Translations under genes and position numbers: made by a program
The notes under the pieces: model-generated
The model's input: the letters and a program-made list of their open reading frames with translations, nothing else
Database searches by the model: none
Told to the model about the DNA's origin: nothing
NCBI GenBank assembly: GCA_951802425.1
Contig: OX637797.1
Span: forward strand, 4,278,001-4,342,000
Origin: Clavaria fumosa
Lineage: Eukaryota > Basidiomycota > Agaricomycetes > Agaricales > Clavariaceae
Direction: 5' to 3'
Length of the DNA: 64,000 nucleotides
Part shown: positions 1 through 64,000 of the stretch, one piece after another
Layout: each line of letters starts with the position of its first letter
How positions within the stretch are numbered: position 1 is the first letter of the stretch

Positions 1-320
1 GACCCTTACAGTGCACCAATATTATTAATTGCCCTTACCATGCAATGGCAGTGAATGTCAAGATGCCTCCAACCCAATAATAGCCTTAGTGGCATCAGGG
101 AATTGGGAAAGGGACATACACAAGTACCAAAAGCATAGGCCACCAGGTCATATACAGGTCATATGCAGGTCATATGCAGGTCATATGCTTTTGGTACTTG
201 TGTATGTCCCTTTCCCAATTCCCTGATGCCACTAAGGCTATTATTGAGTTGGAGGCATCTTGACATTCACTGCCATTGCATGGTAAGGGCAATTAATAAT
301 ATTGGTGCACTGTAAGGGTC
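1..320. mobile_element. Foldback MITE with ~136-bp terminal inverted repeats
   Basis: Bases 1-136 and 185-320 are near-perfect reverse complements, starting GACCCTTACAGTGCACC and ending with its complement. The 48-bp centre holds a short direct repeat of AGGTCATATGC. There is no coding capacity, so this is a non-autonomous foldback or MITE-type element. The element begins exactly at the window edge, so its left target duplication cannot be checked. A decayed relative lies near 24440-24570. Confidence 0.85.
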
Positions 321-735
321 AACCCTTGGGGTGAAGGGGTTTCCTTGTATACTTAGCTAACCAGCCACATCTATCCCACTACTGTCACTATGACTGCATG
401 ACTACTGCTATAAACAGGGTTCTAAAGCACTTGTGACTGAGGGATCTCTGGTCTCAACAAACCAATCTTACATGTGCAGAGGCCATAAGGCCATAGATGA
501 AATAAGACAAGTGAATAGCATGGGTCTATGTTAATCACAAGACTCCTAGACAGAAGAACAAGACAAGCAGCATAGAGTGGATAGCACATGGCAAGGAAGG
601 GGAGGAGGCAGAACTGCATTGTGCTGGACAACCCAGGGAAGGAAAAAAAGATCAGGGTCTGGAGGTGGGTTGCTATGAGCAGCATGGACATAGCCTAGGC
701 ACTGTATGCCACACATAAGCAATGACTGATGAACA
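321..735. other. No gene recognised
   Basis: CpG-poor intergenic sequence. The short open frames show no domain, splice pattern or codon bias that would support a gene. Confidence 0.6.
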
Positions 736-751
736 TGAGCAGCCCACTCAC

Positions 752-1567
752 CTCATTGATGCTACACCACATGGCTTGCCTCACTTGCACCTCCTCACTT
801 GTGCCACCTGCCTTACTCACCTTGCCTGTGCCACCCACTCACTCCACTCACACTGTCCACCCTCCATCCTACTTACACCACCTGTGCTACTCACTCTTAG
901 ATTGCCAAACCTAGGTCCTACATACCTACCAAGATCCAATGTGATGCAGGCTGGGACCTCATACAGATACAGGTAAGCCATGCCAGGAGGACCAGGACAC
1001 CCACATCTCTCATAATGTACAAAGTAAGTTGACTGGATGTGTACCTCAAGGTGGGTGTCCAGGACTGCCATGCCCACATGACACACAAAGTTGACTAGAT
1101 GTGAATGTCAAAGTGGGTGTCCTGGATGCCCCATCTCACAAAGTCAGTTAAGTTATGAGTTGAGTTTGTGTCAAAGCTTGAAAGCATGTGTATCAAAGTG
1201 TGTGGCCCACAGCTATCAACACATGGGGGAGACACAATATTGTTGAATGAAGAGAATGTGGAAGAGACAGGAGAGCAGACAATCATACAAGGGCAATGAT
1301 ATGCTGGTACATGGGTGACTATCTGATGATGCTACAGGGGCAACAGGGAGCACCTCAGATGGATGAGGGCTTGAATGGATGCTAGATGGAATGGAAGAAG
1401 AAGGCCCTTAGTTGGTAGTGGAGACAGGAAGGCATAACAATGTCATCCATGTGGACAAGAAATACTGATGAAATGTGAGGTGGCTCCTTGTGACTCCATC
1501 CCTCAGGCCCAGTCCTCTTGGGACTTTGAACCCTGGTCCCTCTGGATTTGCTTATTTGGATCCCCCT
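752..1567. repeat. Left arm of ~0.82-kb inverted repeat
   Basis: This stretch is the reverse complement of 10022-10859 at high identity over its whole length, for example the GGATCCCCCTC inner end and the CATTGATGCTACACC outer end. The 17-bp sequence GAGCAGCCCACTCACCT lies just outside this arm (736-752) and again just outside the partner (10857-10873) in direct orientation. The arrangement resembles a ~10-kb element with long terminal inverted repeats, but no transposase is visible between the arms. Confidence 0.8.
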
Positions 1568-1755
1568 CAACAAGAAATACTGATGAAATGTGGAAGGAAA
1601 ATTGCATTTCTTAAGGTAGATTCATGTGAATATACAATATGGGTGAAGGATGACCAGCAGGGGATGCACATGGGTCGATGATCTGAGGTGTTGTTGAAGG
1701 GTTTTTTAATGTTTTTTAATGTTTTTTGTAATTTTTGGGTTGTGTTTAATGTCTA

Positions 1756-2141
1756 CAATTTCCATGGTTTACATTTTCCCCAAACTTATTTCCCAATGCA
1801 TGCCAAAGCTGCTGACCAAACCAGTCAAAATTCTCCCGTTTATCAAAACCAACCATAGGTTTCCAAAACAAATGCAATGCTATACTGGGCCATCCCATAC
1901 CTATCATATTCCATCCATCTCTTTCCCCTCCCATCACCCACAAAGCAACAATTCCAGCATACAGTCAGAATCCAGCTCTCACAGTCCTCACACAAGTTTG
2001 TACTTGTGGTGACACCTAAATCAAATGGGATCACATTGAAAGATTGAGTATAGTGCATGAATAATACACCCTGAATTACTCTGCCACATCCAGGACTACA
2101 GTTGCCTACCTACAAACCTAAACAACACAAGTACCCATATA
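1756..2141. repeat. Direct repeat copy A (~385 bp)
   Basis: Begins CAATTTCCATGGTTTACA and ends in CACAAGTACCC. It is repeated almost unchanged at 2398-2788 in the same orientation. Short open frames in either copy shift relative to each other, so I treat the repeat as non-coding. Confidence 0.8.
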
Positions 2142-2397
2142 AGTTTGCAGGCCTTACAGCACAAGATCTAACTGTGAAAATCTCTTGAAATTGATCATGG
2201 ATGCTCTAAATGATGACCACTATCATATAACATGCCAAACAGACCAAACTATTTTTCTGCGAATGGTCCCTTGTTGCTCCTATCCTAACAGCATAGTCCT
2301 TGTGCAGATGGAGCATCTGCGCTTTCTTTCACTGCAAGCTAACCACTCAAGCTAGTTTTTTGAGGTTTTGTGTGCCTATATCTACCCCTCTAATCTT

Positions 2398-2788
2398 CAA
2401 TTTCCATGGTTTACATTTTCCCCAAACTTATTTCCCAATGCATGCCAAAGCTGCTGACCAAACCAGTCAAAATCCTCCTGTTTACCAAAACCAACCATAG
2501 GATTCCAAAACAAATGGAATGCTATACTGAGCCATCCCATACCTATCATATTCCATCCCTCTCTCTCCCCTCCCATCACCACAAAGCAACAATTCCAGCA
2601 TACAGTCAGAATCCAGTTCTCACAGTCCTCACACAAGTTTGTACTTGTGGTGACACCTAATCAAATGGGATCACATTGAAAGATTGAGTATAGTGCATGA
2701 ATAATACACCCTGACTTTGTTTCAATTACTCTGCCACATCCAGGACTACAGTTGCCTTCCTACAAACCTAAACAGCACAAGTACCCCT
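2398..2788. repeat. Direct repeat copy B (~390 bp)
   Basis: Second copy of the 1756-2141 repeat, differing by scattered substitutions and small indels such as a 13-bp insertion near 2715. About 255 bp separate the copies. The stretch 2789-3185 that follows shows no recognisable gene. Confidence 0.8.
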
Positions 2789-3185
2789 AACAAGGACCCC
2801 ACATGAAATATTCCCAAACAAAAAAGTCCCCTCTTTTAGTCCTCATTATGTTTTTGATGATGTTTACTCTCATTTGGTGCTGTCCCTCAAAACTCATTTT
2901 TCACCCCAAAAATTCATTTAGGGTTCCTGGGGGTCTTCCAGCAAAAATTGAAATATGGTAGCTGTGAAGTAGTTATTAGTGCTGTTTAGAAGAACATATG
3001 CAACTGACTAATGACTGCATATATGTTGATGTTGTCACATCATGAAGTAGGTCACATGGTGATGCTTGTACCATGAGTAATGCTAGTAATGTGAATAAGA
3101 CTAATGTATCCATATGGCATGTCATGTGCCAGATGAAGGGATTATGCCATGGTATATCATACATATTATCATACATGATATTGGA

Positions 3186-3425
3186 GGCTGCTGGTGGGCC
3201 ATTATTGTTGTTAGCTGCTGGTGCATCATCATCATCAGCTGCTGCTGCTGTCATCAGTCATTGTTGTTGACTGCTGGTGCATTGTTGTTGTCATTGTTGG
3301 CTTCTAGTGTGTCATTGTCATTGGTCATCATCATTGGCTGCTGTTGTGTTGTTGTCATCATTAGCTGCCAGTGTGTCATTGTCATCATCAGCCACTGCTG
3401 CCATCATTGGTCATCATTGGTGTTA
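3186..3425. repeat. Compound trinucleotide repeat (GCT/ATC/GTT/CAT)
   Basis: About 240 bp of interleaved triplets (GCTGCTGGT, CATCATCAT, TTGTTGTT). Every frame translates to low-complexity alanine, serine, isoleucine or cysteine strings. This is a microsatellite-like tract, not a gene. Confidence 0.75.
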
Positions 3426-3524
3426 AGGCCTGTCTTGTCTCATAAATAACACTGAAGGTTGATTTGATGGTGACCAGTCCTGTAAACTCACTAAGGGAAA
3501 AAGACAAGTTGAGAAGAGAGATAT
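3421..3524 (-). repeat. Truncated Gypsy LTR end (same family as 6858-8388)
   Basis: Starts TGTTAAGGCCTGTC, the reverse complement of the LTR terminus that ends the elements at 8388/6858 and 55852. It matches about 100 bp of the LTR 3' end, then is cut off where the next repeat begins. Confidence 0.7.
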
Positions 3525-3855
3525 TATCAGACTGGGTCTCACACAAGTTGAATGTAAGGTCATGACAACAATACTAACATAAGGGGAAAAGAGTACAAAA
3601 TAGGAAACAGCAAAGTACTTATAGCAAACACTCCAGCACTTGCTGGCATTCCCATGCTCAGACCCTGGGATTGTGTGATGTGCCTGAGCCACAGGTCATG
3701 TGATTTTACAATTATGTACTCAGGTCAGGCTAGGATGGGAGGATTATGTAATAGGTTCTAATGGTGATAAGCTAGAGTCTAGATATGGGTGAGCTGGGGT
3801 TGGATGAATGAAGATTGCTGTCTGAGCTCTTAGCTGGTGTGCCAGGGCCTGTAAC
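3525..3855 (-). repeat. Remnant LTR related to the 31076-31384 LTR
   Basis: Shares the ATCAGACTGGGTCTCACAC start and following sequence with the LTR at 31076-31384, and about 120 bp (the ACTCAGGYCAGGCTAG region) with 40620-40750 inside the giant palindrome. The right end reads CCTGTAACA, so on the minus strand it begins TGTTACAGG. No clear target duplication. Confidence 0.55.
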
Positions 3856-4560
3856 ATGAGGTTCCATTGGCTATTTATACTCAAATTCTCATATCTACTA
3901 CATTTGGAAAGATTCAACATGGCTCCTTAACTAGTAATCCTAACATACTGTTTAAGGACTCTAAATTAAGGAGAACTCAGTGGCATTACATATCAGGTAA
4001 GATCATAATTATATCTCATGTCCTCATTGAGATATTTTTTCTCAAAGGTTCTACATATTCTAAAAATAATCAAAATGAGTCAGGATGATTCATTTCTTGA
4101 GTTCCAGTCATTGGGGATTGTGGGGAAGGACCCCACAATCACCCCTGATCACTTCTATGAAGTTCCACAACTTTCTGCGATGTTCCTGGCCTTGATCACA
4201 TCATTATCTTGTTGATACTTCCTCTGCTTCCTCTTATCTCCCCCAGACTAGTCATAATTAAGTGTACTAGCTCTATTTAGCATGTGTTTCAGCTGTATTC
4301 TATGCCAGATACATACTAGTCACACCCTAGTACAAAGGGAGATGAGGGGAAGGCCAAGGGACTGCACATAAAGGTTGTGGGCACACAGTCCACTCATAGG
4401 ATGACCTGTCCATATTTGGTAGTGCAGCAGTGTCAGCCATCACTGCTGATCACTGCCCCCCACCACCATGGGAACCAGGCCAAACTGCCAGCCCTCAATT
4501 GCTTGATTGAGGTCTGATCGTGATTGGGACTGCCCCACAATGCCAGAGTGGTGCCAAACT
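3856..4560 (-). repeat. Dispersed LTR-like repeat, copy 1
   Basis: Reverse-complement match to 25400-26013. It carries a TATAAATAG box on the minus strand near 3870 and a 10-bp stem hairpin (GATTGTGGGG/CCCCACAATC) at about 4113-4137. The conserved TATA box and the conserved hairpin suggest an LTR with its U3 to the right. The ends are not defined well enough to call TG...CA termini. Confidence 0.6.
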
Positions 4561-5560
4561 CACACCAGCGAGTTCACAACCCTTTAGCTCAGCTGCAAAA
4601 GCTCCGCACCTCTTGTAAACTCACAGATATTACCTTATGGACCTTCTCAACACTTTTGTCTGTTCAGCCTTTCCCACTTAGAGCCTCCCTTTAACAATAC
4701 TTTATTAATACTAGGATGTAGCCTAAACAGTAGTAAAACCAGCTTGAGGGAGTAAATAACAGTTATTTCCTTCTGCCTTTATGCATTTAAGGGTAACAAG
4801 GCAGTGGAAATTCAATGGTAAAGACCATTTGTTTGTGCAGTTTTTTATTCCTACTGTAGAGCCATTTCTTTCTCTCCTAGTACCACTTTCCATAGTTTAA
4901 GTCATATTGGGAGTAAGTCTACATGGGTAAGTAGTACAGAATAGGTAGAGGACTAAGAGAGAGCATGAGGGATGATTGAAGAGATGCATAAGGTGCTGAA
5001 CTGCTTGTTCAAGGGGCTAGGTACTATAGACCATTAAGTACCCTAACAGACCATAGGTGGCAAGGACATCAGACATGAGCAAGGAGGTTTCATGTCATGA
5101 TTATCTGCATTTTATGGGCCACTGGGCCACAGACTGACAAGGAGTCAGATTCCCAGGGATGGCCTGACCATGTCTGGCAGGAAACCATGCAGCCATGGCT
5201 CAGTCATTCCATTCCACCAGTCAGATGTTCATTGCAATTCCATGCAGCACCAAACAACCAGATCCTCAGGGGAATTTATATAAATTGGCTCAGTCATCCC
5301 ATATTTGGAGGCTACATCCAGAAAAGACAAGTTGTTGGTGCCTCATCGGTGATGCATGCTGGTGCCTCATTGACAACCACAGTCACTAAGTCACTATGAA
5401 ACACACCTTGCAAGCCAGTCACTATGGTCCACAGCAATGACACCCCCCCTTGGTGTGCACATGGTTGCCTGATTGTGAACTCAAGAAGCACAGTGGGAGA
5501 CCTAACACTTAGGAAACATCTGCATGAGACCTACATGAGGGGGAATCCCATCATGCAACA
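4561..5560. other. No gene recognised
   Basis: CpG-poor sequence with only short open frames lacking domains. I see nothing supportable here. Confidence 0.55.
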
Positions 5561-5569
5561 CATCCAAAA

Positions 5570-5715
5570 CATGCATGGGGGAGGTGCAGGCACACATACC
5601 CTCACAGGCATGCAGGCTCTCACAGGCATGCAGGGGAGGCGCAGGCACACATACCCTCACAGGCGCACAGGCTCTCACAGGCATTGTGCCAGTGTGCAGG
5701 CTCTCACAGAAGCAT
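5570..5715. repeat. Short minisatellite (CACAGGCATGCAGGCTCT type)
   Basis: Variants of CTCACAGGCATGCAGG and GCACACATACCCTCACAGG recur about six times. The frames crossing it are arginine/threonine low complexity. Confidence 0.65.
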
Positions 5716-5974
5716 CATCTCCTTGTCCTGAGGGCCTTCTGCCTTCCAGATCTTGAAACAGGATGAAACTAACAGGTTTGTGAGCATGTGACCTTGGATG
5801 TCAACAAGTGTATGTGGGGCTAGCAACAAGTCCAGGTAAGCTCATGACCTTGAATGCCCTTGATGCCCTCAAGCATGTTGCAAGGATTGGCTAGACCCCA
5901 TCACAGGGCATGCTATTGGGTTGATCTAGCAAGTCAAAGCAGAATGCACCATTCTAGTGAGCTGAAGTACTCAC

Positions 5975-6205
5975 CATTCAAGGAGTCTTCAAACATTGCC
6001 AATCTGAAATGTTTTGCATGGCCTGTGTTGTGATCCACCATAACAGTGGCATCAACAACTTTTCCATATGCAGAAAAGAATTCATGCATGGATTCTGACA
6101 TCATGTTGGATGACAGACCACCAATGAAGTACTGCACACTTCTGAGATGCTCATTTTTTGGGGTATGGTGCACTTTGGGTCAATGGTCTTGCCATCTGCA
6201 TGTGA
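5975..6205 (-). pseudogene. Captured RRM gene fragment (Hrp1/Musashi-type RNA-binding protein)
   Basis: On the minus strand the translation reads DGKTIDPK (the typical linker before a second RRM), then YFIGGLSSN (RNP2-like) and a segment ending HAKHFRLAMFED (degenerate RNP1). It stops at a preserved splice donor (GTGAGT, 5969-5974). The order DGK-IDPK, then FVGGL, then GKVVDATVM is characteristic of the hnRNP A/Hrp1 family. Neither the first RRM nor the rest of the gene is nearby, and repeats flank both sides, so this is a gene fragment carried in repeat DNA. RNP1 has lost conserved glycine/phenylalanine positions, suggesting no function. Confidence 0.7.
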
Positions 6206-6220
6206 TGATGGCATTGACAC

Positions 6221-6372
6221 ATGTGGCAAAGGATCAAACAGGAAGTGAAATGAAGGGTGAGAAGCATTACCAAAGGATCAAACAGCGAGTGAAATGCAGG
6301 TGAGAAAGACTACCAAAGGATCAAACAATGAGTGAAATGCAGGTGAGAAAGGCTACCAAGGGATCAAAGAAT
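6221..6372. repeat. ~43-bp tandem repeat, about 3.5 copies
   Basis: Unit resembling ACCAAAGGATCAAACARYGA followed by GTGAAATGCAGGTGAGAAAG, repeated head to tail. It adjoins the captured RRM fragment. Confidence 0.75.
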
Positions 6373-6857
6373 GTTGTTAAGGCCATATGGAAATAAGACG
6401 AAGTGACTGGGATGCAGAGGAGGTAGGAAACTACAGAGGAGACAGATACAATGTCCAACAAAGCTTGAAGGCAGGATGCACTAGAATCACAAAGGCAACA
6501 AGCCTGAGGAACTTAAAGAAAAGTGGAGTGCATCAGAGTCATGAGAGCAGCAAAGAGCCTGAGCATACCAATGAAGAGGAGCAAGAAGGGCAACTCCAAA
6601 GGGTCCAGCAACTCCATAATGGAGTGTCTGTCATGTAGATTCATGGGAGGGACAAAAACTGAACACCAAGCTAATACTCAGAGTAACCTCTATCTGCTAT
6701 TAGAACTGCCATTAGAGATGGGGTGTGTGGCATGGACAGAATATTTCAGCAGGCCTGGCTACACAAAGGTGGAGGCTGCCAACCTGGATGAATGCAGAGG
6801 CAGCTTGAGCTGCAGATCCAGGCAGCTGGGGCACAGAGGCAGCACAAACTGGAAATC
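6373..6857. other. No gene recognised
   Basis: Open frames up to about 119 codons exist but show no recognisable domain, and the composition matches the surrounding CpG-depleted repeats. Confidence 0.5.
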
Positions 6858-8388
6858 TGTTAGGGCCTGTCCCATCTCATAAATAGCACTGTAAGTTGAT
6901 TTGTTGATGACCAATCCTGAAAACTCACTAAGACAAATCAACTGTTGAGCACAATTGAGAATACTCAGTCCTGGAAGGTTGCGAAGACATCTGATGAAGT
7001 GTAAGAACAGAAAAAGACAAGTTGGAAGAGGGGAGATGTCACTGGAAATGTTGCAGAGTTGGTAGATGAAGCATAAAGAGGGAAAAAGATGAGTCGAGAG
7101 AGGGAAGGCATTGCTGAGAAGGTCATGAAGTCAACCAATGAACCATAGAAAGAGAGATAGATGAGTTGGGAGAAACAGATATCACTGAGAAGGTTGTGAA
7201 GTAGACCAATGAAGCATAAAGAAGGAAATAGATGAGATGGGAGAAAGAGATGTTGTTGAAAGGGTCATGAGTGGTTGCAATGATGTCAAGAAGTGAATTG
7301 GTGAAGGCAATGACTTTGCCAACTGATGAGAGAACCTGTATGGTTCAAAGAATCAGTACCAAGATGATGGAAAAGAAATACTTAGGCACATGAGTCATAT
7401 GAGCATGGAGGACAAGTTTAGAGGAGAGCAGAGTGTGTCTTGGTGTTGTCAAGGTCACCAAGTGAGACAAGACCTATCAATCATGGTGGTCCCAAGCTCA
7501 AAGGGTGTAATAGCCTCAAGCTTAAACTGAAGTGCATCAATATCAAGTATACAGTACCATATGTACATGCGAGACTTATATATGTGCATACAGAGAGTGT
7601 AACTAATCAGGAAAAGTGCAGAGGTCACAAGGCAACAAGACTATAGTAGTATGGGGTATGTTCAGTTGTAAAGTGACTAGGCATGTGTTCTACTAAGGTT
7701 GAGAGGGGTTAGAAACACATAAGTAAGGTCATGAAGATGACCTGTCATGGATTGCAACCTGGTTAAATAATCATATACATAGCTATAACTACAGGGGGAT
7801 CCTTGGATCATAACTATCATAGTTATAGACTACTGGGGGCAAGAAGGAGAGCATATTTGAAAGGTAAATGCAGCTGACTGTTGGTGGTGCATTTGGGTGT
7901 TAAGGTCATGGCATCATGAGGTGGGTCACATGGGTGATGCTAGTGATGCAGGTGACCTTGGGTGGGGGGTCACATGAGTAATGCTGGTAATGCGAGTAAC
8001 ACTGGTAGCACTGGTAGTGTCAGTAGCACCAGTGACACTGGTAACACTGATGATGCTGGTAATGTATTAGTGCTGGTAGTGGTAGCACCAGAGGTGCCAT
8101 GCAGCAAGTCATGTGCCAGCTGAAGAGGATGTGCAATGGTGTGTTGTGCATCAAGATGGTGGGTCCAGGCAAAGTATTTGCATGGGGTGAGGTGGAGAGG
8201 GGCATCATGAGTATGGCATGGTGGTTGTGAGTGTCATGTAAATGTGGGGTAGGTTGGAGAGGCTCCTGGAAGAGGATGGCAGGTTCCAGAAGTGTGTAGA
8301 GGAGCTTGCAAGGTTGTAGAGGGCCATCAGGAGGTTCACAGGTTGGTAGAGTTGGCTTGGGCAAGGTAGAAATGAATGGGTCCTGACA
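6858..8388 (-). mobile_element. Solo LTR of a Ty3/Gypsy element (1531 bp)
   Basis: Begins TGTTAGGGCC and ends GGTCCTGACA. It is flanked by the perfect 5-bp duplication AAATC (6853-6857 and 8389-8393). It is the reverse complement of the plus-strand LTR at 54382-55852, including the internal ~70-bp degenerate repeats and the GTTACCAGCATTAC-rich segment. No internal region remains, so it most likely arose by LTR-LTR recombination. It is strongly CpG-depleted relative to 54382-55852, so it is probably much older. Confidence 0.9.
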
Positions 8389-9660
8389 AAATCCAGGCAA
8401 CTGAGGTGTTAGAGCAATTAGCCACAGCCACAGGAGCACTGAACTGAGGCACACAGTGGGCCAAGGCAGGAGGACCAGGCAGAAATGCCAAGTTTCCACC
8501 TCTGGTTCCCCCTTCACTATGCAAAACTGTGCAGTGGGGAGCAGCACCCATCTGCCAGAGCTGAGGCTCTGCAGCCACAGGTGCAAGTCTGCAGAAATGG
8601 GGAAGCAGCACCCATGTGAGGGGCCTGAGGGACAGGTTAAATTAGCAATGATATTTATTGAATTACATGGGACCATTCATGTACAGGACTTGAGGGGCCA
8701 CAGCTGCAGAAGGGCAAAGTGAGGAGCAGTGGCTGTGTTCTGGGGCTGAGGGACTGCAGAGCAGGAGCAGCATCTGAATGCAGGATCTCAGGGACCCAGC
8801 CACAGCTGCATGCGAGTCCACAGAGAGGGAAGAAGCCTCAAGTGCACCATGGCATCCCCACACAGGAGCCAGGGACTGTGGCTGCAGCCAGGCACAATAT
8901 CACAGCCACAGATGCTCACACAGAGAGAAAGCAGTATCCAGCTTGGGTGAGGGACCACAGCTGCAGCTGGACACAAGTCCACAGAGTGGGAGCTGCATCT
9001 GAGCATAGGAGCTGAGGGATCAGCCCCAGCCAGGTGCAAGACCACAGAGAGAGTGGCATCTGCACATGGGAGCCAAGGGAGAGGGGAGCTGAGGGGGCAA
9101 CCCATGGCTACAGCTGGGCAGAGGACTCAAGGGGCTGCAGCTGACACTAGACACAAGTCTGTGGAGCTGAGGCTGGGCATAAGCCCACAACATGGGGAAC
9201 ATCAGCTGAAGGAGTGTAGCAATAGCTGCACACAAGTCCAGCCAAGAGGGTCAGATGGAGTCATGTATATGATGTAGAGACCCAGGCACAGGACCTGAGG
9301 GGCCACAGCTGGGCTGAGCACTTGGGCCAGGTGCTAGGCCACAGATCCATAGCTGGACCCACAGAGTGGGGGGGGGGGGGGCAGCACCTGAGCACAGAGC
9401 TAAAAGACTGCAGTTGTGGCCTGGCACAAGTCCCATAGTGGGGGTGATGTCCATGCATGGGAGCAGAGCCTGCTGGCCAGGAGGACCAATGGTGGGCATA
9501 TGCAATGCCTGCTGGCCAACAGGGTTGGTGGGGACACATGCAATGTGAGAGATCCCAGTGCAGGACCTGAGGGGCCACAGCCAAGGCTGGGCACAATCCC
9601 ACAGAGTGGGGAGCAGCATCTTCATGCAGAGCTGAAGGATGACAACTGCAGCAGGCACAA
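8389..9660. repeat. Degenerate minisatellite array
   Basis: Motifs such as GGGGCCACAGC, CACAGAGTGGGGAGCAGCATC and CTGAGGGGCCACAG recur irregularly at roughly 80-100 bp spacing. A 14-base G run lies at 9368-9381. Long minus-strand frames are leucine/cysteine/proline low complexity produced by the repeats. Confidence 0.65.
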
Positions 9661-9707
9661 GACCCTAGAGTGGGGTGCAGCATCCTGGATGTGGGGGCAG
9701 GGCCTGC

Positions 9708-9836
9708 TGGCCAAGTGGAACAATGGCAGGCTCATGCAGTGCCTGCTGGCCAAGTGGAACAATGGCAGGCTCATGCAGTGCCTGCTGGCCAAGAGGAACA
9801 ATGGCAGGCTCATGCAGTGCCTGCTGGCCAAGAGGA
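9708..9836. repeat. 39-bp tandem repeat, 3-4 copies
   Basis: The unit TGCCTGCTGGCCAAGTGGAA followed by CAATGGCAGGCTCATGCAG repeats head to tail with one or two changes per copy. Related sequence occurs at 9468-9530. Confidence 0.85.
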
Positions 9837-10021
9837 TTGGCAAAATGGGTGCCCAAGTGCCTGACAGGAATGAGAATGTTGGGGAATAGAAGGCAAGGGT
9901 CTTTCCAGAGCTGTAGGTATCTTGGAGGTCCCAGGGCTGTCCTAAGACACCCTGTGTGACACCCTGCCTGGAGGACCAGGGCAGGGTGCAGCAGGATGTG
10001 GACACAGACACAAAATTGGCT

Positions 10022-10859
10022 GCACCAGTACCCCCTCCTTCAGAGGGGGATCCAAATAAGCAAATCCAGAGGGACCAGGGTTTGAAGTCCCAAGAAGACT
10101 GGGCCTGAGGGATGGAGTCACAAGGAGCCACCTCACATTTCATCCATATTTCTTGTCCACATGGATGACATTGTTATGCCTTCCTGTCTCCACTACCAAC
10201 TAAGGGCCTTCTTCTTCCATTCCATCTAGCATCCATTCAAGCCCTCATCCATCTGAGGTGCTCCCTGTTGCCCCTGTAGCACCATCAGATAGTCACCCAT
10301 GTACCAGCATATCATTGCCCTTGTAGGATTGTCTGCTCTCCTGTCTCTTCCCCATTCTCTTCATTCAACAATATTGTGTCTCCCCCATGTGTTGATAGCT
10401 GTGGGCCACACACTTTGATACAGATGCTTTCAAGCTTTGATACAAACTCAACTCATAACTTAACTGACTTTGTGAGATGGGCATCCAGGACACCCACTTT
10501 GACATTCACATCTAGTCAACTTTGTGTGTCATGTGGGCATGGCAGTCCTGGACACCCACCTTGAGGTACACATCCAGTCAACTTACTTTGTACATTATGA
10601 GAGATGTGGGTGACCTGGTCCTCCTGGCATGGCTTACCTGTATCTCTATGAGGTCCCAGCCTGCATCACATTGGATCTTGGTAGGTATGTAGGACCTAGG
10701 TTTGGCAATCTAAGAGTGAGTAGCACAGGTGGTGTAAGTAGGATGGAGGGTGGACAGTGTGAGTGGAGTGAGTGGGTGGTACAGGCAAGGTGAGTAAGGC
10801 AGGTGGGCACAAGTGAGGAGGTGCAAGTGAGGCAAGCCATGTGGTGTAGCACCAATGAG
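10022..10859. repeat. Right arm of ~0.82-kb inverted repeat
   Basis: Reverse complement of 752-1567. It starts at GAGGGGGATCCAAATAAGC and runs to GTAGCACCAATG. Differences from the left arm are scattered substitutions and 1-3 bp indels. Confidence 0.8.
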
Positions 10860-10985
10860 CAGCCCACTCACCTCTGCCTTACTCACCTTGCCTGTACCAC
10901 CCACTCACTCCACTCACACTGTCCACCCTCCATCCTACTTACACCACCTGTGCTACTCACTCTTAGATTGCCAAACCTAGGTCCT
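10691..10985. repeat. Secondary hairpin, ~110-bp arms
   Basis: The outer part of the right arm (10691-10801) is followed after ~70 bp by its own reverse complement (10873-10985), from AGGACCTAGGTTTGGC to GCCAAACCTAGGTCCT. The arms are essentially perfect. The hairpin ends exactly where the Copia LTR begins. Confidence 0.8.
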
Positions 10986-11282
10986 TGACGATGAACATAC
11001 GCCTCGCCCATACTCGACCGGATCCGCACTCCCGCCCAGCCGGATCCGTGCCTCGTGACTGTCGGTTTGCCTCCCACTGTTGATGGACTCCTTTTGCTGT
11101 TTGGACTTTGTGCTTCGTGCACTTCTTTTTACTTTATATACTTCGTACCCTTGATAGTGGGAGTTCAGGCGCTCTTGTTCTCCCGTGTGAACTCCAGGTT
11201 CGTTGCCTATGTCTGTCGTCTCGCATCAATGATTTAACGCGCTCTTGTTCTCCTGCGTGAACTCCAGCTGCGCCTGCTGTAA
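10986..11282 (+). repeat. 5' LTR of outer Copia element
   Basis: Begins TGACGATGAACATACG and ends just before the primer-binding site. It contains two copies of a GCTCTTGTTCTCC...TGAACTCCAG motif, also found as a pair in the inner element's LTR. A fragment of the same LTR recurs inverted at 19784-19901. Confidence 0.8.
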
Positions 11283-11294
11283 GATTATGAGACC
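11283..11294 (+). promoter_or_regulatory. Primer-binding site, tRNA-Met anticodon-arm type
   Basis: GATTATGAGACC directly follows the LTR. Its complement, GGTCTCATAATC, matches the anticodon arm of eukaryotic elongator tRNA-Met (CAT anticodon). Copia-class elements are known to prime from internal tRNA halves, so this fits. The inner element has the identical site. Confidence 0.7.
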
Positions 11295-11312
11295 TGTGCC
11301 TGACTCTCTCGA

Positions 11313-14028
11313 GATGGATGCACTTCGTTTCCCAAAATTGAATGGGCAGAACTACGCTAGTTGGGCCGTGTACATGCGCTCTACACTACAGTCCAAGTAT
11401 CTGTGGTCAGTAGTAAAAGGAAAAGAGGTTTGCCCGACAACCCCAGCCCAGACGTCCGACGAGACAAACACCCCTAGTACCGAAAACCTCGCATGAATCC
11501 AGACCCTCATTGATGAATGGGAGTCCAAGGACGAGGCTGCCCAAGGATTGATGTATAGCTCAAGCGACGAGTCGCAGTGGCCGCACGTTGCGGACTGCAA
11601 AACTGCAATGGAGATGTGGAATGCCTGGAAGCAGGTACACCAAACGAACCAGCAGTCCATTAACGTCTTCTACCACATCAAAGAGTTGTACACACGAAAA
11701 TATGAGGACAGAACGTCTATGACCAATCACATCGCCGCTATGCTTAGTCTGCGCCAGCGTATCATCAGTGCTGGAGGAACCATCGACGATCTTCAGGTCG
11801 CTCAGGCGTTGATTCTGTCCCTGCCTGAGACACCTAGCTGGGAGATCATTACTGTGCAGCTTATCCATGCAGAGAAACTCACCTTGGATGCTGTTAGCAC
11901 GAGATTGCAGGCAGAAGCAAACCGCCGCCTTCACGACAAAACTGGAGGACAGACAGCCTTGCAGGCGACGTCGAAGGGAAGGAGAGGTCGCAGCGGGAAT
12001 CCCAATCGCGATTCCAACACAGAAGGAGGTCAGAAACAGACTAGGCACGGCCCCCAACCCGACAACGAATGTAGATACTGCAAAGGCAAAGGCCACTGGG
12101 CAAATCAATGTCCACGACGAGAAGGAGATGAAAAGGGGATGAACACACGCTACGATTCAGCCAACACCGCGGTCGATGATCTGCAGGACTTGGGAGCCCG
12201 CGAAGTTGGACGGGTGTTTCTTGCTGCGGGACCGCGTACCAGCGCAGGCGTTATTCTCGATTGTGGAGCCACCGCTCACATGTTCTGGGATAAGTCATTC
12301 CTCGTAACTTATGCCCTTTCAACGAATCAGAAGATTTCTGTTGGCGATGCACGAGACATACCGGTCGACGGTGTCGGAAGTATCTGGCTACGAGTCAAGC
12401 TCCCAAATGGGTACTGAACGGTTACACTCCACGGGGTCATGCACGCATCGGGACTCGCTATGAACTTGGTCAGTCTTAGTGCGCTTCAAAAGGAAGGAGC
12501 ACAATACTGCAGTACGGCCAATGGCCTAGTTGTCACCTTGGATGACAAGGAACTCATGCATGGGAGCCTGAGCGAGGGACTTTATCGGATCGATTGCACA
12601 CCCACGGGGACTCAGGCTGCCTACGAAGCATCGTCCGGTGTGAGTTTGAGGGTTTGGCATCGATGGATGGGCCACCTGCACCTCGATGCGATTCATGAAT
12701 TGTCCAGGAAAGGAATGGTGAGAGGACTCACCATCTCATCTAGTGACCACGACCGTGTGTGCGAAGGCTGCGCAGTCGGAAAATCCCATCGTCTACCACT
12801 CCCAAAAGAAAGTGAAAGGCGCTACGAGCGTATGGGACTCGTTGTTGCTGACCTTACTGGCCCTATGTCTGTCAAAACCTGGTCTGGGATGTCATACGCA
12901 CTCATAGTGGTGGAGGTCAGCTCACGATTCGGAGTTGCCCGTCTCCTACGCTCAAAGGACGAGGCCCCCAACGCACTAAAAGAGGTAATTGCAATGTTAG
13001 AAACTCAATCAGGGCAGAAATTAAAGAAATTGCATACCGATAACGGAACCGAACTAGTCAACAGCAAAGTGGACGACCTCTGTAAACGGAACGGAATCAT
13101 ACACGAGACCACAGTTCCCTATGGCCCTGAACAGAATGGAATAGCTGAGCGGTTTATTGCGACATATTTCGAAATGGTTAGATGCATGCTTCATTCATCG
13201 GGGATGGACTTACGTTATTGGGGGGAGTCTTTCATGTACTCAGTGCATATCAGAAACCTTTCCCCGACATCGTCGTTGTCCGGGATGGTCCCCTATCAGG
13301 CCTGGACAGGCCGGAAGCCCGACATATCGCACTTAAGGGTCTTCGGATCCATCACATATGTTAACATCCCGAAGAAAATCCGTGGTGGAAAGTTGGAAGT
13401 GACATCGGCAAAATGTTCTCTATTAGGTTGGTGGGCCGATGAAACAAAAGGTTATCGTCTGGAGGAATTGGAAACAGGAAAGTTGCTCACCTCTAGAGAT
13501 GTTCGCTTTGTCGAAGATATGCACCCCAGCAACGAGTCCACAGTCGAAGGGGATCCTCCAGGCTTACCTAGACCTCAACCGACAATGACGACTGATCCTC
13601 AGACGCAGACATCACCCGACAAACTCACCCCGACGCACTATGACGATGAATCAGTGATGATCAAAACAGTGGGAGAAGGAGTCACCCCTACACAGACACC
13701 CCACCCTCAAAGGAACCTTCCCACCGACTACGGCATTCACCTGTGCAATTCGGGGAGGAAGCTACTGCAGAAGAAATCGAGAGGGCTGTGGAAGACGGCA
13801 ATGAGCAAGCGTTTATGGCCATAAACAGTGAGCCACGCACTTACAAAGAGGCCATGCGCACTGCGCAGGCCAAGGAGTGGGAGAAGGCGGTCTCCACCGA
13901 GCTCAAGCAGCTACGAACATCCGGTACCTTCAAGTGGGTTCCGAAGGTCCCAGATGGGCGGAAGGCCATTGGAAGTTGCATTGTCTTTCAGACCAAGAGG
14001 AACGGAGATGGGAAGGTCGTCAGATATA
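11313..14028 (+). pseudogene. Copia gag-PR-IN (outer element), disrupted
   Basis: The start at 11313 is chosen by alignment with the inner element (MDALRFPKLNGQNYASW). Gag ends in a CCHC knuckle, CRYCKGKGHWANQC. Protease has LDCGATAHM. The integrase zinc region has the form H...H...CEGC, and the catalytic acid positions are VADLTGP, HTDNGTE and PEQNGIAE. In-frame TGA codons lie at 11494 and 12415, and a frameshift lies near 13735. After it the N-terminal part of the RT region (RFGEEAT-like, then WVPKVP...GSCIVFQTK) continues to the nested insertion. Both stops sit where the sister copy suggests an arginine (CGA-type) codon. Confidence 0.88.
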
Positions 14029-14363
14029 TTTCAACAGCGCAGGTGCACCAGCGACAAAGCTGGAGTTCACGCGGTAAGAGAGAGAACGCATGTATTAGTA
14101 TAGAATAAGTTATAGGGTAGACAGAATAACTGACCTGGAGTTCACGCGGTAAGAGAGAGAACGCGTGAACTCCTACGGAACGAATCAACTGTATAAGTAC
14201 TACTATGGGTAAACTATGGTTCATTGTTCATAAGAAACAAAGGAAGAACGAAGGAGGAAGGGTGGCACTACGATGCGGCGCATCGTGTGCCGCTGTTCTC
14301 TGTAGCGAGCCGAGCCGAGACGAATAGGTAGCGGTGCGACGGCGAAGCGTACTCACTTCGTCA
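14029..14363 (-). repeat. 3' LTR of inner Copia
   Basis: 335 bp, nearly identical to 18509-18844. On the minus strand it starts TGACGAAGTGAG and ends GCGCTGTTGAAA. It contains the paired GTTCTCTCTCTTACC...GTGAACTCCAG repeats. Confidence 0.92.
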
Positions 14364-14381
14364 CTCCCACTCGTCGAGCCG

Positions 14382-17300
14382 TCACTCTTCAATGACCCCG
14401 ATTGCGGTACGAAACCGCTCGAACAAATCTTGTGGGAGCAGTTTTGTAAGGATGTCCATGATCATTCTCGTCATTGGACAATACTTAAACAAAATTTCAT
14501 TGTTGGCAATCCGTTCGCAAAGGAAGTGGTGGCGGATATCGATGTGTTTCGCTCGCGAATGGGCCACAGGGTTTTTCACAAGTGCAATACAGCCCTGGTT
14601 GTCGGCGTTGATGACGTAGCGGTATGCTGGGGGAATCCTAGATCAGAAAGTAAAGAGCGCAGCCAGATGGCCTCTTTAGTCGCATTCGCCAATGCCATGT
14701 ACTCAGCTTCCACGGTGGACAACGCAATGGTAGGCTGCTTCTTCGAGGACCACGAAATCGTTCCACCAGCGACGTCAAAGATAAATCCCGCGACGGACCG
14801 TCGGTCAGCGAGGTCTTGGGCCCAGTCAGAATCCGTCCAGCCGACGAGGTCGACACCGTCGTTTTTGCCACCCAAGACAAGGCCGAAGTCGATCGTACCT
14901 TTGAGATAACGCAGGATGCGTTTCAGGGTGACAAGGTGCGATTTACCAGGATTCATCCCAAACTGTGCACAAGTATTCGTCGCATACTGAATGTCCGGGC
15001 GGGTCTGTGTAGCATAGAGGATACCTCCGAGACACTCTAGGTAGTTGAGGCCTGTGGCGAATTCGTTGTACGATGCACGGTCAACATCAGAGGTGGGGCA
15101 ATTGTTGGCGGATATTTGTTCCTTGATGGTTGCTGGCGTAGCAACGGGTGTGGCACCATCCATGTGGTAGCGTGTGAGCAGAACTTGGATATAAGCGGAT
15201 TGGTCCAATATCGGATCGTTCGGCTTGTACGGTCCCGTTGGACCCTGATTCCCAAGATGTGTTTCAGTTCGCCCAAATCAGTAATCTGAAACGCTTTCCC
15301 AAGCTCCTCCTTGAACCATCTCATGCTGTTCATCTCCACTGCGGTGACTACCATGTCATCCATGTATACCAGCACTAACACCTCTACGCTCCTTTCCTTT
15401 CGTCGGACATAGAGACAGTCGTCGGCGGGGCTGCTGGAGAAGCCCAGTCGTCCCATCGTCTCTCCCAACTTCACTTTCCACTGCCTACCGGCTTGCTTGA
15501 GACTGTAAAGTGGCCTCTTGAGTCTCCAAACTCGCTTATCGTCATTGTTGGTACGTGCTCTGTCCGGTGGTTCCAGATATATTTCCTCTTCTAAGTCTCC
15601 TCTTAGGTACACTCCCACGACGTCGACTTGATGAAGAAACCAATCTTTGCGTGCGGCCATCGACAGGAGAGCTCGTAGGGTGGTCAGACGTGCGACGGAT
15701 GCAAAGGTCGCGGTGAAGTCCTGGCCCGGTATCTGTGAGTAACCTTTAGCTACCACCCTAGCCTTGTGTCTGACAATCTTTCCGTTGCCATCACGTTTGG
15801 TCTGGAAGACGATGCGGCTCCCTATCGTTTTTCGTCCTGCAGGGACCTTCGGCACCCACTCGAACGTTCCAGAGGTGCGTAGCTGCTCAAGTTCCGCAGC
15901 TACGGCCTTCTCCCACTCCTTCGCATGCGCCGAGCGCATCGCTTCTCGGTACGTTCGCGGGTCCCCATCCCTCACAACAAAAACGTGCTGATGTCCTCCT
16001 CTGACAGCTTCTTCAACTTCTTCGGTTGTGGCCTCTTCTCCAAATCGTGCAGGCAGTCGTCGTACACGAGTGGAACGCTCTCGAAGGGGTGCAGGATCAG
16101 TGCGTGGTAATGCAGGTGAGTTACCTCCCACTGGTTCAAGCATCTCTGATCTTTCTTCGTCCTCTATAGTACTGTCATCGTCTCGGCGAACTCCCAGCAG
16201 ATCTGAGGCCCCCGTCGACGGGCGCTCCGCTTTGTTCTCGATAATGGCAACGTCCGTTGGCCTGTCGTCCTCGATAACACGTACATCCCTTGCAGTTATT
16301 AGCTTCTTTGTTTCTATATCCTCAAGGCGATATCCTTTAGTCTCGTCAGCCCACCACCCCAGTAGGCGACATTTCACTGCCGTTGCTTCGAGTTTCCCCC
16401 CTCGCACCTTCTTCGGGATGTTCGCATATGCGGTCGATCCGAAGATTCGTAGGTGCGAGACGTCTGGTTTCCGCTTGGTCCATGCCTCGTAGGGAACTTT
16501 GTCGGCCATAGCGGCTGTCGGGGAGAGGTTTCTGAGGTGTACGGCGTACATCAGTGCTTCCCCCCAGTACCATGAGTCCATACTATTTGAATGTAGCATG
16601 CATCTAACCATTTCAAAACATGTAGCCATAAACCTTTCGACAATACCGTTCTGTTCTGGGCTGTACAGGACAGTCGTCTCGTGGCGGATGCCGTTGCGAC
16701 GGCAGAGGTCTTCTACCTTGTCGTTGACGAGTTCCGTGCCATTGTCAGTGCGTAGTCGTTTCAATTTCTGTCCAGATTGCCTCTCTAACATTGCGATTAC
16801 GTCCCTTAGCTCTCCGGGCGCCTCGTCTTTGGTCTTCAAAAGGCGTGCGATGCCGAATCTCGTGCTGACTTCGACAGTGACGAGGGCATAACGCATCCCT
16901 GTCCATGTTTCGACGGCCATAGGCCCAGTTAAGTCCGCAACTGCCAATTCCATCAGCTCATAACGTGTTTCGCTCCGTTTTGGGAACAGCAAGCGGTGTG
17001 ACTTTCCAAGAGCGCACCCCTCGCACACACGGTCGTGATCACTAGATGAAATCGTAAGTCCCTTTACCAGCTTCTTTCGAACGAGTTCACGTATCGCCTC
17101 GAGGTGTAGATGTCCCATACGTCGGTGCCAGGTCCGCATACTGGCGCCGGAAGATACCTCGTAGGCGGCTGGGGCCTCGGCGCGAGTGCAGTCGACGCGG
17201 TAAAGTCCCCTCACCAGCTCTCCGTGCAGAATCTCATCTTCTCCCAGCAATACTACCAGTCCACCAGTTGTACTTCGGTAAGACACTCCATCGTCCTGAA

Positions 17301-17625
17301 GCGCACCAAGACTAATCAGGTTCATAGCAAGTTTTGGGACATGCATGACGCCGTGCAGTGTCGTCGTACGGTGTCCGCTGGGGACTCTAACCCTCAGCCA
17401 GACGCATCCGTATCCTGCAACAGGTATGTCGCGAGCATCTCCGACCGATACCATATGACCACTTATTCGCTTGTAGGATGCGAATAGTGATCTGTCGCAG
17501 AACATGTGGGCCGTTGCCCCACAATCAAGAATCACGCCGGCGTTGAGGCAGGGCTTCGTAGCCATGTAAACGGAGCCAGCTTCTCGTGCGACGCCGTCCG
17601 GATGGTCGCACGTCACTGCGTGCAC
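14382..17625 (-). pseudogene. Copia pol (inner element): PR-IN-RT-RNase H with two frameshifts
   Basis: From 17625 leftward: protease LDCGATAHM, the integrase zinc region with CEGCALGKSH, catalytic positions VADLTGP, RTDNGTE and PEQNGIVE, then RT with YMDDM and an RNase H domain (TDSDWAQD, STVEAEYMA). A two-base insertion near 15208-15211, judged against the outer copy, shifts frame in late RT. A second frameshift near 14640 breaks RNase H, whose end (SRAKHIDIRHHF) is in another frame and stops at 14382. The integrase and most of RT remain open over more than 800 codons, so decay is recent. Confidence 0.92.
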
Positions 17626-17627
17626 GG

Positions 17628-18468
17628 ATACTCGTCCATGTGAGTGTCCTTGTTTGTTATCGTCCTGTTCAGCGTTCGGACACTGATTCCCCCAATGACC
17701 AGTCTCTTTGCACTTCCAGCAGACGTCGTCGGGTTGCGGACCACGGCCACGCTTGGCCTTCGCTCGGTTTTGCTTTTCTCTCAGTCCGTTACCCTTCTTG
17801 CCTTTCCCCGACGCCTGAAGAGCGGTTTGGCTTCTGCCAGGCTTCTCTCGTGCGCATCAGTTGGCCTCCGTCTGGAGCTTTGTGCTTACTATATCAGAGG
17901 TAAGCACCTTGATGTCAAACAACTGTATTTTGATCATCTCCCAGGATGAAGTCTTCGGTAACGACAAGCTCATCGCGTGGGCTATGTGTAGATCGTCGAG
18001 CACTTCGCCGGCCTGGACTATTCGATGTCGGATGTCGAGGATAGCGGCTATGTGGTCGGCCATCGGTGTGCCGTCCACATATTTCCATGTGTACAGCTCC
18101 TCAAAGAAATAGTGCATGTTGATTAGTTGCTGGTTCATCTGGTGCACTTGTTTCCATATGTTCCAGTTCCACATGTCTTTTGACATTTCACAGCTTGTGA
18201 CGTGTGGCCACTGAGATTCGTCGGTCGCGCTGCGCATCAAGCCTTGTGCGGCACCGTCGCGAGTTACCCAGTCGAGGTACTCGCGCAGCTTTGTCCGATA
18301 GTCCTCGGTTGGTGCGGTTTCCGGTGATGGGTCAGCTGGTTTGGCGGGGCAGATCTCAACGCCGGTTACGACTAACCATAGGTACTTGGCCTGCAGCACG
18401 GACTGCATATGTATGGACCAGTTCGCGTAGTTTTGCCCATTCAACTTTGGAAATCTAAAAGCGTCCAT
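17628..18468 (-). pseudogene. Copia gag (inner element), one TGA
   Basis: Starts MDAFRFPKLNGQNYANW at 18468, equivalent to the outer gag. The frame closes at a TGA (17857-17859) after QTEAN, where the outer copy reads QAEANRR. Beyond the stop, a CCHC knuckle CWKCKETGHWGNQC is still encoded near 17675-17720 before the protease region. Confidence 0.85.
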
Positions 18469-18496
18469 TGTAGCCGAATCCAGCTGACCGTTGCCG

Positions 18497-18508
18497 GGTC
18501 TCATAATC
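18497..18508 (-). promoter_or_regulatory. Primer-binding site of inner Copia
   Basis: Minus-strand GATTATGAGACC lies immediately next to the 5' LTR (18509-18844), identical to the outer element's site. This fixes the LTR boundary. Confidence 0.72.
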
Positions 18509-18844
18509 TTTCAACAGCGCAGGTGCACCAGCGACAAAGCTGGAGTTCACGTGGTAAGAGAGAGAACGTGTGTATTAGTATAGAATAAGTTATAGGGTAG
18601 ACAGAATAACTGACCTGGAGTTCATGCGGTAAGAGAGAGAACACGTGAACTCCTACAGGAACGAATCAACTGTATAAGTACTACTACAGGTAAACTACAG
18701 TTCATTGTTCATAAGAAACAAAGGAAGAACGAAGGAGGAAGGGTGGCACTACGATGCGGCGCATCGTGTGCCGCCGTTCTCTGTAGCGAGCCGAGCTGAG
18801 ACGAATAGGTAGCGGTGCGACGGCGAAGCGTACTCACTTCGTCA
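18509..18844 (-). repeat. 5' LTR of inner Copia
   Basis: 336 bp, the direct-repeat partner of 14029-14363, differing at a small number of positions. Several of the differences are CG in one copy and TG/CA in the other (GTTCACGCGG versus GTTCACGTGG). Confidence 0.92.
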
Positions 18845-18849
18845 ATATA

Positions 18850-19783
18850 AGGCAAGAGTCGTTGCGAAAGGCTACTCACAAGTTCCAGGCCAGGATTTCG
18901 AAGCCACCTTCGCATCCGTCGCATGTCTAACGACGCTCCGAACCCTCTTGGCCATGGCAGCACGAGAGAACTGGGTCGTCCACCAAGTTGACGTTGTTGG
19001 AGTGTACCTGCGGGGTGACCTCAATGAAGAAATTTACCTAGAACTGCCTGAAGGTGCAAGTACGAATGAAAATGACAGGCATGTATGGCGACTTCGCAGG
19101 CCACTCTACGGCCTGAAGCAAGCCGGAAGACAATGGAAGTTGAAGTTGGGGGAGATGATGAAGCAGCTAGGATTTACCAGCAGCCCCGCTGATGACTGCT
19201 TATACGTGAGATGTGTGGAGAAGGGAGCGGAGGTGTTGGTACTGGTTTATGTTGATGACATGGCTGTGGCAGCAACGGACGTCCGCAGTGTGGAGTGGTT
19301 CAAGGCAGAGCTTGGGAAAATGTTTCAAATTATTGATTTGGGAGAGCTGAAACACATACTAGGAATCCGGATCAAACATGACCACACTGCTCGAACGATC
19401 CGATTGGACCAGTCGGCTTATATTCAGGTACTACTCACATGCTTTGGCATGGAAAATTCCACACCTGTAGCAACGCCTGCTGCTGTCAAGGAACGACTTA
19501 CTGCTTCTGATTGCCCACTTTCTGAGGCCGACCACTCATCGTATGACCGCTTCGCAGGGGACTTTGGGTACCTCGAATGCCTGGGAGGCATCCTCTATGC
19601 AACTCACACCAGACCAGACATCCAGTACACGACGAATGCCTGTGCACAATTCGGAGCTAATCCTGGGAGGCCACACCTCATTGCACTGAAGAGGATTCTC
19701 CGTTACTTGAAGGGTACAATTAATCATGGCCTTGTCCTAGGTGGCAGAGGTGACGGTATCGATCTTGTAGGGTGGACTGACTC
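18850..19783 (+). pseudogene. Copia reverse transcriptase (outer element), continuation after the nested insert
   Basis: Continues the outer pol as KARVVAKGYSQVPGQDF, then the RT signature FASVACLTTLR, the YVDDM active site and the RARPDIQY-like region (HTRPDIQYTTNACAQF). The open frame is uninterrupted up to LVGWTDS, where RNase H begins. There the sequence jumps to inverted LTR at a GACTCAAACAGC junction, so RNase H is lost. Confidence 0.9.
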
Positions 19784-19901
19784 AAACAGCAAAAGGAGTC
19801 CATCAACAGCGGGAGGCAAACCGACAGTCACGAGGCGTGGATCCAGCTGGGCGGGAGTGCGGATCCGGTCGAGTATGGGCGAGGCATATGTTCATCGTCA
19901 A
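19784..19901 (-). repeat. Inverted partial Copia LTR
   Basis: Reverse complement of 10985-11102 with few differences. It ends TTCATCGTCA, the terminal TG...-type end of the outer LTR. It replaces the missing 3' end of the outer element in the wrong orientation for a normal 3' LTR. Confidence 0.85.
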
Positions 19902-20116
19902 ATGGGAGTGAAGTGACTGCTGATAGGGCTGAGTGGGCATGTTGTGAGACTGCAGCCAAATCGGGGAAATTATGTAAGCGGGCGCCTTTACTGCCGCGCG
20001 TCTAATCCCACACTCAGCTGTCGTGGCTGAGTATCTTAACAGTCCTTACAGCTTTTTTCCAACTCATCCACTCGCTGCAAAACTTCTTGCCATACATACT
20101 GCGTCGCTCAACAGCG
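19902..20116 (+). promoter_or_regulatory. Probable upstream region of the CRN-kinase gene
   Basis: About 215 bp of CpG-containing sequence with pyrimidine-rich stretches (CTTTTTTCC near 20050) before the chosen ATG. No clear TATA box. A Copia remnant ends immediately upstream, so the native promoter may be truncated or supplied by repeat sequence. Confidence 0.35.
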
Positions 20117-23100
20117 ATGAGCACAATGTCTCGCCGTTTCAAAAAGCTCGTGAATAGAGTTGAGACTCAGTCATTGGCTACTCCGACCGAGACGTCCACC
20201 ATCAATCCTGCTGCCCCAATGCCCGAAGCCACAGAGCCAGTCAGTACACAACTATTATTTTCTTATCTAACATTAATCCTTTGGCCAAAGCGGGTTATTA
20301 GCCTTTGGTGTCTCGTTGATACCGATGCTACGCCATTCAAAGTCAAGCCGCCTGACAATGCCGATGTTATGGACTTGAAGGAGCTCATCAAGGAGAAGAA
20401 GAGACCCGAACTCGATCACCTTGCCGCCGATACGCTCACCCTCAGGAAGGTAAGCACATTGTGAATAGCGACATCGATCGCGGGGCTTATACTGTTGTTG
20501 CAGCTCAATCTCGATGTAGCAGAACATGTGGACCCCGATGACACTCTGGCACGGCGCATACAGTCACGCGGTGCTGACACTTCCACATTTACAACGAGGC
20601 TGAGCAGTGGAATGAAACTATCGGCCATCCTTCCTCAACTTCCTCCGGAGGATTGTCTCCACATCATCGTGCAGCTACCGACGGGTAAGTGCGGTGGTTG
20701 TGTTGTATGAGCAAAACTGACGATATTTTGCATGGCCACCCTCAATTGACATTGCTTCCCTCGCCGCCGCTCCGATGTTGGTTCGTCACCATGTCTACTT
20801 CCCCTCCTCTTCTTTTCCCCCTATACTTCATCCGCTTCTCGCTACCTCTTAATTTCCTCAATCACAACAAATTTGCTATCACCCTGTCCTGTTCCCCACC
20901 CAATCTCTCTTGCATGACCCCTCCACTTTACTCGCTATCGCATTCGCCATTTGATCATCTCATGTCCTGCTATCTCATGCTCTCGTTCTTCCACCCCTCT
21001 CCCATTCTGATATTTCCTTTCTTTGTGCCCCGTCATATGTCATTCTCTTTTCGCTCACTGACATTCGTCTCGTGCCGCGCATCTGGCCCGTCATCATGGT
21101 CGTTTCTCGCTTCCGCCTTTATTTTCTGATCCCATTGCTACGTGTTGTACAGTTGCAGGTTAGTATCATTTGATGGCGACGTTGATTGCGCTTTACTGAC
21201 AGCATCTTTCGTGTCCTTGTATGCCAGACTCTCTTGCAATGTCACAGGATCCTGAATATGTCGAGACTGCTGGGTTTTTCCCTTTCGTAACGTTCCAAGC
21301 GCTTAGACGGGGAGACTTTGGAGGTGTCGAGAACCTCCAAACCAATGAAATTGCCAAGTTGCAAGATGCCGAGCCCCCTTATCTCACCATGTTCAAAATG
21401 AAGCTGAAGCAGAAGCGATTGATCCCGTCTGACTTTGTGAGAATCCTTGCATTTGCATTGGTTAGCAACTAAACACCGTCATAGGATACTAGTTTTCTCC
21501 AAGGCAAACTTGGCGCAGAGTTTGATACGTATTTCGAAGCAAACCCCAGTCAACCCGATGACCATGCGGCGCACGATCGACAGGTCGGCGAGGTTGAATT
21601 TTATCACCATCACTTTTCGTTTTTAAACAAAGGGTGGGAAACGAGAGCGGACAAAGTTCATGAAGGCCATGCATACTTCGACCTTGCTCAGCTGGCATGG
21701 TACTTTGAGAGAAGTCTTGCTGGTGCAAAATGCGGATTGTTCGTGTTCCCCTTTTGACTTTTATTTCGCAAGCTGATGATGTCGCAGTGGTGCTGCCTGG
21801 CCGTTAACCCTTGTCGCTGAAGTCAAGCCTGAGGGCAAAAAGTATCGTTATACACCGAGAAGCGATTTTCATCTAGCCATCCATCGTATTCCATTGTTGG
21901 TTTCCGAAGTCCTATCGAACCCGAATCAAAGCGATCGGTATCGAATGCTTCTTCAGGCATCTTGTGCTGCCCGACTTGGGAACTCATTACGCCCTGAAGG
22001 CGCCGACCCTCTTATTGTCATGGCCCTCTATCTTGACAATGCCTTCCAGGTTGACCAATACTTGCTTTACCAGCCTGATCGATTGCGTCCCCAAGTAAGC
22101 ATGAACCTCTACATGATCTCAGATTCTCAACTGCAATGCTAGGTTTTCTATGTTGTAAAAAGCTTTAGATTGGGCTTCCCGCTTCAGTTGTTTGAGTTCA
22201 TATTTGAGCTCTACAACTTCGTCGGGATAGCCAGAGAGGCTTCGGGTCATTTACGAGAGGTTGAGTCCCTGATCTCGAAGCTCCAACGCGTCACACAAAA
22301 TCAATATAAGACGGCGTTCACATCAAAGCGGAGGAGAGACACAGCATCTCAGCGCGAGGAAAGTCAGGGACGAGGGTCACGTCGCACGCTTCAGCATACA
22401 GAGGAGATCTACGACGCTCGCGAGGTTGTCAGCACACTTGCTAATGCAGGTTACGAACTACAGTCCAACCGCACTGACAATAACTGGGAACCATTAAACC
22501 AGGTGTGTCACCAGAAGTTTCTTTTCTGATAACAATGCTGATGGGGCTTGGGGGCCTGCAAGCTGCCTCCTGCAATGCGCTATGCCAGCCACTTGGGGAA
22601 GATGGCTGTTGTTGTAAAATTGCTCCGTCATGGTTCCAACGAGCTCCACATTCTCCAGTACCTCCACTCGTTCAAATCCCCGTCTAACCACACCGTTCCT
22701 CTACTTGACTCATTCCAATTTGAATCGGGATGCCTCCTTATGTTTCCTGAAGGAAACCGTCTTGACATCGGGCTCGACCTCGGCGACTTCGGCAACTCAG
22801 TCACGGATCTCATGCATCAGTTTGTGGAAGGTGTCGCATTTCTTCACCAACATGGTGTTGCCCACCTTGATATCAAGCCACAGAATGTGGTTGTCGGCCG
22901 AGGCCGCCAGTTGTGGCTCATTGACTTCGACATTTCTGTCTGCATTCAATCTGACAGTTCAACAATTGATTGGTGGTGTGGCACGCCGGGTTGGATGGCG
23001 CCCGAGATTGGCAAGAGGAATGGGTCAAGGCAACAATACAACCCCATCCATGCTGATCTATGGTCATGTGGCCTGGTGCTACGCTACCTCACAACACGCA

Positions 23101-23273
23101 ACCGAGCTGGAGGGCATGACAAGTTTGCGAGATTGGCAATGCAACTCTTGAACAAGGACCCTAGTTGTCGGCCCGCCCTCACACCCTGGTTGGAGACCTC
23201 AAACAAATCTCGGGGAACGAAGCGAAAATTCGTCCTCAAGGAGATGGAAGTACCTTTGCAAGTATTATGTTAA
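20117..23273 (+). CDS. Crinkler-type protein with C-terminal kinase domain, 8 exons, 767 aa
   Basis: Predicted exons: 20117-20239, 20291-20449, 20504-20684, 21228-21436, 21485-21738, 21788-22094, 22143-22502, 22563-23273. All introns are GT-AG and the total is 2304 nt in frame. Residues ~43-155 form a Crinkler header: SLWCLVDTDATPF, then VMDLKELIKEKKRPELDHL, then the closing LHIIVQLP (compare the HVLVxxP end of oomycete CRNs). Residues ~155-475 are unassigned but contain LVAEVKPEG (E320, K322), a possible PD-(D/E)xK ExK motif, followed by a helix-like RYRMLLQASCAARL. Residues ~532-767 are kinase-like: VVVK (K550), E558, HLDIKPQN in place of HRD (D634), DFD in place of DFG (D652), APE (677-679), and DLWSCG. 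No signal peptide was seen. CRNs are host-directed effectors in oomycetes; in fungi their role is unsettled and sometimes linked to conflict between genomes. Intron 3 (543 bp) is unusually long and could hide a 6-nt microexon. ATGs at 20087 and 20126 are alternative starts. Confidence 0.82.
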
Positions 23274-23650
23274 GCGTCAATGCTATTGGCTGTGGCTCTC
23301 ATTATTATGAATGTTACTGCTGTTCTTTGTCACCCTTGCATTGCACCTTCTTGTAGTATCAAACAAACAAAAAATTGGCAGCCTGAATATGATTATCTTA
23401 CATTTTCAAAATGTGATGTGATATTGTTCTGCTGATGTGTACAAATGATTTGGCAATTCATTACTAAGAATACAAAATGCCAGAGATTCTGGGATTTCAT
23501 GTCCACCTACAAATAGTGCTCAGTCTCATTGTCAGTGTGATCACCACCACTGTTGTGATGCTAGCCTGCATTTTTGTTTCTGCTTACATCAGTAGCATCT
23601 GCTGTGCTCCTGCTCTGCATGTCATTGTTGTTGTTCTCAGTAGGCATCCC
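23274..23650. other. 3' flank of CRN gene, no gene recognised
   Basis: AT-richer sequence after the stop. It contains TATTATGAATG-type stretches but no clear polyadenylation consensus that I would assign. Confidence 0.45.
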
Positions 23651-23654
23651 TCTA

Positions 23655-23745
23655 TATACACTTGGAGACTCTCAACATAGTGGAATGGGTTGGAGAAAAG
23701 GCTCTCATTGACTCAGGTTATACCAACTGCTTCATGGACCTTGGT
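23655..23745 (+). pseudogene. Gypsy protease fragment (relative of 46382-46760)
   Basis: The translation resembles IHLETL...EKALIDSGYTNCFMDL, matching the aspartic protease segment HLEAL...MNALVDSGCTNCFMDL of the minus-strand Gypsy at 46.6 kb. Both ends are cut within about 90 bp. Confidence 0.65.
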
Positions 23746-23850
23746 GTGTTTCATTACTCTCCTTCATTATCTACACAATGTAGCTAGGGTGAAACTCTTG
23801 TTACATAGTCATGTATCAGTAAATAGGATAAAGACAAAACAGGAGCAGGA

Positions 23851-24110
23851 TTGAGCCAGAGAACATCATGGAAGGCTGTGGAAGCAATCAAAAACCTTGC
23901 CAACCAGGGTAGCCTAAAACAAGGAGCTTCAGAAGCACATGAGTTCTTTGCAAAGTTCAAAATGTTAATGCACAGAGCAGACTTAGGCCTGCAAGCAGAC
24001 TCTGGCTTCTCACTCAAACACACCACCAGTCAGCTGCATATGCACTTCAAATCCTTTCATGACATGTCTCTAGTAGCATATATGATCCAAGAATCACCCA
24101 TAACTATAAC
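23851..24110 (+). pseudogene. Possible retrotransposon gag fragment
   Basis: An open stretch with AIKNLANQGSLKQGASEAHEFFAKF resembles, weakly, the helical core of Gypsy gag (an arrangement like LRQG...A.EF...F). No zinc knuckle is present, and the frame ends at 24127. It could equally be a chance frame. Confidence 0.3.
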
Positions 24111-24229
24111 TATGTATACAATTATTTAAATGGGTTGTGACACATGACAGGTGATAGATAGGGACTTGTGTTGAGGGTAGAGTGACTTGATGACTGCAGA
24201 CTCTGCAGGTCAGAGATGACTGGTAACAG

Positions 24230-24425
24230 GTGGGGGCATAGACTGGGAGGACTTGGCAGTTGTCACAATAAAAGTGAGCAATGCCTGTGGTGTAAGTAGG
24301 ATGGGCAGGGTGGACAGTGTGAGTGGAGTGATTGGGTGGCATGAGCAAGGTGAGTGAGTCAGAAGTGAGACAGGCAGAGTGCAAGTGAGGTAAGCCAGGT
24401 GGCATTGTGCCAATGAGGTGTATGT
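24230..24425 (-). repeat. Dispersed copy of the 10.7-10.85 kb repeat
   Basis: Shares GTAGGATGG...GGTGGACAGTGTGAGTGGAGTGA and GCAAGTGAGGTAAGCCA with the outer part of the inverted-repeat arms (816-914 complement, 10730-10850). Diverged, and without the rest of the arm. Confidence 0.6.
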
Positions 24426-24439
24426 GTTTAGTGTGTTAC

Positions 24440-24640
24440 TAATTCTCCTTACCATGCAATGACATTGAATGTTAAGAGGGATCCAGTGCATAATAGCCTT
24501 AGTGGCATCAGGGCATTGAGGAAGGGACATACACAAGCCCCAAAGGTATATGGCACTAGGTCATACTGTAAGTCCAAGTCAGTCTATCACATGACTCTGC
24601 TTGGGAGTCATCAGGGCATTGAGAAAGGAGACTTCTCTGC
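24440..24640. repeat. Decayed relative of the 1-320 foldback element
   Basis: CTTACCATGCAATGACATTGAATGT and ATAGCCTTAGTGGCATCAGGG, then GAAGGGACATACACAAG, follow the order of the MITE arm. A second piece (TCATCAGGGCATTGAGAAAGG) follows at 24608. It no longer folds cleanly. Confidence 0.55.
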
Positions 24641-24980
24641 ATTGGTGATCTGAATTGTGGCAGACTACATGTTTGGCAATGGGAAAGCAAAACAGAGTGT
24701 CTAAAACTTGGGATACAGAGTTTATCCCAATGTCCCACCTTGTCCTGCCTTCCTTATTGGGTGTCCTGCCTTGTCCCACCTTCCTTCTTTAGTAATCCCC
24801 CTATGAGAGTGTGATTAGTGCCAACCTACAAGTGGGAGAGAGCTCCTTCAGGACCCTGAGTTCATTGGTGGTTGGGTCATGAGACCCCACAGGCCTTGCT
24901 GTGCTGGTGGCCATGGTGGGCAAGGGCTTCATTGTCAGTGGTCAGGTATTGGAATTGCAGAATCACATCAAGAGGGTTGG

Positions 24981-25400
24981 CTAATCAATGTCCTGGTTGT
25001 GTTTCCGAAGCCACAACAGTCCAAGTATGACCTTCACATCCAAATGGAGTTGGGTAATGTAGAAACATTTGGTATGCATCTTATCATCCTCAAAGTGGAA
25101 TTGTTGGTTGATCACCTGGGTGATCAGTCTGGTGATGGACCCATTAAATAGTCTAAGTTGGATAGGGTTGGTTAGTGTTGAATGGAATTTCAGAGGTGTG
25201 AAGTCAGGTGAAACAAAACATTCAGTAGCTCCACAATCTACAGTCACAGGTACAGGGGTATCACTAATTTGTGGAACAACAATGGAGAGTAAAAAGGCAG
25301 CAGAAGAAATAGATGATAGAACAGCATATAGAGGGAGTTCATCTGGAATACTGGTATTGGTATCTACTACAGTATTGCAACTCAAGAGTCTCCCTACCAC
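24981..25400 (-). pseudogene. Gypsy aspartic protease fragment
   Basis: The minus-strand frame has VDCGATECFVS (D-C-G-A-T active site used by fungal Gypsy elements) and later VILGLLWLRKHNQDID, the conserved ILG..WL.KHNP.ID end of the protease that leads into RT. No RT follows; sequence to the left of 24981 is unrelated. To the right it abuts an LTR-like repeat. Confidence 0.75.
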
Positions 25401-26385
25401 TCTGATGTTGTGGGGCAGCCCTGATCATGATCGGGCCTCAATCAGGCAATTGAGGACTGACAGGTTGGCTCAATTCCCATGTAGGAATGGGCAGTGATCA
25501 GTGCTGATGGCTGATGCTGCTGCATTGCCAAATATGGACTGCTCATCCTTATGAGCAGACTGTGTGCCCATGACCTTTGTGTACTAGATAAAGCTAGTGC
25601 ACTTGTTTATGACTAGTCTGGGGAAGATAAGAGGGAACAAAGGAGGTATAGATGGAAAAATGACACAATCAAGACCAGGAACATTGCAGAAAGTCATGGA
25701 ATGTTGTAGAAGCGATCGGGGGCGATTGTGGGGTCCTTCCCCACAATCCCCAACAACTGGGACTCAAGAAATGAGTCATCATGACTCATTTTGATTATTT
25801 TTAGAATATGTAGAACCTTTGAGAAGGAATATCTCAGTGAAGACATGAGATAAAATTATGATCTTACCTGATATGTAAGGCCACTGAATTCTCCTTAATT
25901 TAGAGTCTTTAAGCAGTATATTAGGATTACTAGTTAAGGAGCCATGTTGAAACCTTCCAAATGTAGTAGATATGTAAATTTGAGTATAAATAGCCAATGG
26001 AACTTCGCGTTCTAGGCATCATTACCTACCCATACATTGATTGCACTATCCTCTAAGAGGACTAAGTCTGAGTCTAGCTCCCCACAGAGCTAAGGACATA
26101 TTTAGCTAAACTAAGGACTGGGTCTAGTTAAGTTAAATGTAGTATCTGCTGACTAAGGACTTAGTCTAGTCAAGTGATCTGGGTACCCAAAGGTACCCAG
26201 GCTTCGGATGAGCTGCCCTGTGCCGGCTCCCCTCAGTGTGGTAAGTATTGACTGACAAAGACACTGATAGCAACATCCCAGAACTTGTGGAGGACAATTC
26301 CTGAACTTCTAAACTTATCATTGTACACAGCTCAGGCATCTTCTATCACCACGTCTGCTGGTGTGGGTGTGTAGGCGCTAGTCCA
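25401..26385 (+). repeat. Dispersed LTR-like repeat, copy 2 (longer)
   Basis: 25400-26013 is the inverted match of 3856-4560. It contains the same hairpin (GATTGTGGGG/CCCCACAATC at about 25735) and GAGTATAAATAGCC (TATA box) near 25983. About 370 bp of R/U5-like sequence follow before KDZ coding sequence resumes. This is consistent with a plus-oriented LTR of roughly 1 kb, but no matching target duplication was found, so the ends are approximate. Confidence 0.55.
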
Positions 26386-28046
26386 CCACATCTACAGCTC
26401 TTCAAGAGGGGTCTTTTTCCAGCCAGCCTTGCTGCACCAAAAACTGCCTTCACATTTGATGTCCTCAACCACTTTTACATGGATTCCATAGAATGCAAAA
26501 TGGCAGCAATGAGTTTTTGTCAAAAGTTGCAATGTTTTACAGACAATGCACTCCCTGGAAAGGTTCCTGTAAGTAACAGTGCCACTTCACCTAGCACATG
26601 AATTGTTGAAAAAATACCACAGAATCAATACAGAGAACTGCTTCGTGTCTCTTGGCAGTGGAGGAATCTCTTAGCATTGAAGAGGTTTGGCTTTGGACAT
26701 GATGGTAGACACCCCCAAAATGGGGACCTTGCACTATTCTGTCCTGCTTGTCCTCAGCCTGGGATTAATTTGCCAGCAGGAGGGGACAATAATTGGTGAG
26801 CATTGGACAGTTTCTTTTTGAAAACATTTGTATGGGCTGAAGCTGTTTACAATATTCTTCATCTGGGCCAAGACATGGTTTCTCGGCTTGGCCCAGTGCC
26901 ACTTGGGACAGAACAAGCATCCTGGCCAAATGACTAATTATCTTGGCTTGGCCCAGTGCCACTTCAGCCAGAGCAATCATCCTGGCCAGGAGCAATTGAT
27001 GGCTAAACTTGGCTTGGCCTGTTGTTCCACGGCCGGAGCACAGGCCAAGCATGTGTTTGAATTTGGCATAAGTCATATAATTGACAATCATTCAACAGGC
27101 TTTCGCTCACTCGCTCACTTGTGGTGGATGGAAACTTCCATGCTGATCACATTTGAATGAAGAAGCCCAGCGATGACATCCGGCTAACAGATGGGTTAGG
27201 CTATATGGTCGCCAAAGATCCATATCAAAAACACCTCCAGGCAGCAACAGACATATCTGAGGCATGAAATCTCATCTCAGTCCTGGCTTGCCAAATTAAC
27301 AAGTGTCCCTCAGAAATCAACATGTCATAATTATAAGGCGAACAACAAGCCATCATCCACTCAAAAGGATCTTGAGTCCACTGGAATAGGGGCTTGTGCT
27401 TGTTCAAGGCATGGTTGCTTTGTTCCTCACAGTGTCATGGATTTTCAAAAGGGAGAGAAGTATACAGTCCATCCAATCACCTTCTATGGATTCTAATGGT
27501 GATGTTCATTAGGCATGTGAACATGGACTACAGCATATGCCAAGCACTTCAATACCGAACAGATGGTCTCTGACATGCCTTGGTTATCTATGACATTGCC
27601 TGTCAATTTTTTCGAAATTTCTCCACATGTGTGGAGCACAACAACTTATTGACACTAGGAGAATGGCAGGAGTTTATCCCAGCCATTGGCAAGTGGCATC
27701 TCAGTGCTCATATCCCCAGCTGTTTTGCAAGGTACAGCTTGAATTTCATTGAAGGCACTGGTCAACAAGATGGTGAAATCCTAGAGACTTTATGGGCAGA
27801 ATTTAACAAAATCTCAACAAGTGCAAGAGCAATGAGCAAGGCTCATCGTGCAGAGGTGTATGATGACCATATGCAAGATTCAAACTGGAAGAAACTTGTT
27901 GGTATGAGTATGTGATAGTTGACCCATTTCTGCATGAAAAGATTGAACTGACAAGGGTTCAGCCACTGCACTACAGAAAAAGCTCAGCATGGCCCTATCA
28001 CAACATAAAGAGACCAAAGAGGCCTATGAAAGTTTGACAACATCAC
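26386..28046 (+). pseudogene. KDZ-type (Kyakuja-Dileera-Zisupton) transposase remnant
   Basis: Frame-broken segments in family order: LQLFKRGLFPAS...AFTFDVLNHF; RELLRVSWQWRNL; the cysteine signature FCPACPQPGINLP (about 26740); VDGNFHAD; LTDGLGYMVAKDP; a CNNH-like segment; CFVPHSVMDFQKGE; NMDYSICQAL; VIYDIACQFF (27583); GKWHLSAH; CFARYSLNFIEG; GQQDGEILETLWAEFN; HRAEVYDDHM. KDZ transposons are a DNA-transposon superfamily expanded in Agaricomycetes. Stops, shifts and a ~180-bp tandem repeat interrupt it, and an LTR cuts it at 28051. No terminal repeats were identified. Confidence 0.88.
26880..27055. repeat. ~65-bp tandem repeat inside the KDZ remnant
   Basis: CTTGGCTTGGCCCAGTGCCAC followed by CATCCTGGCCA recurs about three times between the cysteine-motif part and the VDGNFHAD part of the transposase. 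Confidence 0.7.
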
Positions 28047-28050
28047 TACC

Positions 28051-28750
28051 TGTTATGACCCCATCTGCTTGCATAAGCATGATCCCCGCTCCAGACTCCA
28101 GGCTCCGTACCAACTCTGATCCACTCTGCCATAACTCCATGGGCTCTGCTCCACACCTTCATCAGACTTTACTCTGCCAACCTTCAGACTGTTTGGACTT
28201 TGTTCTAGAACCTTCTCCCTCCTTCCCCTCATTCTGTTTACCATTGAGAGGATACCCTTGACCCATGGGAGTCGCTTTTTTGTTGTTGTTTCTTTGTTCC
28301 ATGAAAATTGCACAGGCACATGTGGTGAAACTCTCCTAGTAATTTGATATGTACATTGTTTCACATTACTCCTATACTCTGTCCTTGCAGTATAAGTTTC
28401 CACCTGTATCTCCCTGCTCCTCAGTTCAAATATTAACATCTCTTGATCCTAAATATCTCTGAGCTTTCGTCCTCATCATCCTTGACATTCTCCACATCAT
28501 CTGACCAACTCCGAGCAACTCCGGCAGACTCCAATCAACTTCAGAGTTTCGACTTATGTTCTGATTCTCTCTTGGGTATTGTTTCTGTTTGATAAATAGG
28601 GACAAGTATATACGTGGTGGCACAACACATATGTTGAGGCCGCAGTCCCATAAGTCTTCTTCCTCATGTTTATTTCTCCATTCCTCCAATAATACATCTC
28701 TGTTCCGCTATGCTAATCCTTTCGCTGCTAACCTTGTTAGGACCATGACA
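28051..28750 (+). repeat. 5' LTR of a Gypsy element (B)
   Basis: Starts TGTTATGACCC and ends GGACCATGACA, a matching inverted terminus. A GATAAATAGGG box lies near 28590, about 150 bp before the end, suitable as the promoter of an LTR. A gag reading frame follows 40 bp later. Confidence 0.7.
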
Positions 28751-28790
28751 GTATATTTGAACTTCAAACCTCGTATATACACACTTAACA

Positions 28791-30230
28791 ATGCCTACTA
28801 CACGATCCGGTGCTCGACTTCCACCTCCTGTTGCTGACGATGTCGACATTCCAGAACTGGCCAACAATACTCTGACTCTGAGTGTGTCCAGACCCCCGGA
28901 CCATGATGAAGAGTCAGACCCCTCAGTCACTGATGATGACGATGAGCTAAATAAACCTCCAACACCTCGAGCCGAATGCAAACTAACTCCGGTGCATCGC
29001 CTTCAGAAGATTATTGACACCAACAAGTGCCTGGAGATGGTTAAACCACATGACCCCAATACCCTTCGATGGCTCAGATGCTAAGAAGTTGAAAAGCTTC
29101 TTGGTCCAATGCCAATTGAACTTCCTTGATTGCCCTAGAGCGTTCAAGTCCAATTCTCATAAGATATGCTATGTCCTTTCCTTTCTCCATGGCTTCGCCC
29201 TGGAATGGTTTGAACTGATGATCCTGGATGGCAAAGGCCATCCGGTCCTTTCAAACTATAAGATGTTCATTGCTCAACTTACAGAGAACTTTGGTCCATA
29301 CGACACGATCCGCAAGGCGGAGTTTGAACTCGAATGCCTCTGGATGTGCGAGGACCAGAGGTTGATGAAATACACCATTTCATTCAACAGATTCGCATCC
29401 ATTGTCCATTGGGACGAGTATGTGTTGCAGTGGCAGTTCTACAAAGGACTTGCCAGCTGCATCAAGGATGAACTGGCCTGCATTAACCCCATGGACTCCA
29501 TGAGCAAGCCAGTGCAATTGATGGCTGTTATTGGGCTTGGCAGCAGGAGATCTCTCAGGACTCCATTAAAGCTCCAACGCCTAACAACACCATTAAAAAG
29601 GAGACTTTGGATAGTTCCAAGTCCCCAAACACTTCCGGCGCTAATACCAAGTCTGAGAAACCATTGGAAAAGCATCTGGTAAACTCCAGTTTGACTTCCA
29701 GGAACTCCATTCCAAAGGTCACTGAGGGCTCTGCTAACTCCAGTAGCTCCAGCGATACAAAGAAGGCTCATCTGGGTCAGGATGGAAAACTGACTCCAGA
29801 GGAATGCCAACAGCATTTCGATAATAATCTGTGCCTATTCTGTGGAATAGCAGGCCACAAAGCCAACAAGTGTCATAAGTGGACCTTGTGGGTCAGTGCC
29901 AGTGCTGCACAAATCACCTCTGATGGAGATGACTCCATGCCAAAAAAAGATTGAGCAGCCCAGAGAGCACAGTACGACTCTCTGGCTGCTCCAACTCCAA
30001 TCATACTAAACCTATACTCGATACCCTTTCCTTTCATCGTTCTCTTTTGCTTCTTGCCTCCTCGCCTTCTATTTCTTCCCTGTTCAAAGCAATGATAGAC
30101 TCCGGCACTGAACTTTGTTTCATTGATGCCAAATTTGCCTCTTGTTTCTGTCTTCCAAAAACTCTGGTGACCCCTTGGGAGGTCATTTTTATTAATGGGA
30201 CCACCTCTGTATGGGTTACCAAAGCAGTCT
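28791..30230 (+). pseudogene. Gypsy gag and protease (element B), frameshifted
   Basis: Gag starts MPTTRSGARLPPP. Its core (FDGSDAKKLKSFLVQCQ...FEQ-like...ALEWFE) is the fungal retrotransposon gag helical domain, continued in a second frame from about 29072. A CCHC knuckle CLFCGIAGHKANKC lies at about 29831-29875. A protease segment AMIDSGTELCFID follows near 30091. Frameshifts occur near 29070 and 29550. Pol is absent because the element is replaced by LINE sequence at about 30235. Confidence 0.85.
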
Positions 30231-30234
30231 GGTT

Positions 30235-30937
30235 ATCCATGACTAATGAAGCAGCAGCAGACTGGCTGCGATGAGAGGATGTCAGGAAAGCCTTCACAGA
30301 CCACTATGGGACACCAGTCAAAGTAAGAGGACAGGGATATGGCATGATATGCGAGTACGTGCCAATCTCATTTGACCCTAACACTAGCACCACAACTGTG
30401 GAGATTGTCAATGAGCTCCCAGCAGGAGCAATCTCGGAAGCCAGATACCTAAAGGACCCCAAGAAATGTGCCCCGAACCAACAGACAGCTTTCGTCCTGC
30501 TCACCTTCAGAACGGCAAGACAGGCCAATAAGGCATTAAGGGAGGGCCTAATCATCGAGGGTAAGAAGGTCTTCAGCTGCAAGGACATCCAGGAAGCAAG
30601 ATGGTGCCTCAAATGCCAAGGCTACACACACAGACACCTGGCCGCAAACTGCCCCCAGATTCATGACACATGCACCATATGTGGGAAGATGCACAGAACC
30701 TCAGAGTGCCCAATGGAAGACCCCAGGAGGTTCTGCGCAAACTGCAAGAAAGACAGGCACATGGCTAGCAACAGGAACTGTCTGGTTTTCAAAGCTGAGT
30801 GCAACAAACTCAACCAACACTTCCCAGAGAACAAGTATAGATACTACCCGGTCATCGATGACCCCACTACATGGGAACTAGCCCAACCGAAAGACGACGT
30901 GACTCTAACACCCCCCCAAGCTGCGACCAACAGATGA
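30235..30937 (+). pseudogene. LINE (non-LTR) ORF1 fragment
   Basis: Reads AADWLR-stop-EDVRKAFTDHYG, then three zinc knuckles: CLKCQGYTHRHLAANC, CTICGKMHRTSEC and FCANCKKDRHMASNRNC. The C-terminal YYPVIDDPTTWEL resembles ORF1 ends of basidiomycete jockey/Tad-like LINEs. No endonuclease or RT (ORF2) follows; an LTR begins about 140 bp later. A TGA interrupts the N-terminal end. Confidence 0.82.
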
Positions 30938-31075
30938 TACTTCACCCAACCCACACCACCCACATGCATACAACTGCAACTGCAACTGCAAACACAACAT
31001 CGGAACACCCACCACAGCAACCGGATGCATCTACAACTGCCAAGAACTGCCTCACTTGCCAAGAACACCTCACCT

Positions 31076-31384
31076 ATCAGACTGGGTCTCACACAACTTA
31101 AGGGTAAGGTCATGATGACAATACTAAGATAAGGGGAAAAAGGTACAAATAGTGAAAAGTGAAATTATATATAGCAAACTTGCTGAAACTTTCCCACACA
31201 CGGACCTTGGGTCATGTGATTTTTCCACGCCCTCCTCTCCTTTCTGTTTGTACATGTTTGTAGCCACCGTCTGACAGTGACCCCCTGCATCCGGCCATGA
31301 GGTCATGTGACCTTTTCCCATGCTCTCCTCCTCTTGTTTTTCCACAACTGCTCTTTTAGGATGCTTATGTAAGCGATCCTAACA
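31076..31384 (-). repeat. 3' LTR of minus-strand Gypsy (A)
   Basis: On the minus strand it begins TGTTAGGATCGC immediately after a polypurine tract (AAGAGGGGGGTGA, 31385-31397), which follows the pol stop. A TATATAA-like box lies near 31165-31178. The far end, around ATCAGACTGGG, is the same boundary seen at 3525. Confidence 0.75.
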
Positions 31385-31395
31385 TCACCCCCCTC

Positions 31396-31735
31396 TTAAG
31401 GCTGGGCGTCCCGACCAGCTAGCTCGGCCTTGTCAGGGTGAGCAAGGAAGAAGTCCTGGAAAAGCAGTGCCACATTGGTGAGGTTCTGTCGTGGCTCCCA
31501 AGTGTTCTCCTCTACAGGGTATCCCAACCACTTCACCAGGTGTCTCACTCCACGCCCCACCTTCTTAACATCAAGGATCGCCTCCACATCATACTCCAGG
31601 TGGTCATCATCGATCGTAGGGGGCAGAGGGGGAGGCAGGTTCTGAGAAGGGAAGGAAGGGGGATGGTATGGTGTCAACAGCAACTCATTGAAGACCCGAT
31701 GGATGCACCAGGCCTGAGGGAGCTTGAGGCGATAC
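31396..31735 (-). pseudogene. Gypsy A: integrase C-terminus with chromodomain
   Basis: Continues the integrase tail (YRLKLPQAWCIHRVFNELLLTPY) and ends with a chromodomain: LEYDVEAILDVKK, then HLVKWLGYPVEENTWEPRQNL and FFLAHP. The stop overlaps the polypurine tract, as usual for chromoviruses. The upstream end is cut by the solo LTR 31736-33993. Chromodomains target integration to heterochromatin in this clade. Confidence 0.9.
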
Positions 31736-33993
31736 TGTTAGGGATGGGAGTAATCCCATAGTCAGAGTGCAGAGTATCTGGTGCATAGCCTACAATCATT
31801 CACCATTGTGGCTAGTAGTTAATGGAACCTCTTGGAGCACAGTTCTGTGTTCTATGATAAGTGCCTTGAGAGAAGGACTAGGAATGGTGTCCCATTGACT
31901 AGGCATATTACCTGCCATACTTCTCTGTATTACCTACAAGAATCACTCATGTGTTACCAGTATGATTTGGTGGTTCTAGGTAAACTCTGATGAATCTCAT
32001 TGACAGAACAATCCCCACATTCTTATTATGAACATGCCAGTGTTACATGTAGCTATGTAAACCTTATTGCATAATTGCATAGTCATATAAAGGATATATT
32101 GTAGATGTCATGTTTATACTTTCAGGGTTTCAGTATGTATGCCCCTTAAAGTGGAGACATTGCATGTAGCATCCTTATAGTCAAATCATTATATCCACCT
32201 ATGAGACTGTTCTATTGTACCATGTAGCATATAGGTGTTTGGCTACATTTATTGTCTACATGTCCACAAAGTTTCATGGAAAGCAATAGGAACTGGCTGA
32301 GATATTTACAAGAGGAATTATTGTAAATATTGCACCAAAAATGCGAACTGTTATAGCAGGCCAAGTTCCTATTCAACTATTCTGCATATAGTATCAAACT
32401 ATAGTTATATTTTATCTCTACCTATGTGCAAAGTTTCATGAGGATTGGTTGAGAACTCATGGAGTTATTCACAGTTTGGTAAAACTTGTTGACAGTCAAG
32501 GTGCTGTACTTGCCTAGTTGGGACAGTCATCCAAAGTCTTGGTCATCCATCCATCCTAAAGGGGGATGAGTTTCACAGGGAAACCATATCTAGAAATTAT
32601 TACTTAAGCAGGAGTGCTTAGAGAATTGTTTATCCTTGTTAAATCCCAAGGGCAAAGCCCTCCAGAGCCAAAACACCTTTTAGGTGGCCAGACAGCAAGC
32701 CAGAGCGACAAAATTGCCTAATTAGGAAGGTTGGAGCGGAGTTTGAACTTTAAAATCAAACCTTCGGTTTTGATCTGTCTTTCAAAACCGACTCAGAGGC
32801 CCACACACTCATTGGGAATACCTATTAATAAATTTACTGTATCAGGCCAATGCACAGCCTCCTCTGAGTCACTTCAAAACAGCCTTGACTAATTTAGGGA
32901 AGTCCAAAGAAGGGAAATGACTCTGTCTGACTCATTCAGGCACATTACAGCATATTCTCTCACCCTGTGTAATACACTTCTCAAAAACTCGAACTGGGAA
33001 GGAGATAAAAATAGTAAATACATATGTGGCAAGAATATATGCCGTGTGCGATTATTTAAGTATTTTAATATGATTTTATATGAATTATTTGTCCATGTAT
33101 CTCGAAATTACTGTATTTAGTAGATAGCTTGAAAACAATATAAATAGGGCACTGAAAGACATGTTCAGCAGCACCTACCTGACCCCAGAAACTGCCTGAT
33201 CACCTTAGTCAGCTGAAGCTAAGAGCCAGCACCACTCCTAAAGGAGTAATTAATATATTTGTCTAACTGATGTGTAAATACCAGTATGGACAAATAGCTG
33301 ATTATCTCATCAATGCCTTAGGCTGATGCGATGATTTTATTATGTAAGCGTAGCCAGGCTATAGGGCTAATGACCAAGTGTCTAGTCACGCCGAAAGCTT
33401 ATGTAATGCATGTGCTACGAATATTTTCATGCTTAGGTAATTTTACTGTGCTGTCACTGATGTCTTACTTTGTATTACAGGTATTAGATATAAATATTTT
33501 ATATCTAAGGAAGGAATAGGAATTGGGTCAAGGTATAAGAGAGTGAAAGGAAGATAGGATATAGAGGGTATCAGAGGATTAATACTGGAGGGATGTCCTG
33601 TCCCACTGGTAAGATATGAATATTGTCATAGTACATTATTCATATGAGTAGACTTAAGTATTTAATATCTCATTATTGGTTGGATATTAAGGCAAGGTGT
33701 AAGAGGATGAAATAGTTGAGATGACTATGGGAATCCTTTGGTTAATTACCCTTGTTTGAGATATTGATGCTTGAGTCACTATAGAATATTTCTATTTTCT
33801 GCCCACATTAGCAATGCCTTGTAGACAATATTAAGGTTATCTTAGTATCTGTTTACAGGAAGGTGTGCAACCAGAAGCTCAATTGGACATTGAGTTTGCC
33901 TAGTAATAATATTTGAGGTTCCTATTAGGGTTAACTTCAGTTTCCCTTACTTAAATATTATTATTCACAGGTAGCAAACCTGGTTCCATAACA
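31736..33993 (+). mobile_element. Solo LTR (2258 bp) inserted in Gypsy A
   Basis: Starts TGTTAGGGATGGG and ends TTCCATAACA, flanked by the perfect TSD GATAC (31731-31735, 33994-33998). Removing it and one TSD joins VGPAGY to RLKLPQ in the integrase frame. It has no coding capacity, is AT-rich, and carries a TATAAATAGGG box near 33139 that sets the plus orientation. At 2.26 kb it is long for an LTR. Confidence 0.88.
33139..33147 (+). promoter_or_regulatory. TATA box of solo LTR
   Basis: TATAAATAG followed by GGCACTGAAAG. This is the only strong TATA match in the LTR on this strand and lies about 850 bp before its end, leaving room for R-U5. Confidence 0.55.
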
Positions 33994-33998
33994 GATAC

Positions 33999-36722
33999 CC
34001 AGCAGGTCCCACCTTCTCCTCAACTGCAAAGGGGCCTGCCCTCTTGTTGTCAAGCTTTTTAGAGGGCCGGTCCATCTTCAAGTTTCTGGTATCCAGCCAG
34101 ACCAGATTTCCCTCAGAGTACTCCCAACTTGGGCGTTTCCCCTTACCATAGCGCTTCTTCATTGCTGCCGCTGCTTTCTCCATTGCCTCCTTGGCTGCTC
34201 TTCGGGACTCCGTGAGTTTAGCCATCCACTCATCCACTGCCGGGTTCACCTCAGAAGGTGGGCAGAGCCCCCCATTCCATGGGTGTCATCCATAGTAAAG
34301 GAAGAAAGGTGTCTGTCCTGTCGCAGAGTGCTCATGATTGTTAAGTGCAAACTCAGCAGTCAACAACCACTTGGCCCAATTGTCCTGGAGGTGGTCCACA
34401 TAGGCCCAGAGATAGATCTCCATCTCCTGGTTCGCCCATTCTGTCTGCGCATCAGTTTGCAGATGGAAGGCAGTGCTTGGATTTGCCTTTACCCAGATCA
34501 TGGAGTAGAACTCCTTCATGAAGCAGGACACGAACTGGGACCCCTGGTCACTCACAACCTTGTGGGGGACTCCATGGTCACAAAACACTCGATCCCGGAG
34601 GAGACACGCTGCTCCAAGTCCTGTGAGGTTGGCCCGATTGCTTCGAGCAGTGTCCATTTTGTGAACTTGTCAACAATGACAAGGATGGCATTATGTCCAC
34701 AGGAGAGTGGGAGGGGACCAACTATGTCCCATGAGATCACTGACCAGGGACCATCAGGAACCAGATGGGGGTGCAGTGGGGCAGCACACTTGGTATGGTC
34801 AGGCTTTGTCCGCTGGCATGTCTCACACCCCTGGGCATACCAATCCGCATCTTTCACCATATCTGGCCACCAATAACCCTTTACTAGTGCTGCTCTCAAC
34901 TTCTGGGGCCCAGGGTGTCCAGCAGCAGGGAGGTCATACTCAAACTCCAGGACAGCCTAGGGGGACCCAAGTGACTATTCCCTTTCGCCAGAGTCCAGCA
35001 CCATCTCGTGTCCACTCATCATCAAGCTCCTCCAGCTTCTGTACATGTACCATGCTATTTTTCTGGAGTAGCGTCTCCATTTCTGAAGTGAATGACACAT
35101 GGACTTCTGTTTCCAGGAAAACCTGCACCGGTGCATCCTCCTCCACCATCTCTCCATAGTCCGGTCTCTGGGAGAGTGCATCCACCTTTGTATTCGACTT
35201 GCCAGTGTGATACTTTATCTCAAAGTCAAAGCACTGGAGCTCCCCAACCCAACGGACCTGTCTCGGTTTCAACTTCTGGGGCTTCTGGAAGTACTGGAGG
35301 TTTGCATGGTCTGTCCAGATCTCAATTGTCTCATCTGCTCCAATGAGGTATGCCTGCCACTCACAAAGTGCCTGAATCACAGCCAAGAACTCCTTGTCGT
35401 ACACATTGTAGTTCTTCTCAGCTGCAGTGAGGGCCTTGGAGATATAGTCAACAACTCTCCAGGTTATCTGTCTGCTGCTGCGAGAGCACTCCACCAGTCA
35501 CCAGGTTACTTGCATCTGTCTCTACCTTCCATTTCCCTTTGTCCTGAGGCAGAGCCAAGACTGGGGCTGATATGAGTGCCTGACAGAGATCTTGGAAGGC
35601 TGCTTCCTCCTCCTCCTCCCATTTCCAAGGAACATTCCCAGTCAGCTGGAAGGGTGGCTTGGCCCAGGCAGAAAGGTTCGGGATGTGCCAGCAGAGGTAG
35701 TTCAACATCCCATTGAACTTCTGGACATCTTTCACATTTCTAGGACGTGGCCAATCTTGGACTGCTGCACCCTTTGCTGGGTCATGCTCTAGCCAGTTGT
35801 GAGAGATCTTCATCCCCAGGAAGATGATCTCACTCTTCTCAAACTCACATTTACTGAGTTTGAGACACAACCCATTCTCTCCAAACTTCCTCAAGACCCA
35901 ATCCATCCAATACTGGTGTGTTGCCAAATCCTCTGCAAACACAATCACATCATCCACATATGCCCAGACATGTCCTCCTGCAATCTCCTCCCTCAACACA
36001 TGATTCATGAAGCGCTGGAAGGTGGCAGGTGCATTCTGCAGTCCAAACCACATGACAGCTGGTTCAAAGAGTCCACGGGGTGTCAGGAAGGTGCAGCAGT
36101 GCTGGTGCTCAGGCCAGACCTGCATAGATGGGAAACCTCCCTTCGCATCAATCTTAGAGTAGATCAATGCTCCTTTAAGCACATCCACTGTGTCTCGGAT
36201 GCGGGGGAGGGGGTACTTGTCCTTGATCAAGTGTGCATTCAGCCTCAAGTAGTCGATGATCAGCCACAGCTTGAGCTTGTCCTTCTCATGTTTGAAGAAG
36301 AAGGGGCTGGCATATGGGGATTTCGAGGGCTGGATTCATCCTGAAGCGAGCTGCTCATCCACCCAACGGTTCATCTCCACCATCTCCTGCCGTGTCAAAG
36401 AATACAGCTTGGAGGAGAGGTGCTCAGAGTCCTTTTTGAACTCAAACTTAATATCGAAGTCCGGTCGGGAATGGGGAAGTTCATTCCACTTCACTTCACT
36501 GAAAACTGAAGGGTAGCAGCTGGGCCAATCAGGGGTAGGGCCAGAGTTGGGAAAACGGGTGTCTGAAATACTCGCAGATGCAAGGGTACTCGTTTTCCAG
36601 GGTGCAGGGGCTCGAGGGGATGGGGAACACTGTGGGGGGCAGCAGGTAAGGCTCAGCTCTGCCTTCTGCCAGTCAATATCCAAGTTATGCCACTTGAGCC
36701 AGTCATGCCCCAGGATGACCTT
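33999..36722 (-). pseudogene. Gypsy A pol: RT, RNase H, integrase (decayed)
   Basis: From right to left: the pre-RT linker with GHDWLKWHN and the RT N-terminus; RT core KDKYPLPRI, FGLQNAPATFQ and AYVDDVIVF; RNase H DASN, YDKEFLAV, WTDHANL and GKSNTKVDALSQR; the integrase zinc region CETCQRTKPDH; catalytic positions SWDIVGP, SDQGSQF and QTEWANQEM; then the integrase tail. Interruptions include a TGA at 36336, where SGRIQPSKSPYASP is expected, and frameshifts near 35470, 34920 and 34600. It belongs to the chromodomain-bearing Gypsy clade and is continued by the fragments at 31396 and 46382. Confidence 0.92.
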
Positions 36723-37356
36723 GTGGGATCACCCCCTTCAGCACACCCACCCCCTATCCAAAAGGCCCAGCCGATTTTGACTGATGCCCTTTTTATGGGC
36801 CCAGCCGATCGTCGGCCGAGATATAGCTTTATAGGCTTGGCCGATCAACTTGATATACCAAAATCCTGCCAGGCATACAGGGATCCCATGGTAATGATGA
36901 TACCCTTTCAAAAGGGCTGGCTGACACCCATTTTAGGAACCAGTGTAGAGGGTCTGAAGCACCCTATTCAAACATTTCTCTCACTTACATGACAAATTAG
37001 ATCAAAAAAGCTGGGGATAAAGCATATGCACAAGATTAGGAAGCAAAGATCAGATGTGCTATTTGATAGACATGTATATTACAAGGTCATCTGCATCATT
37101 TGAGACTCCTTATCATCTGAGACTCCTCCATGACAACTTAACATAGTTGGGTGAGATGAAAACCAATATGACTTCCAATAGGTCCTCAAAGGGTAGAAGC
37201 AAATGTACCAATCAAATATGCAATGGAGCCATTATAAACTAGAGTGAAATGTGGTTGTCAACTGAGTCAGGATATTCTTTGGAAAAGGATGGGCCTTAAT
37301 ATCCTTTCTGAAGAGTATTCAAATCCACTTTGAATATGTGTTCTAAAGGAGAATGT

Positions 37357-37745
37357 ATTGTTATTGTTCAAATATTCTTGCAATGTAGAAGTTGTGCATG
37401 TGAGTCTGTTATCACACCTTGTGATTATATCATTCTGTGGCTGTGCCCGGAATCCCGGGTGTGACAGTCACACTGTGACCAACTCTGCATATTAGTATTG
37501 TTCAGATATCCTTGCATTGTAGAAGTTGTGCATGTGAGTCTGTTATCTCACCTTGGGATTATATCATTTTGTGGCTGTGCCCGGGATCCCAGGTGTGACA
37601 GTCACACTGTGACCAACTCTGCATATTAGTATTGCTCAGATATTCTTGCATTGTAGAAGTTGTGCATGTGAGTCTGTCATCTCACCTTGGGATTATATCA
37701 TTTTGTGGCTGTGCCCGGGATCCCGGGTGTGACAGTCACACTGTG
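37357..37745. repeat. 137-bp tandem repeat, three units (left arm)
   Basis: Each unit runs from TATTGTTCAGATATCC through GTGGCTGTGCCCGGGATCCC to GTGTGACAGTCACACTGTGA. Units contain the palindromes CCCGGGATCCCGGG and GTCACACTGTGAC. Confidence 0.85.
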
Positions 37746-38184
37746 ACCACAACTCTGGATCTGCAACTCATATCCATAACTACCAGGGCAGGGCAAGTAC
37801 AATGATTGGACAGAGGGGAACAAGGTGTGAAGACATGTTCAGAGAAGGAAGGACTACTGTATCTGTAACTACAAGGGCACAACAAGAACATATCCAAGGC
37901 TGGGGAAGGCATCTCAGAGAGGGTGATGAGTGTTGAGAAGGGGTGGTGTCAGCACTGACAGAGCCATCACACTCAAACATTCTTTCATTTACTTGTGTCT
38001 ATAGTAGTCTCTTTGTGTTTACCTGCCCTCCTCTCCTTGTATTTACCTACCAGTTTCTACATCATATACACCCTGGGGCTCTTGAGCATGAGCCAGGGAT
38101 CACTTTATGACTTATTGCACATGGACAGCAGAACATAGGATGATTTGACACTTGAGATTATTTGAAAGGATGCTGCTGGCCCAC

Positions 38185-38202
38185 TTAGGGTTAGGGTTAG
38201 GG
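38185..38202 (+). repeat. Interstitial telomere-like (TTAGGG)3, left arm
   Basis: Exactly three TTAGGG units, the canonical telomere repeat of most fungi, inside the palindrome arm. Mirrored at 44768-44785. Confidence 0.85.
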
Positions 38203-38941
38203 CAGATAAACTGCAATAGATTCAGCAATAGATTCAGGGTGATCTCTTATACCATATTCATTTGTCAAAGCTAATCCACAAGTACAAATTAATTACAACA
38301 AATCAAAAGAAAAACATGTCTGGCATTTACATCAGAGGATGGGTGGCCAAATCCACCTCCGACAAGCCATTCATATGATAATATGTGCTTCATTGCAAAG
38401 GGGGCACTGCAATCTAGGCAAGCCCCACTTCACCAAAGCAAGAGTCCCCAGTCTCAAGTAGATAAGATGATCTGTAAGAAACTAGGGTGGGAGGACGCTA
38501 ACCACATGGCAGTCAGCAGTCCATCCCAGAGCCCATATGGCAACCCCAAGGTATGAGCAGCAGATAGCACAAAAAAACTTACAAAGATGGGGTTGGGGGA
38601 GGTTGTCTTGCATAATAGACCACACTCACATCCTTGGCCCATTTGGCCACCCCAGGTGCAGGTATGAATGAGGGTTGGTTGGGGCCAGCCTGCATATAAG
38701 CTGCCACCAAACCAAAAGGCCCATATGGCCACCCTCTTCACATAACATTCTGAAAAGCAACATCAACGAGCACCATACCAGTAAAAAGTGTGAATAGTAA
38801 TAAAACCCACATACCTCTGCAGGTGTCAAGCTCATACAGACACCTGAAGGCAGACAAGAGCAGCATTCCCTGTATGGCACTGCAGTTGCCACACAGAGAA
38901 TGCTGCCCTTGTCTGCCACAAACCATAAGGTGGACATGGCA

Positions 38942-40515
38942 GCACAGGAAGGGCGGTGGGCAGCAGGGCAGCAGGCAGGGCAGCAGGTGGGCAGGGCGGG
39001 GCAGCAGGTGGGCAGGCGAGGCAGCGGGTGGGCAGGCGGGGCAGCGGGCAGGCAGGCGAGGGAGCGGGTGGGCAGGCGGGGCAGCGGGCAGGCGGGGTGG
39101 GGCAGCGGGCAGGCAGGGCGGGGCAGCGGGCGGGCGGGGCAGCAGGTGGGAAGGCAGGGCTGCGGGCAGGGCGGGGTTGCAGGCGTGCAGGCGGGGCTGC
39201 AGGAGGGCAGGGCGGGGCAGGGCGGGGCAGGGCGGGGCGGCGGGTGGGCAGGGCTGCGGGGCTGCGAGGCAGCAGGTGGGCAGGCAGGGCTGCGGGCAGG
39301 GCGGGGCAGGGCAGCGGGCAGGCAGGGCACGGCAGCAGGCAGGCAGGGCGGGGCAGCGGGCAGGCAGGGCGGGGCAGCGGGCAGGCAGGGCGGGGCAGCG
39401 GGCAGACAGGCAAGGCAGCGGGCGGGCAGGGCGGGGCTGCCAGGCAGCGGGCAGGCAGGGCGGGGCAGCGGGTAGGAAGGCGGGGCAGCGGGTGGGCAGG
39501 CGGGGCTGCGGGTGGGCAGGCAGGGCTGCGGGCAGGGCGGGGTTGCGGGCGAGCAGGCGGGGCAGCGGCCAGGCAGGGCGGGGCAGCAGGCAGCAGGCAG
39601 GCAGGGCAGCGGGTGGGCAGCGGGTGGGCAGCGGGTGGGCAGCGGGTGAGCAGTGCGGGCCAGCGGGCCAGCAGGCAGGCGGGGCAGCGGGCAGGCGGGG
39701 CAACGGGTGTAGAGGCGGGGCAGCGGGCGGGCAGGCGGGGCTGCAGGAGGACAGGGCGGGGCAGCGGGCGGGCAGGCGGGGCTGCAGGAGGGCAGGGCGG
39801 GGCAGGGCGGGGCGGCGGGTGGGCAGGGCTGCGGGGCTGCGAGGCAGCGGGCAGGCAGGCAAGTCAGTGGGCGGGCAGGGCGGGGCTGCGAGGCAGCGGG
39901 CAAGCAGGGCGGGGCAGCGGGCAGCAGGCAGGCAGGGCAGCGGGTGGGCAGCGGCTGGGCTGCGGGTGGGCAGGCAGGGCTGCGAGCAGGGCGGGGTTGC
40001 GGGCGAGCAGGCGGGGCAGGGCGGGGCGGCGGGTGGGCAGGGCTGCGAGGCTGCGGGTGGGCAGGCGGGGCTGCGGGCGAGCAGGCGGGGCAGCGGGCGG
40101 GCAGGCGGGGCTGCAGGAGGGCAGGCGGGACTGCAGGAGGGCAGGCGGGGCTGCAGGAGGGCAGGGCGGGGCGGCGGGTGGGCAGGGCTGCGGGGCTGCG
40201 AGGCAGCGGGTGGGCAGGCAGGGCTGCGGGCAGGGCGGGGTTGCAGGCGAGCAGGCAGGGCGGGGCAGCGGGCAGCAGGCAGGCAGGGCAGCGGGTGGGC
40301 AGCGGGTGGGCAGCGGGTGGGCAGTGCGGGCCAGCGGGCCAGCAGGCAGGCGGGGCAGCGGGCAGGCGGGGCAACGGGTGTAGAGGCGGGGCAGCGGGCG
40401 GGCAGGCGGGGCTGCAGGAGGGCAGGGCGGGGCAGCGGGCGGGTAGGCGGGGCTGCAGGAGGGCAGGGCGGGGCGGCGGGTGGGCAGGGCTGCGGGGCTG
40501 CGAGGCAGCGGATGG
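38942..40515. repeat. GC-rich minisatellite (left arm)
   Basis: About 1.57 kb built from GGGGCAGCGGGCAGGCAGGGC-like 20-24 bp variants. It is very G-rich on the plus strand and keeps many CpGs, unlike its flanks. Frames of 200-640 codons open on both strands because the repeat lacks stops; they translate to Pro/Ala/Arg or Gly/Arg/Ala strings and are not genes. Confidence 0.88.
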
Positions 40516-40857
40516 GCAGGTGCAGCAGAGGATGTTCCACCATGTTTGTTTGGTGCTCACTGTTTAAAGTGTTTCAACATTTGGCTCTGTTTGTTCATGT
40601 TGATATGTCATGTGACTCTGCCCAATGACACAATCACAAGCCTTTTCTTGGCCCTGTACTCAGGCCAGGCTAGAATGGGAGGATTTTATGTACTAGGTTC
40701 TATATGATGTGATAAGCTAGAGTCTAGATGTGGGTGCCAAGAGAGGATGATACAAACAAAGGCCCAGAGCTGCTTTTGGTAAGCTGCTATGACTGTGGGA
40801 AGAAAATTGCATGGCTTGCAAAATATGACTTTTTATACACCAAAAAATCAGCAAAAA

Positions 40858-41193
40858 TCAGGAGATTCTGAATCTGGATACCTCACATTTGTACCTGCCT
40901 TGGTTCAGTGTCAATTCGCAAAATACACATAAAATATTCATTTTCCACAATTCTGCAGTACTCTGCAGTACTCTGGCTTGAAAATGGTTAGTGGAGGATA
41001 CACACATTACCTGTAGACATATGGGGAGGGTGTAGATTAGTTTAACAACCCACCCACGATCTCTGTCACCTCCCTGGAATCCATTACTAGGAATTAGGGT
41101 TATTGGCCTGGGAGCATGGCTATTTGTTATATTGCAAATTCCAGCCATCAGACTACACCCTATGACATCTAATACAATCATACACAAGCCCAT
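40858..41193 (-). other. 111-codon open frame duplicated in both palindrome arms
   Basis: A frame starting at ATG (MGLCMIVLDVIGCSL) occurs identically at 41644-41979 on the plus strand, next to the centre of the palindrome. It has no recognised domain. Identity between copies follows from arm identity, so it is not evidence of selection. Listed only because it is the longest non-repetitive frame in the element. Confidence 0.25.
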
Positions 41194-42305
41194 AATATTT
41201 GGTGCAGAACTACAGATTCCCCATGTCTATTTTCCCAAAATTCTCAAAATCTCTCCCCAGATAGCCCCCTTTGTCAAATCACATATTCCTGTTAGCAAAT
41301 AGTTCACAATGTGTACATGAAGACATGTTCAAAGTTTGGTGAAGTTGGGCCAAGTTCTCAGGAAGATAGCTCAGAATGAGACTTTTGGGAGACTGTCAAG
41401 GTCTTCCTTATCCTCGCCTTCATCTTTGACTTCACTTTAGACTGTCCTCCAGAAGACATATTCTGGGCTATCTTCCTGAGAACTTGGCCCAACTTCACCA
41501 AACTTTGAACATGTCTTCATGTACACATTGTGAACTATTTGCTAACAGGAATATGTGATTTGACAAAGGGGGCTATCTGGGGAGAGATTTTGAGAATTTT
41601 GGGAAAATAGACATGGGGAATCTGTAGTTCTGCACCAAATATTATGGGCTTGTGTATGATTGTATTAGATGTCATAGGGTGTAGTCTGATGGCTGGAATT
41701 TGCAATATAACAAATAGCCATGCTCCCAGGCCAATAACCCTAATTCCTAGTAATGGATTCCAGGGAGGTGACAGAGATCGTGGGTGGGTTGTTAAACTAA
41801 TCTACACCCTCCCCATATGTCTACAGGTAATGTGTGTATCCTCCACTAACCATTTTCAAGCCAGAGTACTGCAGAGTACTGCAGAATTGTGGAAAATGAA
41901 TATTTTATGTGTATTTTGCGAATTGACACTGAACCAAGGCAGGTACAAATGTGAGGTATCCAGATTCAGAATCTCCTGATTTTTGCTGATTTTTTGGTGT
42001 ATAAAAAGTCATATTTTGCAAGCCATGCAATTTTCTTCCCACAGTCATAGCAGCTTACCAAAAGCAGCTCTGGGCCTTTGTTTGTATCATCCTCTCTTGG
42101 CACCCACATCTAGACTCTAGCTTATCACATCATATAGAACCTAGTACATAAAATCCTCCCATTCTAGCCTGGCCTGAGTACAGGGCCAAGAAAAGGCTTG
42201 TGATTGTGTCATTGGGCAGAGTCACATGACATATCAACATGAACAAACAGAGCCAAATGTTGAAACACTTTAAACAGTGAGCACCAAACAAACATGGTGG
42301 AACAT

Positions 42306-44030
42306 CCTCTGCTGCACCTGCCCATCCGCTGCCTCGCAGCCCCGTTGCCCCACCACCCCGCTTTCCTGGCATCCCGCCCTCCCCTCCTGCCAAGCTGCCC
42401 CTGCTCCGCTGCCCCGCTGCCCGCCACCCTGCTGCCCTGACGCCTCACTCCGCTGCCTCGCAGCCCCGCCTGCCCCACCCTGCCCACCCGCTGCCTCGCC
42501 TGCCTGCCCGCAGCCCCGCCTGCCCACCGGCTGCCCCTCCTGCCCACCCGCTGCCTCGCAGCCCCGCCCTGCCCTGCCCTGCCCTCCTGCAGCCCTGCCT
42601 GCCCGCCCGCAGCCCCGCAGCCCCGCAGCCCCGCCCACCCGCTGCCTCGCAGCCCCGCAGCCCTGCCCACCCGCTGCCTCGCAGCCCCGCAGCCCTGCCC
42701 ACCCGCTGCCTCGCAGCCCCGCAGCCCTGCCCACCCGCTGCCTCGCAGCCCCGCAGCCCTGCCCACCCGCTGCCTCGCAGCCCCGCAGCCCTGCCCACCC
42801 GCTGCCCCGCCCTGCCCTGCCATGCCCTCCTGCAGCCCCGCCTGCCTGCCCGCTGCCCCGCCCTGCCCTCCTGCAGCCCTGCCTGGCCGCCCGCTGCCCC
42901 GCCTCTACACCCATTGCCCCGCCTGCTCGCTGCCCCGCCTGCCTGCTGGCCCGCTGGCCCGCACTGCCCACTCGCTGCCCACCCGCTGCCCACCCGCTGC
43001 CCTGCCTGCCTGCTGCCTGCTGCCCTGCCCTGCCTGGCCGCTGCCCCGCCTGCTCGCCCGCAACCCCGCCCTGCCCGCAGCCCTGCCTGCCCACCCGCAG
43101 CCCCGCCTGCCCACCGGCAGCCCCGCCTTCCCACCCGCTGCCCCGCCCTGCCGCCCGCTGCCTTGCCTGCCTGCCCGCTGCCCCGCCCTGCCTGCCCGCT
43201 GCCCCGCCCTGCCTGCCCGCTGCCCCGCCTTCCTACCTGCTGCCCCGCCCTGCCTGCCCGCTGCCTCGCAGCCCCGCCCTGCCCACCCGTTGCCTTGCCT
43301 GTCTGCCCGCTGCCCCGCCCTGCCTGCCTGCTGCCCTGCCCTGCCTGTCCACTGCCCTGCCCCGCCTGCCCGCTGCCCCGCCTGCCCACCCGCTGCCTCG
43401 CCTGCCTGCCTGCTGCCCCGCCCCGCCTGCCCGCTGCCCCGCCCCGCCTGCCCACTGGCAGCCCCGCCTTCCCACCCGCTGCCCCGCCCTGCCGCCCGCT
43501 GCCTTGCCTGCCTGCCCGCTGCCCCGCCTGCCCGCTGCCCCGCCCTGCCTGCCCGCTGCCCTGCCTGCCCACACGCAGCCTCGCCTGCCTGCCCGCTGCC
43601 CGCTGCCCACTGCCCTGCCCTCCTGCAGCCCCGCCTGCCCGCCCGCTGCCCCGCCCTGCCTGGCCGCTGCCCCGCCTGCTCGCCCGCAACCCCACCCTGC
43701 CCGCAGCCCTGCCTGCCCACCCGCAGCCCTGCCTGCCTCCTGCCCACTGCCCCGCCCTGCCTGCCCGCTGCCTCGCAGCCCCACCGCCCTGCCCTCCTGC
43801 AGCCCCGCCTGCTCGCCCGCAACCCCGCCCTGCCCGCAGCCCTGCCTGCCCACCCGCAGCCCTGCCTGCCCACCGGCTGCCCCGCCTTCCCACCCGCTGC
43901 CCCGCCCTGCCGCCAGTTGCCTTGCCTGCCTGCCCGCTGCCCCACCCTGCCTGCCCACTGCCCCGCCCTGCTGCCAGTTGCCCCACCTGCTGCCCCACTG
44001 CCCCGCCTGCCCACCGCCCTTCCTGTGCTG
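42306..44030. repeat. GC-rich minisatellite (right arm)
   Basis: C-rich counterpart of 38942-40515, ~1.72 kb, with a different arrangement of variant units although the sequence on each side is nearly identical between arms. Confidence 0.88.
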
Positions 44031-44228
44031 CCATGTCCACCTTATGGTTTGTGGCAGACAAGGGCAGCATTCTCTGTGTGGCAACTGCAGTGCCATATAG
44101 GGAATGCTGCTCTTGTCTGCCTTCAGGTGTCTGTATGAGCTTGACACCTGCAGAGGTATGTGGGTTTTATTACTATTCACACTTTTTACTGGTATGGTGC
44201 TCATTGATGTTGCTTTTCAGAATGTTAT

Positions 44229-44516
44229 GTGAAGAGGGTGGCCATATGGGCCTTTTGGTTTGGTGGCAGCTTATATGCAGGCTGGCCCCAACCAACCCTC
44301 ATTCATACCTGCACCTGGGGTGGCCAAATGGGCCAAGGATGTGAGTGTGGTCTATTATGCAAGACAACCTCCCCCAACCCCATCTTTGTAAGTTTTTTTG
44401 TGCTATCTGCTGCTCATACCTTGGGGTTGCCATATGGGCTCTGGGATGGACTGCTGACTGCCATGTGGTTAGCGTCCTCCCACCCTAGTTTCTTACAGAT
44501 CATCTTATCTACTTGA
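44229..44516 (+). other. 95-codon open frame duplicated in both palindrome arms
   Basis: A frame beginning MKRVAIWAFWFGGSLY occurs identically at 38454-38741 on the minus strand. It is hydrophobic/cysteine-rich with no known family. Coding status is doubtful. Confidence 0.2.
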
Positions 44517-44767
44517 GACTGGGGACTCTTGCTTTGGTGAAGTGGGGCTTGCCTAGATTGCAGTGCCCCCTTTGCAATGAAGCACATATTATCATATGAA
44601 TGGCTTGTCGGAGGTGGATTTGGCCACCCATCCTCTGATGTAAATGCCAGACATGTTTTTCTTTTGATTTGTTGTAATTAATTTGTACTTGTGGATTAGC
44701 TTTGACAAATGAATATGGTATAAGAGATCACCCTGAATCTATTGCTGAATCTATTGCAGTTTATCTG

Positions 44768-44785
44768 CCCTAACCCTAACCCTAA
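44768..44785 (-). repeat. Interstitial telomere-like (TTAGGG)3, right arm
   Basis: CCCTAA three times, the complement of the left-arm tract. Confidence 0.85.
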
Positions 44786-45214
44786 GTGGGCCAGCAGCAT
44801 CCTTTCAAATAATCTCAAGTGTCAAATCATCCTATGTTCTGCTGTCCATGTGCAATAAGTCATAAAGTGATCCCTGGCTCATGCTCAAGAGCCCCAGGGT
44901 GTATATGATGTAGAAACTGGTAGGTAAATACAAGGAGAGGAGGGCAGGTAAACACAAAGAGACTACTATAGACACAAGTAAATGAAAGAATGTTTGAGTG
45001 TGATGGCTCTGTCAGTGCTGACACCACCCCTTCTCAACACTCATCACCCTCTCTGAGATGCCTTCCCCAGCCTTGGATATGTTCTTGTTGTGCCCTTGTA
45101 GTTACAGATACAGTAGTCCTTCCTTCTCTGAACATGTCTTCACACCTTGTTCCCCTCTGTCCAATCATTGTACTTGCCCTGCCCTGGTAGTTATGGATAT
45201 GAGTTGCAGATCCA

Positions 45215-45760
45215 GAGTTGTGGTCACAGTGTGACTGTCACACCCGGGATCCCGGGCACAGCCACAAAATGATATAATCCCAAGGTGAGATGACAGACTC
45301 ACATGCACAACTTCTACAATGCAAGAATATCTGAGCAATACTAATATGCAGAGTTGGTCACAGTGTGACTGTCACACCTGGGATCCCGGGCACAGCCACA
45401 AAATGATATAATCCCAAGGTGAGATAACAGACTCACATGCACAACTTCTACAATGCAAGGATATCTGAACAATACTAATATGCAGAGTTGGTCACAGTGT
45501 GACTGTCACACCCGGGATTCCGGGCACAGCCACAGAATGATATAATCACAAGGTGTGATAACAGACTCACATGCACAACTTCTACAATGCAAGGATATCT
45601 GAACAATACTAATATGCAGAGTTGGTCACAGTGTGACTGTCACACCCGGGATTCCGGGCACAGCCACAGAATGATATAATCACAAGGTGTGATAACAGAC
45701 TCACATGCACAACTTCTACATTGCAAGAATATTTGAACAATAACAATACATTCTCCTTTA
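45215..45760. repeat. 137-bp tandem repeat, four units (right arm)
   Basis: Reverse-complement counterpart of 37357-37745 with one extra unit, so unit number changed after the palindrome formed or by unequal exchange within an arm. Confidence 0.85.
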
Positions 45761-46381
45761 GAACACATATTCAAAGTGGATTTGAATACTCTTCAGAAAG
45801 GATATTAAGGCCCATCCTTTTCCAAAGAATATCCTGACTCAGTTGACAACCACATTTCACTCTAGTTTATAATGGCTCCATTGCATATTTGATTGGTACA
45901 TTTGCTTCTACCCTTTGAGGACCTATTGGAAGTCATATTGGTTTTCATCTCACCCAACTATGTTAAGTTGTCATGGAGGAGTCTCAGATGATAAGGAGTC
46001 TCAAATGATGCAGATGACCTTGTAATATACATGTCTATCAAATAGCACATCTGATCTTTGCTTCCTAATCTTGTGCATATGCTTTATCCCCAGCTTTTTT
46101 GATCTAATTTGTCATGTAAGTGAGAGAAATGTTTGAATAGGGTGCTTCAGACCCTCTACACTGGTTCCTAAAATGGGTGTCAGCCAGCCCTTTTGAAAGG
46201 GTATCATCATTACCATGGGATCCCTGTATGCCTGGCAGGATTTTGGTATATCAAGTTGATCGGCCAAGCCTATAAAGCTATATCTCGGCCGACGATCGGC
46301 TGGGCCCATAAAAAGGGCATCAGTCAAAATCGGCTGGGCCTTTTGGATAGGGGGTGGGTGTGCTGAAGGGGGTGGTGGGAT

Positions 46382-46760
46382 TGGGTCTTTCCCAGCAGAA
46401 AGTGGATCCGCTCCTGGTGGTCACCAACCCTCACCAGCACCTCTATCCCATACCAGACCTTTCCATTCTTGTTCTGCATCCCATCCACATTATACATGGT
46501 GATTGGGTTCAGCAGGAGAGATGGCTCCAGTCCCACTCCTTTTGCCCACTCCAAATCCATGAAGCAGTTGGTGCACCCTGAGTCAACAAGGGCATTCATC
46601 GTAGTCCCCTTGCCTGTGCTGAGAGCCTCCAAGTGCACCTGGATGGCTAGCTCTCATGGCACATGTTTCCTCACTTCTGGCTGCACTCTGGTTAGGCACT
46701 CTGCCAGTCTCACTTCCTCCTTCACCTCAGCCCCAATTTGGGTATGTCTCTGCTGCAAGA
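46382..46760 (-). pseudogene. Gypsy A: protease and upstream region
   Basis: Continues Gypsy A beyond the palindrome: TILQQRHTQIGAEVKEE, a TGA near 46653, then HLEALSTGKGTTMNALVDSGCTNCFMDL (aspartic protease D-S-G) and RIHFLLGKTQSH, which joins VILGHDWL at 36722. The upstream gag part is replaced by another LTR at 46778. Confidence 0.85.
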
Positions 46761-46777
46761 TAGTATATCGGGGTATA

Positions 46778-47001
46778 TGTAATACTGTCTATCCCTCAAA
46801 AGAACTGGACTCAACTGTATATTGAGTATGGTAGTTCTATGTAGAGGGATCTCCCCTCTCTGTACAGTTGCGATGTGATATATATAGGCGAGCGGCCCTC
46901 TAGGGCCGCTGATGTAAGCATAGCCTAAGCGGCTATGCTAGTAGACTATTAGGGTATGTATCTTATGTAATAAAAGAATAGAAAAGGCCTATAGCCTTAC
47001 A
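46778..47001 (-). repeat. 3' LTR (224 bp) of element C
   Basis: On the minus strand it starts TGTAAGGCTATAGGCC right after the polypurine tract GGAGGGGGAGGG (47002-47013) and ends ACAGTATTACA. It contains two hairpins (AGCGGCCCT...AGGGCCGCT; AGCATAGCC...GGCTATGCT) and a TATATATA stretch. Flanking target sequence at the other end is lost. Confidence 0.72.
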
Positions 47002-47298
47002 CCCTCCCCCTCCAGAGAGGCCCCAACCAGAGGCAATGCGCGGGCAGTGCAGGACGACGAGCAGAAGTAGAATAAGGTTACAAGGGGCGCATCCCCTTGG
47101 GCAGGGTTACCGCCATGTCACCGGGTGTGATCCCCTCCTGGGGCCTTCACCTGGTGCTGATGGGTCCTACCCGGTGGTCTGCACGACCTGCCCCCAGTTG
47201 GACAGCGTGTCACAAGCGGCACGCTCCAGTGGGGGGTGCCCCAAGTGCCGCTGTCTCGTCCTGCAGGGTAGGCATATGTTTTTAAAGAGCTCGGACGC

Positions 47299-48462
47299 TT
47301 AGTCTGAGCCCTGCTTGTAGTCGCACGGCGGCTCGCCCTCGTCATCGCTCCAGTCGGGCGACAACACAACAGGCCTCTTCACGGCCTTAGTGGCTGATGA
47401 CTTAGCCACTTTCTTTTGTTTTTGAGAGGGCCCCGCACCCTCTGTCTGGGATATTGTTAAACCCCCAATAGGTAGCCCTAGGGGGTTCCTAATGGTGGAT
47501 GTGCTTCCACTGTCTTCCAGGGGTGCATCACCCCTCCATTCGTCTCCCACCTTCTTGCTTAACCGAAGATGGCACAGATGCGCCCCACACCCTATGCACT
47601 CTAGCAGTGCATATGTCCGGGGTGGTATGGGAGGCTTCTCCCATTCACCCGGCGCTAGCTGGATATCATCGTTCAAGGGGGCATTCCCCTTTCGCACGTA
47701 CTCGCATGCCCACGCGAGTACAAATTCATCCCAGAGCTCCGTTTCCCCAATGGAGACTCCAGCATCTACAAATGCCTCAATCGTCTGCGCAACGGTTGGC
47801 ATTATCTTTGTGTTCCAGTGCCTGGAACGTCGTGCAGGGAGGACTCTCCCTTTAATGGCCTGTGCGTATGCCCCCTTTGACACAAAGAGGGCTACAGCCA
47901 TAGCTAGGAATGGGCGCCGCATTCGGGCCCGGGATGGTGCGCATGCCATTATGGTATGCCAGATGGCCACCTTGCGTGCAAAGGACAGGGGTGAGTCCCC
48001 GTCCTTATCAATACCAAGGACGGCCGCTCTGCCCATCCTTATGTCGGCAGCCCAGCAGCGCAGGTCTGACACTGCGCCTCTGTCGCCTTTCGGGTTCATA
48101 GGGGGAATTTCTCCCTTCTCCCCTACAAAGGAGAGCCACAGCTCTTGGGGGAGCAACGGCTCCCCGGTCTCTACAAACTCCCTAATGGGAGGTGCAACCA
48201 CTCTTGCCGCTGTCAGCGGCAATGTCTGGTACGACGGATAGGAGGGTGCTCCCCCTCCTGCGACTTCCAAGGGTCCTGCCCTCAGGGATGGGTCGCCCAT
48301 CCCTCCGCTCTCTCGCAACATCTGCCCCTGCAGATGGCGTGCCACCCGGTCTGCCAATTTCTCGACGCCGGCAGGAACTCTCCAGTTTTTCAACAGCCAG
48401 TCCTCAACTGGCGTAGCCGCAGGGAATCCCGTGACTTTGCCATGACCCGCTAATCCACCCTG
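47299..48462 (-). CDS. Unrecognised ORF of truncated LTR element C (364+ aa)
   Basis: Open from a stop near 48470 down to 47299; the first ATG is not obvious, and the coding frame reads GHGKVTGFPAATPVEDWLLK near the right end. It contains tryptophan-rich segments (VAIWHTIMACAPSRARMRRP; ELWDEFVLAWACEYVRKGN), a LECIGCGAHLCHLRL stretch with CxxC...CxxH, and an acidic/lysine C-terminus (VLSPDWSDDEGEPPCDY). Its position upstream of a polypurine tract and LTR suggests a gag-like protein, but I do not recognise the family and no pol follows. CpG content is high and there is no internal stop, so it is younger than its surroundings. The 5' side is cut by the next Gypsy element. Confidence 0.6.
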   Translation of the reverse strand, partial: QGGLAGHGKVTGFPAATPVEDWLLKNWRVPAGVEKLADRVARHLQGQMLRESGGMGDPSLRAGPLEVAGGGAPSYPSYQTLPLTAARVVAPPIREFVETGEPLLPQELWLSFVGEKGEIPPMNPKGDRGAVSDLRCWAADIRMGRAAVLGIDKDGDSPLSFARKVAIWHTIMACAPSRARMRRPFLAMAVALFVSKGAYAQAIKGRVLPARRSRHWNTKIMPTVAQTIEAFVDAGVSIGETELWDEFVLAWACEYVRKGNAPLNDDIQLAPGEWEKPPIPPRTYALLECIGCGAHLCHLRLSKKVGDEWRGDAPLEDSGSTSTIRNPLGLPIGGLTISQTEGAGPSQKQKKVAKSSATKAVKRPVVLSPDWSDDEGEPPCDYKQGSD

Positions 48463-48477
48463 TCAGCCAAATCCGAA

Positions 48478-48745
48478 TCCGAATCCGCCCTATGTCCCCC
48501 TCAGCGATGAGGAACGAGAACATCGTCATCAGGGAAATCTTTGTTTGAGATGTGGAAAGCCGGGACATTACAGTGTTGCATGCCCCAATCGATGATTAGC
48601 CAGACAAACTGTCTTCACACTAGAGGAAGGAGAGGAAGAGATCCAGGAAGAGTACGAAGTTGAGGAAGAAATAGAAGAGGATGTGGATGACCTGCACGAA
48701 GAGTTAAATGAGGAAGCGACTCAGGAGCTTCCGGGGGAGCTCTGA
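48478..48745 (+). pseudogene. Gypsy D gag C-terminus with zinc knuckle
   Basis: PYVPLSDEERE then CLRCGKPGHYSVAC, a CX2CX4HX4C knuckle, closed by a TAG soon after. An acidic stretch (EEGEEEIQEEYEVEEE) follows in the same region. The rest of gag and the 5' LTR are missing, replaced by element C at about 48465. Confidence 0.82.
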
Positions 48746-49196
48746 GTCGTGACGATCCAACCCCCATATTCGCGCAGGCTGCGACTAGTTCCTCTTCCTC
48801 TCAATTTCCTCGTGACCTTTCTAATACTCCTATTGCTTCCCAGTCCTCCCAATCTTTCCTCATAAAGACACAAATACCAGATTTCAGCTCGATTCCCTTA
48901 AATACTCTTGTTGATTGTGGCGCATCAATGAATTTCATCGATTTCACCCTCATGAACTCCCATCCAAACCTCCTAATGCCACTTCTGCAACCTCTACCAC
49001 TTCAATACTTTGATGGAAGTTCCTCCAGCTCCAATATAACCCACTACATCCACGCTAATACGAAATTCCCCAATGATACTATCCAATCCATTAAGTTCCT
49101 CGTCACTAAAACTCATCCTCTCACCCCTGTGGTTCTAGGGCTCGAGTTCCGCAACCACTCAACCCCCTCCGAAACCCGAAGAAACAGTACCACATG
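48745..49196 (+). CDS. Gypsy D protease region
   Basis: Encodes a serine/proline linker (the AATSSSSSQFPRDL region), then LVDCGASMNFID, the D-C-G-A-S aspartic protease site, and VVLGLEFRNHSTP near the end. The frame closes at 49196 just before the RT frame begins; a small frame change around 49140-49200 separates it from pol. Confidence 0.8.
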
Positions 49197-49210
49197 AGTA
49201 CCACGACTTT

Positions 49211-52120
49211 ATGGACGTATTTTCCGAAGATTTAGCCTGGGAACTACCTCTGCACCGCAACTACGACCACCAAATTGAACTTGAGGAAGGTAAAACACCT
49301 CCTCACGGGAAGCTATACAACATGTCAGAAGTAGAGTTAAAGATGTTGAAAGATTATTTGGATGACATGTTGGATAAGGGCTTCATTTGGCTGTCGAAAT
49401 CCCCCGCAGGTGCACCGGTACTCTTTGCGAAGAAGAAGGATGGAGGCCTTCGCCTCTGTGTTGGCTATCGAGGTCTCAACAAGATCACCCGCAAAAATCG
49501 CTATCCGATCCCTCGAATTGAGACTCTTGTCAACCAGCTACGTTCAGCCAAAATCTATTCGAAGATCGACCTCCGTGTTGGGTATAACAACGTGAGGATA
49601 GCTGAAGGAGACAAGTGGAAAACTGCGTTCCGCACTCGCTACGGCACGTTCAAATATCTTGTCATGCCGTTTGGACTCACGAACGCACCTGCAACCTTTC
49701 AGCACCTCATGAACGATATCTTTCATGATCTGGTCGACGTCAACGTAGTAGTCTACCTCGACGACATCTTAATCTACTCGGACAACCTCGAACAGCATCG
49801 CGACCACATCCGAGAGGTCCTACAACGTCTACGCAAGGCAGACTTACACGCGCGACCCGAGAAGTGTGATTTCCACACTGCGACGGTCGAATACCTCGGA
49901 GTTATAGTGTCCCCTGATGGAATTGCCATGGACCCTTCGAAGATACAGGCCATCCTAAGTTGGCCCATACCCACGAAGATCTGCAACCTTCAGAGCTTTT
50001 TAGGCTTTGCTAATTTCTATCGAAGATTCATAGATAACTATTCCGGCATCGTTATTCCACTTACGCGACTCCTCTGCAAGGACACACTGTGGAAATGGAG
50101 CCCACGATGCCAAGAAGTCTTCGATATCCTCAAACAAGCCTTTACCGAAGCTCCCGTCCTCCGGCACTATGACCCTGATCACCCCATTACCCTCGAATGC
50201 GATGCTTCCGACTACACGATAGTGGCCATTCTCTCTCAAACCGATCCCGCGACTAATGAGCTACGTCCCATCGCTTTCCACGCACGTACAATGGTCGCCG
50301 CAGAGCTCAACTACGACATTTACAACAAAGAGCTACTCGCGATACATGATGCCTTCAAGCAATGGAGAGCGTACCTCGAAGGCACGCAATACCAAATTCA
50401 GGTCTTTTCAGACCACAACAACCTATGTTATTTCACCACCACAAAGCAACTCAGCCATCGACAAGCCCACTGGGCAGAGTACCTTTCCAGTTTCGATTAT
50501 ATTATTCATTATCAAGCAGGAAAGCTAGGCGTGAAGCCAGACGCCCTCATGCGACAACCCAACATCTACCTGAAGAAGTCCGACCAACCCGCGACTAATG
50601 CGCAAAACAACAAGGTCGCGATACCGCCGGAACTACTTCAAGCAGCGGTCATCCTCAATGAAGAAGCCCTGATTTCGCGAATTCGACACGCCCCTCGTGA
50701 CTCCTACTTCTCCAAAAAATCACAGGGCACTTCACAAGGTCGCGACAAGGCGTTCTCGCTCTCGCCCAATGGCTCACTACTACTTCGCAATGGTAAAATA
50801 TACATCCCCGATTACGACTCCCTCCAATTCGATATCTTATGCTCCAATCACGACCACAAATTACGAGGACATCCAGGTATAAGAAAGACAACCCAGCTAA
50901 TAAACAGGTTGTTTTTCTGGCCAGGACTCCAAAAGGACGTAACTGTCTACATCCGTGGTTGTCACACCTGCACAAGGGCAAAACCCGTCCGGCACAAACC
51001 CTATGGACTCCTCAAGCCCTTGCCCATAGGCAAGCGACCTTGGTCTTCAATTTCTATGGACCACATCGAAGCCCTCCCTCTCTCCGTGACCTTTGACTCG
51101 ATCCTCGTCGTTGTCTGTCGACTTACGAAGCAAGCAATTTTTATCTCTACCAACACTACCGACACCACGAAAGAGTTAGCTCAACATTTCGTCACCCACG
51201 TCTTCTCAAAGCATGGGCTACCCGCGGACATAGTGTCGGATAGAGAAAGAGTATTCGTTTCTAAGTTTTGGTCTTCATTATGTCAGGCTTTGGATATTAC
51301 TTCAAATCTTTCCACAGCCTATCATCCTGAGACCGACGGACAAACTGAACGAGTCAACCAGATCTTGGAGCAATATATACGAATCTATATGAACTACCAG
51401 CAGGACGACTGGACCCACCAACTTCCACTTGCCAAGTTCGTATACAACAACACCCCCCACAGCATGACTGGTGTCTCCCCATTCTTCGCGAACAAGGAAT
51501 ACCACCCAAGACTCATGATTTCTCTCGAAGGGATACCCGCGCATGAAGCCCACATGGTCGCGACCGATCTCAAGACGCTCCATCAGCATTTACGAGATCA
51601 ACTCAAGGTCGCGAATGAGGCCTACTTGCGCTTTGCGGACAGGAAGAGAGAGGTTACACCGGACTGAAAAGAAGGAACGAAGGTGTGGTTAGACTTGCGG
51701 AATGTGAAGACGAAGAGACCGATGAAGAAATTGGACTCGAAACGAGCCGGACCTTTCCCCATACTCGCGAAAGTTTCGACTCACACATATCGTCTCCAGT
51801 TACTGAAATTGATGCAAGAAATTCACGACGTCTTCCATGTTTCGTTACTCGAAAAGGTCTACGATGATGCTTTCCCCCAGCGGCAACAGCAACCCCCGCC
51901 CCCTATCGAGGTCGACAGTGAACAACATTACGAAGTCGCCGACATACTAGATTCTCGAAGGAGGGGTAGGAAAGTGCTTTACCTCGTACGATGGGAAGGT
52001 TACGGACCCGAGGACGACACCTGGGAACCCATAGAATCACTTTCCGGCTCGAAGGAGCTCCTCAAGGACTTCCACATGACCTACCTGGAAAAACCTCGCA
52101 CAACTCGCGCAACTCAATAA
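49211..52120 (+). pseudogene. Gypsy D pol: RT-RNase H-integrase-chromodomain, one TGA
   Basis: RT ~45-250 with YLDD at 182-185; RNase H acids D331, E374, D401 and D444; the integrase zinc region with H549/H554 and C584/C587; catalytic D617, D677, E713 (DD35E spacing). Residue 819 is a TGA (51665-51667) within PD-stop-KEGTKVWLDLRN, where CGA (Arg) is likely; the same frame then stays open to 52120. The tail ends with a chromodomain HYEVADILDSRRRGRKVLYLVRWEGYGPEDDTWEP (written here as the span 51925-52080). Apart from the stop, pol looks intact, making this the youngest Gypsy in the window. Some RT positions are unusual (LRVGYNNVRI for the usual AYN). Confidence 0.92.
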
Positions 52121-52218
52121 TTTTCCTTGCCTCTTTTTCATTTTTTCTTCACTTCTCACTTCGGACTTCACAGCAATTTATATACACAATAAAAATACAA
52201 CAAGAAAATTTTTATTTA

Positions 52219-54265
52219 CTAGTCGCAAGCTTTCTCCTTCCCCTTTCGCGACCCTTTCGCCTTGCCTACCTCCTCCACACTGGGACTCCTCTCCTCCGCC
52301 CATCTTCCCTCCTCCTCCTCAATCAATTGTCCCTCCCCATCTACTCGTGGGAACCTTGCAATCTCGTTTCGCAGAAGGAATTGCTCTGCCGTCACCCAGC
52401 TATACAACTTCGACTTTTCTTGTGACTTCTCGATTCTTCTCCACAAGTCATCGAAACCGAAGTATACCGTTTCAAGGACGCACCGCCCACGAGCACGGGC
52501 AGCGTCGTGTTCCTCCATAACAGCCTCCAGCATGCCGTGAAGACCTACAAGAATCATCAGTAATGATACCCTGATAATTCACCAAGCCACTTACCTTGTT
52601 CCTCTCTCCTCATCATTATTTCACTCCTCAACTCCTTGAACTCCTTATGCATCTCCTCTACTGCTGCCAACAACTCTGCGAATACGACTTAGTTATTTCG
52701 TACTCGCGACCACAAAACTCACCTTTTCCCCCTTCCCGCAACTTTTTCAAGTCTCATTGTACTTCCCTCAACTTCACCTCTTGGTCTAGACAAGACAGAA
52801 ATGTCAATTCACCAACTAGAGAGATGACGAGATAATTGCTCACCCTGCCACTCCCCGTGTAAAGCCTCAAACTCCCTCTCCGCTCCCTCTGCCCGTACTC
52901 TCAATTCCGCAACCACTGGGTCCACAATCTTCGACGCAGGCACCTTCGACGATTTCTCCCATGCTCCCTCTACTTCCTTGCCTTTCCCTATAAACTCGCG
53001 AGTTCGGTAAAAAGTCACTGAACACAAAGAAAACTCACCTTTTGCGCTTTTCCGCGCCTCCTCCAACTTGCGTTTTACCACCACCAACTCTCCCTCTAAC
53101 TCCACTTCCCTGTTGGATTTCTCCACCCACAATGTCTTCCTCGAGGGCTCCGCGACCTGCTGCCTCAACGTCGCGAGTTCCTTCTCCAACTCCTCTCTCG
53201 TCCCAGACTCTTGTGACGAGGTCGTCGCCTTCGCCCGCACCGTCGTCGCGACCTGCTTCAACTCCTCCTCACTCTTTTTCAGCCGCCCTTCCAACCAACG
53301 CTCCTTTGTCGCCCTTACTTCCAACTGCCCTTCAAGGATCTTGACTTCTTCCTCAGCGTCCATCACCTTTCGAAGCAGTCGCCCCTTCTCTCTGGGAGTC
53401 GCCAGAATCCTTGCCTTCTCCGCACGAACCTTCGCGACGTTCGTCAGGCGCACTGGCACATCTTCTTCCTCTGTCTCTGTGTCTGGCATATTCACGACTC
53501 ACCTCCTCGATGTTGAAGGACCTGGTGTCGGCGATCGCGACCTTGCTCTCGTTCATTTACCACGCCCCGCCTGCGTTGGGGTCCCTGGGATCGTAATAGT
53601 GGGGAGTATAACCTCCACCCCACTCGCGACCTTTGGGGTCACCATCATCGCTGACCCTGGCCCCTCCATGCAGCGCAGGGCCTCGTCGGTTTTTGCGTCA
53701 TCCCATCCGAATTCGTTTTTGACGCGCCACCGATGAAATTCTTGGACCCACGAGCATTTCCCGTGGTCCTCCGCACACTGACGACACTTGCCGGCAGTAC
53801 TGCGTTCGCACTGTCGGCCCTTCGACACGCAATTCTCACAATCCTACAATCCAGTGGTTAGAAGAACGAATAGGAATGAGAATTATTATTACGCACCTCC
53901 CGTTCCCTCTCATTCCAATCCTTGTTCTCCTTAACTGACCCAATCTTCTTCCAAGCCTTCGAGAACTCTGCGGGCGTCAGGTCCACCATCCCCGCGACAT
54001 TCTCTTCTGCCCGACTTGGGCCTGCGACGTTGTCCCTCGTTTCGTTGGGACCCGCGACCCTACTTTTCTTCCTTTCGCGTTTCTCGACTTCTTCCCGGGA
54101 ATGCGCACATCGCGCCTGTTCAGCCTTTTGACAGGCCAGTGCATCCTCCAAGATTCCCAGGTTAAGGCCGGGTTCCGTTTCATCATATAAGCGCATTTCA
54201 CACACAACCTCGTTTTGGTCATTATCAGTTTCAGTTTCATGTTGTTTGATGAAAGCGGAGACCAT
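52219..54265 (-). CDS. Antisense accessory gene inside Gypsy D: Zn2Cys6-like + coiled coil, 7 exons, 569 aa
   Basis: Exons on the minus strand: 54265-53897, 53843-53561, 53482-53039, 52987-52844, 52785-52723, 52675-52595, 52544-52219. All six introns (47-78 nt) are GT-AG and the summed 1710 nt stay in one frame. Residues 125-153 have C-x2-C-x6-C-x7-C-x2-C-x6-C, exactly the spacing of fungal Zn2Cys6 binuclear clusters. About residues 220-460 are charged and heptad-like (coiled coil: LEGQLEVRATKERWLEGRL), followed by a GLHGMLEAV...WRRIEKSQEKSKLY segment and a lysine-rich end. One internal TGA (52754-52756, Gln-stop-Asp context, probably former CGA) may inactivate it. It lies between pol and the polypurine tract/3' LTR, convergent with pol. 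It could act in nucleic-acid binding or regulation; its function is not known. Antisense ORFs in this position are described for some plant Gypsy lineages. Confidence 0.8.
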
Positions 54266-54370
54266 GGTGGTTTGACTTAGAGAAAAATTTCGGGTGTTGT
54301 GACCTGATCAACAAACATCATGCTGACTAATCATCACGTGATCTCCACTCTTGCAGGGCTCGAGGCTTGA

Positions 54371-54381
54371 AGGGGGGGTAA
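54371..54381 (+). promoter_or_regulatory. Polypurine tract of Gypsy D
   Basis: AGGGGGGGTAA lies directly before the LTR start TGTCAGGACC. This is the normal site for plus-strand priming and confirms that this is the 3' LTR. Confidence 0.8.
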
Positions 54382-55852
54382 TGTCAGGACCCATTCATTT
54401 TTCCCATACCCAAACCGACCTTACCAACACTTCCGAACCTCCCGACGACCCTCTACAACCTTGCGAGCCCCTCTACATGCTTCCGAAACCCGCTGTCCCC
54501 TTCCGGAAGTCTCTCCAACCTTTCCCACACTCACACAACACTCGCGACCACCATGCCATACTCGCGACGCCTCCCTTTATCTCGTTCCACATGCATACCT
54601 CGCCCGGACCCACCAATCTTACGCGCGATACGACGTTACGCGTCTACTTCCACCAGCATGTGACTTGCCGTGCGGCACCCCCGGCGCTACCACTACCAGC
54701 GCCAATACGTTACCAGCATTACGGCCGTTACTCGTGTTACCAGCATTACCCACGTGACTACCCGCCCATAGGTCACCTGCATCACTAGCATCACTCACGT
54801 GATCGCTCTTATGATTTCGCAACCTTAACACTCAAACACGCCACCAATGGTCAGCTGTACGAACACTTCAAATTATGCTTCCTTTCTTCTCCCCAATCGT
54901 CTATAACTACTTTACTCATGATCTGAGAATCCCCCAGTAGTTATAGATATGTATATAATTATTTAACCAGGTCGCAACCCATGACTGGTCATCTTCGCGA
55001 CCTTACCTATGCATACCTAACCCCTTGTGACCTTAGTAGAACACACGCCTAGTCACTTTACGACTAAACATACCCCATACTACTATAGTCTTGTTGCCTG
55101 GCGACCTCTTTACTTTCCCTTTTCCGTTGTACTCTCTATACGCATGTACTTATGGTACTCTAGACTTGATATTGATGCACATTGGTTTAAGCTTGAGGCT
55201 ATTACGCCCTTTGAGCTTGGAACCATCATGATTGATAGGTCTTGTCTCTCTTGGTGACCACAAGATCGCCAAGACACACTCTACTCTGTTCTAACTCGCC
55301 CTCTGCGCTCGTACAACTTGCACGATCTAAGTATTCTTTATTATTCATCTTGGTACTGATCTTGGAACCCTACAGGTTCACCTGTCGGTTGGCAAAGTCA
55401 TTGCCTTCACCGACACATTTCTCAACACTGTCGTGACCACCGCGACCCTTCCAACATTGTCTATTTCTTTCACCTCGTCTTTTTCCTTCTCTATGCTTCA
55501 TCGGTCGACCTCACGACCTTCTCAGCATTATCACTTTCTCCCACCTCATCTATTCCTTTCTTCACACTTCATCGGTTGACTTCGCAACCTTCTCAGCGTC
55601 ACCCATTTCCCCCCTCCTCGTCAATTACCTCCTTTATGCTTCATTTACCAACTTTGTGACCTTCCCAACGACGTCTTCCTCCTCTATACTTGTCTTTCTT
55701 CGCTCTTACATCTTCTCAGATGTCTTCGTGACCTTCCGGGACTGAGCATTCTTGACTGTGCTCAACAGTTGATTGGTCTTAGCGAGTTTCCAGCATAGGT
55801 CACCAACAAGTCAATCTCTGACACTACTATCGAGACGGGACAGGCCCTAACA
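54382..55852 (+). repeat. 3' LTR of Gypsy D (1471 bp)
   Basis: Starts TGTCAGGACC and ends GGCCCTAACA. The CpG-rich young copy of the family also seen as the solo LTR 6858-8388 and the fragment 3421-3524. It contains ~70-bp degenerate subrepeats at 55440-55740 (CTTCATCGGT...CGACCTTCTCAGC). Short open frames within it are not genes. The 5' LTR is not in the window. Confidence 0.88.
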
Positions 55853-56040
55853 GCAAGGTTTTCTGATACAGTTGTAGTTGTAGTAGAGCAGGATTAGGGG
55901 GGCTCGGCTAATCATGAAAATTGTTTACTCTATTCATATGGTCTTGAGGCCGAGTAATTTCTACACAGGTGATAATTTGAACCTGAAACCCACTCAAATT
56001 GCAACTTCCTACAATGTGACAAAGGTAGATTTGAGGACTT
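55853..56040. other. Junction between Gypsy D LTR and minisatellite
   Basis: No gene. Includes GTTGTAGTTGTAGTAG-type triplets and AT-rich sequence. Confidence 0.5.
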
Positions 56041-56414
56041 TACACTCGGCCACCCATTCCGATGGACTCCAATGGACTCCAGTGGAGTCCAGTGGAGTCC
56101 AACCAGCTCCATTGGAGCCAACAAGGACTCCATTGGAGCCAGCAAGGACTTTATTGGAGCCAACAAGGAATCTATTGGAGCCAGCAAGGACTCTATTGGA
56201 GCCAACAAGGACTCCATCGGAGCCAGCAAGGACTTTGTCGGAGCCCACAAGGACTCCATTGGAGCCAGCAAGGACTTTGTCAGACTTAGCCAGGAGTCCA
56301 ATGGAATTTCTTCCAGTGGACTCCTGTGGACTCCAGTGGACTCCAGCCACGGACTGGAGTCCACTGGAGTCCATTGGAGCAGTCCCATTGGAGTCCACAT
56401 GGAGTCCAATGGAG

Positions 56415-56545
56415 TCCTAACAACACAGCTGAAGAAAATGTCACCAGCCAGAGTTGAACCCAAATCCTTGTGTCACTTGCACATGCAATTACCAGCTATG
56501 CCATGCAGCCACAGTTATCTTAGCCAAGATAATTCCTATAGGCCC
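56415..56545 (-). mobile_element. tRNA-derived SINE-like unit, copy 1
   Basis: Minus strand: A box TGGCATAGCTGG (56492-56503) and B box GGTTCAACTC (56451-56460), about 43 bp apart as in a tRNA gene. Its sequence is closely matched by the copy at 57225-57365 in opposite orientation. The acceptor stem does not pair well, so it is not a functional tRNA gene. Confidence 0.65.
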
Positions 56546-57224
56546 TTGTCTTGAGCCCTGTGGAGTCCTTAGTAGTCCTGAGGAGTCTGACTGGAGTCCA
56601 TAGGAGTCCATAGGAGTCCTGAGGAGTCCAATTGGAGTCTTGAGGAGTCCAACTGGAGTCCTGAGGAGTCCGACTGGAGTCCTGAGGAGTCTGATTGGAG
56701 TCCTGAGGAGTCCGACTGGAGTCCTGAGGAGTCCGATTGGAGTCCTGAGGAGTCCGACTGGAGTCCTGAGGAGTCCGATTGGAGTCCTGAGGAGTCCAAC
56801 TGGAGTCTTGAGGAGTCCAATTGGAGTCCTGAGGAGTCTGATTGGAGTCCTGAAGAGTCCTGAGGAACTGCACAGAGTCATGAAGTCAATTCTGACTCTG
56901 ATAACTGACTGCAAATACTCCTTGAGACTTTGCCTGCAATCTGCATGGAGTCCTGTAGACTCCAATCAGACTCCTCAGGACTCCAATTGGACTCCTCATG
57001 ACTCCAGTTGGACTCCTCAAGACTCCAATCAGACTCCTCAGGACTCCAATCAGACTCCTCAGGACTCCAGTTGGACTCCTCAAGACTCCAATTGGACTCC
57101 TAAGGACTCCTCAAGACTCCAGTTGGACTCCTCAGGACTCCTCAAGACTCCAGTTGGACTCCACAGGACTCCTAAGGACTCCTAAGGACTCCAGTTGGAC
57201 TCCTCAGGACTCCTAAGGACGCCA

Positions 57225-57365
57225 CAGAGCTCAGGACAAGGGCTATAGGGATTATATTGGCTAAGATAACTGTGGCTGCATGGCATAGCTGGTAATTGCA
57301 TTTCCAAGCGACACAAGGATTTGGGTTCAACTCTGGCTGGTGACATTTGTTTTCTTCCATTATGC
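57225..57365 (+). mobile_element. tRNA-derived SINE-like unit, copy 2
   Basis: A box at 57281-57292 and B box at 57324-57333, followed by GGCTGGTGACA and a short T-rich segment. Homology with copy 1 begins upstream of the tRNA-like part (GACAAGGGCTATAGG...TTGGCTAAGATAACTG), so the mobile unit is longer than the tRNA part. Confidence 0.65.
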
Positions 57366-57704
57366 TTGGACTCCAGTGGACTCCAGTGGACTCCATGCAG
57401 ACTCCAGTGGACTGCAATCCAGTCCAGTGAGTCCAATCACAGTCCTGACACCGTCCAGTGGAGTCCAATCATAGTCCTGACCCAGTCCAATCACAGTCCT
57501 GACACAGTCCAGTGGGACTTGGTTCGGAGTCCTGTGGAGTCCTGAGGACTCCAACTGGAGTCCAAGGAGTCTGACTGGAGTCCGAGGAGTCCAGTGGAGT
57601 CCATTGGAATGGGTGGACCAGTGTAAAGTCTTGGTAGATTTAGGCTATTTAACAATGTTCCATGCTGAACTACTCATTCACCTCTGAGACAACCATCCAT
57701 CACC

Positions 57705-59239
57705 CACCATCAACCTCCCCACCTAGCCATTTCACAGTATTAGGGCATGGAAATTTGACTTTCTTCGGGCAGCCCTTACAACCAAACAAGCAAGATGAAT
57801 CCGGGCCATTTACCGATACCCACGATCGGATGCAGCCACAACTTTCACACTGCACAGGCAGCCTGTTACCCCATGGGCGAATGGTACGATGCGTCCAGAT
57901 GTAGCGAGAACCACATGGCTTTCCTTGCTCTCTGAAGATATGAAAGATGTTTGTGTGCTGGCAAATTGAAGTCATTGTTGGAAGAAATTGGTGATTGAAG
58001 TCGAAGAAAGGAAGGCCTTCAACAAGAACATGCTGGGCATATGAAAAGACAAGGGGGGAGATTATGCAGGGCTGCAGCTCTGCATTGGTGAAGCCAATGA
58101 TATGAGAAAGATTAAGGCTGAAATATTAAGTCAGAGCAGAAGTTGGGGAGTGAGACAGACCCACTGGCTGGAACTAATCAAGAAACTGTTATAACTCGAT
58201 GACTTATTGACAAGAGAGAGACCAGTCAAGAACCATACATGAGCTTCTGTATTGATCAGGAATAGTGGCTTGGGGAGGAGTGCTTGCATGAACTAGGAAT
58301 AATGTAAAGGCAGTGTTTTCAAAAATGGTTACCCATCTCTCACCTCTGTAACACTGCCAGACGTGTTTGGACCCAGCATTGGGTCTCCAGTATCCTTGTG
58401 CAACTGTGTACTTATGAATATGACGACTCAGGTAGTTGAGCTGTTGCGCAGTGTTAGAAATTTTCCAAGTGATAGCAGTCCACTTACCATTGGCCAATAA
58501 TCTCTCTGACATTGTTCTGGATTCGATTGGCATGCTCAGAAATCAGCATGTCAGAGGACAGGTCAAACGAGATCTCTCTGTTAACTAGGACCTCTTGATC
58601 CAGGAATGCTGACATGTACTCCGAAAGAATCTTGGCAGGAGATCCATCCAATCGTAAACTGGAGAGGTAAAAGTGGACAATAACCAGTTTCATGTTGATA
58701 ACCTGGGACTGTGCAGTCATCTGAAAGTGACCTTTGATCTTCACCCCTTGGTCATGAACAGGACGAAAAGCCACAACATTGATATCACTGTCTACTGTGG
58801 GGGGGATGGTGGTGTCATGGATATGGAGGCCCTGGGCATTGTTCAGGTTAGAAGGAGGATTGGAACATAAGACCCTCACTTTATATGGCTTTGATGCAAA
58901 GAATCATTCATGGCAATTGAGACAAAAGAATACTAAATTTGAAGATGGAAAAGCCGGGATTGTTATGCAATTTGAGCATAGTGTGCGAGGACAGTTGTAG
59001 CAGATGATCAACGGTTTATTGCCATTAAGGCACATGTAGCAATGCTGGGAGACATTTGTACTAGTTCTGCAACAGCAAAAGAGCACATACATCATTAGCA
59101 GCTGAAAGATGTCGCTTCTTATTCACAAGCTCTTCTTTTGTTGGAAGCCATTGCTTTTGAGACCGAGAAGCCACTATTAGAGATTCTCAGTTTCGTTTGG
59201 CAAGAATGTTTGCAGTGTAGTTACATAAGCTATAGCAAA
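57705..59239 (-). pseudogene. PHD-like finger / zinc-ribbon gene of unknown function, probably decayed
   Basis: Right to left: QKQWLPTKEELVNKKRHLSAAND; an intron ending TTGCTGTTGCAG; then a cross-braced finger CYMCLNGNKPLIICYNC...LCSNC...FFCLNCHE (PHD/RING-like Cys pattern); a beta-rich central part (INVVAFRPV, FHLVIVHFYLSS-like); later LNYLSRHIHKY; and a C-terminal exon LVEGLPFFDFNHQF...YIWTHRTIRPWGNRLPVQCESCGCIRSW with zinc-ribbon CxxC. A TGA at ~58902 interrupts CHE-stop-FFASKPYKV, and one exon join does not keep frame. The overall layout resembles uncharacterised proteins I associate with Agaricomycetes, which I cannot confirm here. Its 5' end is not located. Confidence 0.6.
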
Positions 59240-60780
59240 TTCATGCAAATGATGTAATAAGTAGTGGTAAAGCAGCCACCCCTGGCATCTGATGATGCCT
59301 GGGGGGGCTCAGCTCACAAGTCATGTAGGGCAAACAGTAGGCTAAGTAGAGGGAGTGGCAGGCGGGTGCTTGCAAATGAGTACACTAGCAGTCAAAAGAA
59401 TGTACCAAAGTGAGAAGCTGAAAGGTACAGCTGGTAAGAGGGCAAGAAGAAAGGATGGGGCCAGGCTGCTACTGATTGGACTACTGTAAACACATTTAAA
59501 CATGATTATTTTTTTGAGTGACTGTGAACACATTGTGTGCTCAGCACTCATCTGTGAAACAGTGACAGACAATGCATCACGTGTTCATCATGTGATGGAC
59601 AATGCATTGAGCACTCATCATGTGATGATCACATAAATAAACTGAAACATAGAGATCCATCACTTTCTTCTCTCTTCCATGCACTCTTCCCATAGGAATG
59701 CGATGCATCCAGCACTGCACCTGCAGAGCAGTGCTGGATACGCCTTATTCTTGTGCTGCGGGCATTGCGACTCCCTCTTCCGACACTCTTTCTCTGAGGT
59801 CCAATACTCCTTCTCCAAGGTCCAAGGCTCTTTTTCTCAGGTGAGCAGTTTCCTATCAGTCCATACTACTCATCTATTTTTCAGGGTATGGGCTTTGCAG
59901 TCAGGCTAGCATGAGTCAAGGGGAGGGGGCACTGTGCGCCTTTAGAGTTGAGTTTGCATCTATATGCTGGTGCGAGTCATTCTGCCTCCTAGGACTGGCT
60001 CTGGGGGGGGGCATTATGCTTGCTGATGAGATTGAATGCTGATCCTGATGCTGATTGGCCTCATCTCACCCCTTGAAGATAATAGGCATTTGTTTCCACC
60101 TGGAATTATTGCCATTGTCAGTTGCGCATACTCACTGGATTGTTCCAATACAGGGCATTTTGAAGACCCGAGTTGGGTCTAGCAAATGGTACATATTGCA
60201 TACTTTTGTTACTCGTACTGACCTTATTTACTAGCCCTACCAACCAGAAATTGCAAGCCTCTGAAGAAGGAAGTACTAGCCCTACAGACGAGACCAAGTG
60301 GAACCTCCATAGAAGCCTTTTCAAAGTACGTAGTATCTACATCTCACATATCTCTGTGCTCATCTCATGGGTGTTTCCCTTAGCATATCTACAGAATTTC
60401 GATGCACCCATATTTAGATAGTGCTTCTTTCTCCAGGCTCGGGGAGGACTGAACTCGCCACTCAGTCCTCTCCAAATGGCCCTACATACATTTGCACTCT
60501 TATACTTTTTTTATTCAATCTTTTCTATGTTATAACCAAGAATTGTACAACAACTTAAAAATTTGGAAGAAATTCTGGTCAGTAAAAAAAATCATGTGAC
60601 CTCTGCTTTAAATGTCACTGCCTACGAGGTTCGCACTTTGCTTCGTTCAAGCGGTTACAGTGTACCAGCACTAGTTTTCACACCAAACATGGCTTCCTTC
60701 TGAAGGTGAGAGTAGCTCGTCTTGATAATAATAATAACAGAAAATGTGAGAGCCGAGATGAATAGAATAGCCTTGCGTAG
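59240..60780. other. No confident gene
   Basis: AT-richer sequence with short frames and some splice-like sites, none assembling into a recognisable protein. It includes a CATCATGTGATG repeat at 59583-59632 and G-rich runs at 59930 and 60003. Confidence 0.45.
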
Positions 60781-60783
60781 AGA

Positions 60784-60827
60784 GGGGCAGTGCCTCTGGC
60801 ATTACTCTGCAATGCCAGAGGCACTGT
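60784..60827. repeat. 20-bp-arm hairpin
   Basis: CAGTGCCTCTGGCATT is followed after 7 bp (ACTCTGC) by AATGCCAGAGGCACTG. Near-perfect stem; could be a small foldback or structured RNA, with no context favouring either. Confidence 0.7.
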
Positions 60828-60902
60828 CCCTCACCAGTTGCAATTGAGAAGGTGACCGTTCATCTACAAAAAGTCTGAAGGCAAAAAAAGAGAACTTCAA
60901 GA

Positions 60903-61077
60903 ATGGTCACAGTGTGACTGGCATTGAAGTACTTCAACACTGGTCACAGTGTGACCACCATTGAAGTACTTCAACACTGGTCACAGTGTGACCACCATTG
61001 AAGTACTTCAACACTGGTCACAGTGTGACCACCATTGAAGTACTTCAACACAAGTCACACTGTGACTTGTCACACCC
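60903..61077. repeat. 37-bp tandem palindromic repeat, ~4 copies
   Basis: The unit GGTCACAGTGTGACCACC followed by ATTGAAGTACTTCAACACT consists of two palindromes (GGTCACAGTGTGACC and TTGAAGTACTTCAA). The last unit changes to AAGTCACACTGTGACTTGTC. Similar GTCACAGTGTGAC motifs occur in the giant palindrome. Confidence 0.88.
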
Positions 61078-61567
61078 CTTTCAAAAAAAATTGAAGTGCA
61101 TTGGTATTACCAACCAAGTCAAATGTAGAGGAAGGGTGGTTCCAGACTAAGAATTGAGACCTCTGTATCATTGCTTATTGATTTTTCTGTGTAAATGCCT
61201 CAGAAATTATATAGCTGCAATTCTCTTATTGATCAAACATCGTGTGACAAGATGTGACAGTCGCTTTGATCTCCACCATTTTGACAATGTCTTCACCAAT
61301 AATTCTCCCTTGTTCCTCTTATTGCATTGACAAACAGACAAAACAGATGGAATCACTCTATGTGTCTCTGCAGGTACAGGGAGCAATGTAAGCTTTTCTT
61401 GTTTGCTGTGCTTTGTGCGACAACTAAATAGCTCTATAAAGGGCAATGATGACATTAACAGATCCTGGATTGCCCGATGTGCACATCCAATTAGAAAGAG
61501 ATGCTTATTCCTGTAAGGTGAGATTCAGGTGCAGATTAAATCAGGCCAATGCATCTCACCGTTCTAG

Positions 61568-62964
61568 ATGAGTGACCCCCAGGATAAGGGAGACCATGTC
61601 ATAATGGTCTTGAACATGAATCTTGTCCGTCCAGCAACTTCTTCAGTGATGGAATTTTGGAACAAGACTGATGCAAGTAAGTACTCATTCCAACTTCTAT
61701 TCAAAATTAGTTGCCTGAGCATAATTTCCAGATCGTGCTGCATTTCGAGTGCGCATGCTTTTGTTCGATCAAAATGAAGAGATGTGGAATAATAAGAAAT
61801 ATCACATTTTTGTCCAATCTGTCAAACCCAATTTTCCTGGAGACTCTTGGGGGTATCTCGAGTAAGTTTCTGTTGAGACAGGTGTAGTTCTGAATCTAAT
61901 GGATGTCTCAAGGAGTGAAGAATCAACAACTATTTGGGCAATGATTGCAGGGGACTTTGAGATGGGTGTCAAAGAGCTCGAACTCTTGGATGATGGTCAG
62001 TGGATCAATGACCACATTGTGGACTTTGCCCTATGGTAGGCATTGGTGCTCCTTAGCAATCTTACTAATATAATGAAATTTATACAGTAAGACAGTAGCT
62101 GATGTACAGATACAACATGGCTCTGCAGCAGCATCATTCTGGTTAGCCAGCTCATTTTTCCTTACTAAATTACAGTAAATATTTTAATCTTTAAGAAGTA
62201 TCAGCTAATGAGCTGGGAGCAGAAAAGATGGAGCAGAGAATGCTTCCAGATGGATTCCAGATCTCACACCGAGATATACATATTGGATTATTCCAGCCTT
62301 CAGCGACAACAAGCAAGTGATTATCTCCTTTTTCCATCTTCCTCTCAACTGATTACTGCTGTTATTCCAGAAAACATTGGTACTTAATAGTTGTAGTTAA
62401 CCCATACCAATGCTTCATGAAAAGTAGCAATGAAGTAGAGGGATGGTAAGTTCTTGATCATTAGCATTGGTGTGGAATAATGGAAAGAAAATATCACAGT
62501 TTCATAGTTGTCCTCAACAGCCTTTATGACAAAATGCCCACTGAAGATGAGGCTGCAATTATGGGTGTCTTTCACTCTGCTGGGAAGGCCCAAGGGTTGG
62601 TGTCTATCAAGCCACCCAAAGTCATTTATCCGAAAGTTGGTGTGAATTCTCTAAGGCTTTATTATTTGTCCTCATGTTGTGTAATTACAGGTTATCAAGC
62701 AAGGAAATGGAAGTGATTGTGGTATTTATACAATCCATTTTGGAAGGCTTTGGATGACAGAGGGCAAAAGACTTTGGGATGCAGTACAGGTGAGACCACC
62801 CACCTTTGATTTCTATTCTTCTCATTGCTTTGCAGAATGGCTCAGGTTTTGAGCTGAGCATGGACAACATGTGGAAGCACTCAATGGTCACAAATCTCCG
62901 TGAAGAGCTAAGGAGTGAGATTCTAAGGAGTGTAGAGGAAGGATGGTTTGAGAGACAGAAGTAA
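61568..62964 (+). CDS. Ulp1-like (C48) cysteine protease, multi-exon
   Basis: Exons alternate with short GT-AG introns. Recognised segments: LLDDGQWINDHIVDFAL (substrate-groove start of Ulp1 proteases); KHWYLIVVVNP with the catalytic-type His-Trp (62375-62380); FIVVLNSLYDK; QGNGSDCGIYTIHF with Gln (62700-62702) and nucleophile Cys (62718-62720); then WKHSMVTNLREELRSEILRS and a stop at 62962. Ulp1 enzymes remove SUMO/ubiquitin-like modifiers; related domains ride on several transposon types. The usual Asp of the triad (normally in a (Y/F)DSL context) is Asn in VLNSL, so activity is uncertain. Exons upstream of 61568 are likely but not resolved, and one intron near 61855 has an uncertain donor. 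Confidence 0.72.
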
Positions 62965-63124
62965 GAATGTAGATTTCTGTTTCAGGGCTTATCAAGTTCT
63001 CAGACCCTACTGTCTCTTTTGGATGTCTGAGAAGAAATGCTTCATAACTGTCTGTTCTGTGCCCTCTCTTGTCTTTACTGCACTGTTGAATCAAATTTTG
63101 TTGGCTTTTATATTCATCTAGGCT

Positions 63125-63205
63125 GGTACAGCAGTGTATGACAAGTCACAATGTGACGTGTGACGAAGTACTTCACTGCTTGTCACATAGTGACATGTAA
63201 CGCTG
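63125..63205. repeat. Palindromic TCACA(G/A)TGTGAC-type sequence flanking the protease gene
   Basis: GACAAGTCACAATGTGACGTG, GAAGTACTTC and TTGTCACATAGTGACATG occur within 70 bp. The first is an inverted match to CACACTGTGACTTGTC at 61060-61075 on the other side of the Ulp1-like gene. Confidence 0.65.
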
Positions 63206-63594
63206 ATGGCACGTGACTTTGAAATACTCTCAATGTTCTTGTCATTGATGGTGAAGGACTCAAAGAAAGATCAATCAGGCTATAAATTAATAAATGAACA
63301 AAGATTATTCAACAACTGGAGTACTCCCAATGAGAGCATTCTCACACAAAGTCCAGGTGACAGGTTTCAGATTGTTGTCACCCAAAAATATGTAGAGCTC
63401 TGAGCTCTGCATATTTTTGGTAGCAATATCTCAATCGTGTTTCTTAATCTCATCATGCAACAAATCTCACTGAACACACCTCTGCCACATGTGAAATTTT
63501 AAGATCACAATTTTTATCATTATTGAGTGTTGCTGTGAGAAAACCCTGTGCCAAACGCACTCCAAAGATCTCTAAAACATTATTACAACTAATT
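63206..63594. other. No gene recognised
   Basis: AT-rich; includes a short inverted repeat AAAAATATGTAGAGCTCTGAG...CTCTGCATATTTTT near 63385-63420. No supported coding sequence. Confidence 0.45.
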
Positions 63595-63984
63595 TCACTG
63601 CTTGCCACGCTTCCTCCACTTCAAGTCAGCTCTATCATCTTCAGATTCATCTATGACATATACAATATAAACATCTCTGAAAGAAAATATAAGCAGGCAG
63701 TACACACCATCAACCAACCTTTTCACTGGGGGTTCTTCATCTGAAGTATTGTCATCAGCATCACTGAGGTTGTCTTCAAGCGTGAAGGCATTGGTGTAAA
63801 TAGGTTCCTTGAGCCAGTCTAGAAGCTCTGTCCAGACTTGCGACTCATCGCGCCAGAGAATCCTGAAATCATGAGGCCATAGAAGCTTGTGAGCCTGACC
63901 CTTGTTTCGACATAAGCCTTCAAAAGGTGACAGGAGGTCCTGCCATTCGCTTCGAATATGGCTGTATACGAGTGTGGTGATCAT
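63595..63984 (-). CDS. Unknown gene, 3' part (continues past or starts at window edge)
   Basis: Exon 1 begins at an ATG (63982-63984): MITTLVYSHIRSEWQDL, then LLWPHDFRILWRDESQVWTEL and an acidic run LSDADDNTSDEEPP. A 47-nt GT-AG intron (donor after the PPVKR region, acceptor TTTCTTTCAG) leads to DVYIVYVIDESEDDRADLKWRKRG and a stop. Skipping the intron keeps the frame. I do not recognise the family; upstream exons may lie outside the window. Confidence 0.5.
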   Translation of the reverse strand: MITTLVYSHIRSEWQDLLSPFEGLCRNKGQAHKLLWPHDFRILWRDESQVWTELLDWLKEPIYTNAFTLEDNLSDADDNTSDEEPPVKRLVDGVYCLLIFSFRDVYIVYVIDESEDDRADLKWRKRGKQ

Positions 63985-64000
63985 GGGGGAGACACCGAGA

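Follow-up and report, generated by a model that had tools for sequence, protein, structure and literature searches.

Fully palindromic foldback transposons with KDZ-type ends and recopied arms in the genome of Clavaria fumosa

The palindrome and its insertion site

The window analysed here is the whole 64,000-nucleotide stretch of Clavaria fumosa DNA (G000:C4:4278001-4342000), and the genome searched comprises 48.8 Mb in 17 contigs. Positions 36730-46374 of the window hold a confirmed palindrome of 9,645 bp in total, with ends that read CACCCCC...GGGGGTG. Self-alignment places its left arm at 36730-41397 on the plus strand and its right arm, the mirror image of the left, at 41440-46374 on the minus strand. 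The initial annotation had described two inverted arms, near-identical outside their tandem repeats, around a centre of about 96 bp, and both points hold: the arm alignment, with tandem repeats excluded, contains 2 mismatches in 2,055 sites, and the asymmetric central spacer (approximately 41373-41464), which is common to the copies described below, measures about 90 bp.

From terminus to centre, the arm consists of segments A, B, C, D and E, followed by half of the core. In the left arm, segment A is the outer 620 bp, which match the termini of KDZ elements of about 26 kb at about 98% identity; segment B is a 134-bp tandem array detected by repeat scan (37362-37749, plus strand); segment C (37750-38940, plus strand) is 74-84% like the interior of a full-length KDZ element; segment D is a GC-rich minisatellite (38941-40520, plus strand); and segment E, 244 bp long (40521-40764, plus strand), terminates in GGCC, which is identical to its own reverse complement. 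Differences between the arms amount to 0/620 in A, 2/1191 in C and 0/244 in E. The tandem repeats of this copy are mirrored yet unequal between the arms: by alignment coordinates, the 134-bp array spans about 400 bp on the left and 534 bp on the right, where it has one unit more (45221-45742, minus strand), and the GC-rich minisatellite spans 1,580 bp on the left and 1,713 bp on the right. The core (40765-42072, 1,308 bp) is itself palindromic (96.6%). Its two halves show 8 left/right differences, 6 of which fall in the final 27 or so alignment columns, and beyond these columns the halves diverge into the asymmetric spacer. A profile scan of the seven longest frames within the palindrome found no Pfam family and no transposase, in agreement with the earlier statement that the palindrome encodes none of its own.

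Elsewhere in the window, a smaller second inverted repeat (56353-57428), composed of a TCCAATGGACTCC-like minisatellite, is 81.8% self-complementary over 1.1 kb, and Copia-type elements in both orientations (11497-19916) are partly mutual inverted repeats at about 69-70%.

The palindrome lies within a Gypsy element, and the 7-bp target-site duplication (TSD) that had been reported, GTGGGAT, adjoins both of its ends (36723-36729 and 46375-46381, by flank comparison). When the flanks are joined over a single GTGGGAT, they match all 40 of the Gypsy places scored, the best 40 of 615 candidates, at 94-97% and contiguously through the junction. This empty site in 40 of 40 scored relatives, together with the TSD on both sides, bears out the view that the palindrome was inserted as a single mobile unit. 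The further claim that excision restores the Gypsy reading frame is compatible with the data rather than decided by them: a minus-strand frame is open for 221 codons at the joined site, versus 2 with the element present, but a plus-strand frame is also open across the join, for 218 codons, so that the frame test is not specific. The palindrome is a real transposon that has been mobile in the past, and, being mostly inverted repeat with internal tandem repeats, it belongs to a known structural class, that of the foldback elements.

A family of same-ended elements

The terminal 19-mer of the palindrome has 83 exact matches in the genome (39 forward, 44 reverse) and its reversed control has 0; with up to 3 mismatches allowed, the terminal 30-mer has 107 matches, again with 0 for the control. 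Facing ends were paired by eye, the remaining exact ends being left unpaired, and 27 pairs were checked for TSDs, of which 19 proved to have perfect 7-bp duplications, 2 duplications with one mismatch, 2 mirrored flanks and 4 none. These pairs comprise nine palindromes, 15 long pairs (about 22-44 kb) and three short ones (650, 3,218 and 5,940 bp). A search for full copies of the window palindrome had thus recovered, on seven contigs, nine palindromes that agree in their ends and centre; perfect 7-bp duplications flank eight of the nine, and the other has a mirrored flank.

A search for an autonomous partner with the same termini led to the elements of about 26 kb, which carry KDZ transposase domains. 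The one element scanned, C1:471029-497255, yielded KDZ (PF18758, 1e-30), CxC1/CxC2 (CxC2, 8.4e-27) and Tet_JBP (1.8e-18) domains in 10 frames, and no P-type domain was found in these frames. Inverted repeats of about 3.7 kb are present in both full-length elements examined, this one and C1:4433524-4460306. Among the matches listed, of 185 in all, at least 13 of the 15 long pairs contain a KDZ match, and none of the nine palindromes does. Since same-ended elements with a KDZ transposase domain are present in the genome, the mobilisation mechanism can no longer be called unknown, as it had been at the outset. The shared ends and duplications make it most likely that the transposase of the 26-kb elements moves the palindrome, which can accordingly be classed as a Kyakuja-like KDZ element that is non-autonomous and palindromic throughout.

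Several other loci of this genome extend the picture of its KDZ complement. The 185 KDZ-domain matches in 48.8 Mb represent a large expansion, with 0 of 14 control genomes positive. A related terminus, CACACCCTTCAGCGTACCCAAACCCC, has facing ends about 34-49 kb apart at C2:1093238-1141268, C2:2580158-2629497, C6:451897-500158, C7:1310593-1351623 and other places; several of these intervals hold, among the matches listed, at least one to three KDZ-domain matches each, and they resemble giant KDZ elements, some of which may have two transposase-like genes. The 5.9-kb element L041 (C10:178886-184825) has the same ends as the window palindrome, a perfect TSD and 1.9-kb inverted repeats, its terminal region being only about 77% like that of the palindrome. 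A search for a single-arm progenitor found L044 (C12:2036368, 3.2 kb). One side of it consists of A-B-C and the opposite side carries a 294-bp repeat; it lacks a TSD and is suggestive of an ancestral single-arm form.

Concerted evolution of the arms

Arms were compared in eight palindromic copies. The ninth, C2:123702-145690, was left out because its right arm is interrupted and its ends alone were retrieved, and the copy at C9:3273191, from which the right segment E, the right half-core and a portion of the left end are missing, is absent from the comparisons of those parts. Within a copy the arms differ at 0-4 sites in 1,731-2,055 (mean 0.08%), while the mean difference between copies is 0.81%, and the arms are sisters in the tree for all eight copies analysed. 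A sum as low as that observed arose in 1 of 20,000 draws when right arms were shuffled among copies, and in 0 of 20,000 when the 16 arms were paired at random. Derived states specific to one copy occur 61 times in both arms versus 13 times in one arm; the lengths of the left and right minisatellites are correlated across copies (r = 0.89, n = 7); and segment B has the same length in both arms in six of the eight copies, at two lengths, 400 and 684 bp. The arms of each copy are rewritten from one another, as the sister-arm clustering shows, and the suggestion of arm homogenisation by gene conversion is thereby upheld.

The sister-arm signal is strong when the full length of the palindrome arm is considered and weak when the comparison is confined to its short terminal part. 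Full-length elements had been expected to show the by-copy clustering of the palindromes, an expectation that held only partly: in the outer 620 bp, supported clustering by copy was seen in two of six, and a recent pair, C1:471 and C1:5225, groups by side, left with left and right with right. Over the same 620 bp, the ninth palindrome (C2:124) has 3 differences from another copy versus 4 between its own arms, and the arms of the copy at C1:3227889-3237919 (hereafter C1:3228) are not sisters.

Copying into host flanks

Mirrored local host flanks occur in only two of the 27 pairs. At C1:3228, GTAGTCT adjoins the left end, and the right end is followed by an exact 43-bp mirror of the left host flank, then by GTAGTCT, and then by unrelated flank. 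This arrangement is explained neither by ordinary insertion nor by copying from a different locus. A break between the right end and the TSD, followed by left-arm copying that ran 43 bp outward and by end-joining, produces precisely this structure, and we regard the 43-bp mirror firmly as a fossil of arm copying past the end of the element. The second case is a full-length element, C1:4638393-4664361 (C1:4638), with a mirrored flank of 64 bp that contains one mismatch and with no TSD left. Its mirrored flank differs at 1 of 64 positions and the outermost 728 bp of its repeat at 10, a near-equal divergence that would be expected if a single event had made both; an overrun of 64 bp is probable here, though less certain than the one at C1:3228.

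Four other accounts of these observations deserve weighing. It is rather unlikely that the arms are homogenised whenever the element transposes, for instance when a single-strand hairpin has snapped back and its mismatches are repaired, instead of at the inserted locus. Sister arms are expected under such a process too, and the recent full-length pair that groups by side looks as if little conversion had followed insertion, but the 43-bp mirror of the local flank at C1:3228 could have arisen only where the element inserted, while it did so or afterwards.

A smaller chance still attaches to the idea that each palindrome was born independently, by inverted duplication of a single-arm element, and that its arms are alike through youth without any arm copying. 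Independent births would equally predict sister arms in eight of eight copies, but all copies have in common the asymmetric spacer of about 90 bp, at 97.9-100% identity across 148-188 aligned bases, as well as the junction between arm and core and the left/right differences beside the spacer, so that eight births at one base are implausible. The single shared spacer argues instead for one origin of all copies, and a single origin, combined with arm copying that fails beside the spacer, gives both the sister arms and the left/right differences shared near the centre.

That the element at C1:3228 simply landed in a pre-existing host inverted repeat is very improbable: such a repeat would supply mirror-image flanks, but ordinary insertion leaves direct 7-bp repeats at both ends, whereas the right GTAGTCT stands where the 43-bp mirror stops, and the full-length C1:4638 has a mirrored flank as well. 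Large palindromes are hard to assemble, but the two possibilities that the initial annotation had set against its own reading, an assembly inversion artefact and a pair of independent insertions, can be dismissed in view of nine like-structured palindromes on seven contigs, eight of them with matching TSDs of their own, of copies that differ in repeat lengths and copy-specific variants, and of the existence of empty sites.

The core and nested ends

A genome search with segment E and the core returned 225 candidate places, the best 40 of which were scored; they comprise the nine palindromes and 31 places outside them where only the core is present, at 87-97% on whichever strand matches better. 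Twenty of the 31 were fetched (L050-L069), and in 19 of these mirror symmetry extends past the core, from about 24 bp to at least about 400 bp, the fetched limit; the exception, L054, is a partial core without further symmetry. These places are flanked differently from the KDZ palindromes: a single 30-bp flank is common to most of them, L050 has a different one, and further outward the flanks are of several kinds, minisatellite arms among them. Because the spacer aligns in all 11 core-only places tested and the flanks differ, a single palindromic centre carries multiple kinds of symmetric flank. On a plain reading, the core would belong to the interior of a distinct palindromic repeat family and would have been acquired by a KDZ element. 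A core that started the palindrome and a core that landed at an existing centre of symmetry would be indistinguishable, since the GGCC end of segment E is self-complementary. At L059-L068 (for example C1:4867075-4869186), the core is flanked in mirror by TAGTTGTAGATGTAGTGAAC-like short tandem repeats, over kilobases by their coordinates.

Mirror-image flanks are also found around three elements with CACTCCC ends (L070-L072), and in the wider flanks of two of them, on C6 and C1, the mirror extends as far as another set of related ends, CACACCC. On C6 the CACTCCC ends lie inside the CACACCC ends at a distance of 889 bp on both sides, and the outer ends are bordered on either side by GCCGTCA; on C1 the distances are 889 and 1,220 bp, the right side having one extra 331-bp unit, and the corresponding seven bases do not match. 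The pairing of outer with inner ends recurs near C2:3951k (at 1,256 and 889 bp) and near C2:3758k (at 558 and 558 bp). The GCCGTCA on both sides of the outer ends indicates that the nested set at C6 was mobile as a larger unit. Mobilised overruns would look like these nested ends, and nested insertion followed by conversion would also produce them. We put forward only tentatively, and with more doubt than confidence, a general scheme of self-templating palindromic transposons, in which a break at an end may lead to recopying of the arm, and overruns may mirror neighbouring DNA, build onion-like elements and pass the core between transposons.

Proposed mechanism

Taken together, the observations are best read as those of a non-autonomous palindromic KDZ element that is moved by a partner, that had a single origin, and whose arms are recopied after end breaks with an occasional overrun; to this joint reading we assign a probability of roughly 0.75. 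The first palindrome would have arisen by symmetric duplication around the 1.3-kb central palindrome, and all copies descend by transposition from this single ancestral palindrome with its single asymmetric spacer, moved, as we suppose, by the transposase of the same-ended elements, which are about 26 kb long. A break at one end of an element, possibly a transposase cut made there alone, would then free an arm to fold back on or invade the opposite arm, to copy outward and to be resealed; the position of the break is what suggests the transposase as its maker. Copying sometimes passes the terminus into the host flank before end-joining, as the mirror at C1:3228 shows and the one at C1:4638 probably does. 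We infer that the partner transposase is the mover, that the cut is one-ended, that the core had a role at birth and that growth proceeds layer by layer, and we hold firmly to the identity of the element, its insertion, the shared origin of the copies, their concerted arms and the 43-bp case.

The persistence and growth of very long inverted repeats have usually been argued by analogy, and dispersed copies of a single palindrome provide replicates for studying them, while the mirrored host flank past the end of C1:3228 directly records arm copying at an insertion site. The proposal connects the ends of transposons with the repair of breaks and the maintenance of palindromes, and it suggests a route by which new ends could come about.

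Comparison with known systems

KDZ elements that bear Tet_JBP have been described from fungi (Kojima 2025, PMC12730594). According to the portion of that account considered here, TET-positive Kyakuja elements, like the present ones, combine a KDZ transposase with a Tet_JBP gene, 7-bp TSDs and 5'-CA..TG-3' ends, and the elements studied here likewise have CA..TG ends and 7-bp TSDs (perfect in 19 of 27 pairs and with a single mismatch in 2). The two Kyakuja families of Laccaria are described there as having no terminal inverted repeats, whereas the two full-length elements examined here have repeats of 3.7 kb, and, unlike what that description gives for Laccaria Kyakuja, the non-autonomous form is a complete palindrome. 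On account of the 3.7-kb repeats we call the elements Kyakuja-like, by their TSDs, ends and Tet_JBP, and not Kyakuja. KDZ1-KDZ3 of Cryptococcus neoformans, in the sections of their report drawn on here (PMC12810828), also have a KDZ transposase and were shown moving in culture; they differ in their size of about 9-11 kb, inverted repeats of 139-241 bp and TSDs of 4-8 bp.

The length of the arms, which the initial annotation had set above that of most foldback elements, has a counterpart in copy 112 of Galileo from Drosophila willistoni, reported as 9,021 bp long with inverted repeats of 4,246 and 4,680 bp and no transposase (PMC4168063). As far as the excerpted accounts go (PMC4168063, PMC3573991), Galileo, of the P superfamily, shares with the present family very long inverted repeats, 7-bp TSDs and transposase-less two-arm copies; its repeats hold tandem repeats and other transposons, and the two repeats of a copy are 98-100% identical, for which conversion has been proposed. 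This similarity is a resemblance and not membership: Galileo has a P-superfamily transposase, whereas the 10 frames of the partner gave KDZ and no P-type domain; the extension proposed for Galileo recruits internal sequence inward, whereas here host flank was copied outward; and copy 112 is described as a single copy, whereas nine palindromes here have one common centre. In the portions of the open-access literature searched, we found no description of such outward capture of host flank, no paper in which the terms searched for palindromic transposons and gene conversion all occur together, and no comparable palindrome described in the KDZ superfamily.

Palindromes of sex chromosomes likewise undergo arm-to-arm gene conversion, but those described in the parts of the reports consulted (PMC6790999, PMC7023750) are single chromosomal loci and not mobile elements. 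The foldback element Tetris of Drosophila virilis is, like the elements described here, non-autonomous, with long inverted repeats and internal tandem repeats, but its repeats reach at most 1,735 bp, its middle domain varies in size, and its autonomous partner was not found there (PMC4079207). The window palindrome is thus of a known kind, the foldback transposon, and what appears new in it, within the literature searched, is the fully palindromic KDZ form.
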